A stretch of DNA of 55,453 nucleotides from IMG/VR virus record IMGVR_UViG_3300023171_000001, positions 1 through 55,453 of that record; one strand, 5' to 3'. The translations under genes and the position numbers were made by a program. Every line of letters starts with the position of its first letter. Position 1 is the first letter of the stretch. This DNA comes from a virus. Of the stretch, positions 1 to 55,453 are shown in pieces. The notes below the pieces were generated by a model. That model did no database searches. It saw only the letters and a list, made by a program, of their open reading frames with translations, and was not told the DNA's origin.

Positions 1-127
1 CGCACGAATTCAATTATTCTTTCAAACTTAAACTTGAAGGTTTTGAAAATCCTTTTGAATATGGTTTTAAACTTCAGTTTGCCGAAATGCCGCATTTTCA
101 TTATGTCACTAAGTTCCAGCAACTAAT
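1..127. repeat. Terminal direct repeat, left copy (circular-contig overlap)
   Basis: These 127 bases are identical to 55327-55453. The reading frame of the gene starting at 54798 runs through the repeat and continues uninterrupted at 128, which shows the contig closes into a circle. An overlap of exactly 127 is a usual maximum assembler k-mer, so the repeat is most likely an assembly artefact of a circular or circularly permuted genome rather than a real terminal repeat. Confidence 0.95.
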
Positions 128-224
128 CATTAATGAAATGTCCCAAAACGCCAACAACCAAAACGCCTATCTGGGAAATGAAAAACCGACACAAATCAAC
201 GGAAAACTGGCAAGGGATAACTAA
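1..224 (+). CDS. Hypothetical protein, C-terminal part of the junction-spanning gene
   Basis: This is the end of the gene that begins at 54798. The frame enters with bases 1-2 as the end of a split codon, continues from CAC at 3 and stops at TAA 222-224. Joined over the circle the product is 250 residues. I do not recognise a family. The tail is Asn/Gln-rich and polar. The next gene starts inside it at 178, the kind of overlap seen throughout this arm. Confidence 0.8.
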   Translation, partial: HEFNYSFKLKLEGFENPFEYGFKLQFAEMPHFHYVTKFQQLIINEMSQNANNQNAYLGNEKPTQINGKLARDN

Positions 225-471
225 GCAGCTAAAGGATTATTTTGCGACTATCCAACTACCTGAAAAGTTTGCATTAGATGCTGGCAGCGTTGTTGTAGAC
301 CCCGCAAAATTCATAGACAGGCATTTGGCCGTGGTTGAAAATAATAACGGTGTACCGACCTACAAACCCTATTTGGAGCGACTTATTAAGGCAAAGGACG
401 TGCTGACCAATTTGGAGAAACAAAAGCGTTTGGCGGCAAATTTGCAGATCGGGCAAAATGGTTTGCGATAG
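178..471 (+). CDS. DUF6965-like small protein
   Basis: The 97-residue product reads as one compact domain: a helix ending in a PEKF-like loop, a VVDPAKFIDRHLAVVENNNG segment, then a PYLERLIKAKDVL helix. This pattern matches my recollection of the DUF6965 family, small Bacteroidota/phage proteins of unknown function; I cannot run a profile to confirm it. An upstream ATG at 133 is possible, but 178 leaves a 47-base rather than 92-base overlap with the preceding gene and starts just before the conserved part. Confidence 0.75.
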   Translation: MKNRHKSTENWQGITKQLKDYFATIQLPEKFALDAGSVVVDPAKFIDRHLAVVENNNGVPTYKPYLERLIKAKDVLTNLEKQKRLAANLQIGQNGLR

Positions 472-673
472 CTGCGAAAAGGAAACCAGGCCAAAGTTTA
501 TGTGGAAGGTTTTCTTGCCTAATGGTGGCGGCATAATTTGCGAACATATTGTTTGTTTTGAATGCATCAAAAACAGCATTGCAGAACAAAAAGAAAATCC
601 CTGGTTAGATTTTTATGTAGAAATAGTATTGAATTTAAACGAAAAAAGAACGCATGAACCAAATTTCAAATGA
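458..673 (+). CDS. Small Cys-rich, possible zinc-binding protein
   Basis: The 71-residue product has CDSC near the N terminus (residues 3-6) and a second cysteine/histidine set ICEHIVCFEC around residues 27-36, which could together bind one zinc ion as a treble-clef or ribbon-like fold. Function unknown. It overlaps the gene before it by 14 bases and the one after by 20, so it is probably translated by coupling within the early rightward operon. Confidence 0.7.
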   Translation: MVCDSCEKETRPKFMWKVFLPNGGGIICEHIVCFECIKNSIAEQKENPWLDFYVEIVLNLNEKRTHEPNFK

Positions 674-1010
674 CGGCCAATTGGGTCGACTATCTCAAAG
701 ATTCATTCTTACAGTAATTCATGTTGCTACACTGGTAGACAATCACCGCTTTCGTGAAAATTCTAAGATTCAACAAACTATCGAAGGTTTTGAAGAATCT
801 TTTTCAATAATTTCAGACAACGAAACAATAAGTTATTCAGTCTTTGAAACAACTGAAGACCGTGAATCGGTCAGTTTTATGATTCTGCTTTTGCCTGGTC
901 AGGAAACTGTTTTTACGGCTTCTATCGCAATAGATGTGCCTTTTGATGTGGTGAAAAAGACCATAAAAGAAGCTATACTTGATTATCCCGCCAATATCTT
1001 AAACAAATAA
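654..1010 (+). CDS. Hypothetical protein
   Basis: Unrecognised 118-residue soluble protein. The N-terminal third is helical (TVIHVATLVDNHRF); the middle alternates beta-like stretches (SISY, SFMILLL, VFTASIAIDV). No membrane segment or metal motif. It overlaps the previous gene by 20 bases and is followed by the next after 6 bases, so it belongs to the same operon. Confidence 0.7.
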   Translation: MNQISNDGQLGRLSQRFILTVIHVATLVDNHRFRENSKIQQTIEGFEESFSIISDNETISYSVFETTEDRESVSFMILLLPGQETVFTASIAIDVPFDVVKKTIKEAILDYPANILNK

Positions 1011-1016
1011 ATATAC

Positions 1017-1514
1017 ATGGAATCAGTAAAAATTCAAATCAATAGCCTGGAAGCACTAGAAAGGCTAATAGGTGGTGAAGCAGAACTTGAAATTGAACTT
1101 CGCCACAGTGTGGCCGCTGCGTTCGCCAAAAGGTACCTGGGAAGTGCTATTTCTGAAGAAGTGAAAGACCAGGTTGACAGAAAAATTAAACTGGAAGTTC
1201 AGGAAGCTTTTCTAAAGAAAATTCAAGGTTATTCAAATACTTTTGAATTAAAAAGCGATGTCAAAGATATGATTACAGAAGAACTGAACCTTAAAGGACG
1301 GTCTTTAATTGGTGAAATTGTTGCAGAATCTTTAACCAAAAAACACATAATTATAAAAGAGGTTGAGGATAAAATGAAAACAAATCTGGAACAAGTTGAC
1401 AAGGCTATTAGTATAGCTGCGACCAGAATTGCAAATGATCTATCAGAAATAGTATTAACTAAACGCATTGACGCACTTGTTGACGTTCGTATAAAAGAAA
1501 AGCTTGGATTATGA
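1017..1514 (+). CDS. Conserved phage hypothetical protein, helical
   Basis: The 165-residue, almost wholly helical product opens with INSLEALERLIGGEAELEIE followed by a helix with AKRYL. I have seen this opening in small proteins of many unrelated phages, where its role is not known. The rest is a charged amphipathic helix with coiled-coil potential. The next gene's ATG overlaps its stop in an ATGA arrangement, indicating translational coupling. Confidence 0.75.
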   Translation: MESVKIQINSLEALERLIGGEAELEIELRHSVAAAFAKRYLGSAISEEVKDQVDRKIKLEVQEAFLKKIQGYSNTFELKSDVKDMITEELNLKGRSLIGEIVAESLTKKHIIIKEVEDKMKTNLEQVDKAISIAATRIANDLSEIVLTKRIDALVDVRIKEKLGL

Positions 1515-1849
1515 ATCTATTAATATACGGCCTGTTTGACAATACAATTGTCTTGAAAACCCCTTTAAAAGAAATTAAAATAAAGGTTGGTACCGATGAA
1601 GCAAAAAGAGGTGTAAATATTCGATGCTCTGACGAAACCGCACTATTTGCCAGGTTCTACGCTGGTGTATGGGAAATGACCCTGGTAAACACTGGCTATC
1701 ATTTTAAATGCCAGTATTCGCCAGACTTAACCCGTGCAACCCCTAGGGAAGTTGAAGGCCTGGAAACCTCAAACCGTTCATTTGTTGCGGTGTTCAAAAT
1801 GATTGTGCTGGTTTTTGTTCAGAATAAAACCTATAGAATCAATGATTAG
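1511..1849 (+). CDS. Hypothetical protein
   Basis: Unrecognised 112-residue protein, mostly beta-like. It begins with a short hydrophobic stretch (LLIYGLF) too short for a confident membrane segment, and ends with another hydrophobic strand (MIVLVFV). It overlaps its upstream neighbour by 4 bases and its downstream neighbour by 8. Confidence 0.65.
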   Translation: MNLLIYGLFDNTIVLKTPLKEIKIKVGTDEAKRGVNIRCSDETALFARFYAGVWEMTLVNTGYHFKCQYSPDLTRATPREVEGLETSNRSFVAVFKMIVLVFVQNKTYRIND

Positions 1850-2066
1850 TGAACAACACCTTGACCGAATTTTAAGAAGAATGCTTTGGATATTTTTAGG
1901 ATTTTGGTTTACCTTTTTTCTCCTGGTAATACTCACAAAAGATATTAATTTCTTCGCCTATTGTTGTGCTGTTTTGTATTGTTATTGGTACGAATTCTTT
2001 CCACAGTCGGCAGCATTGTCTTTTTACCTGGCTTATCTTATCACAGTAAAACACTTTAAAAAATGA
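1842..2066 (+). CDS. Small inner-membrane protein
   Basis: The 74-residue product has a basic N terminus (RILRRM), a strong membrane helix at about residues 13-31 (WIFLGFWFTFFLLVIL) and a second hydrophobic stretch rich in Tyr/Cys/Phe. It probably sits in the host inner membrane. I chose the ATG at 1842 because the in-frame ATG at 1803 lies deep in the preceding gene. Its stop overlaps the next start (ATGA). Function unknown. Confidence 0.65.
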   Translation: MISEQHLDRILRRMLWIFLGFWFTFFLLVILTKDINFFAYCCAVLYCYWYEFFPQSAALSFYLAYLITVKHFKK

Positions 2067-2299
2067 GTAAATTTTTAAAAGTTCTATTGTTTAATATCAT
2101 TATAGTGAATATGCAAATACTAGGGGCTATTGTTGTTATTATTGGCCTGAAGTATGATATAAATTTTATTTTGAATCTATTAAAAACAAATCTTAATCTA
2201 ATTCAAGATATAATTGCCTGTAGTGGTTTTGCTTCTGGTCTTATCGGTTTTCATGCAACAATGGGAAGGTATTACAATGGAGAAGAAATCGCTAAATAA
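2063..2299 (+). CDS. Small membrane protein
   Basis: The 78-residue protein has a predicted membrane helix at about residues 6-28 (VLLFNIIIVNMQILGAIVVI) and a second hydrophobic segment near residues 48-65 ending in GFHATMGRYYNG. The tandem position after another small membrane protein suggests the two act together, perhaps at the host envelope. No family recognised. Confidence 0.65.
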   Translation: MSKFLKVLLFNIIIVNMQILGAIVVIIGLKYDINFILNLLKTNLNLIQDIIACSGFASGLIGFHATMGRYYNGEEIAK

Positions 2300-2681
2300 A
2301 ACCGTCCAGTGTGCAAAATGCCCCTGGAAGGTAGGCACCAACCCGTACGAAATTCCGAACGGATATGACGAAGAAAAACATAAGGCCTTAGCAAGAACTT
2401 GTTCTTCAGGTATTGAACATTTGGGGGTTGGTGTCTTGCCTGTAATGTCTTGCCACGAAACGCATAATGACTATTGTGTTGGCTGGTTGCATAATCAACT
2501 GGGAAACGGCAACAACATTGCCTTACGTGTCAAAATGATGGGCTATACGCCTTTTAAGCTGGTGGTGATTGGTAAGCAGCACAAAGTTTTTGCCGACACC
2601 TTACCAACTGCGAAACATTTGAATGATTTTATTAACTCAAAACGGAAAAGCAATGCCGAAAATAAAAAGCTGGTCGCCTAG
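2277..2681 (+). CDS. DUF6283-like Cys-rich protein
   Basis: The 134-residue product has CAKCPW near residues 11-16, an IPNGYDEEKHKAL helix, then MSCHET and YCVGWL. The ordered set CxxCPW, MxCHE and CxGW is what I associate with DUF6283, a family of small phage and bacterial proteins that probably bind a metal through these Cys/His residues; its function is unknown. The ATG at 2277 overlaps the preceding gene by 23 bases. The C-terminal 15 residues are lysine-rich and unstructured. Confidence 0.8.
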   Translation: MEKKSLNKTVQCAKCPWKVGTNPYEIPNGYDEEKHKALARTCSSGIEHLGVGVLPVMSCHETHNDYCVGWLHNQLGNGNNIALRVKMMGYTPFKLVVIGKQHKVFADTLPTAKHLNDFINSKRKSNAENKKLVA

Positions 2682-3309
2682 AATTTATCATAAAAATGGC
2701 GAACGTCATTTTGATATTAATCTAATGTATGATTCAGAAGTTGGTTTTTATTGTAATGTTCCCGCAGAATTTGCGGAAGTTATTCCCATACTTTCAGATG
2801 AAGTAAAAAAAGAACTTTGTATTAATCGCATTTATAAACGTGGTTCCTATCACGATATAATTGTTGCAAAAACAGAAAATGATTTTTATGGTACGGCACC
2901 CAAAGCATTGACTGCTTTATTGGAAGCTGCGGTTGTAAGAAAACAAGTTATTATTCTTTATTTTGAGAAAGAAGGCCAGAGTAATATTGATAATGATTAC
3001 AATAAGGAACACCAAAAAACAGGTGTTAAGTTGGCAATAAAATACTGTACAGAATTAAGCATTGGCGACAAAAAGGACTATGCAGAATTTACAATGGTTC
3101 AAAGGTTTTCACAACTGGAAGAAGATAGAATAAATGTTTACCCAGGAAGAAAAGGCCATGTTGTTTTAGATGATACGCCAGAAAATAGAATCTTTGTTGA
3201 GGATTTTTACAATAAATTGAAGCAACTATCTGAATTACTTTCTGATATTATTATGCAACCTGGAAGATTACTTGAAGTCATTTCTTCCAATCAAAAACTT
3301 CTAAACTAA
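2653..3309 (+). CDS. Hypothetical protein
   Basis: Unrecognised 218-residue protein. It is mixed alpha/beta, with a clear C-terminal helix (FVEDFYNKLKQLSELLSDII) and beta-rich segments before it. The ATG at 2653 overlaps the previous gene by 29 bases; an in-frame ATG at 2623 would give 10 more residues of unlikely sequence. The stop and the next start share a base (TAATG), so translation is probably coupled. Confidence 0.7.
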   Translation: MPKIKSWSPRIYHKNGERHFDINLMYDSEVGFYCNVPAEFAEVIPILSDEVKKELCINRIYKRGSYHDIIVAKTENDFYGTAPKALTALLEAAVVRKQVIILYFEKEGQSNIDNDYNKEHQKTGVKLAIKYCTELSIGDKKDYAEFTMVQRFSQLEEDRINVYPGRKGHVVLDDTPENRIFVEDFYNKLKQLSELLSDIIMQPGRLLEVISSNQKLLN

Positions 3310-3947
3310 TGTCTGAAACCTATAAACCCATGCTTCACCCCGAACAATTTGCAAAAGTTGTCGGGTTGTTTTGTTCAATAAGGAAGACTAAAAAGTTTGA
3401 TCTTACTAAGCCGTTTATCAATGGTGAATATTTGGTTGCAACAAACCAAAAGTCCCTTGTTGCGTTAAGGCTGGATTTGCTTGATATTGAAGGAATGCAA
3501 AAGGATTTCTTTTCTAAGAAGCGGCCAAATAATGCTTTGGTAAATCTCCCTATCGGTTATACTGACATGGACATTGATTGCAATAGGCTTAGAAAATACG
3601 TTGATTCAAGCCTTGCTTCTGGCTATGATTATATTTACAGGCCTATTCCTTGCGATTACTCCAAAACTAAAGAAACCATTCGGGAGTGTAACACAAGTCG
3701 TTACTATGGCTGCGAGTGTATTAATAAAATGCGATTTAGCCAGCTTGATAATAGTACGATCAAGATTGATGGCCAATTCTTTTTTGCTTATCAATTACGG
3801 GCTATGCTGACGGTTTGTGATACCTTAGAAGTCCCCCTGGTTGGACTGAAGTTGTCCAAAGGACTTGAACCACATCGTTTTAATATCGGTGAATCAATTG
3901 TTTTAATTGGCGTTGTTCCAGTGCCTAAAAACTTCGATAGATTATGA
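3309..3947 (+). CDS. Hypothetical protein, weakly clamp-like
   Basis: The 212-residue product contains PFINGEYLVATNQKSLVALR near residues 37-56. That arrangement (a strand, ATN/ATD, then a hydrophobic strand) is seen in sliding-clamp-like repeats, and a later IDGQFFFAYQL strand fits the same idea. The resemblance is weak and rests on a few residues, so I leave the function open. Cysteines are frequent (SRYYGCEC). The gene is coupled to both neighbours (1- and 4-base overlaps). Confidence 0.65.
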   Translation: MSETYKPMLHPEQFAKVVGLFCSIRKTKKFDLTKPFINGEYLVATNQKSLVALRLDLLDIEGMQKDFFSKKRPNNALVNLPIGYTDMDIDCNRLRKYVDSSLASGYDYIYRPIPCDYSKTKETIRECNTSRYYGCECINKMRFSQLDNSTIKIDGQFFFAYQLRAMLTVCDTLEVPLVGLKLSKGLEPHRFNIGESIVLIGVVPVPKNFDRL

Positions 3948-4246
3948 AAAAGACTTCTTATGAAGAACTGAAAGCACTTGAACACGGTGCTATTTTCTGG
4001 GCTTATACAGGGGTTACTTTCGGGTTTGTGCCTTTTGTTTTCTGTTGTGTTAATCCAACCTCTGACAGTATTATTGTCTTGGAAGAAAAGGCAAATCATT
4101 CATTACTTACCACCGTTTCAAAAGCTGCACATTGTTCAAGTATTTTTTACGTTGGGAAATATGATAAGAATTTCTTAAAACAAGAAACTTGGAGGCTGGC
4201 AGATTTGGCTTTCAAAAAAATGGAAGAAACTAAAAACCAACTATGA
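3944..4246 (+). CDS. Hypothetical protein, 'GAxFWA' paralogue 1
   Basis: The 100-residue product begins SYEELKALEHGAIFWAYTG and continues with FVPFVF. The gene immediately downstream (4243) opens with the same pattern, and a third, more diverged copy lies at 11008. The shared part is about 45 residues: an amphipathic helix, G-[AE]-x-F-[WF], and a beta hairpin ending in F-V/A-F. Function unknown. It overlaps both neighbours by 4 bases (ATGA). Confidence 0.7.
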   Translation: MKKTSYEELKALEHGAIFWAYTGVTFGFVPFVFCCVNPTSDSIIVLEEKANHSLLTTVSKAAHCSSIFYVGKYDKNFLKQETWRLADLAFKKMEETKNQL

Positions 4247-4608
4247 AAAAACTAACATTCCAAGAAATCAAAAAATTACCTCCTGGTGCTATGTTTTGGG
4301 CATTTGATGGCAATATGTATGTGCCTTTTGTATTTGTCAAGGATTACCCACCAAGTCCCGACGTTATTATTTGCACAGAATCGTCAAATGATTGTTCAAA
4401 TACTGTTATATTTTTGATCTCTCAAAATCAAGATGCAACTGCCTATCGTGCAAAAATGAGTAGTGATTTTATAAAATTTATGCATGATTCTTTGCATAAT
4501 GCTGACGACGAAAAACACCCTTATTTAATTTATTCTAATACCGCACCCTATCCCGACTGGCTTGAAGAATTGAAAAAGGAATATCACCGAAACCAAACAG
4601 AAATATAA
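4243..4608 (+). CDS. Hypothetical protein, 'GAxFWA' paralogue 2
   Basis: The 121-residue product has TFQEIKKLPPGAMFWAFDG then VPFVFV, clearly related to the preceding gene; the pair looks like a tandem duplication followed by divergence of the C-terminal halves. The C-terminal half here carries an acidic loop (NADDEKH) and a Trp-containing helix. No catalytic pattern is seen. Confidence 0.7.
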   Translation: MKKLTFQEIKKLPPGAMFWAFDGNMYVPFVFVKDYPPSPDVIICTESSNDCSNTVIFLISQNQDATAYRAKMSSDFIKFMHDSLHNADDEKHPYLIYSNTAPYPDWLEELKKEYHRNQTEI

Positions 4609-4609
4609 T

Positions 4610-4927
4610 ATGGAAACTCCCGTAAGATGTGGCTATTGTTGGAAAGACTTCGATATGAATGAAGGTTATGGTGCTGATATAATCCAGCCTAAAGACGAAA
4701 TCATTTGCCCCGACTGCCATAATATTGATGCCAGGTATGAACAAGTTAAGCTTGACTATGAAGAAATATCTGAAGAAATGTCTGAAGCTATCTATACTAT
4801 CAAGCAATACGAAGCTTCATTAATGAAAAATAAGCAACGCCTTCAAGACTTGATTAAAGAAAATATTGAGGCCTTTAACTTTTTGAGGTCACATAAATTT
4901 ATTGAAGAACCTGTAATTCCTGAATAA
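4610..4927 (+). CDS. Zinc-ribbon and coiled-coil protein
   Basis: The 105-residue product starts with CGYC at residues 6-9 and CPDC near residues 34-37, a probable zinc ribbon. It is followed by a long charged helix (about residues 42-95) with coiled-coil character. A zinc ribbon followed by a helix can mediate nucleic-acid or protein binding, but no specific family is recognised. Confidence 0.7.
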   Translation: METPVRCGYCWKDFDMNEGYGADIIQPKDEIICPDCHNIDARYEQVKLDYEEISEEMSEAIYTIKQYEASLMKNKQRLQDLIKENIEAFNFLRSHKFIEEPVIPE

Positions 4928-4928
4928 T

Positions 4929-5189
4929 ATGCACGGAAACCCCAAAGTCAAGTCTATCAGCAAGATAGAAGGAAAGGTTTACTTAGAACTTACAGAAGTG
5001 GAGGCTAAAGCGTTGTATAATATGACTGTATACGGCACAAAGCCGTTTCTGGAATGGTTCTACAGGAATCTAGGGAAAGTCTATCTACAACAACATGAAG
5101 CGGGCATAATAAGCTTGTTTGATACGGTTCGCAACGAACTACCGCAGCACATTGAAAAAATAGATAATGCCCGTAAACTTTTAAAATAA
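4929..5189 (+). CDS. Hypothetical protein, paralogue of 5576 gene
   Basis: The 86-residue product has a beta strand (VYLELTEVEAKAL), a helix with FLEWFYRNLG, and a C-terminal helix (SLFDTVRNELPQHIEKIDNA). The gene at 5576 has the same layout (VQLNEQEVRGL, FLKFCQT, FLDKVKEEFPAIIDNINR). Similar small proteins occur in many phages without known function. Separated from the previous stop by one base. Confidence 0.7.
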   Translation: MHGNPKVKSISKIEGKVYLELTEVEAKALYNMTVYGTKPFLEWFYRNLGKVYLQQHEAGIISLFDTVRNELPQHIEKIDNARKLLK

Positions 5190-5191
5190 GT

Positions 5192-5338
5192 ATGGAAATA
5201 GGCGACTTGGTTTATTGTACCAAGAACAAGTTTCAAGGTATAATTACAAAAATAAAGCATGGTCAGTTTGGTTATATTATTATTGAAAAAGGCAATATTA
5301 TTTGTCATACAACACTTGAAACCCTTATAAAACAATAG
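5192..5338 (+). CDS. 48-residue stand-alone SH3-like domain
   Basis: A short open frame with an ATG two bases after the preceding stop. The product reads MEIGDLVYC, then F-Q-G-I-I-T-K-I and a beta-rich remainder. The G-D-[LIV]-V-x-C-x4-F-x-G-[IV]-I-T pattern also starts the C-terminal domain of the two large repeat proteins at 48016 and 49702. This looks like the isolated domain, a small SH3-like barrel (inference). It fills the gap between two genes of the operon exactly, which supports its being real. Confidence 0.65.
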   Translation: MEIGDLVYCTKNKFQGIITKIKHGQFGYIIIEKGNIICHTTLETLIKQ

Positions 5339-5339
5339 T

Positions 5340-5603
5340 ATGGAAATAATACAAATACAATTCAACGAAATCCAGCCTTCTGATCTAATCACAATCAAAT
5401 GGTTTGCCGATGGCAAGCCGCTTGAATTCTTGGTTGCTGCAATAATGGGTGTAGATCGTGCTTTGAATGCTAATATTGAAGTTCCACCGCACCAAATCAA
5501 CCTAATGAATGCCAGGTTCTGCGGCTGGCTGGATTTTGATAAATTAGAAGTTTTACAATTAAAAAAGAAATCAGAATGGCAAAGAAATTTAAGCCTGAAG
5601 TAG
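5340..5603 (+). CDS. Hypothetical protein
   Basis: Unrecognised 87-residue, beta-rich protein with IQPSDLITIKWFADGKPLEF near the N terminus; the P-[SG]-D start of a strand recalls the small beta-barrel proteins at 8617 and 9093. The C terminus is lysine-rich. It starts one base after the previous stop and overlaps the next gene by 28 bases. Confidence 0.65.
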   Translation: MEIIQIQFNEIQPSDLITIKWFADGKPLEFLVAAIMGVDRALNANIEVPPHQINLMNARFCGWLDFDKLEVLQLKKKSEWQRNLSLK

Positions 5604-5830
5604 AAGTAACTTTGAAAGTAACGGTTCAATTGAACGAACAAGAAGTTCGTGGCCTGTCTTTATTTGTGTCGGCTTATGCTGACCATTTCCTTAAATTTTG
5701 TCAAACACAGGAACCACGTTTGGCAGCCTATGAAGTTGACACACAGGTTTTTCTTGATAAGGTGAAAGAAGAATTTCCTGCTATAATTGACAATATTAAC
5801 CGAATTAAGAAAGCCACAAAATTTGAATGA
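5576..5830 (+). CDS. Hypothetical protein, paralogue of 4929 gene
   Basis: The 84-residue product shares the strand-helix-helix layout of the 4929 product, including a Phe-Leu-containing middle helix and a C-terminal D-N-I-N-R-I-K-K helix. The two copies within 700 bases imply a duplication. The overlap with the preceding gene and immediate closeness of the next (start 5832) suggest co-translation. Confidence 0.7.
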   Translation: MAKKFKPEVEVTLKVTVQLNEQEVRGLSLFVSAYADHFLKFCQTQEPRLAAYEVDTQVFLDKVKEEFPAIIDNINRIKKATKFE

Positions 5831-5831
5831 T

Positions 5832-6017
5832 ATGAAATACTTAGTTTTGTTTATCTACCTGGCTATTTTGTTGAATCAAATTGTCAATCTAGTTCTGGCA
5901 ATTGCTGAATCTATTTTAGATGCCAGAATTGAAGCTTCTAAGAAACGGCTTCGAGAGGTTGAGCAACAAAGGAAGGATTTGATCAAAACAATTATTCAAT
6001 CCCTTTCACAGAATTAA
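5832..6017 (+). CDS. Small membrane-anchored helical protein
   Basis: The 61-residue product has an N-terminal membrane helix (residues 3-25, LVLFIYLAILLNQIVNLVLA) followed by a charged cytoplasmic helix ending RKDLIKTIIQSL. The gene at 6028 has the same design and a matching C terminus (KKMIKALVESFL). The pair may form a membrane complex, but no holin or superinfection-exclusion family is recognised. Start 5832 is two bases after the previous stop. Confidence 0.65.
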   Translation: MKYLVLFIYLAILLNQIVNLVLAIAESILDARIEASKKRLREVEQQRKDLIKTIIQSLSQN

Positions 6018-6027
6018 TTTGACTGAT

Positions 6028-6228
6028 ATGGAAAAGACAGGTAGTGATATTTGGCTGGCTTTGTTTTATGCGTCAATGATAGCTTTTATTATCCTTGTTG
6101 TGGCTATGATTTTATTAACTCATTTCTATAAACAGGGAAGTAAAAGTTTGAAAGAAAGTGTTGACGACATTAAAGACGAAAGGAAGAAAATGATTAAAGC
6201 CTTAGTTGAATCATTTTTGCGTAAGTAG
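6028..6228 (+). CDS. Small membrane-anchored helical protein
   Basis: The 66-residue product has a strong membrane helix at about residues 11-32 (FYASMIAFIILVVAMILLT) and a charged amphipathic tail (SVDDIKDERKKMIKALVESF). It looks like a diverged duplicate of the preceding gene. I chose the ATG at 6028; a TTG at 6019 in the same frame would add three residues. Confidence 0.6.
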   Translation: MEKTGSDIWLALFYASMIAFIILVVAMILLTHFYKQGSKSLKESVDDIKDERKKMIKALVESFLRK

Positions 6229-6261
6229 TTGATTATTAGTTCATTTAGAATCTGTCATAGG

Positions 6262-6492
6262 ATGATTTACACCGACAAAACCCATTTAGTAGCCGAAAAT
6301 CTGGACATTCTTCACGACTTTGCAAAGGTCATTGGCCTAAACAGGTGTTGGTTTGAAGGTACCAAGAAAGGACACCCGCATTATGATATTCCACCAGGCA
6401 AAAAGCAGCAAATACTTTCCTCCCCCCTGGTTAAGATTGTATCTAGTAGGGAAGTGTTGGCCATATCGAAAAAAAGCTTGAAAAGTCTTTGA
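6262..6492 (+). CDS. DUF4031-like protein
   Basis: The 76-residue product reads MIYTDKTHLVAENLDILHDF, then AKVIGL, W-F, and HPHYDI. The order 'MIYxD... LHxFAxxIGL... WF... PHYD' is characteristic of DUF4031, a small phage and bacterial protein of unknown function. The ATG at 6262 matches the usual N terminus of the family. It is the last gene of this transcription block; a new promoter begins at its 3' end. Confidence 0.8.
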   Translation: MIYTDKTHLVAENLDILHDFAKVIGLNRCWFEGTKKGHPHYDIPPGKKQQILSSPLVKIVSSREVLAISKKSLKSL

Positions 6493-6519
6493 ATGTAAAT
6501 ATAATTTGACTTACATTTG
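6489..6519 (+). promoter_or_regulatory. Bacteroidota-type promoter with GTAA/TTAC operator
   Basis: The -33 element TTG (6489-6491) is followed after 20 bases by the -7 element TACATTTG (6512-6519), a perfect TAnnTTTG. An inverted repeat GTAAAT-N8-ACTTAC (6495-6514) covers the spacer and the start of the -7 element. It has the same geometry as five other sites in the genome. Promoter and operator feed the gene at 6547. Confidence 0.7.
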
Positions 6520-6546
6520 CATACCAAAATCAAAACGAAAAAGAAA

Positions 6547-7305
6547 ATGACTATCAACGCAAAAAACAGCTTCAAAGAAGGGTGGATTATGCTGCACCAG
6601 CCTTTCGAGTTTGGCGAACTATCAAAGCCAATTCAAATGAAAACCGTTCTGTATGCCTATTCTGAAAGGCCTTTGTTCGATATAGAATTAACGCCTGAAG
6701 GGCGTGAAATACTTGACCATGCTGCGGAAGTGTTCAATTATGCAAGCCCGTTTAGTGGTGGGGCTGAATTGGTCGGTGGCTATCGTTGGGGGAAATATAT
6801 CGGAGAAGACCAGGACAAGTATGAAGACCGCTTTGTGTCACAGTATGACGAAATAACCAAACAGCATTGTATTGTGGAGGTTCACAAAGGCAATGCCGTA
6901 CAGTGTTTTATTGAAAAACAAACGGCTCGTTTCTATCCGAAAGAATATAGTGTTCTAAGCCGTGAAAGTTTTGAAACTGTACTTAATTCTGATGATTATT
7001 TCTTTATGGTGGAGAATGAAGAAGCCTTCAATTATAAACATATTCAAGATAAGGTTCATTATTTAAAAAGTCGTGGCGTTCCTAAGCACCTGGCAGAACG
7101 CTTTTCAAGTGCTGAAATGAAAGACAATGTTTGGTTTAAACCCAAACCCCCCATTCTTTCGATGTTTGCCCGTGACCATGAAATTTATTTGCCCGACCCT
7201 GATTATACCAAGTATTTTGAAGGGTACGGGATGGAATGCCCTAAATCTTTTTCAGCGTTCTTTGCTGAACATGGTATTGAAGTAGTTGAAGAAATGATTT
7301 TATAA
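6547..7305 (+). CDS. Hypothetical protein, first gene of an operator-controlled block
   Basis: Unrecognised 252-residue soluble protein, mixed alpha/beta, with many aromatic residues (GGYRWGKYIGED) and a proline-rich stretch (WFKPKPPILSMF). It starts 27 bases after a strong promoter. Its leader contains AAACGAAAAAGAA directly before the ATG, a leader shared with five leftward genes. That puts it in the same regulon as the control region although it is 7 kb away on the circle. Confidence 0.75.
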   Translation: MTINAKNSFKEGWIMLHQPFEFGELSKPIQMKTVLYAYSERPLFDIELTPEGREILDHAAEVFNYASPFSGGAELVGGYRWGKYIGEDQDKYEDRFVSQYDEITKQHCIVEVHKGNAVQCFIEKQTARFYPKEYSVLSRESFETVLNSDDYFFMVENEEAFNYKHIQDKVHYLKSRGVPKHLAERFSSAEMKDNVWFKPKPPILSMFARDHEIYLPDPDYTKYFEGYGMECPKSFSAFFAEHGIEVVEEMIL

Positions 7306-7315
7306 CCCTACCACC

Positions 7316-7645
7316 ATGACAACGTTTGAAGAATATAAGATTTATCTACTGGCTAAAAACGATTTCAAAAACAGTACCGAAATAAATAAAGCTATAACAA
7401 AAAAGCTTTTAAAAACTGATGGCGGATTCTGTTATTATTTTTGTCAAAAGCATGGTGTATGCTTTCCTGAATTGCCTATTCTTTTTGATATGTTCGCAAA
7501 ATCTAAAGTTAAGGCAAAGATTTTCGGCTTCTGGTTTAAACCAGGTGATACAAAGGCAAGGTATGAAAAACTACTGATTGCCATTAAAAAATGTGAAAAA
7601 CTTATTAAAAATGAACAATTTTCAAAGACAAGAACCGCACCTTGA
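7316..7645 (+). CDS. 'GFCxYF' family protein, copy 1
   Basis: The 109-residue product has a helical N terminus, then GGFCYYFCQKHGVCFPELP and FGFWFKPGD, and a C-terminal helix. The same core ([GN]GFCxYFxxxH, F-[SP]-E/D-L/V, [FYG]WF) occurs in three proteins of the leftward arm at 45419, 45750 and 46338, so this is one of four dispersed paralogues. Function unknown; invariant Cys, His and Trp suggest a small ligand- or protein-binding domain. Confidence 0.75.
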   Translation: MTTFEEYKIYLLAKNDFKNSTEINKAITKKLLKTDGGFCYYFCQKHGVCFPELPILFDMFAKSKVKAKIFGFWFKPGDTKARYEKLLIAIKKCEKLIKNEQFSKTRTAP

Positions 7646-8075
7646 TTTGCACCTGAAAGACCTTGACGGGGAATTGTGGCGTAGTGTGGTAGGTTACGAA
7701 GGCCTTTATTCTGTATCTAATTTGGGTCGTATTAGGTCGGAATCTCGAATGAGGCCACATAGTGGTTTCATATTAGGCCGAATAATGAAGTATAAGGACA
7801 ACGGAAGAAAATGTGTTTTCCTTAATCTTAGTAAAGATGGTATCAAGCACAGTCGAAATATACCTGGCATTGTTGCGGATGCGTGGATTGAAAAAAAACG
7901 GGATGGTCGTTTTCTGGTTGTCATGCATAAGAATAAAAATCCATTAGATAACAGGGTTGACAACCTGGAAATAGTCACCAGAAGCGTATCAAGAATAAGG
8001 GACTTAGAATTAAATCTAATCCCCTATACTTCACTAAGTAAAGCAGAAAAAGCAAATGGAAATCCAACGCCTTGA
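7611..8075 (+). CDS. HNH endonuclease with NUMOD4 domain
   Basis: The 154-residue product has a NUMOD4 motif (ELWRSVVGYEGLYSVSNLGR, residues 21-40) followed by an HNH-type ββα-metal domain ending VVMHKNKNPLDNRVDNLEIV (residues 103-122, H106 and N118 in the catalytic positions). Such proteins are free-standing homing-type endonucleases that nick or cut DNA at specific phage sites. The first His of the usual double-His is replaced by Met105. The ATG at 7611 sits inside the end of the previous gene (35-base overlap). Confidence 0.88.
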   Translation: MNNFQRQEPHLDLHLKDLDGELWRSVVGYEGLYSVSNLGRIRSESRMRPHSGFILGRIMKYKDNGRKCVFLNLSKDGIKHSRNIPGIVADAWIEKKRDGRFLVVMHKNKNPLDNRVDNLEIVTRSVSRIRDLELNLIPYTSLSKAEKANGNPTP

Positions 8076-8307
8076 CTTTGTAAAAATTACACCTGTACCA
8101 GCTGGGAAGTACATGGTGATTATTAGTGATTATCCCAAAGACAAGAATGAACAATTCCTTGACCAAAACAACATTCCTTTACGCAAGTTCTGGCGAAGGA
8201 AAAGGATTTTCAAAGGCTTCAAGAATGCACAAAAGCATTTTGATAAGCTTAAAAATCAAGCATGGTCGAAGTTCTTTGTTGATAACAATATCATTCATCA
8301 AAATTAA
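8056..8307 (+). CDS. Hypothetical basic protein
   Basis: Unrecognised 83-residue protein with many lysines and arginines in the centre (RKFWRRKRIFKGFKNAQKHF), which could bind nucleic acid. It overlaps the end of the HNH gene by 20 bases and is probably translated with it. Confidence 0.65.
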   Translation: MEIQRLDFVKITPVPAGKYMVIISDYPKDKNEQFLDQNNIPLRKFWRRKRIFKGFKNAQKHFDKLKNQAWSKFFVDNNIIHQN

Positions 8308-8311
8308 AATT

Positions 8312-8596
8312 ATGGCTTATTTATGTAGTGATTTCAAGCCTGAAGAAATTGAAATATTAAAGAAAAACTTTGAGGGTACCAAGTTCAAAAACCTTCACTT
8401 CAGGAAGTTCGGCTTGGTTGTAGAAATTGAACAAATTGTCACGCTTCCAGGTAGAAGGGAACCTGTTTTTGCAATGCTTCCAATTGAAGTTTCTTTTCTT
8501 CAGCCTATTTTGTACGAAATAGATATTGACAAAGGAACCATTCAAAAAGAGGCCATAATTAAGGCTAATGCTGAATTTAGAATAATTGACCTATAA
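8312..8596 (+). CDS. Hypothetical protein
   Basis: Unrecognised 94-residue protein with an N-terminal FKPEEIEILKKNF helix followed by beta-rich sequence (FGLVVEIEQIVTL). I chose the ATG at 8312, four bases after the preceding stop, rather than the in-frame ATG at 8126 that would run through the whole previous gene. Confidence 0.65.
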   Translation: MAYLCSDFKPEEIEILKKNFEGTKFKNLHFRKFGLVVEIEQIVTLPGRREPVFAMLPIEVSFLQPILYEIDIDKGTIQKEAIIKANAEFRIIDL

Positions 8597-8616
8597 TCTT
8601 TCACCTTAATCAATCA

Positions 8617-8865
8617 ATGAGTAAAGACAAACAAATGCTTGTCCGTTTGGTAGCGGCCACAAGCATCAAAGGCGGGGACACAATCCTTAAACCTATTTCT
8701 ATTATCTATCCTGGCGAACGTGGCAGAGAGGTTGACACGGTTGAATATAAAGTTCTCTATGCCAGTGATGTAGATATAATTGCCTACAGTATGGGAAGCC
8801 GTCAAGCCTTTCCAATCTACAACGACCAAAGACAGGAACAAGTTTACATTCTAAAAATCAAATAG
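8617..8865 (+). CDS. Hypothetical small beta-rich protein
   Basis: The 82-residue product is almost entirely beta-like (VRLVAATSIKGGDTIL, YILKIK). It has the K-G-G-D turn that begins the first strand in SH3-like barrels, as in the 9093 product. No family recognised. The next gene starts one base after its stop. Confidence 0.65.
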   Translation: MSKDKQMLVRLVAATSIKGGDTILKPISIIYPGERGREVDTVEYKVLYASDVDIIAYSMGSRQAFPIYNDQRQEQVYILKIK

Positions 8866-8866
8866 T

Positions 8867-9100
8867 ATGCCCGAAAAACCAGAAGTTCCAACCCTTGAAG
8901 ACGCATTAATGGAATTGCGTCGGGAGGTAAAAATGAGAATGCGAGTTTATCCGAATTGGATAAGTAGCGGCAGGATAACAAAAGAAGCTGCCGAACGTCA
9001 AAACGCCAGATTGCAAAAAGCAATTGATTTGCTACAAGGTTTAAGACCTAAAACGATTGATATTTTCGCACAAGTAGACCCCGACCTGAATCATGCCTGA
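8867..9100 (+). CDS. Hypothetical helical protein
   Basis: The 77-residue product contains LEDALMELRREVKMRMRVYP, then W-I-S-S-G-R-I-T and a helix KEAAERQNARLQKAIDLLQG. The layout, helix then R-x-Y-P-x-W-[IV]-x-x-G-R/K-[IL] then helix, is common in small phage proteins of unknown role. It overlaps the next gene by 8 bases. Confidence 0.7.
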   Translation: MPEKPEVPTLEDALMELRREVKMRMRVYPNWISSGRITKEAAERQNARLQKAIDLLQGLRPKTIDIFAQVDPDLNHA

Positions 9101-9542
9101 AAAACTGAAATTTGTGACAGAAGTCGTAAAAACAGCTTCATTTTTAAAGCCTGGCGACATGATAATAAAATACGTGTCTGAAAATAACTATTGCGGAAAA
9201 GCTACTATTAGGAGGACTTACTTAGAAGTTTTGTCTATAGGTGAAAAAAGCGTATTAGTTAATAATCATAGAGTTATTCAAGGAATAGATCGCCATTTTA
9301 ACTATGTCGGAAAGCAGTACTTGAAAAGGTTTGACAAGTATGACAATGAAGTCGTTTTTCTTGTGGAAACCACCAGCGACGGCAAAACCGATGAAGTACT
9401 TGAAGACATAGAACAAATCAAACTTATGATACGTACTATGAAGCTAGGCGGTTCAGACTGGCCAGCTTTTGCAAACACCTTACAAAAACTTTACAATTTT
9501 GAAACCTTAGAACCGAATGAAACCAAACCGAATCCTGTCTAA
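9093..9542 (+). CDS. Hypothetical beta-rich protein
   Basis: The 149-residue product begins with a strand-turn unit (ASFLKPGDMIIKYV) resembling the start of an SH3-like barrel, has a central lysine-rich beta region and ends in a helical segment (EQIKLMIRTMKL). Function unknown. Overlaps its neighbours by 8 and 26 bases. Confidence 0.65.
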   Translation: MPEKLKFVTEVVKTASFLKPGDMIIKYVSENNYCGKATIRRTYLEVLSIGEKSVLVNNHRVIQGIDRHFNYVGKQYLKRFDKYDNEVVFLVETTSDGKTDEVLEDIEQIKLMIRTMKLGGSDWPAFANTLQKLYNFETLEPNETKPNPV

Positions 9543-10026
9543 AAGTCAAGGACAAATTACCCAGGCACAGATTGATTTTGAACCCGAAATTAGGGCTTTG
9601 TGCTGGAAGAATCCCTTTGCCGCTGGTATGATTGCGGGAAAAATTGAAACGAGAAACAGGCCTACCAATGTACGGGGATTTGTCTTGATAGTTGCCACCG
9701 AAAAGCGGTATAATAATGAACAACTTTTTCAAATTACAACACATTCTTTGTATTTGAAAATGATGGAAAAAATGGCAAAAACGTTTGGTTGTGATGAAAA
9801 TTATTCAAATGGAAAAGCGGTAGGTATTGCAAAATTAACAGACTGCCGACCAATGACACCAGAAGACGAAGAAAAGACTTTTGTGAAATACCAGCCTGGC
9901 AAGTGGTGTTGGATATTTGAAGACGTTACGCCAATAATTCCCTTCAAGCTGAAGGGCTTCCAGGGATGGAGGATATTAAAAGAATCTATAAAACGCCAAA
10001 TCCTTATAAATGAACCAGGTAGATAA
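9517..10026 (+). CDS. ASCH-domain protein
   Basis: The 169-residue product has ALCWKNPFAAGMIAGKIETR near residues 28-47, then a G-F-V-L-I-V-A strand, AVGIAKLTDCRPMTPEDEEK and WCWIFEDVTPI. This is the layout of ASCH domains: an N-terminal 'I-K-x-G-x-K-x-x-E-x-R' motif and a beta barrel related to the PUA fold that binds RNA or modified nucleosides. In phages such proteins are suspected of acting on RNA or modified bases. Overlaps both neighbours by 17-26 bases. Confidence 0.8.
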   Translation: MKPNRILSKSQGQITQAQIDFEPEIRALCWKNPFAAGMIAGKIETRNRPTNVRGFVLIVATEKRYNNEQLFQITTHSLYLKMMEKMAKTFGCDENYSNGKAVGIAKLTDCRPMTPEDEEKTFVKYQPGKWCWIFEDVTPIIPFKLKGFQGWRILKESIKRQILINEPGR

Positions 10027-10411
10027 ATACATAGAAAATCTTTGTACCTCAATCATTGACAGGATTCTGGAAAACAAGATTTTCAACAAGACGGAAGCGT
10101 TGAAAATTATCAATCCCCTGGTTAGGTCAGCTTTGTTTGATGTTTCAGGTATGCAGATCAGTTCGGTAGAAGCTAGGCTTGAATACTTAAGGGTTAAGCT
10201 GCCACAAGTTGACGGTGTGCAAAAACAAGTGCTTCAGGCAGAGATTTCAGGACTGAAGGCCGAAAGGAGGCACCAGAATAAACTTCGTACTGAATTAGAT
10301 TATAGACAAAAGTACTTTGCTTTGGATGCCTACCTGAAAGAAAGGCTATCTGATGAAGAATATCAAGAAATTATCAAAATAAAAACCACCTTCTGGAAGG
10401 AAGAAGAATAA
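10010..10411 (+). CDS. Hypothetical coiled-coil protein
   Basis: The 133-residue product is nearly all helix: an N-terminal helical bundle (IENLCTSIIDRILENKIF) and a long central coiled coil (about residues 50-110, VEARLEYLRVKLPQVDGVQK onward). No known family. Starts inside the ASCH gene with a 17-base overlap. Confidence 0.7.
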   Translation: MNQVDKYIENLCTSIIDRILENKIFNKTEALKIINPLVRSALFDVSGMQISSVEARLEYLRVKLPQVDGVQKQVLQAEISGLKAERRHQNKLRTELDYRQKYFALDAYLKERLSDEEYQEIIKIKTTFWKEEE

Positions 10412-10438
10412 ATTTAAAACCTCAAAACAAATAAAATA

Positions 10439-11008
10439 ATGCACAAAGAACTTGCTGAAAGGTTTCACGAATGGATTAATGATGCTCCCCTTTTACCATT
10501 TGTTGAACTGAAAAGAATTGCCCATTCAATACTTATACAGGACAAAAGAATTGAAACCATTAAAATTCCTTTTGTTGGTGCGGTTTCAAAGGAAGTCGCA
10601 GAAGGCCACCCAATATTTGAGGCTTTTAAGATTGATTTCTCATTAGATTCAGAAAGTAAAAGGCTGGTTGCTGATAATAATTTAATTGTTAACCCTGACA
10701 AGTCTTCTATAAGCAAAGACCCTGAAGTAGATTCTTATATTAATCACTGGAAACAGATAATGAAAATTATTAATGAAGAACAAGCAATTGAAAAAGGCTA
10801 TAAAAGGAGCCGCATTAGGTACCCTGGCGTTTCTATCGAACTTTATTCGATGCCGCATTATGAAGCCTGTAGAAGTTTGATAATTTATTATTTTGTTGAA
10901 AATGATGGCAATGCAGCAGGCGGTATTACTTCTTTTGTTAATATCTATGACCGCAAAGAAGACAATGAAAAACAAGAAAAATTTCCTTTTAACATTCACG
11001 ATAATTAA
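10439..11008 (+). CDS. Hypothetical protein
   Basis: Unrecognised 189-residue protein with a helical N-terminal domain (ELAERFHEWINDAPLLPFVE) and a beta-rich C-terminal half that contains RSRIRYPGVSIELYSMPHYE. No catalytic pattern is evident. Its stop overlaps the next start by one base (TAATG). Confidence 0.65.
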   Translation: MHKELAERFHEWINDAPLLPFVELKRIAHSILIQDKRIETIKIPFVGAVSKEVAEGHPIFEAFKIDFSLDSESKRLVADNNLIVNPDKSSISKDPEVDSYINHWKQIMKIINEEQAIEKGYKRSRIRYPGVSIELYSMPHYEACRSLIIYYFVENDGNAAGGITSFVNIYDRKEDNEKQEKFPFNIHDN

Positions 11009-11238
11009 TGAAAATTGACTTCTGGAAACTTAGGAGCCTAAAAGCTGGTGAAGTGTTCTTTAGAAAAAAGGGTGATGAAGTTATAATGTTTGCATTTTTA
11101 GCTTGTCACCCTGTTATAACTACTGCGGTTATTGCTATAAATCGCTATGATTCGCAGTCTGTAGAGGTAATTAATCTTAGTAATTTTGCCACATCGGACT
11201 TTTTCGACCATACTTATTTAGTAGTTAATCCAGAATAA
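11008..11238 (+). CDS. Hypothetical protein, 'GAxFWA' paralogue 3
   Basis: The 76-residue product reads FWKLRSLKAGEVFFRKKGDE followed by MFAFLACHP. It aligns with the first 45 residues of the tandem pair at 3944 and 4243 but has lost their C-terminal halves. Function unknown. Confidence 0.65.
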   Translation: MKIDFWKLRSLKAGEVFFRKKGDEVIMFAFLACHPVITTAVIAINRYDSQSVEVINLSNFATSDFFDHTYLVVNPE

Positions 11239-11310
11239 TATTCTGCTTCACAGCTGGGAAGTAAGCAGTTACACGAAATTATATTTTGCAAAACATTTAA
11301 AAACTTTATA

Positions 11311-12018
11311 ATGAACGATAATAGATTTAATTTACATGAAGGCGATCACCTTCGCACCTTTTCAGGCTTATACATTGACGTGTTCAACCCTAATGTTGAC
11401 ATGGTTTCAATGATTGACATTGCACACGGCCTTAGCAATGTGTGCCGTTTTGCTGGCCAGTGTTCAAGGTTTTATTCAGTTGCACAGCATAGCGTTCTTG
11501 TTGCCGCTGATGTAATTACAGGTGAAAGAAAAATTAAACAGATGGCAATTTTGCATGATGCCAGTGAAGCGTATATTGGTGATATGCCAAAGCCAATCAA
11601 GAAACATTTTCCAAACTACCAGGCAGTTGAAGAAAATCTAATGTATGTTATTTTCGAGAAGTTCGGCCTTTCTTATGCTGAATATCTGAACGTTTACAAG
11701 CCGATGATAAAAGAAGCTGACAAAAAAGCTTTGGAGTTTGAACACAAAACCGTCATGCTTAATGAAAATAATATGATGCATATTTGGAAGCCTGAAGAAG
11801 CAAAGCAAAGGTTTATGAATAATGTAAGCCAGCTTTTTAATGAACCGTTTACTATTGATTATGCCGTTGCTTATACACACCCAATAAGCAAAGGTGTAAT
11901 AAATTTACAAGCCTGGAGCGAATACGATGCAGTTGAGGCCGTCAAACATCAATTATCATACAACCGTACAATCCCTTTACATACCTATGAATTCAGAACC
12001 GAAAAAAATCAAAGATGA
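11311..12018 (+). CDS. HD-domain phosphohydrolase
   Basis: The 235-residue product has the layout of the phage and bacterial HD family related to the 5'-nucleotidase YfbR: TFSGLYIDVFNP, then DIAHGLSNVCRFAGQ, YSVAQHSVLVA (His near residue 58), LHDASEAYIGDMP (His-Asp near residues 80-81) and a downstream E-A-D metal ligand. Members remove phosphate from nucleoside monophosphates, so a role in adjusting nucleotide pools during infection is likely (inference). It follows 72 bases without a gene and is co-transcribed with the gene at 11987. Confidence 0.87.
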   Translation: MNDNRFNLHEGDHLRTFSGLYIDVFNPNVDMVSMIDIAHGLSNVCRFAGQCSRFYSVAQHSVLVAADVITGERKIKQMAILHDASEAYIGDMPKPIKKHFPNYQAVEENLMYVIFEKFGLSYAEYLNVYKPMIKEADKKALEFEHKTVMLNENNMMHIWKPEEAKQRFMNNVSQLFNEPFTIDYAVAYTHPISKGVINLQAWSEYDAVEAVKHQLSYNRTIPLHTYEFRTEKNQR

Positions 12019-12304
12019 AGTTGAAAAACTTAGCAAAACCCTAGCCAAACAGATGAAGGATGAAGGCCTAAAAGGATTTGTTGCACAGGCATTAAAACGT
12101 TTTCCAACTACTTATTCAGAAAAGGAAAATACAAAGCTTTTGAACGCTGATCTGTACAATAACTTTGCTATATTTTGCAATATGGCCAACAACAAACAGA
12201 AAGGTCAGATCAATAACGGGTTGAAGTTATTGGTCAAATACATGGCGGCAAATCCTGACTGTGACATTCAAGGCTTCAGGGTAGGTATTATAAAAAAAGA
12301 CTGA
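11987..12304 (+). CDS. Hypothetical helical protein, last gene of early arm
   Basis: Unrecognised 105-residue helical protein with KIKDEVEKLSKTLAKQMKDE near the N terminus and a compact helical C terminus. I use the ATG at 11987, which overlaps the HD gene by 32 bases; the in-frame ATG at 11927 would overlap it by 92. It ends the early block. Confidence 0.65.
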   Translation: MNSEPKKIKDEVEKLSKTLAKQMKDEGLKGFVAQALKRFPTTYSEKENTKLLNADLYNNFAIFCNMANNKQKGQINNGLKLLVKYMAANPDCDIQGFRVGIIKKD

Positions 12305-12310
12305 CCTTTT

Positions 12311-12340
12311 TTGATTGTTCTTTAATTTTTCATACTTTTA
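12311..12340 (+). promoter_or_regulatory. Possible promoter upstream of 12368 gene
   Basis: TTG (12311-12313) lies 19 bases before TACTTTTA (12333-12340), one mismatch from TAnnTTTG. Spacing and position, 28 bases before the ATG, fit a Bacteroidota promoter, but the mismatch keeps confidence low. Confidence 0.35.
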
Positions 12341-12367
12341 ATTTTTTAAACCCCCAAATTTCGTACT

Positions 12368-12679
12368 ATGGCACCTTCACATTCAATGCGAAAACTTTTG
12401 ATTATCAGCTTTGCGGCTGGTGTTGCCTATTTTTTTTCAACTTGCGTTTATGATCTAAATCAATTAGAACACCGACAGCGTACAGTTTTAGCATACAATT
12501 TAAGCATTTTCGTCCCTTCTGAACTTCATATTCAAGAATATGCAATTGAAGAAGTTCAAGACAATCAAGCCGTTTCTTGTGTCCAAAAAAACTTTGGCAC
12601 TGAATATGTGAACCGCAAAAACGTAAAAGTTTACGGTTCTGACCAGCTGATTTTCTATTATAATAGTAAGATCAGTTAG
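12368..12679 (+). CDS. Small secreted or membrane-anchored protein
   Basis: The 103-residue product has a basic N terminus (MRKLL) and a hydrophobic segment (LIISFAAGVAYFFSTCVYD) that reads as a signal anchor or as a signal peptide with a cysteine near residue 27. The rest is beta-like and polar. The start may be 12368 or the in-frame ATG at 12386. It stands alone between the early operon and the terminator before the terminase genes, so it may be a separately controlled gene acting at the host envelope. Confidence 0.6.
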   Translation: MAPSHSMRKLLIISFAAGVAYFFSTCVYDLNQLEHRQRTVLAYNLSIFVPSELHIQEYAIEEVQDNQAVSCVQKNFGTEYVNRKNVKVYGSDQLIFYYNSKIS

Positions 12680-12723
12680 TTGCATAAAAAAGGTTATGAT
12701 TAGTCCAGATGGAAAAATACAAT

Positions 12724-12766
12724 AAAAAGAAGCGGTAACTGATTCACAGTTGCCGCTTCTTTTTTG
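12724..12766 (+). terminator. Intrinsic terminator before the virion module
   Basis: Stem AAGAAGCGG-T-AACTG pairs with CAGTT-G-CCGCTTCTT around a five-base loop (ATTCA), followed by a run of T. The A-run on the other side makes it potentially bidirectional. It separates the early arm from the terminase operon. Confidence 0.85.
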
Positions 12767-12795
12767 TTCAAATATGTATTTTGAAGTAAAAACGT

Positions 12796-12803
12796 TATTT
12801 TTG
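12796..12803 (+). promoter_or_regulatory. Possible -7 element of the virion-module promoter
   Basis: TATTTTTG matches TAnnTTTG exactly and lies 30 bases before the small terminase ATG, just after a strong terminator. No TTG lies at the usual 19-21 base distance (the nearest are 12 and 29 away), so it may need an activator. Confidence 0.35.
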
Positions 12804-12833
12804 AAGGATTTATAAACATTCAATAAACATTTT

Positions 12834-13370
12834 ATGGATAACTCTGAAAATATTCCAAACGACGTAGAAAAGAAAATTGGAGGCATACAAAAAAGAAGGC
12901 CGAATGTTAAAAAAGAAATCTGTGAATATATTGCGGATGGCTTGAACTTCAAACAGGCAATGGCAAAGGCTGGTATTTCACACCAAACTTTCAACAATTG
13001 GCAACGGGACGACGCTGTTTTTACGGCTGCGATCAACACCGCTTTGTTGGCTCAAAACAGTGCGATAAGGGCTTATGCACGTGCTAGTCTTGTGTATCTG
13101 GTACAAATCCAGGACGTGGAAGAAGTTACTTCTGAATTTGATATTGGCAAGGATAAGGACGGGAAAGACGTTGAAGTCTTGACTAAAAGAAAGGTTACTA
13201 GGAAAAAGATGTTGCCACCAGCTGCACTTATTCAATATGCATTGAATAATCTTGAACCTGAAACTTTTGCGGATAGACATGATCTAACCTCAAAAGGTGA
13301 AGGCATCAACAACGGTTTCTTAGAATTGTATAAACAAGCCATGAATGCCAATGACAAACCAGTTAAGTAA
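12834..13370 (+). CDS. terS: Terminase small subunit
   Basis: The 178-residue product has an N-terminal helix-turn-helix (about residues 25-60, with YIADGLNFKQAMAKAGISHQ and FNNWQRDD) that would bind the packaging site. A central helical region for oligomerisation follows, then a C-terminal part with PPAALIQYALNNLEPETFAD, a motif common in small terminases of the homeodomain-like class. It lies directly upstream of the large subunit. The usual DNA-recognition and ring-forming roles are inferred from the family. Confidence 0.85.
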   Translation: MDNSENIPNDVEKKIGGIQKRRPNVKKEICEYIADGLNFKQAMAKAGISHQTFNNWQRDDAVFTAAINTALLAQNSAIRAYARASLVYLVQIQDVEEVTSEFDIGKDKDGKDVEVLTKRKVTRKKMLPPAALIQYALNNLEPETFADRHDLTSKGEGINNGFLELYKQAMNANDKPVK

Positions 13371-15027
13371 AAAGAAAGATGATAGATCAATGAATTACAA
13401 TCAAATGATCTCATCTCAATCCCAAAAAACCAATAGGGTAAAAAAAGCTAATGGTACCATTACACAAGAACTTTTGAATGATTTTATACGCCAGAAGTGG
13501 CGGCAGTGGAAAAATGACTGGGTACTATTTGCAACTGAAGTTTTTGGCGTGGTACTTGACCCTGAACAAGCTGAAATTCTTCGAGCCGTACAAGTTTACC
13601 CTATGGTTTCGGTTACTTCAGGGACTTCAAGGGGAAAGGACTTCGTTTCTGCCATTGCGGGTTTGTGCTTTATGTATTTAACGCCAGAATTTGACGATCT
13701 GATGAATATGGTGAAAAATACGAAGGTGGCCATGACTGCACCAACCCACAGGCAAGTCAAGAATATCATGCAGCCTGAATTCTCCCGCAATTTCAAGGCC
13801 GCAGCCCGTCGGGGATTTCCTTTAAATGGTCGCTTGGTTGGGTCTGATATTCGTACTAATTCAGAAGAATGGTTTCTAACTGCCTTTACTGCCGATGCTA
13901 ACAATGAGGAAGCCTGGTCTGGTTTCCATGCTGCCAATACTATGTTCATTGTTACAGAAGCTTCAGGTATTTCAGACAAAACATTTGAAGCTATTGAAGG
14001 AAATTTGCAAGGTAATTCCAGAATCCTTTTGGTTTTCAATCCTAATAATTTGACGGGATATGCTGCCAAATCTCAAAGGGGTGACAGGTGGAAGAAGTTT
14101 AGGCTTAATTCTTTGAATGCTCAAAACGTTATTGCAAAAAAGGAAGTTATTACTGGTCAGGTGAATTACGAATGGGTAATTGACAAACTTACTGCCTGGT
14201 GTACGCAGATTACAAAAGAACAGTTTTCTGATGAATATGATGATTTCGTTTTTGAAGGAAAATATTACAGGCCTGAAGACATTTTTCGGAGGAAAGTATT
14301 AGGCAAGTTTCCAAAGGTTTCTGAATCAAAACTTATTCCTGAAAGCTGGATTCTGGCGGCAAATAAACGCTGGCTTGAATACAAAGATTTAGATAATTTG
14401 TCAAGCAAGCCTTTGACGTTAGGCGTTGACGTTGCTGGTAATGGTCGGGATAATTCCCTTTATGTGAAGCGTTACCAAAATTACGTTGCTTCCTTCAAGG
14501 TACTAAACTTTAAGCTGGAAGAAATTCACATGGCCTTTGCTGGAATGATCTTGAACGAACTAAGGCAGCATTCTAATTCAATAGCACATATTGACAACAT
14601 AGGGGAAGGTGCTGGTGTTTATGCCAGATTGATAGAAATGCTAAAAGAATGGGGTTCAGGTAATGAAGGAAGGGCTTATTCATGCAAATATTCACATTCT
14701 GCTAAAGATTCTGAAGGCCGTGAATTAAGCGACTACCTCAACCAGTATAATTTCGAGAACAAAAGAGCATATCTTTTTTGGGCAGTGCGTGACTGGCTTG
14801 ACCCTAGAAACGGCATGAATGCCATGCTACCACCAAACGAACTATTCCTTGAAGAAGCGATGGAAATTGAATACTTCTTTAAATCTAACGGGAAAATTGC
14901 AATAGAACCAAAGGACGACATCAAAAAACGCCTGGGTAGATCAACGGATTATTTTGACGCATTGGCTAATAGTTTCAATTCTGACAGTAAAAATGTACTT
15001 ACAGATAACATTTTAGATTACTTTTAA
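13345..15027 (+). CDS. terL: Terminase large subunit
   Basis: The 560-residue packaging motor has an ATPase part with a Walker A-like SGTSRGKD (about residues 91-98) and a Walker B-like FIVTEASG (about residue 200). Its RNase H-like nuclease part shows three acidic motifs: GVDVAG (about 360), AHIDNIGEG (about 415) and STDYFDAL (about 540). The Walker B acid is followed by E-A as in other large terminases. The start at 13345 overlaps the small subunit by 26 bases; the ATG at 13390 is an equally possible non-overlapping start because the first 40 residues are low-complexity. Confidence 0.95.
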   Translation: MPMTNQLSKKKDDRSMNYNQMISSQSQKTNRVKKANGTITQELLNDFIRQKWRQWKNDWVLFATEVFGVVLDPEQAEILRAVQVYPMVSVTSGTSRGKDFVSAIAGLCFMYLTPEFDDLMNMVKNTKVAMTAPTHRQVKNIMQPEFSRNFKAAARRGFPLNGRLVGSDIRTNSEEWFLTAFTADANNEEAWSGFHAANTMFIVTEASGISDKTFEAIEGNLQGNSRILLVFNPNNLTGYAAKSQRGDRWKKFRLNSLNAQNVIAKKEVITGQVNYEWVIDKLTAWCTQITKEQFSDEYDDFVFEGKYYRPEDIFRRKVLGKFPKVSESKLIPESWILAANKRWLEYKDLDNLSSKPLTLGVDVAGNGRDNSLYVKRYQNYVASFKVLNFKLEEIHMAFAGMILNELRQHSNSIAHIDNIGEGAGVYARLIEMLKEWGSGNEGRAYSCKYSHSAKDSEGRELSDYLNQYNFENKRAYLFWAVRDWLDPRNGMNAMLPPNELFLEEAMEIEYFFKSNGKIAIEPKDDIKKRLGRSTDYFDALANSFNSDSKNVLTDNILDYF

Positions 15028-15029
15028 GC

Positions 15030-15129
15030 TATCTTTGTGCAAAGACTACTATGCGGTTCATTACTAAATGGCTGTTCTTTTTCGTTTATAGAATGATTAA
15101 AAGCCCCGTTTCCTAAACAGGGCTTTTTT
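15030..15129 (+). ncRNA. Candidate short transcript between terminase and portal
   Basis: TATCTTTG (15030-15037) is a perfect -7 element that ends three bases after the terminase stop codon has passed. About 60 bases later lies a strong terminator. The interval has no open frame of note. A second TATCTTTG-to-terminator unit of nearly the same length is at 43772. No TTG -33 element is visible, so this could simply be the untranslated 3' end of the terminase mRNA. Confidence 0.25.
15101..15129 (+). terminator. Intrinsic terminator after terL
   Basis: AAGCCCCGTTT and AAACAGGGCTT form an 11-base stem with one mismatch around a CCT loop, followed by six T. It may reduce read-through from the terminase genes into portal and head genes. 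Confidence 0.85.
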
Positions 15130-15184
15130 GCGTTTAATCAATTGCGTTGTTTTTTTTCTTTTCTTTGTTAAAAAAAACATTCAA

Positions 15185-16705
15185 ATGAGAATTTCAGAAA
15201 TACAAACCAAACTAGGGAAAGAACCAGGCGAAACAATGATTTCAATTCTGGAACGAAACAAGGTAGTAGAAGTATTACCACTAGCCAGCCCCCAAGTACT
15301 AGATACTACGGTTGTTTATGGTGACAGCAAGAAGGAGGCAAAAAAACAATATCATGTCCAAAGCCATGAAGTTTTTAGTCGAACCAAACGCCAGGACAAG
15401 CTTGTAAAAGCCAAAGACGACAAAGGCGTTGAAAATATGAAAATTATTTCTGTCAATCGTATAGGTGTAGCTATTCAGAAAAAGATTGTAAATACTTCAG
15501 TTTCTTTTCTGTTTGGAAATCCTGTAAGCGTATCGGCTAATACTGAAAACGATGGCCAGGTTGCTATATTGGCAGCACTCAAAAAAGTGTTTAGCAAAAA
15601 CAGAATAGATACCTTCAACCGTGCCGCAGCCAAAGACCTTTTCCGATCTTGTGAGATTGCAGAAATTTGGTTTACTATCAAAGAAAAGGAAAAAAATACT
15701 TATTACGGCTTTCCTTCTGACTGGCGAATTAAGGTAAAACTGGCATCAAATTGGCTTGGTGATGAATTATATCCTTTGTTTGATGAAAATCAAGAAATGA
15801 TTGCTTTTGGCCGTAGATATACAGAAAATAATGACCAGGTTTTTGAAATATACACTTCTGACGAAATTGTCAGGATGAAGAAAACAAACGATTCTACAGA
15901 TTGGAAACAGGATGCAAAAATTGAAAACCAATTTAAAAAAATCCCTGTCAATTATGCAGTACAGGAGAATGTAGAATGGGCAGATGTAGAATCTTCTATT
16001 TGTAGATTAGAAATGGTTATGTCAAACTTTGCTGATACAAACGACTATCATGCAAGCCCGAAAATATTCATCAAAGGCAAGCTTGAAGGGTTCAGTCAAA
16101 AAGGTGAAACTGGTTCAATCCTTCAAGGTGGTATTGATTCAGATATGAAATACGTGACCTGGGAAAATGCACCACATTCAGTCAAAACAGAAATAGAAAA
16201 TTTGTATGAAATAATCTATTCTATGACGCAAACCCCGAACCTGTCATTTGAGAATTTAAAAAAGCTTTCAATTGGAAATGTTAGCGGCAAAACTCTGGAA
16301 TTCTTGTTCCTGGATTCACAGTTGAAGGTGATGGAGAAAAGGGAAATCTTTGACGCTTATCTTGATCGCAGAAATAGTATAGTTTTATCAATCCTTACAA
16401 GTATCAACCCAGCCTTTAAAAAAGAAGTTGATAACATGGAAATACAGGCTTCTATTGTACCATTCACTATTTTGGACAAAGCTGCGGAACTTGAATTCCT
16501 TCAAAAAGCTAATGGCGGCAAAAAGGTTTTGTCACAAAAATCCAGCGTTCTATTAGCTAATATTACCAGCGACCCAGAGGAAGAATACGAATTAATTCTT
16601 GCTGAAGAAAAAGAAGAAGCTGAAGCAGCTGCGAAGGTTGCGGCAGAAGCTGCAAAGGCCGCATCATCGAAGAAAAAAGAAGAATCAGTAATAGAAGAAA
16701 AATAG
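15185..16705 (+). CDS. Portal protein, SPP1 gp6-like
   Basis: The 506-residue protein has VNTSVSFLFGNPVSV near residues 100-114, the hydrophobic 'LxGxPV' segment found early in SPP1-type portals. A beta-rich wing region and a long helical stem region follow (TPNLSFENLKKLSIGNVSGK, then LKVMEKREIFDAYLDRR). It forms the dodecameric vertex through which DNA enters. The last 45 residues are an unusual Glu/Ala/Lys-rich helix. The ATG at 15185 was preferred over one at 15128, which lies in the terminator T-run. Confidence 0.88.
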   Translation: MRISEIQTKLGKEPGETMISILERNKVVEVLPLASPQVLDTTVVYGDSKKEAKKQYHVQSHEVFSRTKRQDKLVKAKDDKGVENMKIISVNRIGVAIQKKIVNTSVSFLFGNPVSVSANTENDGQVAILAALKKVFSKNRIDTFNRAAAKDLFRSCEIAEIWFTIKEKEKNTYYGFPSDWRIKVKLASNWLGDELYPLFDENQEMIAFGRRYTENNDQVFEIYTSDEIVRMKKTNDSTDWKQDAKIENQFKKIPVNYAVQENVEWADVESSICRLEMVMSNFADTNDYHASPKIFIKGKLEGFSQKGETGSILQGGIDSDMKYVTWENAPHSVKTEIENLYEIIYSMTQTPNLSFENLKKLSIGNVSGKTLEFLFLDSQLKVMEKREIFDAYLDRRNSIVLSILTSINPAFKKEVDNMEIQASIVPFTILDKAAELEFLQKANGGKKVLSQKSSVLLANITSDPEEEYELILAEEKEEAEAAAKVAAEAAKAASSKKKEESVIEEK

Positions 16706-16774
16706 TATTTTCTTGGAATTACAAAAAAAGCAGTATTTTCGCATTTAATTCTCAACCAAAAAAAGATTTCCAAT

Positions 16775-17428
16775 ATGTCTTTACAACAAGTTTTATACGC
16801 AGTTAGGAACAAATATGGCCATTTGGGTCTTGCGGAAAGTGTACTTGTTAAGTTAGCAGAGCAAATAATGAAATCAACAAAAGCTGAAACTACCAATGAA
16901 GAATTGGATACAGTTGTTGCCGAATATTTGCCGCTAGCACAATCATTTCAATCTGAAACTGATCGACGTGTTACCGAAGCAACTGCGAAAGCCAAACTTC
17001 CGCAGGAGCAAACGAAAACAGTCGTACAAGGTTCAGAGGCTCAACCAGCAGAAAAAGACGCACCCCCAGCGTGGTTTTCAACTTTCGCTTCAGAAATCAA
17101 AAGCGAAATAGCAGGAATCAAGGGGACGCAAACGTTGGGAAGTCGTGAAAAGCAATTGAATGACGTTCTGGCGGGTGCAAATGAAATCTTCAAATCAAGT
17201 ACCTTGAAAAGTTTTTTACGTATGAACTTTAAGGACGAACAGGATTATTTGGCGTATCTCGAAGAAGTAAAAGCTGACGTTGCAGCAAACCCTTCACAGG
17301 CACAAGAAAAGGTTGAAAAACCTGGCGGTGGCAATAGTTTTGTCCCTGGTGGTGGCACTGGTGGAGGGGGTGGAAAAGCTGACGTGAAAGCAATAGATGC
17401 TACAATTGCGGCCTGGGCTAAAGAATAA
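16775..17428 (+). CDS. Scaffold-like head assembly protein
   Basis: The 217-residue product is helical, rich in Glu, Lys, Ala and Gln, with a proline-rich centre (PAEKDAPPAWFSTFA) and a Gly-rich linker (VPGGGTGGGGGK) before a short final helix. Position between portal and capsid, high charge and a detached C-terminal helix are what is expected of a scaffolding protein that guides procapsid assembly. No protease gene is present nearby. The assignment rests on position and composition. Confidence 0.7.
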   Translation: MSLQQVLYAVRNKYGHLGLAESVLVKLAEQIMKSTKAETTNEELDTVVAEYLPLAQSFQSETDRRVTEATAKAKLPQEQTKTVVQGSEAQPAEKDAPPAWFSTFASEIKSEIAGIKGTQTLGSREKQLNDVLAGANEIFKSSTLKSFLRMNFKDEQDYLAYLEEVKADVAANPSQAQEKVEKPGGGNSFVPGGGTGGGGGKADVKAIDATIAAWAKE

Positions 17429-17449
17429 GGGCAGACAGAAAAACAATAC

Positions 17450-17480
17450 AAGGGCTATTTATTAACCCTTTTATTTTTTT
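17450..17480 (+). terminator. Weak intrinsic terminator before head decoration gene
   Basis: AAGGG-C-TA and TA-A-CCCTT form a hairpin around a short AT loop, followed by TTATTTTTTT. It lies 6 bases before the next ATG, so it may act as an attenuator that adjusts dosage between scaffold and decoration protein. Confidence 0.5.
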
Positions 17481-17485
17481 CTCAA

Positions 17486-18082
17486 ATGAGTTTAAAATTA
17501 ACGACAGTTAAGGGAACTGCGGGCAAAGTAGTATTTCAAGAAGTGATCGAAACCGTTCAAGGTGGACATACTTTGGTGATTACTGATCTTACCGTTGGTG
17601 AAACCCTTCCAGCTGGTACCATTATAGGTGCAACCGCAGCTGATGAAACAGATCGCAAGTGTTCTGTTATTAAAGGTGCCATTTTGAATGCAGATGCAGG
17701 AAACTCGGCAGTCGACTACCAAGTAAAAAAAGGCCACAGCTTTAAAGTAGGGAATTATTTTGCAGCCATTAAAGGTGCAAAAGCTTATCCAATCACCGCA
17801 ATTGACACGGCTAACGTGAACTATGATGTGATTACAATTTCAACAACTTTAGGAGTTGCATTGACAGCTGGTCAGGCTTTTTTTCAATCAAGTGCGACGG
17901 GTGCAAGTGCTGCGGCCTTCATTCGTCCTTTGGGTCTTCTTTACAATGATACATTAGTTGAAGTAAACGCAAATGTTGCTTTGGTTAATCGTGGAACTGT
18001 CTACGCTAGAAGGGTTACAACAGGCTTAAATGCTGATGTAATGCTGGCCTTGCCAACCGTAATTATTTCTAACTCGTACTAA
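17486..18082 (+). CDS. Head decoration or head-fibre protein
   Basis: The 198-residue, beta-rich product contains TVGETLPAGTIIGA and later FIRPLGLLYNDTLVEVNANV with ALVNRGTVYARRV. The pattern of a strand carrying A/P-x-G-T-[IV]-[LI], then 'G-I/L-L-x-N-D-V/T' and a C-terminal 'G-x-V-x-x-R' is typical of lambda gpD-type decoration proteins and phage head-fibre proteins, which sit on the outer capsid. It lies between scaffold and capsid genes, the usual place. Confidence 0.72.
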   Translation: MSLKLTTVKGTAGKVVFQEVIETVQGGHTLVITDLTVGETLPAGTIIGATAADETDRKCSVIKGAILNADAGNSAVDYQVKKGHSFKVGNYFAAIKGAKAYPITAIDTANVNYDVITISTTLGVALTAGQAFFQSSATGASAAAFIRPLGLLYNDTLVEVNANVALVNRGTVYARRVTTGLNADVMLALPTVIISNSY

Positions 18083-18090
18083 ATTACCTT

Positions 18091-18113
18091 AACCCTGGGA
18101 AGCCTGGGTTTTT
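18091..18113 (+). terminator. Intrinsic terminator upstream of capsid gene
   Basis: AACCC-T-GG and CC-T-GGGTT pair around GAAG with one T-T mismatch, followed by TTTTTG. The capsid ATG is 40 bases further on. Like the hairpins before it, it may set relative expression in the head operon. Confidence 0.65.
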
Positions 18114-18152
18114 GTCGTTTAGTCCATTTTACACCATTTACTTCTTTTTAAA

Positions 18153-19247
18153 ATGAAATTAGAAACGATTTTTGGTGCATACGGTCAACGCTTACAAGTC
18201 TTAATTGACAGCAGTATGGCCAGATTTGCACCCAATGTATACCAAGACTTTTTTGACTGGTCGCCAGCACAAATGTCTTTGGAATATACCAGTGTAGTAG
18301 GAGAAGCCCGAATTGAAGCAGCCGCTTCAGTTGTGAACCGTGATGCAAAAACTCCTTTGCGTTCACGTCCTACAATTGACAAATTGACTGGTACTATTCC
18401 AGCAATTCGTGAAATGTTCACAATGAAAGAAAGCAATTATCGCGAGTTTTTAATGTTGCAACAAATGCAGGTTGCTGATTCGACAAAAATGAAGCAATTG
18501 TTGTCGTTTTTGTTTGATGATGTTAAAAAAGCAGCTGAATCCGCACATTCGCGTTTGGATATTTTTTGTTTAGAAGGTTTGTCTACTGGACAAATTACCC
18601 TAAGCACAACAAATAATCCTGACGGTGTAGTTTTAACAACTGCACTTGATTTGCAAATGCCTTCTGCAAATAAAACAAATGCTTCAGTACTTTGGTCGAA
18701 TGCCGCAGGTGCAAAACCTTTGGACGACATCAACACTGTGGTAGATGCGTTTGCCGCTAAAGGTGTTACTATTGCTGAAATATTGATGTCGAAAGTTTTG
18801 TTCAATCAGTTCAGAGCCACGGCACAAATGGCTAATACTTTGGCCGCTTTCTTCTTCATTAAGCCCGCTTCAATGAACAACCCAACAGCCGTAACAACAT
18901 TGACAAACATTAATGAATACATGGTTGCACAGGAATTGCCAATTATCAAAATCATTGACAAACCTGTGGGCATTGAAAAAGATGGCGTTATTGGAACGTA
19001 CCAGCCGTTTCTTTCAACTGTGGCCGTATTTAAGCCAGCTGGTAAAATTGGTACTATCAAAAACGCTATGGCTATTGAATCAATGAAGCCAGTAGAAAAT
19101 GTTAGTTATGGTGTTTATAATAACGCTTTAATCTCAAAATGGTCGTCAAACGAACCGTGGCAGGAACATACTAAAGTGGAAATGAACGCAATGACTTCGT
19201 TTGATAACATCAAATATTGTCATATTTTGACTTGTACAGGATTCTAA
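18153..19247 (+). CDS. Major capsid protein, gpE-like HK97 fold
   Basis: The 364-residue protein has an N-terminal helix (YGQRLQVLIDSSMARF), a REARIEAA-like extended segment (VVGEARIEAAASVV) and R-S-R-P-T-I-D-K-L-T-G. It has an IREMFTMKESNYREFLMLQQ spine-like helix and a C-terminal beta part containing KPVGIEKDGVIGTYQPF. Length, order and position after the decoration gene fit capsid proteins of the lambda gpE type. I infer the HK97 fold from these features and not from a structural search. Confidence 0.85.
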   Translation: MKLETIFGAYGQRLQVLIDSSMARFAPNVYQDFFDWSPAQMSLEYTSVVGEARIEAAASVVNRDAKTPLRSRPTIDKLTGTIPAIREMFTMKESNYREFLMLQQMQVADSTKMKQLLSFLFDDVKKAAESAHSRLDIFCLEGLSTGQITLSTTNNPDGVVLTTALDLQMPSANKTNASVLWSNAAGAKPLDDINTVVDAFAAKGVTIAEILMSKVLFNQFRATAQMANTLAAFFFIKPASMNNPTAVTTLTNINEYMVAQELPIIKIIDKPVGIEKDGVIGTYQPFLSTVAVFKPAGKIGTIKNAMAIESMKPVENVSYGVYNNALISKWSSNEPWQEHTKVEMNAMTSFDNIKYCHILTCTGF

Positions 19248-19266
19248 CAGTTTAATTTGAGAAACT

Positions 19267-19596
19267 ATGACTATTGCCGCTTATATCCAATCAATGACTG
19301 GAAAATTTGGAATCGCTGTTAATGACAACGAACTAACTGCTTTATTCATTGATCTGGATATAAGTGAAAGTGAAGTATATTCAAAAACCACTTCACAAAA
19401 GGCAAAAAAGGCCTTAGTTTCTCTTTTAAATCAGTTGTTATTAGCTGCAAAAACGGTAAAAGAGGGGGATATGAGTATTTCTAATGCTGACCAGGATGGT
19501 ATCATTGCATTTTGCAAGATACTATGCAAGGAAGCAGGGATTGAAAACCCTTTTGAAGCTTCAATAATCGTCGAAGACAAATCTTATTTATGGTAA
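19267..19596 (+). CDS. Head-tail connector, DUF6706-like adaptor
   Basis: The 109-residue product begins MTIAAYIQSMTGKFGIAVND, contains a middle helix KKALVSLLNQLLLA and ends ADQDGIIAFCKILCKEAGIE. This layout resembles DUF6706 proteins found after the capsid gene in Bacteroidota phages, thought to form the first ring under the portal. Its place in the neck gene series supports this. Confidence 0.7.
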   Translation: MTIAAYIQSMTGKFGIAVNDNELTALFIDLDISESEVYSKTTSQKAKKALVSLLNQLLLAAKTVKEGDMSISNADQDGIIAFCKILCKEAGIENPFEASIIVEDKSYLW

Positions 19597-19925
19597 AAGC
19601 ATTTTCTTTTTATCCTTACAGGCTTGAAAAGCTTACAAAGGATGCATCAACCCAAAACACAAATGGTAATTTCGTAACGTCTTCAGGAAGTTACGAATTT
19701 GTTTGTTTGTGCAGGGACAAGAAAAGTGTGGCCAACAATACGATAGTTATAGACGAAGGCAAAAGAACAAAGACCAGAACCATATCAATTTATTGTCCTT
19801 TTGGAACCGTGGCTTTAACGCCTGGAACTATTGTAAGGGTAGTTGATGAAAATGGAACAATCCGTTCTTCAGGCGAAATAGTTGAATCAGAATCTAACCG
19901 TTTGCACACAGTACAATGGCTTTAG
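19590..19925 (+). CDS. Head-closure (stopper) protein
   Basis: The 111-residue product is nearly all beta: YEFVCLCRDKKSVAN, then KTRTISIYCPFG, ALTPGTIVRVVDENG and a final strand. A short beta-barrel protein in the second neck position normally acts as head-closure or stopper protein. It overlaps the adaptor gene by 7 bases and the next by 10. Function inferred from order and fold type. Confidence 0.65.
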   Translation: MVKAFSFYPYRLEKLTKDASTQNTNGNFVTSSGSYEFVCLCRDKKSVANNTIVIDEGKRTKTRTISIYCPFGTVALTPGTIVRVVDENGTIRSSGEIVESESNRLHTVQWL

Positions 19926-20359
19926 GAGGCGTAAAATTTATAACTAAACAATCAGAAATCAACAAAGTCTTAAACGGCTTTACTGACAGGGTTGGACAGG
20001 CCTTTTTAAAGTGCCTTATTTTTCTAGGTGACGAACTTGTTGCCAGGGCGAAAGCTAACGGACAATACAACAATGTAACTTTCAGGCTTAGAAGTTCAGT
20101 AGGGTACCAAGTAGGGGTTTATGGAAAAGTTGTAAGATCGTCGTTTTCTACAGGTCGTCGTGAAGGTGCAATGGAAGGTAGGAATCTTGCTACTTCCATT
20201 ATTGCGGCTAATTCACAACATGAATTTATACTTGTTGTTGTGGCTGGAATGAATTACGCGAAGTCAGTAGAAGCACGTGGTAAAGATGTTTTAACCTCCA
20301 CCGAAATCTTTGCAAACCAAAGAATTCCTTCAATGCTCAAAGCCTTAAATATTTCGTAA
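19916..20359 (+). CDS. HK97 gp10-like neck/tail component
   Basis: The 147-residue product has LGDELVARAKANGQYNNVTF, then LRSSVGYQVGVYG and AGMNYAKSVEARGKDVLTST. This is the expected layout of HK97 gp10-type proteins: helix, 'T-x-x-L-x-x-S', a strand, then 'Y-A-x-x-x-E-x-x-G'. They sit between head and tail in siphoviruses. It overlaps the previous gene by 10 bases and meets the next at one base. Confidence 0.78.
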   Translation: MALGGVKFITKQSEINKVLNGFTDRVGQAFLKCLIFLGDELVARAKANGQYNNVTFRLRSSVGYQVGVYGKVVRSSFSTGRREGAMEGRNLATSIIAANSQHEFILVVVAGMNYAKSVEARGKDVLTSTEIFANQRIPSMLKALNIS

Positions 20360-20763
20360 TGCAAAACACGGCAGAACTTTTAACTGCACTCTACAAGATT
20401 GCAGAAGACAAGAATTATAAAACCCTCCTAAGTGGTGGTATCTATAAGAATGAAAGGCCTTTGAATTCTGAATTTGAAGACATGGTTCTTAATACTCTGG
20501 GGGCGTTTGAAGATAACTTTTCACAAGGAATTGCTAATGTTAATGTTTACGTTCCAAAGGCTGAATATTTGATAAAAGGGAAGCCGACGAAGTTGCGAAA
20601 CGGTGAAAGGTGCGACATGATTATTGCAAAAATGCGTGACGACTTCAAAAGGAATTCAGGTGCAGGGTTCAATATTTGGACACAATCGCACCAAGAATTT
20701 ACAGACCCAGATTCTGGGGATATTATGATTAATTTTCGTTTAGAATTTAGAATATTTATTTAA
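20359..20763 (+). CDS. Tail terminator/completion protein
   Basis: The 134-residue product has an N-terminal helix (AELLTALYKIAEDKN), then GGIYKNERPLNSEFEDMVLN with beta strands and a C-terminal strand pair (MINFRLEFRIFI). Length, position just before the tube gene and alpha/beta layout fit a tail terminator that caps the tube. Family not recognised directly. Confidence 0.65.
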   Translation: MQNTAELLTALYKIAEDKNYKTLLSGGIYKNERPLNSEFEDMVLNTLGAFEDNFSQGIANVNVYVPKAEYLIKGKPTKLRNGERCDMIIAKMRDDFKRNSGAGFNIWTQSHQEFTDPDSGDIMINFRLEFRIFI

Positions 20764-20778
20764 TTTTTTTATAAGATT

Positions 20779-21291
20779 ATGGCAAATGTAACCACTACGG
20801 GTCTTGTCGCATTCCAGTCTTCAGCAATTGCAGTTGATGGCGGTTTTGGTACAACTTTTACAGAAGTTGGCCTTGTTAATGCCGATTCTGTAGTTTTAGA
20901 TACTTCAGACCCAGAATTAACCCAGTTTTTTGCCGAACAGGTTGACGACGCAGTTTATGAGAGTTCAAGAAAAGGTACTACAACTTTAGAGTTGGATTTG
21001 GGTTTTGCTGATTTGGCACAAATTCAAAAATTCTTAGGTGGTACAATTACAGGTTCTGGTGATGATGCCGTTTGGAACGCACCGTTGACACCTCCAAATA
21101 TTGAACTTTCGTTTAAGCTTGTTCCTACCGTTGGGTATGTCCTTAACGTTGTTAGAGGAAAAGTTACGGCAAAGATCACAGGCGGATTTATCAAAACAGA
21201 TAACATGAAAGTTCATTTATTGATTACTTTCTTGTTGCCGAAAAAAGCAGCAACAGCCCCTTATTTTTTCACTTTGGTGGAAGCTGAATAA
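20779..21291 (+). CDS. Major tail tube protein
   Basis: The 170-residue, beta-rich protein contains an N-terminal NADSVVLDTSDPELTQFFAE and EFSSRKGTT-like segment (VYESSRKGTTTLELDLGFAD). A long loop and strands follow (ITGGFIKTDNMKVHLLITF). Tail tube proteins of siphoviruses have this size and follow the terminator gene. A strong transcription terminator follows it, as expected for a highly expressed structural gene. Confidence 0.78.
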   Translation: MANVTTTGLVAFQSSAIAVDGGFGTTFTEVGLVNADSVVLDTSDPELTQFFAEQVDDAVYESSRKGTTTLELDLGFADLAQIQKFLGGTITGSGDDAVWNAPLTPPNIELSFKLVPTVGYVLNVVRGKVTAKITGGFIKTDNMKVHLLITFLLPKKAATAPYFFTLVEAE

Positions 21292-21318
21292 GAATCTACT
21301 GGCTAATTTATTAACCTG

Positions 21319-21348
21319 AAGCCCTCGAATATTCGGGGGCTTTTTTTC
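21319..21348 (+). terminator. Intrinsic terminator after the tail tube gene
   Basis: AAGCCCTCGAAT pairs fully with ATTCGGGGGCTT (one G-T pair), followed by seven T. It likely lets the tube gene be expressed at a higher level than the chaperone and tape measure genes downstream. Confidence 0.88.
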
Positions 21349-21358
21349 TAAAAAAGAC

Positions 21359-21886
21359 ATGGCAAAGAAGAAATTAACAGAAGAAGAAAAGATTAAAATT
21401 GAACAACAGGAAGCAAACAACCTTGTTGAAAGTGGTATGCACTTCATGGTTCGCAAAAAATCCGCATTAAGTATTTTTTCTAAGAACAAAGAAAGAAAGT
21501 TTATTATTCGGCAGCCATATCTTGGTGCATTAGATTTGATGTGTAAAGAATTTCTTAAACTTGAATTTGATGAAGAAGAAGCAAAGCTTGATAGTTTGAA
21601 TTTGATGAAAAAAATTGCTTCTAGGAATATGGACGTGCTTTGCAATATTGTCGCCATATCAGTTTTAGATTCGGAATGGAAAATTAAATTATTTAAAAAA
21701 TATCTGGCTTATTATATCAGATGGAGGGTAACACCTGAAACACTTTTGAACCTATCCATTATTATCTTGCAGCTTTGCAACCATGAGGATTTTATGCACT
21801 CTATCAGATTTCTAAGAGTGGTGCAAACCACAAGGCCGCAGCTGATAGAGAACGACAAAGCGGCCTTAAATCCACCTATGGAGTAA
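21359..21886 (+). CDS. Tail assembly chaperone, short form
   Basis: The 175-residue product has a charged N terminus (KKLTEEEKIKIEQQ) and helical core (RQPYLGALDLMCKEFLKLEF, SVLDSEWKIKLFKKYLAYYI). It sits between tube and tape measure genes, the place of lambda gpG-type chaperones that coat the tape measure. The other frame is open across its last 100 bases and beyond, suggesting a frameshifted longer form. Confidence 0.75.
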   Translation: MAKKKLTEEEKIKIEQQEANNLVESGMHFMVRKKSALSIFSKNKERKFIIRQPYLGALDLMCKEFLKLEFDEEEAKLDSLNLMKKIASRNMDVLCNIVAISVLDSEWKIKLFKKYLAYYIRWRVTPETLLNLSIIILQLCNHEDFMHSIRFLRVVQTTRPQLIENDKAALNPPME

Positions 21887-22125
21887 GAGGGGCAATTTTA
21901 GCACATTTTGGCTGGACGTACCACTATTTAGTTTGGGGAATAAGATGGTCTATTGTCCAAAAAATGCTTGCCGATGCCCCAAGCTATGACTATTCAAATA
22001 ATGATGCTGAACAAACTTCAGCGACAAAAGAAGTACAGAAGCCAATAACCAAAAAAGGCCTGGCTTTATTCAAAGATCAAAACGACGCAAAAGTAAAAGA
22101 GTTTATTTTGAAAAATTCTAAATAA
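21787..22125 (+). CDS. Tail assembly chaperone, -1 frameshift extension
   Basis: The -1 frame relative to the chaperone is open from 21787 to the stop at 22123-22125. It encodes a sensible conserved-looking sequence (GVRGAILAHFGWTYHYLVWG, then SIVQKMLADAPSYDYSN), but its first ATG is at 21964, inside that sequence. It is therefore probably made only as a fusion by ribosomal frameshifting, as for lambda gpGT. I found no canonical X-XXY-YYZ heptamer in the 21787-21886 overlap, so the slip site is unknown. The tape measure gene starts 8 bases later. Confidence 0.65.
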   Translation, partial: GFYALYQISKSGANHKAAADRERQSGLKSTYGVRGAILAHFGWTYHYLVWGIRWSIVQKMLADAPSYDYSNNDAEQTSATKEVQKPITKKGLALFKDQNDAKVKEFILKNSK

Positions 22126-22132
22126 TAAATCA

Positions 22133-25100
22133 ATGTCAGCACAAGGAACACTTGCTTTCGATTCTTATATTAATACAGCCCCGTTTCTGAATGGCATTAA
22201 CCAAATACGGGCTGGTATCAATACTTTGCCACGTATTACCAACGCTTCACTAGGTTCTGTTAACTCCCAGTTTGCCACGGGTTTCGGAAGTATTGGAAAG
22301 CTAATAGGCGGTTATCTGGCTTTTTCTCAACTCAAAGATTTAGGCAAGCAAATTATCAACGTACGTTCAGAAATGCAGTCATTAGATATAGCATTTCGTA
22401 CAATGCTTAAATCTAAGTCGGCAGCTGATAAGATGATGAAGCAAGTGATTGATTTTGCTGCAAAAACACCTTTCAATGTAATGGAAGTAGGGGCTGCAAC
22501 CAAAAGTCTTTTGGCTTACGGTTTTGCGGCTTCCGATGTATTCAAAACACTAAGAAGGCTGTCTGATATTAGTTCAGGTCTAAAAATACCTCTAAATGAT
22601 TTAGTGTATTTGTATGGTACTTTGAGAGTACAAGGCCGTGCTTATGCCCGTGACATTACCCAGTTTGCACAACGTGGGATTCCTATTTACGACGAATTGG
22701 CGAAGGTATTAGGCGTAAATGTGGACAAGGTGAAGGAACTGGTTTCTTCTGGAAAAGTCGGCTTCAAAGAAGTTGAACAAGCCTTTGCAAACATGACCGC
22801 AGCGGGTGGCCAATTCTTTGATCTAACTGCGAAGAATTCGCAAACACTGAACGGCTTAATTTCAAATCTTGGTGATAAGTTCATTAAGATGTTCAATGAA
22901 ATTGGTGAAAGTCAAGAAGGTGTAATTATCGACGGAATCAAAGGTTTGTCAACCCTGGTAGATCACTATGAAGACGTTTTAAAGGTTCTTGCTGCAATAG
23001 TTGCGGCTTATGGTGCTTATAAGGCTGCCTTGTTCCTAATAAACAATGCAAATACAATCGGTACAATAGTAAGATCAACACAGGCATACATTGCACAAGC
23101 TTTGGCGATTAGAAGCGTTGCACAGGCACAGGCGTTTTTAAGTGCTACAATGACAGCCACCAGTTGGGCATTGGTTGCTGGTGCAATTATTGGTGTAGTT
23201 ACGGCATTAGTTTTATACTCCGATAAATTACTTGATTTGCGTTCAACACAAGAAAAAATTAATGAAGCCAATGAAGAATTTGCACAAGGTTTGGATAAGA
23301 TCAAACAAAGTTCGCAGGAATATCTTGGTATAATTAATGATGAAGCTTCAACCCGTCGCCAGCAAATAGCGGCCTTCAATGCTTTGGCCAAACTGTATCC
23401 GCAGGCCTTGAAAAACCTTGATCTGGATACATTCAAAAGAAAGTCTTCTACACAGGCACAAAAAGAATTGAATGAAGCTTTCGACCAGTTCAATATTGAT
23501 GGCTTGAATGATAGATTGAAGGCAGCACAGGGAGAATTGAAAACTTTTGAAGAAGCAGCAAAACGGGCAACTGATGCGGCAAGAATTTCACCTGAATCCG
23601 CTGAACAGGCTGCGATCTATGGCCAACAGGTGGAGGAATCGAAAAAGAAAGTTCAAGACCTTCAGGAACAGGTTGAAGAATTCAACAAAACACAGCTGGC
23701 AGCATCGCCAGTGCTGGTTCAGATCGGATATTATAATGATTTGGTTAATAGCCTGAAGGAAAGAAAGCAGAAGTTACTTGAAGCCATTAGGAGCGAAGAA
23801 AAAATGGTTCAGGTCGGAGAATCGTTGAAAATAATATTTCAACAAATGAGCCTAAAAGACCTGAATAGACAGATTATTGATGCCAATACGTCGCTAGAAA
23901 ACCTTAAAAAAACCGCTTCAGAAACCAAACTTGACGGAACATACAAGGACTTTCAGGATATGAAAAAGGCAAACGAAGAATTGCTTCAGAATATCAAAAC
24001 AGTTAACGGTAAAACCACCACAAAGGAAGACGCTGAAAATTGGAAGTTATATTCAAAGAATATTCTATTGGCTCAAAAAGGTCTTGACGCTTACAATATC
24101 ACCAAAAAGGAAAGTAAAAAAGACGAAGTTTTTACGCCTGGCAGCTTGAAAGCGTACGATCAAGCAGCTACTAAAGCAAAGGAAGCCTTAGAAAAAACTA
24201 ATACTTCCAACGTTGCACAAATTCAGCGTTACAACCAAATACGCTTTGAAAATGAAGAAAAGGCAGCGGAATTAAGGAAAAGCTTAGAAATCCGAAGCTT
24301 TGAAGAAGAACTTGAATATAAACGTAAAGAATATCAAAAATTCAGGTCTTTTGCTGTCAATGTAAGCGAAGAAGCAGCCCGTGAAAGTTATCAAAGTTTA
24401 ATCAGTGAGGGCAAAAGCTATCTTGATTATTTGCAAGAACAAGCTGAAAGATTAAGGCAAAAAATTGACAGCGGTACGGATAACAGCAAAGATAGGGCAA
24501 ACTTTTTCTTGGTTTCTGAAGCAATTGAAGACGAAACACAAACCTTTGAAAAGTACAAAAGCAAAATTGATTTAGCAAAAGAATCAGTTGCTACGCTTAC
24601 TGATTATTTGGTTTTATTACGTCAGCAACAAGCCAAATTAAATCAATCTGATATTGAAAGGACTAATTTTATTTCTGGGAAAATTCTTGAAGTGGAAAGG
24701 GAAAGAAACGCCTTGCTTCGTGATTTTCTGGTACAAACTAACGCTGGCGGGGCTGGGATAGACAATATCAAAAAGTATTATGATAGCATTAGAAAGACGA
24801 TCTATGATAATGCAAAAAAGACAATAAGCCCAACAGCTGGTTTAGGCATGGCCGTTCTTGCTGCGGTACAACTCAAAGAAGTGACCAGGGCAGAAGGCAA
24901 GGCAGTAACAGAAATGTCAGTTGATACCGTTCGTAAAACCTCTCAAGCCTATAAGGAATTGAATCGTGTAATATTGGGAGATCAGAAAAAAGTGCTACGT
25001 GAAAGGCTACAGCAATTACAGCGATACAAAGAAGACCTTTCTGCAAAAGGTATCAATGACGGTGATGAATTCAACCAAGTAACAGATGATATTTTGGTGA

Positions 25101-26494
25101 TGCAGAAAGAACTTGAAAGTGCAACCTTCCAGGGTTACAACGACCTTCTGGGAATTGTTCAAAATATCGGTGGAGAATTTGAAAACATTGACGGTGTTTT
25201 GGGGCAAATTGGAAGTGCCTTGTCAGGTCTGTCAGGTGCTGGCGGTTCTTTCTTGCAGGCGATTCAAGGCATCGCCAGCGGAAACCCAGTTCAGGCAATT
25301 GGTGCCGTTGTGAATGCACTAGTTGGAATGTTTACAGCTATTGCGAAGAATCGCCAGGAGAACAAGGAATTCCTGAAAGATAGAGGTTTGGCAATTGCTG
25401 CACAAAAACGTCAATATAATGAATTAGTTCGGGAGGAAAGAAGGCTTGCATCAATCGAAAACGGCAACCCTTTCGTTAAGAATTACAAAGGCATTATTAA
25501 AGACGGTTCTAATGCCTTAGCAGCTGCATCAAAGGACTATGAAGCCAGTCTGAAGAAGCTAAAAAACGGCATTGCAAAATCTGGTACTAAAGATTATATG
25601 GACGTAAAGGACTTATTCAAAGGCCTTGTTCTGGGTGCGGTTGGTGTTTTTGCAACGGGAGTATTAGGAAAGAAAACAACAGATGCTTATTTGCCATTAT
25701 TGAAACTTTACCCTAACCTTGTCAAAACATTACAAAATGGTAAGCAGGAATTTGACACCAAACTAGCACAAAGCTTGATTGATAATGATCGTGTAGACGA
25801 CGCAACAAAACAGCTATTAGAAGAAGTTATTGCGAATGTCAAAGAAATGGACGCGGCCAAAGAACAGATTCTTGATGTTATTGTTGATCTGGCTGGCGGA
25901 ATTGGCGATCAGTTACGGGATAATTTGGTTAATGCGTTCAAAGAAGGTGGTTCAGCTGCCGTTGCCTTTGGTCAAACAGTTAGCCAGGTAATTGAAGAAG
26001 TGATTTCAAAGGCTTTGTTTAGTGCTATTTTTGGGCAGGCCTTCGACGCTTTGACCGATGATTTTAAAAAATCTATGGACGTGGCCGTTGGCGGTGACGG
26101 GAAGCTTGACGACGATCTTGTAAGATTTTTTAAGACTTATCCACAGCTTGCAGAAGTGTACTTCAAAGGCCTTGCTGATGCAAAAAAACAGGCGGAATCT
26201 TTAGGACTTGACATTTTTGGAAGTACTTCAGGAACAAACGGTTCAGGTAATAGCCTAAGCGGTTCAATCAAAGGTATAACTGAACAAACCGCTGGTCTAT
26301 TGGCTGGCCAAATGAATGCCATACGCATTTACGTTGCCCAGGGTGTTGATATTAATCGAACGCTATTAATTGAAACTACAGCCATTCGGCAAAGTATTGT
26401 CACTTATTTACCATATTTGCAAAGCATTGACGCAAAACTTGGAGCCATGACCACCACCGACGGATTAAGGGCAGGCGGAATTAAAAACTTCTAA
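22133..26494 (+). CDS. Tail tape measure protein
   Basis: At 1453 residues this is the longest gene of the window. Residues about 70-250 form the conserved N-terminal tape measure domain (AFRTMLKSKSAADKMMKQVI, DFAAKTPFNVMEVGAATKSL, ARDITQFAQRGIPIYDELAK). Hydrophobic segments follow near 280-300 (VLAAIVAAYGAYKAALFLIN) and 345-365, long coiled coils near 370-960, and a second Gly/Ala-rich hydrophobic part near 1020-1065. Length multiplied by about 0.15 nm per residue predicts a tail of roughly 200 nm (inference). No lytic transglycosylase or peptidase motif is evident. Confidence 0.92.
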   Translation: MSAQGTLAFDSYINTAPFLNGINQIRAGINTLPRITNASLGSVNSQFATGFGSIGKLIGGYLAFSQLKDLGKQIINVRSEMQSLDIAFRTMLKSKSAADKMMKQVIDFAAKTPFNVMEVGAATKSLLAYGFAASDVFKTLRRLSDISSGLKIPLNDLVYLYGTLRVQGRAYARDITQFAQRGIPIYDELAKVLGVNVDKVKELVSSGKVGFKEVEQAFANMTAAGGQFFDLTAKNSQTLNGLISNLGDKFIKMFNEIGESQEGVIIDGIKGLSTLVDHYEDVLKVLAAIVAAYGAYKAALFLINNANTIGTIVRSTQAYIAQALAIRSVAQAQAFLSATMTATSWALVAGAIIGVVTALVLYSDKLLDLRSTQEKINEANEEFAQGLDKIKQSSQEYLGIINDEASTRRQQIAAFNALAKLYPQALKNLDLDTFKRKSSTQAQKELNEAFDQFNIDGLNDRLKAAQGELKTFEEAAKRATDAARISPESAEQAAIYGQQVEESKKKVQDLQEQVEEFNKTQLAASPVLVQIGYYNDLVNSLKERKQKLLEAIRSEEKMVQVGESLKIIFQQMSLKDLNRQIIDANTSLENLKKTASETKLDGTYKDFQDMKKANEELLQNIKTVNGKTTTKEDAENWKLYSKNILLAQKGLDAYNITKKESKKDEVFTPGSLKAYDQAATKAKEALEKTNTSNVAQIQRYNQIRFENEEKAAELRKSLEIRSFEEELEYKRKEYQKFRSFAVNVSEEAARESYQSLISEGKSYLDYLQEQAERLRQKIDSGTDNSKDRANFFLVSEAIEDETQTFEKYKSKIDLAKESVATLTDYLVLLRQQQAKLNQSDIERTNFISGKILEVERERNALLRDFLVQTNAGGAGIDNIKKYYDSIRKTIYDNAKKTISPTAGLGMAVLAAVQLKEVTRAEGKAVTEMSVDTVRKTSQAYKELNRVILGDQKKVLRERLQQLQRYKEDLSAKGINDGDEFNQVTDDILVMQKELESATFQGYNDLLGIVQNIGGEFENIDGVLGQIGSALSGLSGAGGSFLQAIQGIASGNPVQAIGAVVNALVGMFTAIAKNRQENKEFLKDRGLAIAAQKRQYNELVREERRLASIENGNPFVKNYKGIIKDGSNALAAASKDYEASLKKLKNGIAKSGTKDYMDVKDLFKGLVLGAVGVFATGVLGKKTTDAYLPLLKLYPNLVKTLQNGKQEFDTKLAQSLIDNDRVDDATKQLLEEVIANVKEMDAAKEQILDVIVDLAGGIGDQLRDNLVNAFKEGGSAAVAFGQTVSQVIEEVISKALFSAIFGQAFDALTDDFKKSMDVAVGGDGKLDDDLVRFFKTYPQLAEVYFKGLADAKKQAESLGLDIFGSTSGTNGSGNSLSGSIKGITEQTAGLLAGQMNAIRIYVAQGVDINRTLLIETTAIRQSIVTYLPYLQSIDAKLGAMTTTDGLRAGGIKNF

Positions 26495-26503
26495 CACCAA
26501 AAC

Positions 26504-26528
26504 AACCTTCATAGATACTATGAAGGTT
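26504..26528 (+). terminator. Hairpin after the tape measure gene
   Basis: AACCTTCATAG and CTATGAAGGTT pair perfectly around ATA. Only an interrupted T stretch follows (TTaacaTTTTT), so termination may be partial. It lies 14 bases before the next ATG. Confidence 0.6.
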
Positions 26529-26542
26529 TTAACATTTTTAAA

Positions 26543-28105
26543 ATGGAAGAAATACTTGACGAAATAGTGGGAACAGAAGCCCCGCTGGTTTGGAAAATTA
26601 ACGACGTTGATTTTATTGATTATGGTGTTTATGTTTCTGCTTCTAAAAATCTAATGGAAGCACTAGAAATGAAAGACCCAGAAGTAGAAAAATGGGCTGG
26701 TCAGCATGGCGAATTTCTTGATCTGACGGCACCACGATATGAAGCCAGAGTAATAGAATTAGAATGCTTTCTTGCTGGTCAAGGCAAGCTTGATTTCTTC
26801 AATAAAGTTCGTGCATTTGTGCAGGCTATTCAAAAGAAAGGTCTTCAAAAGTTTACCGTTGAAACTTCTGATAAGCCTTTGATTTTTATGGTAGTTATGC
26901 AAAATTCTATGGATTTAGATAAAAAATGGAATGAAGAAGAAATGGTTGGTACTTTTTCTATAACACTTCGTGAGCCTCAACCTATCAAACGACTGTTAAG
27001 ATACGAACATACAGGGGACGGTTCAATTGATAATTCTGGAATAGATGCTACATGGAACGCTGTTACCTTTGGGAATGGCGTATTCGTGGCCGTGGCTAAT
27101 AGTGGCGTTACGTATGTAATGACTAGTACAAACGGAATCTTGTGGACTGCCAGGCTTGCAGCTGCAACTTCAGACTGGTACGCTGTTACATTTGGTGCAG
27201 GCAAATTTGTTGCCGTGGCAAGCAATGGAACACAGAATGTAATGACTAGTACGGACGGCATTACATGGAGCCTTCAAACGGCTGCTAATGGCAATTCATG
27301 GAACGGGATTTGTTATGGTGCAGGCCTTTTTGTAGCGATTTCTTATGATGGGACTTTAAACCAGGTAATGACCAGCCCCGACGGTGTTACATGGACTGCA
27401 AGGGTAACACCTGAAAACAATCAATGGCGATCTATTGTTTTTGCCAATGGACTATTCGTTGCCGTGGCCGATTCTGGTACCCATAGGGTAATGACTTCAC
27501 CCGACGGTATTACGTGGACAACAAGAACCGCTTCAGCTGCTTCAGAATGGTACAGTATAACGTTTGGGAATAGCACTTTTGTTGCCGTGGCTTATTCAGG
27601 TTCTACCAGGGTAATGACTTCACCCGACGGTATTACATGGACTTCAAGAACGGCACCAGCCCAAAGTTGGGCTTCTGTTACCTATGGGAAAGGTTTATTT
27701 GTAGCGGTTGGTTTTAGCGGTTCAGGAAATCGTGTAATGACCAGCCCCGACGGTGTGACCTGGACAAATAGAACTTCTACTGAAGACAACAATTTTAGAT
27801 CAGTTGTTTTAGGAAATGGCAAATTTGTTGCCGTGGCCAGGGACGGCACCCATAGGGTAATGTCTTCTTCTGATGGTATTGACTGGATTGACAATTCAAC
27901 GCAGCCGTTTGAATTATCCTTTAATTCGCCTAACGCAGTGAATATTTTCTGGGGTGACGGATTGATTGATTATGATGTGTATGGCGAAGCCGTCGTAAAC
28001 CATGAGTATGAAGAAGAAGGTGTGTATTACATCTTAATTGCTGGCGTAATTGAAGAAATAACCGATTTTGTAACAACCGCAGAAATAATTTGGAATAAAT
28101 ACTAA
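26543..28105 (+). CDS. Distal tail protein with Asp-box propeller and PKD-like domain
   Basis: The 520-residue product has an N-terminal domain (1-150) in the place of distal tail proteins, with a helix KLDFFNKVRAFVQAIQ. Residues about 165-455 contain seven repeats of about 43 residues. Each ends in an Asp-box-like S/T-x-D-G-[IV]-x-W after R-V-M-T and is followed by a strand F-V-A-V-A. This suggests a seven-bladed beta propeller able to bind glycans. The C terminus (about 455-520: FWGDGLIDYDVYG, VNHEYEEEGVYYI) is PKD-like. Nucleotide repeats are nearly identical (GACGGTATTACATGGAC and variants), a sign of recent duplication or conversion. Confidence 0.8.
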   Translation: MEEILDEIVGTEAPLVWKINDVDFIDYGVYVSASKNLMEALEMKDPEVEKWAGQHGEFLDLTAPRYEARVIELECFLAGQGKLDFFNKVRAFVQAIQKKGLQKFTVETSDKPLIFMVVMQNSMDLDKKWNEEEMVGTFSITLREPQPIKRLLRYEHTGDGSIDNSGIDATWNAVTFGNGVFVAVANSGVTYVMTSTNGILWTARLAAATSDWYAVTFGAGKFVAVASNGTQNVMTSTDGITWSLQTAANGNSWNGICYGAGLFVAISYDGTLNQVMTSPDGVTWTARVTPENNQWRSIVFANGLFVAVADSGTHRVMTSPDGITWTTRTASAASEWYSITFGNSTFVAVAYSGSTRVMTSPDGITWTSRTAPAQSWASVTYGKGLFVAVGFSGSGNRVMTSPDGVTWTNRTSTEDNNFRSVVLGNGKFVAVARDGTHRVMSSSDGIDWIDNSTQPFELSFNSPNAVNIFWGDGLIDYDVYGEAVVNHEYEEEGVYYILIAGVIEEITDFVTTAEIIWNKY

Positions 28106-28110
28106 TAACT

Positions 28111-31100
28111 ATGCAAGTTGAAAATATCATTATTACCAGGAGGGACGGAAGTATTGAACCGCTGGTTTCTTACCTGGCAAATACCGTTATCACCACCGCA
28201 GAACAAAGGAAGGCTTTGTTGGGTGAAGACGTGATTGTTATTGAAGTTGTTTCTGCTACCGAACGGGGTTTTGGTATAGGCGACAAAATGGAATTTGGTG
28301 GCGAAGTTTATAAAATTAACCAACTTCCAACCCTTACAAAACTACAAGAAAGGAGGTTTAAATATACCTTGATTTTTGAGGGTGTCCAATATGATTTGAT
28401 TAGAGCTATTTATTTTAATGATGATGTTTCACATTTTAATACGTCTTCTGAATTCAATCTTATTGGTGATATGAAAATGTTTTTGGACTTAATTATTAAT
28501 AATGCCGAACGTGTTTTTGGAAGTGGTAGTTGGGTGTTAGGCGGTTATCCTTTAGGAACTGAAACCAAAAATCTGTCATTCTCAAAAGAAAACAGCCTGG
28601 AAGTACTTCAGAAACTTTGTGAAGAATACAATCAGCAATTCAGTATTCAACGCTATGCTGGTTATAATATCCTAAGTGTGTCAAATATTGGTGATCTGGT
28701 AGACTTGACTTTTGAATTCGGCAAAGGAAAAGGTTTGTATGAGATCACTAGAACAAAGGTTGACAACTCTAATTTAGTTAACTACTTATACGCATACGGT
28801 TCGGAAAAAAACCTGAAGTCAGATTATAAGAATTATTCAAACCGTTTGGTATTAGGTGACGGAATAACACCTTCAGCAATTTTTGACGCTGACAGTATTG
28901 CGGCTTATGACAAGTTTGAAGGTATTATTACTTTTGATGATATTTTCCCCAACCGTACGGGGTCAATCACTGGCATCAATGCCAATAAAAATATCTTTGT
29001 TGATTCAACTTTTGATTTTGATATTAATGCTACTTCAGGCGGTACCACTACCTATTTGATTGCTGGAAATGCTGCAAAAATCCACTTCAATACGGGAAAT
29101 CTCGCAGGCTATGAATTTGAACTGGCCAGTTACAACCATTCGACTAAAACATTCACTTTGAAGCCATACAAAGATGAACGTTCAATGGTTTTTCCTTCGC
29201 CTACAGAATCCGCTTTTCAAATGCAAGTTGGTGACGAATATGTAATTCTTGACATAATGTTGCCTAGCAGCTATGTTGATGCCGCTGAAGATTTACTTCT
29301 TGCAAAAGCAACTGAATATTTAGATGCAAACAAAAACCCGCTGGTACAATATGAATTAACTATTTCAGAAGACTTTCTTGAAAAGAAAGCTGACGATTTC
29401 AACGTTTTTAAGCTTTCGGATAGCGTCAGAATCATTGACAATGATATGCTGATTGACGATTATATTAAGATTATCGGCTTCACTAGAAGCGTATTAAGGC
29501 CATACAAATACAAACTTTCTATTTCTGACCTCCCAGACACAAGTTCTATTTTGTCCCTGGTAAGAGAAACCAAAACTTTGAAAGCACTTGCCAGGCTTAA
29601 CAAACTTGAAGACGCTAACAAGGCAAAGCAAAACTGGAAAACTGACAGCCAAATCAATACTGACTTCAGCAATGCGTTGGCTGACCTTGATGTGTGGTAT
29701 GTGGACGGCAACGACATGACCGTCAAACAAACAATAGGCGGAAAAACAGGAAATTTTGATTTTGGAATATTAAGAAATGGCGTTGAAAAGGTAACTGTAA
29801 AGTCAACTTTGGTTGAATTTGCCGACGCTATCAAAGCAACCAACCCAGCACTGGCCACGGCATTAACAAAAGTATTAGTTGATGATTCTGGAACCTTAAA
29901 AACCAGAACATTAGCCCAGTTGATAAGTGACACAGCCGCCTGGATTAATGGCGGCATCATATTAGCAGCCAAAGGGTTTTTGGGTAGTTCTTCAGGTGCT
30001 TATGATATTGGAATTGTGCGGGCAAACTCTGAAAAAATAACAATCAAGGCCGCACAGGTTGAAGTTTTGACAGAATTAAAAGCGGTGAATCCAGCAATGG
30101 CCACAACACCAACAAAAATTGTAATTGACGACGGTGGAGTTTTTAAGACACGAACACCCGCACAAATATTAACCGATATAGGTGCAGGTTCTGGTTCTTC
30201 TGGTTCTCCTGTAGTTGGCGGGGCAATAGTGCCAACAAAAATAGTTGCAGCCTCCAAAAGTGTTGAAGCTTTGACTGGTATGCCAGTTGTAGGAGGTGCA
30301 AGTTTGAAGCCTGACGATCTTGTTTTATTAATGGGTCAATCAACAAAATCTGAAAATGGTATTTGGCAAGTTGGAAGCAGCTGGCAAGGAAGAACTTTTT
30401 CTTCAAGTGGACTTGCTGGATTAAGCTTTTCAAATGGACTGTTTTTTGCCATGCCTAGTGCTTATACAGCGGGGTTTGTTTCAAGTCCTGATGGAATTAA
30501 TTGGACTGGTAGAACAGTACCCTATACTGGATTTTGGCTAGATGTTAATTATGGTGCAGGAGTTTGGGTGATTGTTGGAAGCAGTTTCCCTTCTTGTATA
30601 GCGACAAGTACCGACGCTATAACATGGACACCTAGAACACACCCAACCGCAGCGGCTTACAACAGTATTGCTTTTGGTGCTGGGTTATTTGTAACGGTAA
30701 CGGCTTCAGCTGTTACGAATAGAATTGCAACAAGTCCTGACGGAATCACGTGGACGGATAGAATGGCCGTGGAGAATTCACCCTGGGCAGATATAATTTT
30801 TGCAGGCGGCCAGTTTGTTGCAGTAACAGAAAGTGCAGTAACATACACCGTAATGACCAGCCCCGACGGTATTACATGGACGGGAAGGACGGCACCTGAA
30901 TTAACTGGTTATCAAGAAATAACTTATGGCAACGGTCTTTATGTTTTAGTTGGTTATTCTGGAAGCAATAGAATAATGACAAGTCCCGACGGTATTACAT
31001 GGACAGTAAGAACCGCACCAGCCTTAAATAACTGGGGTGGACTTGCTTTTGGAAACGGTTTGTTTGTTGCTGTTTCTAGTACTGGAACTACTAGAAGTAT

Positions 31101-31581
31101 GACAAGTGTAGACGGTATTACATGGGTTCTAAAAGCTGCTTCTGCGGCAAATCCCTGGGATGGTTGTGCTTTTGGTAATAATATATTTGTGTCAACTTGT
31201 GCTACTGGAACTAATAAGATTCAAACCTTAGATGGTGCATGGATTAGACCAGCTGCACACGATTCTGATGCAGAATTAAGAGGAAAATATTATCAGATCA
31301 CAAAAGGCGACTTCAAAGACTTGCTGTTTAAAAATTCAAATACTTCAACAATAGCTGTTAATACAACTGACATTACCTATATTGATTATCTGAACGCTGC
31401 GGCTTATAATCTTGCGGCAGCTTTAGTTGATTCAAATGGTGATTTGCGAGTTTTAAACTATACTTCTACTGAAAAAGCTGCATTAGTAAGCCCGCAAAAA
31501 GGGAAAGTTGTTTTTGACACAACAATTAATAAACTTTGTGTTTATACTGGTTCTGCCTGGGAAACAATCACAAGTACTTAA
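28111..31581 (+). CDS. Tail-tip/hub protein with inserted Asp-box propeller
   Basis: The 1156-residue protein follows the distal tail gene by 5 bases. The N-terminal 480 residues (RRDGSIEPLVSYLANTVITT, FGIGDKMEFGGEVYKINQLP, YTLIFEGVQYDLIRAIYF) fit a tail-tip hub. Residues about 540-740 are two repeats of G-x-x-x-F-D/Y-I-G-I-x-R-x-x-x-E-K-[VI]-T. Residues about 750-1040 carry six to seven Asp-box blades (S-P-D-G-I-T-W) closely related to those of the preceding gene. The rest is a beta-rich terminal part. It probably recognises the host surface. Confidence 0.8.
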   Translation: MQVENIIITRRDGSIEPLVSYLANTVITTAEQRKALLGEDVIVIEVVSATERGFGIGDKMEFGGEVYKINQLPTLTKLQERRFKYTLIFEGVQYDLIRAIYFNDDVSHFNTSSEFNLIGDMKMFLDLIINNAERVFGSGSWVLGGYPLGTETKNLSFSKENSLEVLQKLCEEYNQQFSIQRYAGYNILSVSNIGDLVDLTFEFGKGKGLYEITRTKVDNSNLVNYLYAYGSEKNLKSDYKNYSNRLVLGDGITPSAIFDADSIAAYDKFEGIITFDDIFPNRTGSITGINANKNIFVDSTFDFDINATSGGTTTYLIAGNAAKIHFNTGNLAGYEFELASYNHSTKTFTLKPYKDERSMVFPSPTESAFQMQVGDEYVILDIMLPSSYVDAAEDLLLAKATEYLDANKNPLVQYELTISEDFLEKKADDFNVFKLSDSVRIIDNDMLIDDYIKIIGFTRSVLRPYKYKLSISDLPDTSSILSLVRETKTLKALARLNKLEDANKAKQNWKTDSQINTDFSNALADLDVWYVDGNDMTVKQTIGGKTGNFDFGILRNGVEKVTVKSTLVEFADAIKATNPALATALTKVLVDDSGTLKTRTLAQLISDTAAWINGGIILAAKGFLGSSSGAYDIGIVRANSEKITIKAAQVEVLTELKAVNPAMATTPTKIVIDDGGVFKTRTPAQILTDIGAGSGSSGSPVVGGAIVPTKIVAASKSVEALTGMPVVGGASLKPDDLVLLMGQSTKSENGIWQVGSSWQGRTFSSSGLAGLSFSNGLFFAMPSAYTAGFVSSPDGINWTGRTVPYTGFWLDVNYGAGVWVIVGSSFPSCIATSTDAITWTPRTHPTAAAYNSIAFGAGLFVTVTASAVTNRIATSPDGITWTDRMAVENSPWADIIFAGGQFVAVTESAVTYTVMTSPDGITWTGRTAPELTGYQEITYGNGLYVLVGYSGSNRIMTSPDGITWTVRTAPALNNWGGLAFGNGLFVAVSSTGTTRSMTSVDGITWVLKAASAANPWDGCAFGNNIFVSTCATGTNKIQTLDGAWIRPAAHDSDAELRGKYYQITKGDFKDLLFKNSNTSTIAVNTTDITYIDYLNAAAYNLAAALVDSNGDLRVLNYTSTEKAALVSPQKGKVVFDTTINKLCVYTGSAWETITST

Positions 31582-31594
31582 TTATCAATTCAAT

Positions 31595-31948
31595 ATGAGA
31601 AAAGCAACTGAATTTATTGCCAATTTATCACACAGCACCGTCAAACTTTTTTTGATTGGTGCTTTGTTTGTTTCTACGGTGGCTAATATTGTGAATTATA
31701 TCAAGCGAACGAAAGCGTTTGAACGTGGACATATTTCAGGATATGCCGCAGGCCTTGCAAAAGGAAATAGTGATTGTGCGTATAAAATTCAAACCTCCAA
31801 CCAAACAATTCAAAAGGATGCAGAAGAAAAGACAAAGATTTTTTCTGAACCCGCTTCTGATGCTTATAAGCGTTTTAAGCTTAATACAGGTTCAAAAGAC
31901 ACAGGCACAATTTTTCGTGACGGAACAAGAATTAAGAAGGGCAAATGA
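31595..31948 (+). CDS. Membrane-anchored lysis protein, spanin-like
   Basis: The 117-residue product has one N-terminal membrane helix (about residues 15-33, VKLFLIGALFVSTVANIVNY) and a periplasmic, charged helical part (QTIQKDAEEKTKIFSE), like an inner-membrane spanin. The start at 31595 (MRKATEFI) follows the tail gene by 13 bases. Its 3' third overlaps the next gene in another frame, an Rz/Rz1-like arrangement. Assignment depends on position before the muramidase. Confidence 0.6.
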   Translation: MRKATEFIANLSHSTVKLFLIGALFVSTVANIVNYIKRTKAFERGHISGYAAGLAKGNSDCAYKIQTSNQTIQKDAEEKTKIFSEPASDAYKRFKLNTGSKDTGTIFRDGTRIKKGK

Positions 31949-32162
31949 TGCCTTCAGGCAAAGGGATTCTTGTGAAGCTGCGGGTTTTTTGTTAAGCGTA
32001 AAAACCAAAGAACTTGACAATAAAAACAAAGCCCTAACTGATTCCGTTGAAGTTAAAAACACCAGAATTCTAAAGCTGGACAAGAAATTAAGCACTGGCA
32101 AAAAAATTGTCAGTGTTTCTGTTTTAGGTAACATTATTTTACTTTTAATCATACTCTTATGA
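31818..32162 (+). CDS. Overlapping secreted membrane protein, possible spanin partner
   Basis: The 114-residue product starts inside the preceding gene in another frame (131-base overlap). It has an N-terminal signal-like segment (FFLNPLLMLISVLSLIQVQ, with possible cleavage after TQA), a polar helical part with coiled-coil potential (KTKELDNKNKALTDSVEVKN) and a C-terminal membrane helix (IVSVSVLGNIILLLIILL). Outer-membrane spanins are usually lipoproteins, and no clear lipobox Cys is present, so the role in lysis is uncertain. The next gene overlaps its stop by 4 bases. Confidence 0.6.
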   Translation: MQKKRQRFFLNPLLMLISVLSLIQVQKTQAQFFVTEQELRRANDAFRQRDSCEAAGFLLSVKTKELDNKNKALTDSVEVKNTRILKLDKKLSTGKKIVSVSVLGNIILLLIILL

Positions 32163-33037
32163 ACTTATCAGATTTAAAAAAAATGGAAGACATAGATAAT
32201 ATGTATCTATGTTTCAAACGCAAAGACGGGGTTGACGCTTTTTACAAAATTATTAGTGATGGTACCCTTGTTTATATTGATGAAGCCACAATTGCCCGTT
32301 GGATAACTTGCGACAGTGCCACCGATTTCGCAGGCTTTGGAAAGTCACAGAATCTAACCTTTGATGTTTTCAGTTTAGTTGCACGTCCTGGCGATACTAC
32401 ACAAAACCCTGTCAACAATGTCCCCCAAAATTCAGGGATGAAACAATTGTTGATTCAGGGAATTGACCCAGAACACCCACGCAAAGCAATTGCAGACATT
32501 TCACGCTTTTTTATTGGCGGTTCTGATCTACAAGTGAAGTCTGAAGACAAACTTGAAATCCAGGCCTGTACACATACAATTACAATAGGTGAAGACGTGG
32601 TTTCAACAAAACTGCGGGGCATGGTTCAATACTTGATTGAAGAAATTGAAAGCGGTAGAATCTTAGTAGGGGTTGAGCAAACAGGCACCACAGTACAAGG
32701 TATTTTTGGTGGCCAGTATGGAAATAATCACCCTAGTAAAACATATTTACATAATCTTACTGAAGATTCTACTATTTATACTGAAATCAAGGATTTGCGT
32801 ATTAGAGTGAAAAACAAGGGCAACTTGCCAATTGATTGCTGGATTATGTTTCCAGACACAGAAGAAGGCGAACCAGAAAGGCGTATTTTACGCACTGTTA
32901 TCCCTGTGCAAAACCCAGGAGAAGATAACGAACACGTTATTGATCTGAATGCTAGTGATCTTAATTTAAAAAGTTTAAGTTTTCCTAAGCGTGCTATTAA
33001 AATAAATTTCAATACGGTTCCCCTAAAAGAAATCTAA
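32159..33037 (+). CDS. Hypothetical structural protein
   Basis: The 292-residue product has a short N-terminal region (FKRKDGVDAFYKIISDGTLV) and a linker with Pro/Asn (GDTTQNPVNNVPQNSG). The C-terminal half is beta-rich with a G-N-N-H-P motif and I-D-C-W-I-M-F-P. It lies between lysis genes but is not enzyme-like; a virion or tail-accessory protein is the best guess. No family recognised. Confidence 0.65.
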   Translation: MNLSDLKKMEDIDNMYLCFKRKDGVDAFYKIISDGTLVYIDEATIARWITCDSATDFAGFGKSQNLTFDVFSLVARPGDTTQNPVNNVPQNSGMKQLLIQGIDPEHPRKAIADISRFFIGGSDLQVKSEDKLEIQACTHTITIGEDVVSTKLRGMVQYLIEEIESGRILVGVEQTGTTVQGIFGGQYGNNHPSKTYLHNLTEDSTIYTEIKDLRIRVKNKGNLPIDCWIMFPDTEEGEPERRILRTVIPVQNPGEDNEHVIDLNASDLNLKSLSFPKRAIKINFNTVPLKEI

Positions 33038-33038
33038 T

Positions 33039-33647
33039 ATGAAAACATTAACGATTGACAACTTCATAGATGCCGCCAGGGAACTGGATTGTGAAGTTGC
33101 AATGATAATGGCCTTTGCAGAAACTGAAGCCCCTTCTGGGGGCTTCGATGCAAAAGGCCGTCTTACTATTTTGTTTGAGCCGCATATTTTTTGGCAGCAA
33201 TTGCAAAAGGTTGGAATCAACCCGCAAAAGTTGTTAAAAGATCACCCTGAATATGCTAAGTTTTTATACCGAACGCAAGGTTTGCGGCCTTATCCTGGCA
33301 GTTCAGACGGTGTTTATAATCAGCTTTTAGCAGCTGAAAAAATTCATAAAGAAGCTGCTTTTCGTTCGACTAGTTGGGGGAAGTTTCAATGCATGGGTTT
33401 TAATGCTGAAGAAATCGGCTATAAAGATGTTTTTGAAATGTGGGATGATTTTAAGAATGGCGAAGACGTTCATTTAAAAGGTTTTATAAAATTTATTGTT
33501 AAAAAAAATATTCAAGTACCTTTACGAAATTTAGATTATAAACGGTGTGCTTTGTTGTATAATGGTAAGAAGTATTATGTAAACAAGTATGACGAAAAAA
33601 TCAAAGCAAATCGCCTAAAATACCTGAAGTACAATCACCTAAAATAA
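33039..33647 (+). CDS. Endolysin, N-acetylmuramidase (DUF3380 family)
   Basis: The 202-residue enzyme matches the N-acetylmuramidase family: A-F-A-E-T-E-A-P-S-G-G-F near residues 25-36 with the likely catalytic Glu28, RLTILFEPHIF (41-51), and a later TSWGKFQCMGFN. Then FIKFIVKKN, ALLYNGKKYYVNKYDEKIKA complete the domain. It cleaves the glycan backbone of peptidoglycan at the end of infection. There is no signal peptide, so it needs the holin encoded immediately downstream. Confidence 0.9.
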   Translation: MKTLTIDNFIDAARELDCEVAMIMAFAETEAPSGGFDAKGRLTILFEPHIFWQQLQKVGINPQKLLKDHPEYAKFLYRTQGLRPYPGSSDGVYNQLLAAEKIHKEAAFRSTSWGKFQCMGFNAEEIGYKDVFEMWDDFKNGEDVHLKGFIKFIVKKNIQVPLRNLDYKRCALLYNGKKYYVNKYDEKIKANRLKYLKYNHLK

Positions 33648-34222
33648 TGAATATTCACTTTTTTGTTGTAATTCTAACTATTTTACAAATGCTTATTATA
33701 AAAAACGTCCTCGCAACCTGGAAAATAATTCTTCAAGTAGCTTCAAATGACAAACCAGTTGCCATTTTCTATATCGTGCTTAGTGCTTTGTGGAATATGA
33801 TTGCCAGGAATCTACAGGTAGATTCTTTTTTGTTTTTAATACTTTTTATCCTGGTCGGGATTGATACCCTTTTTGGTGCATTGTTGGCAAAAAAAATGAA
33901 AACTTACGACTGGGATATTTTGAGAAAGAAGGCATTTGTCAAGATGCAGGGTTATATTTATTTTCTACTTTCTTTGTTTTTAGTTACAGCAATGATATTC
34001 ATAGTAAGCTTGAAGGATGGCGAACCCTTCCTTTCGGAGTATATTATGAATATACCAATTACAACAACTTTCTTGTTTTTCGGTGCAATTGAGTTTATTT
34101 CAATAAAAAACAATATTGTCGCACATAGTGGGATAAAAACACCAACTTCTGTAGTTGACAAATTTGAAGCTTTCGTAAAGACGCAAAACCCTACTGAACT
34201 TTTAGACAACAAAAAAGAATGA
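33647..34222 (+). CDS. Phage holin
   Basis: The 191-residue product has hydrophobic segments near residues 5-22, 38-55, 62-80, 100-120 and 135-150, and the signature DTLFGALLAKKMKTYDWD followed by LRKKAFVKMQGY. That signature is found in the family-4/toxin-secretion holins common in Bacteroidota and Firmicutes phages. It would form the membrane lesion that releases the muramidase, whose gene abuts it (shared TAATG). The charged C-terminal tail is cytoplasmic. Confidence 0.88.
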   Translation: MNIHFFVVILTILQMLIIKNVLATWKIILQVASNDKPVAIFYIVLSALWNMIARNLQVDSFLFLILFILVGIDTLFGALLAKKMKTYDWDILRKKAFVKMQGYIYFLLSLFLVTAMIFIVSLKDGEPFLSEYIMNIPITTTFLFFGAIEFISIKNNIVAHSGIKTPTSVVDKFEAFVKTQNPTELLDNKKE

Positions 34223-37200
34223 ATACTAAAATTACGATGATTGAAGGTTCACAAAAAAATGTGATTTTCAAATTTCCCTCGCAAGTGGTTAATGTAAGCC
34301 TTTACAATTTTATTTTTGAAATACGCTCTAAAATTCAACGTGATCTTATTGCGAGATTTTCAACTGAAGAAGGTACTTTGCAGAAAAGTGGAAACAATGT
34401 TATCCTATTTATCCCAGCATCAAAAACCAGGGGAATAAATGGTGAGTTTTACAGTCAAATGGGTTTTTTTATAGAGCCTGACGATCTTTTTAAGTTAGAT
34501 GCTAACGACTTCATTATTCAAAAACAGGTACTTGATGATGATTCCGAACCAAATGGCGATTCTGTGTATGATGCCTTACTAGAACAAGAAGTTGACATTA
34601 CAATTCAAGGCGGTTCAGTTGCTACATTGCAAATTCTGAACTTTGGTCTTTTTGGCGGTGGCAGTGGTGGCGGTACTGGTGGGTTAAGTTTTTCTACATT
34701 ACCACCTGGTTACAGCGACATGAACACTGAAATAGCAGTATATCACGTCAGAGAAATAGAAGATGATTCTGCGGCTAATATTATTGTAAACGATTTCTTG
34801 GGAAATGAGTTTTCATGGATTTTTATTGCTGATGCAGAAATTAATTTTATGCGTGCTTATGAAAGCGAAGGCGGTGGAGAAGCTTATGAAGTACTTTGTA
34901 ATTTACCGAAGGGTGGCGTATACTTAGTTTATACAACCGTTTCAAATCTTGTTATTTCTGAAGTACTAGGAGGTGGCGAAGGTGGCAGCACAACAGCATG
35001 GACAAGTGGAACAACAGTTCCTACAGGTGGTAATGATGGCGATTTTTATCTAAGAACCTCAACCTATGATATTTATAAAAAAACTTCGGGAACGTGGAAT
35101 ATTATAATGAACATCAAAGGCGTACAAGGTGATACTGGTGCAGCTGGAACACCTGGAACAAACGGGGCAACATGGTCAAGTGGTTCAATCGTTCCTACAG
35201 GTGGCAATGATGGTGATTTCTATCTGAAGACTGATAATTATGATGTTTACAAAAAAGCCTCTGGTACATGGTCGGTTTTGTTAAATATCAAAGGCGTTCC
35301 TGGTGTTAATGGTGCTACTTGGACAAGCGGAACTTCCGTACCAACTGGTGGAAATAATGGTGATTTTTACCTGAAAGAAGACACGGACGATATTTATAAA
35401 AAAACTTCAGATACCTGGGATATAATTACAAATATCAAGGGAGAACAAGGAGAACCAGGAGAACCAGGAAGTGGAAGCGGTGGAACTGTTTTGTTTGAAC
35501 CTTATCCTGTTACCAGGCAAGTAATAGGCGGTGTAAAAGATACAATCATTGATTATGATGCCATTGAGGTTTACGAAGACTATGAAGAATATGAAGAACC
35601 TAATTTGCTTGAAGCCGTCTTTTTTGATGTGACTTTCAAAGCAAAAGAAGTACCTTATAAAGTATTGAATCCAAATCAAATTCAGCTTCTTTTATTGACA
35701 GGTCAAAGTTTTACTGGATATACCACTATTAGATGCTTGCCTACTCCAATAGGTGGAGCAATTACACCACCAGAAACGCTTTTATCAATTTTTGACACGG
35801 GTGGCAGTTTATTAGATACCGATTCATTAACTGAAGCATTAGAATTTTTGGCCAGTCATACATTTGCTTCAAATACTACTTTTCAGTTCAACACCTCCGA
35901 TGAATACATTATTGAAGAAAAAATTACTATTGACTTTGATAATGGAATTTACGACTTCATTATTAAGAGTATAGAAGGGGAAAAGGCTATTATTGATGCA
36001 GAAAACGCTTTAGGGACATTGATAGAAATTAAAAGTTCTAATGTTAAGATGTCGCAATTGAAACTTCAAAATGCTGATGTTACTAATACGTCAGGTTGTA
36101 TTGTTAGGGTTGATTCAAATACCGAAAATATTGAACTGGATTATATTCACTTCAAGCGGGGTTACTGTGCAGTTAGGGCAACAGGTGTACAAGATGGCGT
36201 TGGTAATGCCGTAACAATTATCGACGGTCTTACAATTACTAATTTCATCGTTGAAGACACCGTGAACGGAAGTTTCCGCTTAGGTAATGGCGTAACCTCC
36301 GACCCCGACAATTTGAACGAAGACCTTGCAAGCAGAACAGATAGCTGGTATGATATGAAAAATGTCACGATTGCAAACGGTGAATTAATTGACAATTTTT
36401 CAAAAGGCAATATCACAGGGACTTCAAGCAAATTCCACGGCCTTTTATTACTCAAAAAGATTCTAGGATTAAGTGTAGAAAACGTTGTTTGTAATAATAC
36501 GGCAGAAGGCTTGATAGTCATAGAAAGTTCTTCTAATGCGGTGGTTGATGGAATCCTTGTTGATGCTTTTGGAACGGCTGGAACCTCAAACATAAGCGGT
36601 ATAAGTGCAAACTATACTGACGGCTTCACATTAATCAATGCTTGTCCAACGGCAAACGCTGACGGTATTGACAAAATTTTGCTTTATGCTACAAAAACCG
36701 ATAACATAAGGCTATATTTTAACACCCTGGTAGCAAATAATTCGGGTGATGTTCCAGCCTCTCTTTTTGAATGTAAGAATTTTGGACACGTTGGAAACTT
36801 ATACAAAAACGTAAATTCTTCACCGTTTAATTTGTATTTAAGGACTGACTTTGGCCATACGCCTAGTATGTCGGACGTTTTGGAAGATCAGTACAATGTA
36901 TATTGTTCGGGTGGCGAATACAACGTAAACGGGTCAATTAAATCGCCTGGTGATGTTGTCAACGTGGAACTAAGAAACAATACAGGCGGGGGACGTTACA
37001 CTATTGCCACGTATTTCGCAGCTTTTGGACTTGGAAACGGAAGTTTGATACCTACGGGGACAGATGTTTTACTTGGTACCAGAACAGACCCAGATACAAC
37101 AACAAGCAAGCCTTATTATTTGACAGCTGGAAGTGTAGGCCGAAACATAGTGCCAGCCGCACAACATTCTATACTAGCTGATGCAAGGGGATATGCAAGA

Positions 37201-37254
37201 ACCTTCCCTTCAGACGCTGGTGCATTGGATAGGGATGCAACCGTTTTAGCTTAA
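34219..37254 (+). CDS. Tail fibre with collagen-like repeats and beta-helix
   Basis: The 1011-residue protein has an N-terminal baseplate-attachment-like domain (about 1-140, FKFPSQVVNVSLYNFIFEIR). Residues about 255-415 contain three 50-residue repeats, each with W-[TS]-S-G, V-P-T-G-G-N-[DN]-G-D-F-Y-L, D-[IV]-Y-K-K and N-I-K-G, joined by short collagen-like Gly-x-Y stretches. Residues about 515-1000 form a right-handed beta-helix, ending in AGALDRDA, typical of pectate-lyase-like and choice-of-anchor-Q domains. It probably degrades or binds surface polysaccharide. Overlaps the holin by 4 bases. Confidence 0.85.
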   Translation: MNTKITMIEGSQKNVIFKFPSQVVNVSLYNFIFEIRSKIQRDLIARFSTEEGTLQKSGNNVILFIPASKTRGINGEFYSQMGFFIEPDDLFKLDANDFIIQKQVLDDDSEPNGDSVYDALLEQEVDITIQGGSVATLQILNFGLFGGGSGGGTGGLSFSTLPPGYSDMNTEIAVYHVREIEDDSAANIIVNDFLGNEFSWIFIADAEINFMRAYESEGGGEAYEVLCNLPKGGVYLVYTTVSNLVISEVLGGGEGGSTTAWTSGTTVPTGGNDGDFYLRTSTYDIYKKTSGTWNIIMNIKGVQGDTGAAGTPGTNGATWSSGSIVPTGGNDGDFYLKTDNYDVYKKASGTWSVLLNIKGVPGVNGATWTSGTSVPTGGNNGDFYLKEDTDDIYKKTSDTWDIITNIKGEQGEPGEPGSGSGGTVLFEPYPVTRQVIGGVKDTIIDYDAIEVYEDYEEYEEPNLLEAVFFDVTFKAKEVPYKVLNPNQIQLLLLTGQSFTGYTTIRCLPTPIGGAITPPETLLSIFDTGGSLLDTDSLTEALEFLASHTFASNTTFQFNTSDEYIIEEKITIDFDNGIYDFIIKSIEGEKAIIDAENALGTLIEIKSSNVKMSQLKLQNADVTNTSGCIVRVDSNTENIELDYIHFKRGYCAVRATGVQDGVGNAVTIIDGLTITNFIVEDTVNGSFRLGNGVTSDPDNLNEDLASRTDSWYDMKNVTIANGELIDNFSKGNITGTSSKFHGLLLLKKILGLSVENVVCNNTAEGLIVIESSSNAVVDGILVDAFGTAGTSNISGISANYTDGFTLINACPTANADGIDKILLYATKTDNIRLYFNTLVANNSGDVPASLFECKNFGHVGNLYKNVNSSPFNLYLRTDFGHTPSMSDVLEDQYNVYCSGGEYNVNGSIKSPGDVVNVELRNNTGGGRYTIATYFAAFGLGNGSLIPTGTDVLLGTRTDPDTTTSKPYYLTAGSVGRNIVPAAQHSILADARGYARTFPSDAGALDRDATVLA

Positions 37255-37287
37255 TCATTTATTTCTTACTTTTAATATTTAATAGTT

Positions 37288-37557
37288 ATGTCAGTAATAG
37301 CAAAAATGCAAGTTGTTTCAGCTTTTCAAGCTACACCAGGCAGTGATTTAGTCACTGTAGAAATGATTCCAGTTTATTCAAACGACCCGAACGACATCAA
37401 CAAGGCGTTTAATGATGCAACCCCGTCAGGTCATTGTAAATTGAATATCCAGGAAGATAAGCCCGCAGCCAAATATTTTGAAGTAGGGGATGAAGTTTTA
37501 ATTAACTTTACGAAGATTGAAAAGAAGGTGCAGAATTTAGAGGAGCCAGTAAGCTGA
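37288..37557 (+). CDS. Conserved small phage protein
   Basis: The 89-residue, beta-rich product contains VEMIPVYSNDP and KYFEVGDEVLINFTKIEK. Small proteins with this ending are common near virion or lysis genes of diverse phages; function unknown. It is the last rightward gene before the convergent terminator. Confidence 0.72.
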   Translation: MSVIAKMQVVSAFQATPGSDLVTVEMIPVYSNDPNDINKAFNDATPSGHCKLNIQEDKPAAKYFEVGDEVLINFTKIEKKVQNLEEPVS

Positions 37558-37584
37558 TAATTTATATTGATTAGTGATTTTTTT

Positions 37585-37618
37585 AAAAATAGCCCAGATT
37601 GTTGGGCTATTTTTTTTG
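37585..37618. terminator. Bidirectional terminator at convergence of both arms
   Basis: AAAAATAGCCCA pairs perfectly with TGGGCTATTTTT around GATTGT. T-runs follow on both strands. It ends the rightward virion/lysis transcript and the leftward replication transcript, whose last stop codon lies inside it at 37607. Confidence 0.9.
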
Positions 37619-38095
37619 TCTGTAAGATAAGTATGATAAGTCTATATTATTGCCTTGTAGGTAGTTTTCTATAATGTGTAGGCAATGATTATATCCAACC
37701 CCGAATTCTGCCACAAATCCCTTTTTCCTAAGTTCTGCCAGGCTGTTTTCTTGTTCCTGTATTTGTTCGTCTTTCAGAAGTTCTTCATGTTTTACTTTGA
37801 AGGGTGAATTTACTTTGATTTCAATATAACAGCTATGAAAACGACCAACTGGTTCGTGAATAAGTAAGTCGGGGGTTTTAAAACCGTGCTTTTGTATTAA
37901 GAAGTTCCTAATTTGTTGTGCCTTGCTTAGTTCTACAAAAGCAATAGTATCTGAAGAAAAAAACACTTTTGGATACTTGATTCCAATATACTTGCAGACC
38001 GCTTTTTGAAGTTCAAATTCGGGATAAGTTCGGACTTTCTTGATCTTGACAATTTCGCCAAAAAGATTTGTATCTGGTTCTTTTATCTGTTTCAT
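37607..38095 (-). CDS. VRR-NUC-like nuclease
   Basis: The 162-residue product has FELQKAVCKYI with E28, TPDLLI with D76, YIEIKV with E92 and K94, then E-Q-E-N-S-L-A-E-L-R-K-K-G and a final CLHIIENYL. This is the PD-(D/E)XK core of the VRR-NUC family, restriction-like nucleases that phages use as structure-specific or Holliday-junction-type endonucleases. It would fit with late DNA processing. It is separated from the next upstream gene by a terminator hairpin. Confidence 0.85.
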   Translation of the reverse strand: MKQIKEPDTNLFGEIVKIKKVRTYPEFELQKAVCKYIGIKYPKVFFSSDTIAFVELSKAQQIRNFLIQKHGFKTPDLLIHEPVGRFHSCYIEIKVNSPFKVKHEELLKDEQIQEQENSLAELRKKGFVAEFGVGYNHCLHIIENYLQGNNIDLSYLSYRQKK

Positions 38096-38100
38096 ATCGA

Positions 38101-38137
38101 AAAAAAACGGGACTGCAATTGAATCACAGCCCCGTTT
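38101..38137 (-). terminator. Leftward terminator/attenuator before the VRR-NUC gene
   Basis: On the minus strand AAACGGGGCTG pairs with CAGTCCCGTTT around an 11-base loop, followed by a run of T. It lies between the stop at 38143 and the ATG at 38095, so it can reduce transcription of the nuclease gene. Confidence 0.75.
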
Positions 38138-38142
38138 GTTGA

Positions 38143-39000
38143 TTAAATATTAATTACAGTAATATCAGAAAAGGCTTGAATATATTCTTCAAAAATCCTT
38201 TTTTTGATAACTTCCTGAATATTTTCGAGTTCAGGACAATAGAGCGAACAAATCAAAACGCCTTTGTCTGTATAGTCAATTTCTGTAATAAAATCTAGTT
38301 TAACCTTTTCCGTTCCATTAAAAACAGCGAATTCCAGTGAAAAGTCTAAACCGTGTTCACTGGTAAGTTTTCTTACAATTGAGTTGGCCACGCCTCCCTT
38401 TTTGTCGTTTGACTTATCAAATTCTGTAACAAATTGACCTTTAAATTCGTTAAGATTTTTGCACACCAGGTCGAATTCTGCAAGATTATCGGCTAAATAT
38501 CTATACCTTCTAAGTTTTTTGCAAAGGTCTTTTGGCTCCAAATAGGTGTCTTGATTCAACTGAAGATCAGCAATGATTTTATGTGGCCTTATCCTCCCTT
38601 CAATACGGTGCTGGTAAGGGTTGTTTTCATCAACTACCAAAACAACAATGCCGTTTTCTTCATTAATCGTTAAGTAACATTTGTCGGGATGATAAGCAAC
38701 CAGTGAAGGTTCTTCAACTACCAGGGTTGTATTTATTTCTGGCATATTGTCAAAAGAAACACCTTCTTTTGTCGTGCCTCTACCTTTGTTTTTTTCTGGA
38801 TTGGTTGGTAAATCCTTTTCGACTGGTTCCAAAAAAAACAAGTGCTTCCTGGCTTTGAAAAACTGCAATGGTGCAAATATTTCCCCAACAATTGCAATTT
38901 GTAGCAAGTCTTTCAACGGTATAGCAGCACCATGACGAATAACTATTTCCCCTTTTTCAGTTGTGGAATCAACGTTGATATTTATTTGGTCTTCCTTCAT
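38143..39000 (-). CDS. Hypothetical protein, weakly DUF2303-like
   Basis: The 285-residue product has a short helical N terminus, a basic low-complexity linker (EKNKGRGTTKEG), then LVAYHPDKCYLTIN and IVVLVVDENNPYQHRIEGRI. A helical region (KKLRRYRYLADNLAEFDLVC) and beta-rich C terminus follow. The layout is reminiscent of DUF2303 proteins found near phage recombination genes, but I am not sure. It lies 59 bases downstream of the next leftward gene. Confidence 0.65.
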   Translation of the reverse strand: MKEDQININVDSTTEKGEIVIRHGAAIPLKDLLQIAIVGEIFAPLQFFKARKHLFFLEPVEKDLPTNPEKNKGRGTTKEGVSFDNMPEINTTLVVEEPSLVAYHPDKCYLTINEENGIVVLVVDENNPYQHRIEGRIRPHKIIADLQLNQDTYLEPKDLCKKLRRYRYLADNLAEFDLVCKNLNEFKGQFVTEFDKSNDKKGGVANSIVRKLTSEHGLDFSLEFAVFNGTEKVKLDFITEIDYTDKGVLICSLYCPELENIQEVIKKRIFEEYIQAFSDITVINI

Positions 39001-39059
39001 AAGATTTTTTAAACGTTTACGAAATATTGATTAAAAAAAAGATATTCAACTTAAAAAAA

Positions 39060-39440
39060 TTAACTAGCACTCATTTGGAAACCATTGCTTCCACCTCTCA
39101 ATTCTTTGCTAGTCATTGCACGACTGTCAACTTCTTCGCCAGTGGCTGGGTCAATATAGCTGACAGTTCTGGCTTCAAAATCTTCCTTGACAATTACACG
39201 GCCAGTAAAATCTTTAAATCCTTGATTAAGTGCCGTACGAAGTTCAAGTTCTTCAGCTTTTACATTGTCAATTTCAGTTGTTAACACCTTGATCTGTAGC
39301 TTTTTATTTGCTGTCAGCTTATCAATTTTGTTGTGCAACTGTACTGTTTCGGCACTGATTTGGTGCTTTTCATCGTCGTTAAGATAATGCCTCCATTCGT
39401 GTTCCACAGTACCCATAAGGTCAATTTGTTTCCCTTCCAT
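39060..39440 (-). CDS. Hypothetical helical protein
   Basis: The 126-residue product has a long N-terminal coiled coil (about residues 22-75, ETVQLHNKIDKLTANKKLQI onward) and a short C-terminal part with DPATGEEVDSRAMTSKEL. Conserved small proteins like this occur next to phage replication genes; the function is unknown. Confidence 0.7.
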   Translation of the reverse strand: MEGKQIDLMGTVEHEWRHYLNDDEKHQISAETVQLHNKIDKLTANKKLQIKVLTTEIDNVKAEELELRTALNQGFKDFTGRVIVKEDFEARTVSYIDPATGEEVDSRAMTSKELRGGSNGFQMSAS

Positions 39441-39473
39441 TTGTTAGAAAATTTAAAATGTGATTAAAAAAAA

Positions 39474-40235
39474 TTAATATAGTTCTCCTTTCAAAATTGA
39501 TCTGGCTATTTGCTTTGTATTGTTCGCAAATGTCGCTTCACGAATTAACCATTCCAGATAACTTTTTTCAGACGAAGCCGCTTTATCTTTGTGCTTTCCC
39601 TTAGTGAAAATAATAACTCCGTCGTCACTAAGACCGAAAAAGCCAGATAAGTCAATGATAGGTTTGCCGTAATTGCTAAATATTGCGAGTTCTTCTATTG
39701 AGGTGGGAAGTTCTTCGTTTTGGTTAATCATGGCCATAAACACCTCAATAGTACCTTCAATATCAACGTCAGCGTCGTGGGCATCTTGTAGCGTTTTGCC
39801 AGTGTAATCTTGATAGGCAGCCCCCAACGTTCTAGGCTTCAGCTGAACGTACATATTACGGACATCAATAAAGCTTTTGCCCAGGATAGAAAAAATAATA
39901 TTGCACCGAACAAATTCTTCAATTATCAAAGGCACGTCAAATAAATTACTGTTAAACCCGCCAATGTCGCTATCATTGATAAATTCGTAAATCTCTATCG
40001 CAAAGTGTGAAAACTTTGGCTGATCTTTCACTATTTCGTCAGTGATCTTGTGAACCGCAGTAGCTTCAGGCGGAATCGGACAACCTGGATTAATTAAAAA
40101 CTTTTTCTTCACATATTCGCCTGAAGAAAGGATTTTGATAAATGCGGCCTGTACAATTCTTGATTTGTTAATGTCTGTACCAGTTGTTTCCAGATCAAAA
40201 AAAACAATAGGTCTTTTAAGGTTGATTGTTCTCAT
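39474..40235 (-). CDS. DnaQ-like DEDDh 3'-5' exonuclease
   Basis: The 253-residue product has FFDLETTGTD (Asp14 and Glu16), NPGCPIPPEATAVHKITDEI, GFNSNLFDVPLI with the second Asp, and DAHDADVDIEGT with His and Asp of Exo III. This complete DEDDh set predicts an active 3'-5' exonuclease. The C-terminal 80 residues (KHKDKAASSEKSYLEWLI) resemble the tail of stand-alone DnaQ-like proteins of Bacteroidota. It could proofread or process ends during replication, since no polymerase is encoded. Overlaps the next gene by 20 bases. Confidence 0.88.
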   Translation of the reverse strand: MRTINLKRPIVFFDLETTGTDINKSRIVQAAFIKILSSGEYVKKKFLINPGCPIPPEATAVHKITDEIVKDQPKFSHFAIEIYEFINDSDIGGFNSNLFDVPLIIEEFVRCNIIFSILGKSFIDVRNMYVQLKPRTLGAAYQDYTGKTLQDAHDADVDIEGTIEVFMAMINQNEELPTSIEELAIFSNYGKPIIDLSGFFGLSDDGVIIFTKGKHKDKAASSEKSYLEWLIREATFANNTKQIARSILKGELY

Positions 40236-40875
40236 TTTTAAAATTTTGAAAGGTTTGATAAAAACTAAGTGCGTCTTTTTGTGCCTGGGATTCTTGCCTT
40301 TCTAAATTTTGACGTTGCTGGTGTAGGTGTGCGGAATTCTCCCTGGTGTTAACGCTTCCGTCAACTGTAGCTTTGAAAGTTTGAAGTTTACTTTCAATAG
40401 AAGCGTATTTTTCATCAAGATAACGACAGAAATACTCGAAAATAATTTGTGTATCAACCCTATTGTAGTTCTTTCCCAGCTTTCCCATATTGACAAGCTT
40501 CAGGCATAAGATCAAATCACTTGCTGATTCATGCGGATAGTTTTCACAGAAAAGTGTTGCTGTTTCAAATATCTGTATGGCTGTCATGCGTTTAGAAACG
40601 TTCAAGGTTTCGTTGAACCGACAAATGACCGCACAAATTATTTTTTCTGCAAGTTTCTTGTCAACCTGGAAAAGCTTTTGAGAATCCTGTACATTATCAA
40701 ATGTGATCGCATTCTGAACCCTAATAAGGTTTTTTTGTTGTTCTTCAGGCAAATTTGATGCTTCTGACATTGAAGCATTATTCAAAAAGTGCATCAAGTT
40801 TTTTCGATACGTCAGTACGGTATTTGCTTCTGTCGTTATTACTTTTGTTTCCGTCGTTTGAATTTCCTGTTTCAT
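40216..40875 (-). CDS. Helicase-loader-like protein (DUF6633-like)
   Basis: The 219-residue helical product has FNETLNVSKRMTAIQIFETA, YPHESASDLILCLKLVNMGK and LGKNYNRVDTQIIFEYFCRY. This resembles DUF6633 proteins encoded beside the replication initiator in Bacteroidota phages, proposed as helicase loaders. The C terminus is Gln/Asn-rich. The first 28 residues lie in a 98-base overlap with the initiator gene; the ATG at 40794 would reduce it to 17 bases and is a possible true start. Confidence 0.72.
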   Translation of the reverse strand: MKQEIQTTETKVITTEANTVLTYRKNLMHFLNNASMSEASNLPEEQQKNLIRVQNAITFDNVQDSQKLFQVDKKLAEKIICAVICRFNETLNVSKRMTAIQIFETATLFCENYPHESASDLILCLKLVNMGKLGKNYNRVDTQIIFEYFCRYLDEKYASIESKLQTFKATVDGSVNTRENSAHLHQQRQNLERQESQAQKDALSFYQTFQNFKNENNQP

Positions 40876-41434
40876 TGGATGAATTAATTGGATAGGGTGC
40901 TTTCCAACCCCTTGATATTGAATGATAGATAATTTCAGAGGCTAACGAAATACTAGAATTTGAAAGCCGTTCTAAATGTCTGAAAAACATTTCAAAACCT
41001 AAAGTGGTAGGCGGTTTAATACCTTTTTCCTCCGAGTGCCTACACCATTTTATCCATGCGTCGTCAAAATCTACTTGCGAGAATGGCCACGGCCTGTTTA
41101 ATTGTACTGCCAGTTGCCAGGGTGATTTTTCTTTTTCTGGCTTGGGTTTTTGCGGTTTAGCCACCACATAAGCCGAATAACTTGTTTTTTGTCCGTAACC
41201 TTTTCCGCCTTCTACAATACTGATTAATTTGGCATCTAATAAGCGTTTCCTGCATGGCTTAAAGGTGTTAATGCTCATTCCCACATTTGCAGCTAATTTT
41301 GGGTCTGAAGCTATAAAAGTGCCGTCTTCTGATTCACCTATTAGTTTGACAATGTAAAAATAAAGCTTTGCTTCCCAGCCTGTAAAGGCGTGCCGTTCGT
41401 CAGCTTTCCAGAAGTTGGATAAAAGTTCTTTCAT
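40778..41434 (-). CDS. Winged-helix replication initiator
   Basis: The 218-residue product has a winged-helix domain at about residues 15-90 (WEAKLYFYIVKLIGE, DPKLAANVGMSINTFKPCRK, LLDAKLISIVEGG), a proline/lysine-rich linker, and a second helical domain (FDDAWIKWCRHSEEKG, FEMFFRHLERLSNSSI) followed by a Ser/Asn/Lys-rich tail. This is the layout of DnaD/replication-initiator proteins of phages. Together with the loader-like gene it should recruit the host helicase to the phage origin. Confidence 0.78.
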   Translation of the reverse strand: MKELLSNFWKADERHAFTGWEAKLYFYIVKLIGESEDGTFIASDPKLAANVGMSINTFKPCRKRLLDAKLISIVEGGKGYGQKTSYSAYVVAKPQKPKPEKEKSPWQLAVQLNRPWPFSQVDFDDAWIKWCRHSEEKGIKPPTTLGFEMFFRHLERLSNSSISLASEIIYHSISRGWKAPYPINSSNETGNSNDGNKSNNDRSKYRTDVSKKLDALFE

Positions 41435-41437
41435 TAC

Positions 41438-41683
41438 TTAATTATTTGCTAACCAGTTGTCTATGTCCGTTTTTTTAAATTGAAGGTTGCGACCTTTTCG
41501 GGTGTGCGGTATAGTTTTTATATTGTTATAAAAAAACTGTCTTGATCTGCCTTTTGGGTCGTATTCAACTAGCTGGTCAAGTGAAAAAACCGTTTCTTCA
41601 CCTTCAGGAAAAAGCATATTTTCCAGTTCAATTAAGGCGGCACGAATAACGTTGAATCGGTATAATATTCGGCTTTTATTCAT
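41438..41683 (-). CDS. Small HTH (excisionase-like) DNA-binding protein
   Basis: The 81-residue product has FSLDQLVEYDPKGRSRQFFY, then NNIKTIPHTRKGRNLQFKKT and DIDNWLANN, the arrangement of MerR-like winged helices in excisionase/HTH_17 proteins (helix, helix, wing, and a final W-L). It may control transcription or assist the replication initiator encoded 4 bases downstream. The ATG at 41683 overlaps the exonuclease gene by 8 bases; an upstream ATG at 41764 is unlikely. Confidence 0.75.
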   Translation of the reverse strand: MNKSRILYRFNVIRAALIELENMLFPEGEETVFSLDQLVEYDPKGRSRQFFYNNIKTIPHTRKGRNLQFKKTDIDNWLANN

Positions 41684-42824
41684 TGTCTTCAAATGTTTTA
41701 AATCCATTATACGCAGAACTAGGAAGGTTTGCCGCAATGATGCCCGTTTTTGAAAGGTAATCATACCCAGGCCAATGCTTTAAGTTTTTCGACTTGAAAA
41801 GCTTTAGCATTTTTAATGAATTCTTGTACTTTAAAAGTCCTAGATTCAAGTCTTCAGCACTCCACCAGAAAACAGCTGGCAAGAAAGGGGCATTGCTTTG
41901 TATCATTATTGTAATGACTGTATTGAAGTTACGGCCAGTCATGTCAGACAATACTTTAATGTACATTGATTCGCTAACCTCATAGGCATATTTCGCTGAA
42001 TCATGCCAGAAGTTTTTCAGGCTGTTTGCATTTGAAGTTTTGAAACTTATGACAGCATTTACGCCAATATTTTCTTCAATGTTGAAAGCGTCAGGCCGTA
42101 CTTTAACATCAATCCCCGTTTCCTTGTCTACGGTGTAAAAGGAGGTTTCAAAGGCTGCACCCTTCAGCAACTTAGGGATTAGTCCGTTGCCGTATGCATT
42201 GTAATTTTCTTCAATCAACTGAATCTTTTGATAAGAATCAATATCAAGAAAGGTCTTGCCAGTTATTGCCCGTGCAATATCAACAGCTTGTTTTAGGTCG
42301 GGTAGTTTTTGACTTTCAAACGGAATGCCATAATCCATGCAAATCTTGGTAAATTCCTTGCTTTGACGCTTATTAAAAAAACTTCTGTAAAAGTTGAGTG
42401 CTGCGGTCTGGTCAGCGGTTGTGGTGCGGGAAAAACTGGTTTCTTTAATTACTCTTTTAAACATTTTCGGTTCCAAAAATGCTTGATGGCAAAAGGTGCC
42501 AAATTCAAAATGGGAAGCTGTTTTTTTAGGAAGCATTTCTTCCTTATAAACTTGATAATGACGGGGTGTAATCAACAATTGCTTCAATGAACTTGATGAA
42601 TTTGCTCTGTCAGAAAGATATTCTTCAAAACTATCTTTTCGAGCAATACCAGCACCAGGAACCAGTAAGTCATTCAAGTCAATCTTTGTAGCTTTTCGAC
42701 GCTTATTGATATAGTTTGAAACTAAGTCAGGGGTCGCATACTTGGAAGCATCAAAGGCAAAGGGGTTTAAATCCCCTTCACCTTCAAGCATTTGCGAAAT
42801 ATCGGGCAAATTTTTTAAATCCAT
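41676..42824 (-). CDS. RecE-like PD-(D/E)XK exonuclease
   Basis: The 382-residue product has SLKQLLITPRHYQVYKEEML (about 79-98), FEFGTFCHQAFLEP (His113), AAFETSFY, VKVRPDAFN (Asp245) and VISFKTS (Lys262). This is the order found in the exodeoxyribonuclease VIII/DUF3799 family that resects double-strand ends for annealing. The usual acidic residue two before the Lys is Ser260 here, so activity is not certain. The OB-like partner is encoded immediately upstream with a one-base overlap. Confidence 0.8.
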   Translation of the reverse strand: MDLKNLPDISQMLEGEGDLNPFAFDASKYATPDLVSNYINKRRKATKIDLNDLLVPGAGIARKDSFEEYLSDRANSSSSLKQLLITPRHYQVYKEEMLPKKTASHFEFGTFCHQAFLEPKMFKRVIKETSFSRTTTADQTAALNFYRSFFNKRQSKEFTKICMDYGIPFESQKLPDLKQAVDIARAITGKTFLDIDSYQKIQLIEENYNAYGNGLIPKLLKGAAFETSFYTVDKETGIDVKVRPDAFNIEENIGVNAVISFKTSNANSLKNFWHDSAKYAYEVSESMYIKVLSDMTGRNFNTVITIMIQSNAPFLPAVFWWSAEDLNLGLLKYKNSLKMLKLFKSKNLKHWPGYDYLSKTGIIAANLPSSAYNGFKTFEDNE

Positions 42825-43315
42825 TATTTCGCAGAATCTTTGATTTGACGGATTAATGGCTTAACCTCCCAGGCATCGGACTGGAAGTTATTTGTCGAAT
42901 TCTTTCTTTTGCCTAAGTACTTAACTGATAGGCCTGAACCTATAGAAACCGCACCAGAATTAAAAGCGTTTTCAATGGTAGCGTATAGACGCTTTGAACC
43001 ATTTACCAGTTTTTGAACTTTAAGGCTACCGTCTTTTTCCTTCACTTGTTCAATGAAAGCCACAACAGGAAGTTCCACAGGTTCGCCAGATTGAAGGCTT
43101 TGAACTGTATCAACCTGAAACCCAGCGAAGAACAAACGCTTTGTTTCATTCGGTGCCGTTGGTGTCCAATAAGAGGCATTCAACGAAACAGGGGCTTCGG
43201 CTGTTTCGTCTAAATTTGGTAATTCTTCCATTGCATCGAAATCAACTAAAACGGTTTCGTGCGTTCTCTTTTTTTCGACCTTGTTGTTTTGGTCGGTTGT
43301 TGCTAAATCTGCCAT
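42824..43315 (-). CDS. OB-like recombination accessory protein (possible SSB)
   Basis: The 163-residue product has an acidic N terminus (DFDAMEELPNLDETAEAP), a beta-rich centre with Y-W-T-P and KRLFFAGFQVDTV, and a strand-rich end (SGLSVKYLGKRKNSTNNFQS, DAWEVKPL). It is consistent with an OB-fold single-strand binding or recombination mediator protein. It is coupled to the RecE-like gene (one-base overlap), which supports a recombination role. Not a canonical SSB. Confidence 0.62.
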   Translation of the reverse strand: MADLATTDQNNKVEKKRTHETVLVDFDAMEELPNLDETAEAPVSLNASYWTPTAPNETKRLFFAGFQVDTVQSLQSGEPVELPVVAFIEQVKEKDGSLKVQKLVNGSKRLYATIENAFNSGAVSIGSGLSVKYLGKRKNSTNNFQSDAWEVKPLIRQIKDSAK

Positions 43316-43335
43316 AATAAGATGTAATTAATTGA

Positions 43336-43671
43336 TTATAAAGAAGTTATTTGAAACGTATGAAAACTAATGATAGAATCTTTTTCAAGGTCTGTCACTC
43401 TGATTAGGTCGTCTTTAGGTGCAGCATTTGAAAGTGCTTTTATTCTGCGGGTTGTGATTTCTCCCGTTTTGATTTTCGCAAACGTAACAACACCAGCTAT
43501 TAAAGCCTTAGTTGCTTTCCAGCTTTCACGAAGTGCATTTCTCCAAGTTTCAAGGCTTCTTTCAAAACCTTCCTTGATAAGACGGGTATAAATAAAAACC
43601 GCACGTTTTGCAGAGTTTGAAAGGTTAATTTGGGCTTGTTGTAATTTAGTTAACTGAATTGAAGTTTCCAT
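43336..43671 (-). CDS. Hypothetical helical protein, first gene of replication operon
   Basis: The 111-residue product is helical and basic (NALRESWKATKALIAGVVTF, ITTRRIKALSN) and resembles small proteins of unknown function at the start of phage recombination operons. I place the start at 43671 because it follows the shared leader (AAACGAAAAAAGAAC) also found before five other genes. An in-frame ATG at 43731 would translate through that leader. Confidence 0.7.
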   Translation of the reverse strand: METSIQLTKLQQAQINLSNSAKRAVFIYTRLIKEGFERSLETWRNALRESWKATKALIAGVVTFAKIKTGEITTRRIKALSNAAPKDDLIRVTDLEKDSIISFHTFQITSL

Positions 43672-43784
43672 TTGATTGTTCTTTTTTCGTTTTGGTGATG
43701 TAAAATAAGTAAATAAAAAGTAATTGTACAAGTAGTTGTTGAATTATTTTTTTTAAACTTCTAAAAATTATTATCTTTGTCAAC

Positions 43785-43862
43785 TTGATTGCCATTGAGT
43801 GGATTTAAAATGCTTGTCTTGCAGAAGTTTAGCCCCGTTTGCGGATTCGGGGCTTTCTTTTT
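43785..43862 (+). ncRNA. Candidate small RNA with rightward terminator
   Basis: A perfect -7 element TATCTTTG (43772-43779) is followed about 50 bases later by a strong terminator, defining a short rightward transcript of about 75-80 bases against two leftward operons. It has no meaningful open frame. No TTG lies at standard distance (nearest 30 bases), which keeps confidence low. It could be an antisense or regulatory RNA. Confidence 0.35.
43831..43862 (+). terminator. Rightward terminator in the gene-poor interval
   Basis: AGCCCCG pairs with CGGGGCT around a ten-base loop, followed by TTTCTTTTT. It points rightward although both neighbouring operons point left, so a rightward transcript should exist. 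Confidence 0.75.
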
Positions 43863-44010
43863 GCCCCAAACTTTAAATACTGTGTTTTTAAGCCCTTTAA
43901 GACGTTATTTTAGTTTCAAATGTCCAAATACTTGTCAGAGCCACGAAAGTGTCTAAAATGCGTGTGTTTGATACCTTATTTTTGATTTCTCAATCATGTT
44001 TGTGTTGCAT

Positions 44011-44043
44011 AATGCTCGTTTTTACAGAAACGGGCATTTTTTG
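44011..44043 (+). terminator. Second rightward terminator in the gene-poor interval
   Basis: AATGCTCGTTT pairs with AAACGGGCATT (one G-T pair) around a six-base loop, followed by a T-run. A second rightward transcript could begin at TATTTTTG near 43977, but no matching -33 element is seen. Confidence 0.75.
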
Positions 44044-44159
44044 TTTTTTCTTTAAAAAAAATATTTCTTTTTTATTTGATTTTTCAAAATATGGGTTTTC
44101 TCACGTGTGTACGTGTACGCCTGCGTTTTTGTGTATAATAAAATATTTTAAAGAAAAAG

Positions 44160-44279
44160 ATTCTCTTTTTCTTTTTCTTCTCTTGGTTAGTTCTCTTAGC
44201 TTCTTCTTCTTTTGGTTACTTTTCTTCTTCTTCGTTTCTCTTATTAACCTTCTCTTTTTTTCTTTGTCTCTTTTAGCTA
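44160..44279 (+). other. Pyrimidine-rich tract
   Basis: About 120 bases are almost wholly C/T on the plus strand, broken only by short GGTTA/GTTAC pieces. Such strand asymmetry favours triplex or unwound DNA and is often found at replication origins or as purine-rich RNA-binding tracts. Its minus-strand translation would be a run of Lys/Arg/Glu, which I regard as fortuitous. Confidence 0.6.
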
Positions 44280-44346
44280 TAAAAAACATGAAAAATTTGA
44301 CTAAAAAACCAGCTTCAAGGCCTGTCAAAAACGTAGCAGCTTGAAA

Positions 44347-44496
44347 CTAAAGAAACTCGCTGATTATCAACCAGTTAAGCCCTAAATAAAAGCAATAAAA
44401 AGTCAGACCTAAAACCAAAAGAACCGTCAATATTTGAATCAATCTAGGTGTCAAATTTTGGGTACCTAGATTGACATTCTTCAAAGTTATCCACAT
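44347..44496 (-). CDS. Small membrane protein
   Basis: The 49-residue product is a short polar N terminus (MWITLKNVNLGTQNL) and one membrane helix (IQILTVLLVLGLTFYCFYLG) ending WLIISEFL. The start at 44496 is chosen because the region upstream to 44556 is taken up by a promoter-like TACATTTG and repeated TTGCAAA motifs. Being so short, it remains uncertain. Confidence 0.5.
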   Translation of the reverse strand: MWITLKNVNLGTQNLTPRLIQILTVLLVLGLTFYCFYLGLNWLIISEFL

Positions 44497-44510
44497 TTTG
44501 AAGTTGCCAT

Positions 44511-44552
44511 GTTTGCAAACGACCTTGCAAATGTACATTGCAAACGTGCAAA
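44511..44552 (-). promoter_or_regulatory. TTGCAAA-repeat promoter region
   Basis: Contains the palindrome GTTTGCAAAC (44511-44520) and three more TGCAAA copies, with a minus-strand TACATTTG (-7 type) in the middle. A similar cluster is at 45357-45410. Probably the control region of the small membrane protein gene. Confidence 0.5.
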
Positions 44553-44555
44553 GCA

Positions 44556-44585
44556 TAAAAAAAGACGACCTTAAAAAGTCGTCTT
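44556..44585 (-). terminator. Leftward intrinsic terminator
   Basis: AAGACGAC and GTCGTCTT form an eight-base stem; on the minus strand it is followed by seven T. It ends the transcript of the 44617 gene 30 bases after its stop codon. Confidence 0.88.
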
Positions 44586-44616
44586 CATTGTGATCTGTGA
44601 TTTTGAAAGGTTGATG

Positions 44617-45327
44617 CTAATTAAATGCGTCTTCGTTCTTGATTGCATTTGCAAGAATTATATCAACCTGCTGGTCACTGTATCCAAAGAATCTATTCCA
44701 ACTTATGCAAGCCATACGGCATTCTTGTTCGGTACTGTAGACGTGTGCAAATGGTGGCATAAGTAAAGAATATGGTGTTACATAAACACCGACATAGCAG
44801 CCTGGAACCATGTCTTCCACACAAGGCAAAGAACCGTACAGGCCTTTTCTAATCCTTAAAATATGGCTATTCATTAATTGAAAAGGTTTTCTTATAAATA
44901 CAGGCCTTCCTTCTTCGTCCTTTTTTGGATAATCCCTAAAAGTAGAATATACTTTTTCTACTGAAGGAATTCTTCCTTCTTCAGAAACTAAGCAAAGATT
45001 AATACTAGCCTTTTCCAGCGGCTCAATAAGTTGGTAGTAACTAACCGCATTATTAGGAGGTATTAATTTGCGAAGTTGAAAGTTGTAAATGGCTTGACGA
45101 TTTACTTGAAAAACCCTTTCAGTAAGGCTAAACCCTTCTATCTTGGTATTTTTGAAACAAAGATAGGCGGGACTTGCTGCACCGTTAACAGCCTCAAAAT
45201 ACAAGTGTTCTTGAAGTACTATAGGCTGCAAAAGATAAAATTCTTTCACTTCTTCAGGCGTTGCCATTCTTTTGAGGTCGTAGAACTTCTTTGTATAATT
45301 TAATGATTTATGAATAAGGTGTTGCAT
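44617..45327 (-). CDS. Hypothetical protein
   Basis: Unrecognised 236-residue protein. The N-terminal part is helical (LNYTKKFYDLKRMATPEEVK); then comes beta-rich sequence with YLCFKNTKIEGFSLTERVFQ and F-R-D-Y-P-K-K-D. The C-terminal third has CRMACISWNRFFGYSDQQVD. It is flanked by its own promoter (45371-45399) and terminator (44556-44585), thus forming a single-gene transcription unit. Confidence 0.72.
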   Translation of the reverse strand: MQHLIHKSLNYTKKFYDLKRMATPEEVKEFYLLQPIVLQEHLYFEAVNGAASPAYLCFKNTKIEGFSLTERVFQVNRQAIYNFQLRKLIPPNNAVSYYQLIEPLEKASINLCLVSEEGRIPSVEKVYSTFRDYPKKDEEGRPVFIRKPFQLMNSHILRIRKGLYGSLPCVEDMVPGCYVGVYVTPYSLLMPPFAHVYSTEQECRMACISWNRFFGYSDQQVDIILANAIKNEDAFN

Positions 45328-45370
45328 AATAGTATGTTAAGTAATTGATAATAAATCGTTTGCACGTTTG

Positions 45371-45399
45371 CAAAGTACGAATGCAAATAAGGAATGCAA
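45371..45399 (-). promoter_or_regulatory. Leftward promoter inside TGCAAA repeats
   Basis: On the minus strand TTG (45399-45397) is 19 bases before TACTTTG (45377-45371). Five TGCAAA/TTTGCA copies between 45357 and 45410 overlap it, so it is probably bound by a regulator other than that of the GTAA/TTAC sites. Confidence 0.55.
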
Positions 45400-45418
45400 A
45401 CGTTTTTGCACTCGTTAA

Positions 45419-45763
45419 TTATGAAGAAACTGGAATTACTACAGGAAGGGTTTTTGCATACTCCCGTTTTATCCTGGCATCTATCAAACTGATTGCCATT
45501 GTTAATCTTTGTCTTCTTTCTACTAATTCGCCTTCTTTGAACCAGAAACCAGTTGAGTTTTCAGCGTTGTCTTCAAATAAAAACATTTCATAAAGTGTTA
45601 CCAGATCAGAAAAATTTACCCCTTGCCTGGCAGCGAAGTACCAACAAAAACCAAAGCCTGTCTGTAAAGGGGTGAAATAGTGTTTTGTATAGTCCCTTTC
45701 GATTGCTGCATTGTAATCTTGCAAAGCCGATACGTAATGCATCTTTTCTTCAATTAGTGTCAT
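45419..45763 (-). CDS. 'GFCxYF' family protein, copy 2
   Basis: The 114-residue product has an N-terminal helix (EEKMHYVSALQDYNAAIERD), TGFGFCWYFAARQGVNFSDL, TLYEMFL and STGFWFKEGELVERRQRL. It shares the core with the neighbours at 45750 and 46338 and with 7316. The ATG at 45763 overlaps the upstream gene by 14 bases. Confidence 0.75.
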   Translation of the reverse strand: MTLIEEKMHYVSALQDYNAAIERDYTKHYFTPLQTGFGFCWYFAARQGVNFSDLVTLYEMFLFEDNAENSTGFWFKEGELVERRQRLTMAISLIDARIKREYAKTLPVVIPVSS

Positions 45764-46043
45764 TTTTGATTTCTTCTTTAAGTTGTACAATTGCCCGTCT
45801 TAATCTTGTTATCCTCCCAGATGTTAAACTAGGACTGAACCAGAAAATGTATTTCGTTTCAGTACTGTACATGAAATACAATGTTTTTAGTTCGCTGAAC
45901 ATTACCCCGTGCTTGCTAAAGAAATACCAGCAAAACCCGTTATCAATTCGGGCATTTTCCTTTTCAGTTGGTGACATCTTTCGGACAGCTTTGTAATCTT
46001 TCAAAGCAAGCTTATAATATTCAAGTTCTTCCAGCTTTGTCAT
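45750..46043 (-). CDS. 'GFCxYF' family protein, copy 3
   Basis: The 97-residue product has ELEYYKLALKDYKAVRKMSP, NGFCWYFFSKHGVMFSELKT and YIFWFSPS, then R-x-T-R-L-R-R-A-I. It is the most compact family member and probably close to the minimal domain. It overlaps the genes on both sides by 4-14 bases. Confidence 0.75.
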   Translation of the reverse strand: MTKLEELEYYKLALKDYKAVRKMSPTEKENARIDNGFCWYFFSKHGVMFSELKTLYFMYSTETKYIFWFSPSLTSGRITRLRRAIVQLKEEIKNDTN

Positions 46044-46351
46044 TTTGAGTATTTCGCTTTTTGAATGTTAAACTTTTCTATGTCAGTACTTCCGAAAATC
46101 AACCGACCAGCGGCACGTACATTGCAATACAAGAAAATGCCACCAGCGTAAACAGCTACCAGTGTAAATTCGTTATACCTCCAAGATTTGAATTCTAAGG
46201 CCTCCAATGATCTATTGTACTGGTCTTCTGTTATCTGACAATGAATGTCTTCAATAATGCCAGCTTTACGCAAAAACTGCAACACTGGCGTAGAAGTCTT
46301 AACATGATCTAAGGCCTCTATTTTTTCGGATTTGGTTTTAAGAATTTCCAT
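46040..46351 (-). CDS. Hypothetical protein within the GFCxYF cluster
   Basis: Unrecognised 103-residue protein with an N-terminal helix (KIEALDHVKTSTPVLQFLRK) and beta segments (YNEFTLVAVYAGGIFLYCNV). It is not a family member itself but sits between copies 3 and 4, coupled to both (4- and 14-base overlaps). Confidence 0.68.
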   Translation of the reverse strand: MEILKTKSEKIEALDHVKTSTPVLQFLRKAGIIEDIHCQITEDQYNRSLEALEFKSWRYNEFTLVAVYAGGIFLYCNVRAAGRLIFGSTDIEKFNIQKAKYSK

Positions 46352-46658
46352 TTTGCTTTTGTAGTTTTTTGATTTTCCTTTCTACGATTTTCTTTGAAGC
46401 TAATAATTGGTTGCATCTTGGAAGGTATTGGCCTTTCTCAAACCAATAGGCACCTTTTGCTTCTTTCGTGTACCTTTTCCACAAAGTTGTAACTTCCGAA
46501 AAGTCAAGCTTGTGCCGAATCCTGAAATACAAGCAAAATCCGCTTTGTGTAGCTATTAGAATGTTTGTGTCGGCCATTCCGTTCCAGGCCTTTAAATAGT
46601 CTTCTATTGCCAGGTTGTAGAAGATTAATTCTGTTTCTAATGTCATTCGTTTTGTCAT
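46338..46658 (-). CDS. 'GFCxYF' family protein, copy 4
   Basis: The 106-residue product has LIFYNLAIEDYLKAWNGM, SGFCLYFRIRHKLDFSEVTT and AYWFEKGQYLPRCNQLLA. It is the first gene of the cluster and has the shared AAACGAAAAAGGAAATG leader, though its upstream region lacks a full GTAA/TTAC operator. Start could be at 46658 or four residues later. Confidence 0.72.
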   Translation of the reverse strand: MTKRMTLETELIFYNLAIEDYLKAWNGMADTNILIATQSGFCLYFRIRHKLDFSEVTTLWKRYTKEAKGAYWFEKGQYLPRCNQLLASKKIVERKIKKLQKQNGNS

Positions 46659-46814
46659 TTCCTTTTTCGTTTTTTATTGTGTTTATAAATAATGTATCAT
46701 TACAACTGTTTTTTGTGTTACTAAATAGTTGATATTCAATGACTTAGTGTTTGAATGATAGAAAATAATGTACAATTACATCACTTAAAATCAAACTGAA
46801 CAAATGCATGACCG

Positions 46815-47771
46815 TTATATTGCCCCGCAGCCTTCACCAAATGCACCAGGTGGCAATTGCCACACGTCGGTAAATATCGGTAAATAGTAAATGGTTGAAG
46901 TAGCCGCAGCGATTAATTCAGGTGTTAAGAATTGATAAGGCACACCTTTAGATATTAATTCAGAAAGCGATTCTGTACGCTTCATAGTTACGCCAAAACC
47001 TTTTTCGTAATTGATAAGTATTTCAGCTTTTGAAGGTGATATTGCGGCAGCTGTAGCAAACTGATCTTTGTTACCAAAAATACAGAATTTGCAGCTGCAA
47101 CGACTGAAGCCCAGATAATAACAAGGGTGTACTAAGATTTTCCAACGTTCAATAATTGCCCAAACTTCACCTTCCAACCAGTCACGTACAGGACGGCAAC
47201 GGTATACTTCACGATTCTTGCCAAATGTTCTATCTGGTTCAAATGTTTTGTACTTCGCACGTGCAGGACTTTCTTCACCACGTTCGCCAGATAACACCAA
47301 AGTTCTGATTCCTTTGAATCGTTCCTGGTTAACAATAGCAGCGGCACACGGGTCAATTTTGAGGTATGGCGAACAATATCTGGTCTTTAGGTCAGGCGAT
47401 ATTTGCGGGAACTTCCTTCTGGTAGATAGTTTTCCCCTGGTACCTCCGATTTGCATACGGCCTTCAGGCGTTTCAAATACTGTAGGGGCTGTTAGGCTGT
47501 TTTCTCTCAACATTTCACGCTCAAACCCGCCAACCTTCCAAGAAAAATAAATGGGAACGCCAAAAGCTTCTGCAAATTTTCTGCAATAGTCTTCTGTGCA
47601 TTCCCAGTCAAATAATATTTTACCTTCACCGTCAACTAAATGGTGCCACAACTCTATTTTAGATTTGTCAACGCCATTTTCTAACAGCCATAAAAAAGAA
47701 GCAATTGAATCTTTGCCAGCACTAAAAGTAACAAGATATTTGTCAAAGGAATTTAGTTCTAACAGGTTCAT
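46815..47771 (-). CDS. PAPS-reductase-family ATP pyrophosphatase
   Basis: The 318-residue protein has the PP-loop VTFSAGKDSIASFLWLLE (residues 14-31), ELWHHLVDG, LVLSGERGEESPARAKY and a Cys cluster CSCKFCIFG (about 224-232). These are features of the PAPS reductase/adenine nucleotide alpha-hydrolase family, which includes DndC-type DNA-sulfur and other adenylating enzymes. In phages such genes are widespread but their substrate is unknown; a DNA or tRNA thio-modification role is possible, yet no DndB/D/E partners are present. The start at 47771 follows the AAACGAAGAAGAAA leader and a strong operator-promoter. Confidence 0.82.
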   Translation of the reverse strand: MNLLELNSFDKYLVTFSAGKDSIASFLWLLENGVDKSKIELWHHLVDGEGKILFDWECTEDYCRKFAEAFGVPIYFSWKVGGFEREMLRENSLTAPTVFETPEGRMQIGGTRGKLSTRRKFPQISPDLKTRYCSPYLKIDPCAAAIVNQERFKGIRTLVLSGERGEESPARAKYKTFEPDRTFGKNREVYRCRPVRDWLEGEVWAIIERWKILVHPCYYLGFSRCSCKFCIFGNKDQFATAAAISPSKAEILINYEKGFGVTMKRTESLSELISKGVPYQFLTPELIAAATSTIYYLPIFTDVWQLPPGAFGEGCGAI

Positions 47772-47798
47772 TTTCTTCTTCGTTTCGTAATAATGAAA

Positions 47799-47829
47799 CA
47801 AAGTAAGTCAAAAAGGCATTACAAAACAA
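47799..47829 (-). promoter_or_regulatory. Leftward promoter with GTAA/TTAC operator
   Basis: On the minus strand TTG (47829-47827), 20 bases, then TTACTTTG (47806-47799). The inverted repeat GTAAGT-N8-CATTAC (plus-strand 47803-47822) overlaps the -7 element. Drives the PAPS-reductase-family gene, whose start is 28 bases further on. Confidence 0.7.
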
Positions 47830-47837
47830 GTAAAAGG

Positions 47838-48053
47838 TTAAAAATTTAGTTGTTCGTCCTCCCAGGTGTTTAGCTTGTCAAGGTATTTGCCTTTTATACC
47901 TCCTTTGGCTATGCCTTTTCTGACCTTTTCCAGTGCCTTGTTCCTGGCTTCTGTGGCGGTTCTGCCTTTCACAATCATTTGTTGTGATTCAATTGCAATT
48001 TGTACTTTGAAGGTTCTAAGACTTCCCTTTTGCCCACTTTTCAATTTCTTCAT
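47838..48053 (-). CDS. Hypothetical small basic protein
   Basis: The 71-residue product is rich in Lys and Arg with VQIAIESQQMIVKGRTATEA and NKALEKVRKGIAKGGIKGKY; a strand followed by a helix resembles small DNA/RNA-binding domains. It overlaps the 3' end of the repeat-protein gene at 48016 by 38 bases. Confidence 0.65.
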   Translation of the reverse strand: MKKLKSGQKGSLRTFKVQIAIESQQMIVKGRTATEARNKALEKVRKGIAKGGIKGKYLDKLNTWEDEQLNF

Positions 48054-49671
48054 ATCCTTTTGATTTTTTATTTATGTCCCAAATTGATTTGTAAATTTCG
48101 TTTTGATAATCGTCGGCCTTTGCGATCAACTGAAGGTATACAGGTGAAGCACTGCGGAAAACTGGGTTTGGAAAGTGTTTTAATTTGGTGGTGCATTTTT
48201 CACCAGTATTTGGGTGTAAAAGATTTACAAAGGTTTCCCCGTCAGTGATACTAAACCCTGTAATTACACCTCGAAAATTATTGTAATGGCATTGTACTAT
48301 GTCACCCTTTTCAAAGGTCAGTGTGGCAGTTTCTGGTACCACTGGCGAAGGTTTAGATTCGTCGGGAACTTCAATAAACAAGGCTTCCCTACGTGAAAAA
48401 TTTTGCAGCAAATCAAAAAGATACTTTGTGTAACCTATAGGGGTTCGTTTTCCTGTAGAATCAGTTATAACAATATCTTGACTATTCCAGTCAAGATTAA
48501 ATGCAACTGATTTTTCATTACCTTTTGGGAAGTTACGGACATAAATAGAAGTCGGCCTGTAGTTACCAATAATGTCAACAAAAGCTTTGTATGACGACAT
48601 AAGCCCGTCAGGGAATAGTATAATTTGCTTTGGCGGGTTCGCTGGTGCTTCTTTGGTCGCTGGCTTAACTTCAAAATACTTTTCATTGTCCACTAAAATG
48701 TATAGGTTTTTGTGGCCTTCATCTTGTCTTATATCGTGAAAGAATTCAGTATAAGATTGAAAAATAGAAATTTGATTAAAAAGCTTTTTATCAATCTTTA
48801 ATTTTCCAGATTCATTTTCAAGTATTTCAACAACTGGGTTGATTTCAAGTTTATTGAAAATGTATTTAGGTTTCGTTTTAAGACACATTATAAAATGCTT
48901 AATTAATATTTCTTCATGGCTGTCAAACAAAAACACCTTAGTTTGATTTGCTTCTGCCAGTTCAGCTTTTTCAAGTTCGTCAGCAAATGATTCTACTTTT
49001 TCAAGTTCTTCTTCAGAAGGATTGATTTTTGCAGGCCAAACATAAAGCGTTTTCATGTCATAGTCTTTTTCCAGGTCTTTGTATAACCCATAAATTGACC
49101 CTGTTTTGTTGCCTTTTTTATCGTTGTTTAAAATATATTCAATAACTTCTTCATCTATGTATTGAAGGATTTCGGCAACAACATAGTCTTCTTCCTTGTC
49201 GGTAAATATCAACCCTGGTTGTATTGTTAGAATTGTATTGACGAAATCCAAAGCTGTGTCTACTTTCCTTTTCTTCAAAAGGTAAATACGTTGTTCAGGC
49301 ATTCTTTCAGGCTCAATATTTTCTTCAGCTTCTGGGATATTGTTGTAAGGTGCTGGTTCAATCTTTTCGTCGTTGCCTGTGATATTGATATTGAAGAAGA
49401 CTTTCCCCAGATCGTACAACCCGTTAATATTCTTATACAAGTGTTCTAAGGTTGAAGCCCTATTAGTCGAAGAAACACCGCCTTTTGTTATGGTATAATC
49501 AATGCTGTCTTCCTTCATACTGATCTGTACAACTTCCTTTACATCCCCGTTAATATCCTCAATCCAAAGAACGGTTGGTTCGTGTTCTTTCAATCGGTGA
49601 ATTGCGGTTAAAAGTGGTGGTGTGCGTGCCGTCGCACCTTCTGCTTTGTCTACTAGATAAATTCTTTCCAT
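48016..49671 (-). CDS. Large multi-repeat protein 1 with shared C-terminal domain
   Basis: The 551-residue product has four repeats of about 85-95 residues (about 3-95, 128-212, 245-327, 349-435). Each starts with a strand such as RIYLV, RIYLL, KVFLF or QIILF, continues with a helix and a Pro-x-x-[LIF] strand, and ends in a helix (LYKNI, LYKDL, FFHDI, LFDLL) and a final strand. Residues about 452-530 are a compact domain, G-D-I-V-Q-C then F-R-G-V-I-T, K-H-F and YLQLIAKADDYQN. The 49702 gene encodes a paralogue. I know no family that covers it. Confidence 0.8.
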   Translation of the reverse strand: MERIYLVDKAEGATARTPPLLTAIHRLKEHEPTVLWIEDINGDVKEVVQISMKEDSIDYTITKGGVSSTNRASTLEHLYKNINGLYDLGKVFFNINITGNDEKIEPAPYNNIPEAEENIEPERMPEQRIYLLKKRKVDTALDFVNTILTIQPGLIFTDKEEDYVVAEILQYIDEEVIEYILNNDKKGNKTGSIYGLYKDLEKDYDMKTLYVWPAKINPSEEELEKVESFADELEKAELAEANQTKVFLFDSHEEILIKHFIMCLKTKPKYIFNKLEINPVVEILENESGKLKIDKKLFNQISIFQSYTEFFHDIRQDEGHKNLYILVDNEKYFEVKPATKEAPANPPKQIILFPDGLMSSYKAFVDIIGNYRPTSIYVRNFPKGNEKSVAFNLDWNSQDIVITDSTGKRTPIGYTKYLFDLLQNFSRREALFIEVPDESKPSPVVPETATLTFEKGDIVQCHYNNFRGVITGFSITDGETFVNLLHPNTGEKCTTKLKHFPNPVFRSASPVYLQLIAKADDYQNEIYKSIWDINKKSKGYEEIEKWAKGKS

Positions 49672-49701
49672 GTTTTTGATTTTGATTGATTGTTAAGACA
49701 A

Positions 49702-51315
49702 TTATTTATTTGAATCGCCAAAAACCGCCATGTAAGCGGCATTTTGATAGTCTTCTGCTTTCGCTATTAGTTGTAAATATTTTGGATATAGAAAATCCTT
49801 CCTAAAATGCTTTGAATGCGTTACACAAGTCTTTCCGCTTTTCGGGTCACGAAGAAATATTTCCACGTTTTCAAATTCTGTACCGTCTTCAGAATCGCCA
49901 AACTTTGTGATTATACCTCTGAAGTTGTGAAAATGACAGTGTACAACGTCGCCAACTTCAAAATAATGCGGGATTCTGCCAACTTTTGAAAGTTCCTTCT
50001 GACCTTTTAGGAATTCTTGAAGCTTTTCGGAATCTATGGTTAAATCAAATTCTAAAGTTTCTATTCGCTTCCTGGTTGGTTTAAATTTAGGTTTTTCAAT
50101 CGGTGGTAGTGGTTTGAGAATCTCTGAAAAATCGTTCAAATGAGAAATTACCTTTTTAGGTTTCGGCACAGGTTCAGAAAATTCTTGTATTTCTTCAATG
50201 ATTTCTTCAGGACTATCTTGCAACCTAAGCCTGTTTGTTCTCCTGGCCTCACGCTTTTCTTCTTTCTCCTTTTCGGTAGCTTTGACTTTATTGGCTTTCT
50301 CCCTGGCTTCCGCTTCTTCACGTTCTTTGGCTTCTTCTTCACGCACACGTTTTTTAAGTTCTTCTTCTTCCTTTTTGAAGTCGGCATGGTATTGTTTTAG
50401 CGGATAAACCAGGTAATAGAATTGCATTAGGTTGAATTCGGCAGAACCGTAAACATTATGATAGAAATCAGTAAAGCTGTCAATATATTCGGCTTTGGTT
50501 TCGTTTTCAATGAATCGAACCTGGTCTTCAGTGATTTCCTTAATCATGTATACCAGTTTAGCGTTTTTGGAAGCATCTGAAAATATTTCTTCAGGCAAGT
50601 ATTTCTTCAAGCTATGCTTTAAAATATCGCTTCCCAGTTCGTGCGTTAACCGTGGCTTAGGAAAGATGAATTCTTTCTTTTTGGTCGCAGCTTTTTCACG
50701 GTCTTCAACGAATATTTCAGTCTTGACCCAAATGTGGGTTATCTCTGAACAAACTTCATTAAACCACTTAAATAAATCACTGTACGATTCTTGATAGACC
50801 AAACCCGCTGTCTGTCTATAAACAACCCTTTCGTCATTGATTTCTAAAACGTCAGCAATTTTATATTCCTTGAATTTACTTTTGGATATATCACAAAAAA
50901 TCTCTTTTGGTAGCAATGTTTTTAACTTTTGCTCGGTTTCAATATCAAAATAATCCTTTGTTTTTCTTCTTTTAACGTCGTTTCCTATTCCAGTGACAAA
51001 ATACATACTTTCAAAAAGATATTTCTTTGTATAATCACCTTCCTGAACTTCTTCTTCAGGCACGTTAATAAATAGCGTATAGAAATAACTAAGAGTTAGA
51101 AGCTTTCTAACAAATTCGTCTTTTTGTGCTGAAACTGTTTCACTGGAATTTCTGCCAGCACAAAAGCGTATAGTGTTTTGATTATAACCAAAAATTGAAA
51201 AAGTCGGGTGTTCGGTATCTGGAACAGAAAAGATTTCTACAGGCTTATATTTATAAAGCTTTTCCAAAAAGTATTTCGGTTCTGGCTTTGTCGGGTCAAA
51301 CAAGTAAACTTTCAT
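49702..51315 (-). CDS. Large multi-repeat protein 2 with coiled coil and shared C-terminal domain
   Basis: The 537-residue product has three repeats (about 1-87, 99-200, 215-305) of the same plan as in the neighbouring gene (KVYLF, KYLFE, EFIFP starts; F-x-x-L/F-x-N/K-x-V/I ends). A highly charged Glu/Lys/Arg coiled coil (about 311-365) and a proline-rich linker follow. The C-terminal domain (about 452-535) has G-D-V-V-H-C, F-R-G-I-I-T, K-H-F and YLQLIAKAEDYQN, nearly identical to its paralogue. The stop and neighbour start are 30 bases apart, so the two are probably co-transcribed. Confidence 0.8.
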   Translation of the reverse strand: MKVYLFDPTKPEPKYFLEKLYKYKPVEIFSVPDTEHPTFSIFGYNQNTIRFCAGRNSSETVSAQKDEFVRKLLTLSYFYTLFINVPEEEVQEGDYTKKYLFESMYFVTGIGNDVKRRKTKDYFDIETEQKLKTLLPKEIFCDISKSKFKEYKIADVLEINDERVVYRQTAGLVYQESYSDLFKWFNEVCSEITHIWVKTEIFVEDREKAATKKKEFIFPKPRLTHELGSDILKHSLKKYLPEEIFSDASKNAKLVYMIKEITEDQVRFIENETKAEYIDSFTDFYHNVYGSAEFNLMQFYYLVYPLKQYHADFKKEEEELKKRVREEEAKEREEAEAREKANKVKATEKEKEEKREARRTNRLRLQDSPEEIIEEIQEFSEPVPKPKKVISHLNDFSEILKPLPPIEKPKFKPTRKRIETLEFDLTIDSEKLQEFLKGQKELSKVGRIPHYFEVGDVVHCHFHNFRGIITKFGDSEDGTEFENVEIFLRDPKSGKTCVTHSKHFRKDFLYPKYLQLIAKAEDYQNAAYMAVFGDSNK

Positions 51316-51337
51316 ATTGATTGCTTTTAAATGGTGA

Positions 51338-51359
51338 AAGCCTGGTGTGTACCAGGCTT
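51338..51359 (-). other. Perfect hairpin without T-run
   Basis: AAGCCTGGT and ACCAGGCTT pair perfectly around a four-base loop, between the stop codon of the 51365 gene and the start of the large repeat-protein gene (51315). On the minus strand no run of T follows (TTTCACCATTT), so it may be an mRNA processing or stability element or a weak attenuator rather than a terminator. Confidence 0.6.
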
Positions 51360-51364
51360 ATAAA

Positions 51365-51658
51365 TTATAAAGATTCTAGTTCCATTTCCAGTAGAACCAG
51401 TTCGGCTTTGTGGAGGACAATTAAAGCTTCTACAAAGTGCATTGCCAAATCTTTGAACGGCTGTGTTTTGATTTCAAAATAATAAGAAGAACTATCAGAA
51501 ATTGAAACGCCAGTAACACGGGTTGATTTTACACTTGTCCTTTGTTCGTCGTCAATTTTTTCGGGTTCGTTGAAAGATTCTAACAGCTGAAGAATACTTT
51601 TCTTTCTGTCAATGTGGGCATTAACTTCTAATGCCCGTTTTAATGATGCTGGTTTCAT
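51365..51658 (-). CDS. Hypothetical helical protein
   Basis: Unrecognised 97-residue protein with two helical segments (SLKRALEVNAHIDRKKSILQ; AMHFVEALIVLHKAELVLLE) around a beta-rich centre (TRVTGVSISDSSSYYFEI). It lies downstream of a small gene at 51672 and is probably co-transcribed with the large repeat proteins from the promoter at 51865. Confidence 0.68.
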   Translation of the reverse strand: MKPASLKRALEVNAHIDRKKSILQLLESFNEPEKIDDEQRTSVKSTRVTGVSISDSSSYYFEIKTQPFKDLAMHFVEALIVLHKAELVLLEMELESL

Positions 51659-51671
51659 TGATATTTTGATT

Positions 51672-51833
51672 TTAAATTGTTACTGAATAAATACTAGCCT
51701 CCCCGTAAAAGGTCGCTTCTTTGGCCGTAAAAAAAATGCTGGTGGTTTTTAGGAACTTGCGTTTTTGCGGTTCCTTCTGGTTTGCAAGATTGCAAAGTTG
51801 TATTGCAATGCTGCGTTTTTGCGTGTTGCTCAT
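51672..51833 (-). CDS. 53-residue hypothetical protein
   Basis: A short frame reading MSNTQKRSIAIQLCNLANQK, then a basic stretch and F-T-A-K-E-A-T-F-Y-G. It is the first gene after the operator-promoter at 51865, has the shared AAACGAAAAAAGAAC leader immediately before its ATG, and ends 14 bases before the next gene. Leader and spacing support its being real. Function unknown. Confidence 0.6.
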   Translation of the reverse strand: MSNTQKRSIAIQLCNLANQKEPQKRKFLKTTSIFFTAKEATFYGEASIYSVTI

Positions 51834-51864
51834 GTTGTTCTTTTTTCGTTTTGTAATAATGAAA

Positions 51865-51895
51865 CAAAGTAAGTCAAAAAAGAATTACAAGTCAA
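51865..51895 (-). promoter_or_regulatory. Leftward promoter with GTAA/TTAC operator
   Basis: On the minus strand TTG (51895-51893), 20 bases, then TTACTTTG (51872-51865). The inverted repeat GTAAGT-N8-AATTAC (plus-strand 51869-51888) overlaps the -7 element, with the same spacer CAAAAAAG as the site at 54464. It should drive the small gene at 51833 and the large repeat proteins. Confidence 0.7.
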
Positions 51896-51904
51896 GCTTT
51901 TTTG

Positions 51905-51936
51905 TAAAAAAAATAACCAGGTGGCGGCCTGGTTAT
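51905..51936 (-). terminator. Leftward intrinsic terminator
   Basis: ATAACCAGG and CCTGGTTAT form a nine-base perfect stem around TGGCGG; a run of eight T follows on the minus strand. It ends the transcript that carries the caspase-like gene and lies directly upstream of the next promoter. Confidence 0.88.
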
Positions 51937-51948
51937 CTGCGAAGCTTG

Positions 51949-52458
51949 TTATTTTTTTAAATCCAAAAAAATCATTGTAAAGTCAGCTTCTGATTTTCTG
52001 GATTTTACTATTTTTAGATAGTCTGGATTCTCGGTTTTCAATACTTCCTTGATTTCATCTAAATTATAATTCTTGCCATTTATGTACCTATTTCCTTTTG
52101 TAGAATGAAAGCCATAAACATGAAAACTTGGGTTAAATCTTGAAAGCTGGCATATTTTCAAAAACGTTTCAGTGTTGTTAAGATGTAAGCAGCCATAAGC
52201 ATCAAAAGCAAGTTTTTCTTCCTTAATGGGTTTGACTTCCTTGTTAGGATTTTCTTCAGAAAACTGTTTTTCATAGTACAATACAGAAAGCCGTGCATAT
52301 TCTTCTGGGTCAATCAAGTCACGCTTAAAAAGCCAATCCTTAAAGCTTATTCTTTGCGGGTGCAACATTATCCCGTCTGACATAATGAATTCACTTTGAT
52401 ACATCGAACGAAGAATTAATTCCAAAGATTTTGAGTAATTAAAGGTTGTTTCACGCAT
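51949..52458 (-). CDS. Hypothetical protein next to caspase-like gene
   Basis: Unrecognised 169-residue protein: an N-terminal helical part (YSKSLELILRSMYQSEFIMS, EYARLSVLYYEKQFSEENPN) and a beta/alpha end with FHVYGFHSTKGNRYINGKNY. It overlaps the caspase-like gene by 8 bases, so it could be its partner or substrate (inference). Confidence 0.68.
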   Translation of the reverse strand: MRETTFNYSKSLELILRSMYQSEFIMSDGIMLHPQRISFKDWLFKRDLIDPEEYARLSVLYYEKQFSEENPNKEVKPIKEEKLAFDAYGCLHLNNTETFLKICQLSRFNPSFHVYGFHSTKGNRYINGKNYNLDEIKEVLKTENPDYLKIVKSRKSEADFTMIFLDLKK

Positions 52459-52984
52459 GATTTTCGGGTTGATAAATGTTTTCTAAATTAAAATTACAGA
52501 CCGCATTGTGAAGGTCTTTTGCATAGAAATTGTAAATTTCCTTCATGTTTACATCAAACAATAAGTAAAGGTGTAATGATGTAGCGAACCAGGCATTTGA
52601 TTCTTCAATTTCTTTGGTGTTACATGGTACTGAAAGGGTAAATGCTTCTTCCCATTCTGAAATAATCATACCTGTGTACAAAGGACTATTCAACTTGTAT
52701 TTTTCAACGAATGCATTTGCATTACACCAGATACAAACACAAATCTTTGTCCTAAGCAGCTGCACGAAACTTGAATCAATTAAGGTTCTCCTTTGATAGT
52801 CACCGCACAAACCCTTTTCATAGCCATGACCTAAAAAAACAATTCTATCATACTGGGAAATGATTTTTCTAAGCTTTCCCCGACTGATTTTATTATCAGT
52901 AATGCGATCAAAAAATAAACCCTGGTAGGCTTTCATTAGAAAGTCTGTACTTTCATCTTTGGGGTGAATTATCAGGGTTTTCAT
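52451..52984 (-). CDS. Caspase-like (CHAT/C14-type) protein
   Basis: The 177-residue product starts with a strand MKTLIIHP, then a helix and DRIVFLGHGYEKGLCG with His53, and ICVCIWCNANAF with Cys87 at the end of a strand, then TGMIISEWEEA. A strand ending in G-H-G and the next strand ending in a Cys before a loop is the catalytic dyad layout of caspase-like peptidases. The protein is single-domain, and similar phage and plasmid proteins in Bacteroidota are unstudied as far as I know. Protease activity is an inference from this pattern. Confidence 0.68.
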   Translation of the reverse strand: MKTLIIHPKDESTDFLMKAYQGLFFDRITDNKISRGKLRKIISQYDRIVFLGHGYEKGLCGDYQRRTLIDSSFVQLLRTKICVCIWCNANAFVEKYKLNSPLYTGMIISEWEEAFTLSVPCNTKEIEESNAWFATSLHLYLLFDVNMKEIYNFYAKDLHNAVCNFNLENIYQPENHA

Positions 52985-53220
52985 ATTATCTCGAATTCTT
53001 CAATTGATAATTTACTTGTTTGGTTCTGAAAAAAATACGGGTCGTGTTTGCTTGTTGCCTTCCAGCGTTCCCGCTTTGGGTTGTCTGATAGCCTGGAATT
53101 ATCTTCTTCAACACGAATTAAAATCCTTTTCTGTGCGTCTTCAAGCTTGTAGAAAAAGGGTTGTTCATACATTGGTGCATCATAAGGCATTTCTTCAGAA
53201 ATTGCATAAATCTTTTCCAT
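52981..53220 (-). CDS. Hypothetical small protein
   Basis: Unrecognised 79-residue, polar and charged protein (AQKRILIRVEEDNSRLSDNP) with no motif. It overlaps the caspase-like gene by 4 bases. A perfect 14-base palindrome lies just upstream of its start. Confidence 0.62.
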   Translation of the reverse strand: MEKIYAISEEMPYDAPMYEQPFFYKLEDAQKRILIRVEEDNSRLSDNPKRERWKATSKHDPYFFQNQTSKLSIEEFEII

Positions 53221-53230
53221 TTTGATATTA

Positions 53231-53244
53231 ACCTAATATTAGGT
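53231..53244. promoter_or_regulatory. Perfect 14-base palindrome
   Basis: ACCTAATATTAGGT is a perfect palindrome between the stop codon at 53257 and the start at 53220. It may be a protein-binding site or, in RNA, part of a weak hairpin. It is unlike the GTAA/TTAC sites and has no second copy that I can see. Confidence 0.4.
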
Positions 53245-53256
53245 CTATGTTTAAAG

Positions 53257-53517
53257 TTAAATAAAATACAGGCATGGAAAACCGTTCTGAACATACAAGT
53301 GAATTGTCGCAAATCCTGGTAGGTTTCTGACCAGCTTATTACAAACAAATACGTTTTCATAGCCTTCTTTTTGCTTAAACTGAACTGTAACGGCCTGGCC
53401 TAATTCTGGGGCATCGTCTTGAAAGTTTTGCACTGTGACGTTGAAAGGTGCAATTGTTTCGTCTTTTGAAAATGTCGCAAGGTACATTTCGAGTAATTTT
53501 GTTTCTCTGGGTGTCAT
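53257..53517 (-). CDS. Hypothetical small beta-rich protein
   Basis: Unrecognised 86-residue protein: a short N-terminal helix (RETKLLEMYLATFS), then beta strands (QAVTVQFKQK, FVCNKLVRNLPGFATIHLYV). No known family. Confidence 0.65.
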   Translation of the reverse strand: MTPRETKLLEMYLATFSKDETIAPFNVTVQNFQDDAPELGQAVTVQFKQKEGYENVFVCNKLVRNLPGFATIHLYVQNGFPCLYFI

Positions 53518-53532
53518 TGGTATGAAAGATTA

Positions 53533-53553
53533 AAGCCCTCACTGGGAGGGCTT
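53533..53553 (-). terminator. Leftward hairpin, weak terminator
   Basis: AAGCCCTC and GAGGGCTT pair perfectly around ACTGG. On the minus strand it is followed by TTTAATCTTTC, a poor T-run. It lies just below the stop of the 53558 gene and may allow partial read-through. Confidence 0.6.
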
Positions 53554-53557
53554 GAAA

Positions 53558-54076
53558 TTATTTGATTAAAAATCTATAATGTGGCTTCTGAATATCACCC
53601 CAGGCAAGGATTGTGAAGGCGTGAACCGTTTTTGTACCGTCGCTTACAAAACAATCAAGGTTTTGATTTAGAAAGTTTGTTGTGATTGACAAAACTTTGT
53701 CAGTGAAAAGGCCTTTTTGTACTATGCGATAGGTTAATTTCTCAATTGACGCTTTATAATGTTCTTCCCCGTTCTTGACCTCTTTTTCGACAAATGCAGC
53801 TTCACCCATTTTTGAAAGCCTCCAAGATTTGCTTCTTAATGCGTCACCAGCTTTTGAAATTGTCCTGTAGCTTTCACGAACACCTGTAAGTTTGAAATTA
53901 TAGTTTACAGTTACCCCGTGTTTCTCTAACCATTCCTGATTCGTATAATTGGCAAGTGATTTATATCTTGCAAATTCTTTAATGGCGTGTTCTGCTACTT
54001 TCACCAGATACAAAGCTTTGAAATCCTGGGTTTGCTTAATAATCTGGTTGTAGATTGGTAATTCTTTTTCGTTCAT
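53558..54076 (-). CDS. Hypothetical protein
   Basis: Unrecognised 172-residue protein with a helical N terminus (QTQDFKALYLVKVAEHAIKE), and W-L-E-K-H-G-V-T-V-N-Y then W-R-L-S-K-M-G-E-A-A in the middle. The end is beta-rich and contains FTILAWGDIQKPHYRFLIK. It is flanked by hairpins on both sides, so its expression is probably tuned separately. Confidence 0.7.
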   Translation of the reverse strand: MNEKELPIYNQIIKQTQDFKALYLVKVAEHAIKEFARYKSLANYTNQEWLEKHGVTVNYNFKLTGVRESYRTISKAGDALRSKSWRLSKMGEAAFVEKEVKNGEEHYKASIEKLTYRIVQKGLFTDKVLSITTNFLNQNLDCFVSDGTKTVHAFTILAWGDIQKPHYRFLIK

Positions 54077-54088
54077 TGTAGTAAGTAT

Positions 54089-54107
54089 AAAAAGGGGCTT
54101 TCACCCC
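54089..54107 (-). terminator. Weak leftward terminator after the first leftward gene
   Basis: On the minus strand GGGG and CCCC form a short stem around six bases, followed by five T. It lies 6 bases beyond the stop of the 54113 gene. With only four base pairs it would terminate partially. Confidence 0.5.
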
Positions 54108-54112
54108 GTAGA

Positions 54113-54376
54113 TTAATAAGCTAATTGTGAAAGGTAATTGTAACAAGCAATTGCATCCGCAAAAGCGTCTTCAATGAAAGAAACGATTTCTTCAATCGTT
54201 GTGCTTTCTGTGATATTTGCGAAGTCTGAAAACGGCATTACATCACCGTTTGATATAGAAGAAGGATATTCAACTACAACGTTATTGTCTACTAACTCGC
54301 AAACAAATCCGTCTACTGAAGAAAGATTAAATTCTACTTGATTTTTTGCTTCTTGAAATAATGTAATTGCGTTCAT
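54113..54376 (-). CDS. Hypothetical protein, first leftward gene of control region
   Basis: The 87-residue product is acidic and mostly helical (LFQEAKNQVEFNLSSVDGF, TIEEIVSFIEDAFADAIACY). It is the divergent partner of the XRE regulator gene, has the shared AAACGAAACAAGAAC leader immediately before its ATG at 54376 and is driven by an operator-covered promoter. No DNA-binding motif is apparent. An antirepressor or regulator partner role is possible from position only. Confidence 0.7.
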   Translation of the reverse strand: MNAITLFQEAKNQVEFNLSSVDGFVCELVDNNVVVEYPSSISNGDVMPFSDFANITESTTIEEIVSFIEDAFADAIACYNYLSQLAY

Positions 54377-54402
54377 GTTCTTGTTTCGTTTAAATGATGA
54401 TA

Positions 54403-54433
54403 CAAAGTAAGTCAATTAATACTTACAAGTCAA
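54403..54433 (-). promoter_or_regulatory. Leftward control promoter with perfect GTAAGT/ACTTAC operator
   Basis: On the minus strand TTG (54433-54431), 20 bases, then TTACTTTG (54410-54403). The operator GTAAGT-N8-ACTTAC (54407-54426) is the only perfect copy, which makes it the likely high-affinity site. It controls the leftward arm from 54376. Confidence 0.75.
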
Positions 54434-54463
54434 GGAATATTTGATTTATTTTTCAAAATAAAT

Positions 54464-54483
54464 GTAATTCAAAAAAGTATTAC
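54464..54483. promoter_or_regulatory. Middle GTAA/TTAC operator of the control region
   Basis: GTAATT-CAAAAAAG-TATTAC has the same half-sites and 8-base spacer as the promoter-linked sites but no obvious promoter of its own. It starts 57 bases from the operator at 54407 and 34 from the one at 54498, giving a three-site array between divergent promoters. Confidence 0.6.
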
Positions 54484-54490
54484 ATTTTAC

Positions 54491-54522
54491 TTGTTTTGTA
54501 AGTCTGTTTTTGTTTACATTTG
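54491..54522 (+). promoter_or_regulatory. Rightward control promoter with GTAA/TTAC operator
   Basis: TTG (54491-54493), 21 bases, then TACATTTG (54515-54522), a perfect TAnnTTTG. Operator GTAAGT-N8-GTTTAC (54498-54517) overlaps the spacer and -7 element. It drives the XRE regulator gene and, across the contig junction, the early rightward arm; binding of the product here would be autoregulation. Confidence 0.72.
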
Positions 54523-54562
54523 CAAAATAAAAAAAGTAATTACCAATCTTAAAATCAATTTC

Positions 54563-54811
54563 ATGGAAAAAACAATTCCTATGCCGCCAAATGGGGCATA
54601 TCTTAATGAATTCGCTTCAGCTATTCGTGCTGAAGAAGAACTTTCACAAGCAGAAATGGCCAGGAAGTTAGGATTGAGTGCAAGACAAACCTATTACAAT
54701 ATTGAAACAGGACGCAAAGCAATGGGTTTGAACTTCCTGTCTAAAATTTGCAAAACGTTTGGGTATTCGATTTCTATCACGATTAAAAAAGACGAAAATG
54801 AAGGCAGCTAA
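54563..54811 (+). CDS. XRE-family HTH transcriptional regulator
   Basis: The 82-residue product has a five-helix HTH domain at about residues 13-72: EFASAIRAEEELSQAEMARK, LGLSARQTYYNIETGRKAMG and LNFLSKICKTFGYSISI. The Q-A-E-M-A-R and Y-Y-N-I-E-T-G-R positions are those of lambda-repressor-type recognition. It is small and has no extra domain, so it is more Cro-like than a LexA-type repressor. It lies 40 bases behind an operator-covered promoter. It is the obvious candidate to bind the six GTAA/TTAC sites (inference). Confidence 0.88.
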   Translation: MEKTIPMPPNGAYLNEFASAIRAEEELSQAEMARKLGLSARQTYYNIETGRKAMGLNFLSKICKTFGYSISITIKKDENEGS

Positions 54812-55453
54812 AGAACAATTCACTGTAGAATTCCAGGGTCGGCACATAAATTTCAATTCAGTTGGAATTGCATCTTCTTTGTGTAGTGAAATCTTTAAAG
54901 AAGGTATACCTGAAGACTTTGCTAAAATATTTTCTAGTCATTTGAATGGTGCTTATAAAGATCAAAATACTTTTGATTTTTCAATTGCAAAATTTAGTCT
55001 TTCAGAAAATTCAGAAGACAAAAAGGCTATTTTCTTGAAATTTAATATTTATTTCAAAGGAAAACCTTTTATGACTAGGCATATTGAAATGACTGAAGAA
55101 ATGGTTTTGCAACTTTTGGACGCTTTCAGGATTTGTTCCCAAAATTACCAGGGTGAAAACTTTACGGCTTTTATGGTTGGTGTTTATATGGCTGGCCAGG
55201 CTGAACAACTTAAATTTGTTTGTTTGCTAATGACAAAGCTTTGTGAGGTTTGGAACGCTGGAATAGAAGCTTCAGAAGTTGGCATGACTTGCATTTGTAC
55301 TTCTTTCAAAATGGAATTAAAGAAGCCGCACGAATTCAATTATTCTTTCAAACTTAAACTTGAAGGTTTTGAAAATCCTTTTGAATATGGTTTTAAACTT
55401 CAGTTTGCCGAAATGCCGCATTTTCATTATGTCACTAAGTTCCAGCAACTAAT
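54798..55453 (+). CDS. Hypothetical protein, N-terminal part of the junction-spanning gene
   Basis: Begins with ATG at 54798 inside the end of the regulator gene (14-base overlap) and runs off the window end; it continues at 1-224 after circularisation (total 250 residues). The sequence shows two similar beta-rich halves: N-terminal FTVEFQGRHINFNSVGIASS and C-terminal FSFKLKLEGFENP-like stretch, joined by a helical part (MTEEMVLQLLDAFRICSQNY; MAGQAEQLKFVCLLMTKLCE). No known family. Confidence 0.8.
   Translation, partial: MKAAKEQFTVEFQGRHINFNSVGIASSLCSEIFKEGIPEDFAKIFSSHLNGAYKDQNTFDFSIAKFSLSENSEDKKAIFLKFNIYFKGKPFMTRHIEMTEEMVLQLLDAFRICSQNYQGENFTAFMVGVYMAGQAEQLKFVCLLMTKLCEVWNAGIEASEVGMTCICTSFKMELKKPHEFNYSFKLKLEGFENPFEYGFKLQFAEMPHFHYVTKFQQL
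55327..55453. repeat. Terminal direct repeat, right copy (circular-contig overlap)
   Basis: Identical to 1-127. It lies inside the 54798 gene, whose frame stays open across the join. Confidence 0.95.

Follow-up and report, generated by a model that had tools for sequence, protein, structure and literature searches.

A dispersed 20-bp dyad as the candidate operator of a single small XRE protein in a siphophage-like viral genome

The viral genome considered here carries six intergenic copies of a 20-bp inverted repeat (GTAA-N12-TTAC), five of which lie in a constant register within predicted early promoters, while three form an array beside the gene of a small XRE protein. It seems that the six sites are the operators of one phage repressor, most likely this 82-residue XRE protein, which would act in a Cro-like, timed shut-off of early transcription; we would put the probability of this reading at roughly 0.6.

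The window analysed is the whole virus record IMGVR_UViG_3300023171_000001 (55,453 bases). End comparison showed that the 127 bases at 1-127 are identical to those at 55327-55453, so that joining the ends gives a circular genome of 55,326 bp; such a terminal identity is typical of an assembly overlap from a circular or circularly permuted genome. Noncoding DNA makes up 5.2% of the genome. The rightward genes extend from 54563 across the closing point as far as 37557, the leftward ones from 54376 to 37607. The preliminary description had placed the sites in "both arms", of which the bidirectional layout holds, whereas the arms themselves become two divergent transcripts of one circle. Judging by sequence, the virus resembles those of Bacteroidota bacteria, with structural genes like those of Bacteroidota siphophages (portal identity 39% versus Riemerella phage PJN03, and likewise versus Porphyromonas phage005; capsid identity 43% versus PJN03). 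Searches of the genome found neither a tyrosine nor a serine integrase, in agreement with the preliminary description, nor a ParA-type ATPase, an Rfam match or a tRNA. A 615-base noncoding, low-complexity T/C-rich stretch within the leftward arm (43732-44346) is a possible replication origin. Small proteins encoded at 45419-45790, 45750-46043 and 46338-46658 (minus strand) and at 7316-7645 (plus strand) have the pattern GFCwYF..gv.FseL..L...f in common and look like paralogues on both arms.

Each of the six sites was found where the preliminary description had placed it, wholly between genes. Candidate operator 1 (54407-54426, GTAAGTCAATTAATACTTAC), a perfect 6+6 dyad, covers the first promoter of the leftward direction and is the only one with both full hexamers (GTAAGT-N8-ACTTAC). 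Candidate operator 2 (54464-54483, GTAATTCAAAAAAGTATTAC) forms the middle of the array, and candidate operator 3 (54498-54517, GTAAGTCTGTTTTTGTTTAC) covers the promoter from which the XRE gene would be transcribed rightward. Candidate operators 4 (51869-51888, GTAAGTCAAAAAAGAATTAC), 5 (47803-47822, GTAAGTCAAAAAGGCATTAC) and 6 (6495-6514, GTAAATATAATTTGACTTAC) complete the set, and when the sites are oriented with their promoters four of the six read GTAAnnnnnnnTTGACTTAC. The array shows no helical phasing, its centres being 57 and 34 bp apart (5.4 and 3.2 turns).

In the window, GTAA-N12-TTAC has 9 exact matches, compared to 1.07 expected from dinucleotide shuffles (0 of 100 shuffles reached 9), and 12 gives the top count among spacers of 0-30 for GTAA/TTAC; the 3 further matches (2981, 30697 and 51513) lie wholly within ORFs. 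When dyads were ranked over 256 half-sites and 21 spacers, with 200 Markov simulations, this dyad came first genome-wide (-log10 P 5.85 versus 5.71 for the best of the 200 simulations) and did so by a much wider margin in noncoding DNA (6 copies versus 0.12 expected, with a score of 8.36 versus a simulated maximum of 5.27). The genome search with a six-site matrix, proposed earlier as a check, likewise singles out these sites, the weakest scoring 21.0 and the next position in the genome 13.6, and in a leave-one-out version the withheld site ranks 1st or 6th genome-wide, with only training sites ahead. Two further repeats were considered and rejected: GTAA-N18-TTAC (7 copies), which shows no enrichment in noncoding DNA, and the direct repeat TTGACTT-N10-TTGACTT, which is present at two leftward promoters and absent from the others.

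Five of the sites occupy exactly positions -29 to -10 of a predicted promoter with a leader of 21-36 nt, and the closing TTAC supplies the TA of the -7 box. On the minus strand, the predicted early promoter at 54402-54433 (TTG-N21-TACTTTGT, start ~54397) would drive 54376 and the genes that follow, that of the second leftward unit lies at 51864-51895 (TTG-N21-TACTTTGT, start ~51859), and a third (47798-47829, TTG-N21-TACTTTGT, start ~47793) precedes a PAPS-reductase-like gene. The second lies just past an intrinsic-terminator-like hairpin with a T run (51911-51938, minus strand) between the first and second leftward units; a terminator-like hairpin at 54094-54107 (minus strand) also separates leftward units. 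On the plus strand, predicted promoters are found at 54491-54522 (TTG-N21-TACATTTG, start ~54527) and, before gene 6547-7305, at 6489-6519 (TTG-N20-TACATTTG, start ~6524). The sites at 54407 and 54498 thus cover oppositely directed predicted promoters, and the array lies between divergent promoters beside the XRE gene, as first described. The 54464 site between them is a perfect dyad without a full promoter, with degenerate -7 boxes of one mismatch each on both strands (TACATTTT on the plus, TACATTTA on the minus strand). A weak candidate for a fourth leftward cassette (43675-43730, minus strand) has the same leader (AAACGAAAAAAGAACAA) and a degenerate dyad. The PAPS-reductase-like protein behind candidate operator 5 (46815-47771, minus strand) has remote similarity to DndC, SspD and BrxP, and proteins of Pseudoalteromonas phage KB12-38 and a faecal phage contig match it at 45-59% identity.

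All five promoters had initially been taken to be of a TTG/TAnnTTTG type. The register stands for each of them, whereas the TAnnTTTG box stands at 54498 and 6495 only, where the sigma-A -7 box of Bacteroidota, TAHHTTTG (PMC6847099), occurs at 54515 and 6512 (TACATTTG). The three leftward boxes (TACTTTGT) are one base short of TAnnTTTG and have no sigma-A match; by sequence they fit an alternative type, being exact instances of TAnnTTGY, the SM5 motif of Flavobacterium that has been assigned to a probable alternative sigma factor (PMC9723704). The leftward cassettes also have their -33, -7 and leader sequences in common, while the rightward sites show little similarity beyond the dyad. An ACGAAA..AAGAA stretch before the ATG is common to the leaders and is also found at a possible promoter near 43700. 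Among 356 intergenic -7 boxes from 21 related phages, only 2 have GTAA at -29, which shows that the dyad is not a general promoter part. It is also missing from four further intergenic TAnnTTTG boxes in the present genome (12796, 15030, 43772 and 43977), and taken together these findings indicate that only selected promoters carry it. On the plus strand, units at 43772-43857, 43977-44040 and 15030-15128 combine a perfect -7 box (TATCTTTG or TATTTTTG), without an operator, with a terminator-like hairpin ~40-100 bases further on and contain no ORF; they are possible phage small RNAs, with no Rfam match.

The candidate regulator (P0001, 82 aa) is encoded at 54563-54811 on the plus strand, where its gene opens the rightward transcript. 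It is the sole HTH_3 protein of the genome (PF01381, 37.9 bits versus a cut-off of 23) and its gene adjoins three of the sites. One weak HTH_17 match occurs at 41438-41764, and the ORFs, most of which have no assigned function, might conceal a further regulator. A single-sequence structural model of the protein has moderate confidence (pLDDT 70.5; below 62 at the C-terminus of the monomer, where no beta strand was assigned, such as the one that pairs in the HipB dimer), and at this confidence the solved structures closest to it in fold are HipB proteins. HipB(Lp) of Legionella is also its second-best PDB sequence match, and couple_hipB is the best NCBIfam model, though below the cut-off (28.4 of 71.65 bits), as is HipB PRK09726 (17.9 of 79 bits). 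At the C-terminus, the 82-residue protein carries neither an inducible nor a cleavage domain.

By analogy, the protein probably reads DNA in the manner of HipB, a link that goes beyond the preliminary description. The operators of HipB, TATCC-N8-GGATA (PMC3376134, PMC3920265), have the same N8 dyad geometry as GTAAGT-N8-ACTTAC, with other half-site letters and with TA equidistant from the symmetry centre in both. In E. coli hipBA, a small XRE protein regulates its own operon through several dyads with an 8-base centre, as is proposed here for the phage protein. Unlike hipBA, the phage has no HipA toxin gene, its protein does not reach the family cut-offs, and its sites are dispersed over the genome inside Bacteroidota promoters. 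A HipBA-type toxin-antitoxin pair was rejected, since HipA (PF07804) is absent from the genome in a search that detected its positive controls, and the 82-residue protein is therefore not placed in a toxin-antitoxin family; the 249-residue protein encoded downstream has no Pfam match.

Following these observations, a dimer of the XRE protein would bind the 20-bp dyad and keep RNA polymerase off five early promoters, including its own, since a protein bound to a dyad that fills -29 to -10 should exclude the polymerase. Because the XRE gene comes first in the rightward transcript and has an operator-covered promoter, such binding should lead to self-repression together with repression of the leftward and rightward early transcripts. 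Early genes would then be switched on in both directions and shut off as the XRE protein accumulates, i.e. a Cro-like role without CI. The preliminary description had seen in the sites a single-regulator regulon that controls early functions in both directions, a reading to which the statistics, the constant register and the presence of just one HTH_3 gene lend good support. Its further suggestion of a decision switch lacks such support: the genome has a single repressor-like gene, whose own promoter is operator-covered, and a regulator opposing it was not found. By itself, negative autoregulation leads to shut-off or homeostasis and not to a two-state decision.

The same arrangement could also belong to a true immunity repressor, with the XRE protein silencing a circular, non-integrated prophage and lytic growth requiring its inactivation. 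The circular record, the lack of a recognisable integrase, and the position of all strong promoter candidates of both early directions under candidate operators are consistent with this, and P1 C1 offers a precedent of an autonomous prophage with dispersed operators (PMC8546580). Identical ends are, however, also obtained from the circularly permuted DNA of a virulent phage, and the genome search gave no ParA-type ATPase; nor was an operator-free promoter recognised that could keep the repressor on, and a protein of 82 residues with no inducible or cleavage domain fits poorly. We therefore consider a prophage state improbable, if still the strongest of the competing explanations.

A host-encoded regulator might instead read the sites and so couple early transcription to the state of the host, with the XRE gene only a neighbour, but this appears less probable again. 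One of the two -7 types resembles an alternative-sigma box, which makes such coupling plausible, but the array immediately adjoins the XRE gene, the matches from a pattern search of IMG/VR were all isolated ones, and the 41 portal relatives, some of them probably of similar hosts, have 0-5 matches each and no repeated sites. The sites might also involve no repressor at all, being copies of a phage-specific promoter module or the sites of a MerR-like activator inside the long spacer, with incidental symmetry. MerR-type regulators bind dyads within the promoter spacer. The likeness of the leftward cassettes in -33, -7 and leader is what recent copies would show; the rightward sites, however, have only weak similarity outside the dyad, a single dyad is combined with two -7 types and with either orientation and, at 54464, stands apart from any full box, and there is no MerR family match above the cut-off, all of which makes this the least likely explanation.

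The proposed repression of early transcription by the XRE protein may be compared with that in lambda. Like Cro, the candidate repressor is small and encoded by the first rightward early gene, with predicted operators over divergent early promoters. Unlike CI/Cro, no CI partner was found and there is a single HTH_3 protein instead of two opposing repressors, and unlike OR/OL the sites are 20 bp long and single at the distant promoters, while the three-site array lies off one helical face. The dispersal of the sites resembles that of P1 C1, SPbeta MrpR (SPBRE) and the stoperators of mycobacteriophage L5, whose intergenic motifs are scattered and mostly found at promoters (PMC8546580, PMC10516654, PMC5712189); here too, one motif is repeated at several intergenic promoters, above chance. 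In P1 and L5 the sites lack symmetry and number 22 and about 24, respectively, compared to six symmetric ones here, and MrpR has a recombinase fold, compared to a HipB-like XRE protein. As far as the sequences allow, it is credible that the six sites form a phage repressor regulon with dispersed operators, and so is the candidate repressor.

Searches of IMG/VR with the XRE protein, the 172-residue leftward protein and the portal sequence gave no close relatives, and the composite operator-promoter pattern was met there in 16 contigs, as isolated matches without a common promoter context. Among 84,980 genomes, the XRE protein had one remote match, in a Ruminococcaceae genome that lacks the motif, and none of the 41 portal relatives has the XRE protein. 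When the same dyad test was applied to 21 related phages, a different palindrome, GTATCA-N3-TGATAC (with C/T and A/G variants), was found in 4-10 copies per genome in nine of them (G007, G010, G020, G021, G018, G030, G031, G035 and G041) and in 0-2 copies in the other twelve, with dyad scores up to 14.2 versus a simulated maximum near 5. Its copies are mostly intergenic and near start codons, many close to TAnnTTTG boxes, and directly precede a portal-length gene in four genomes. A LuxR-type HTH gene is present in 9 of 9 carriers and also in three relatives without the repeated palindrome. An IMG/VR scan for this palindrome gave matches too numerous to interpret, its core being short. As in the phage studied here, a repeated palindrome thus stands at many promoters of one genome; it differs in being 15 bp long, of another sequence, and mostly situated after the promoter and its -7 box, ahead of the start codon. 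Its presence in nine relatives indicates that dispersed operators are a repeated feature of this phage group, differing in sequence and position.

A search of the literature on transcription control in Bacteroidota phages found little, and the present genome provides a complete predicted regulon map (six sites, five promoters and one candidate repressor), as well as a candidate repressor-promoter set for Bacteroidota genetics. One operator sequence stands in the same register over two box types, sigma-A (rightward) and TAnnTTGY (leftward). A toxin-free HipB-like protein may thus balance two early programmes of different host sigma factors, with promoter-fused dispersed operators common throughout the group, although we regard this wider picture as speculative and rather doubtful. 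The different 15-bp palindrome present at many promoters in 9 of the 21 relatives might suggest that dispersed operators are a common mode of control in this siphophage group. The six-site set is in itself a clean example of an ordinary viral control circuit, and the HipB link, if true, would mean that a HipB-type DNA reader, freed of its toxin, acts as an early regulator of a phage.
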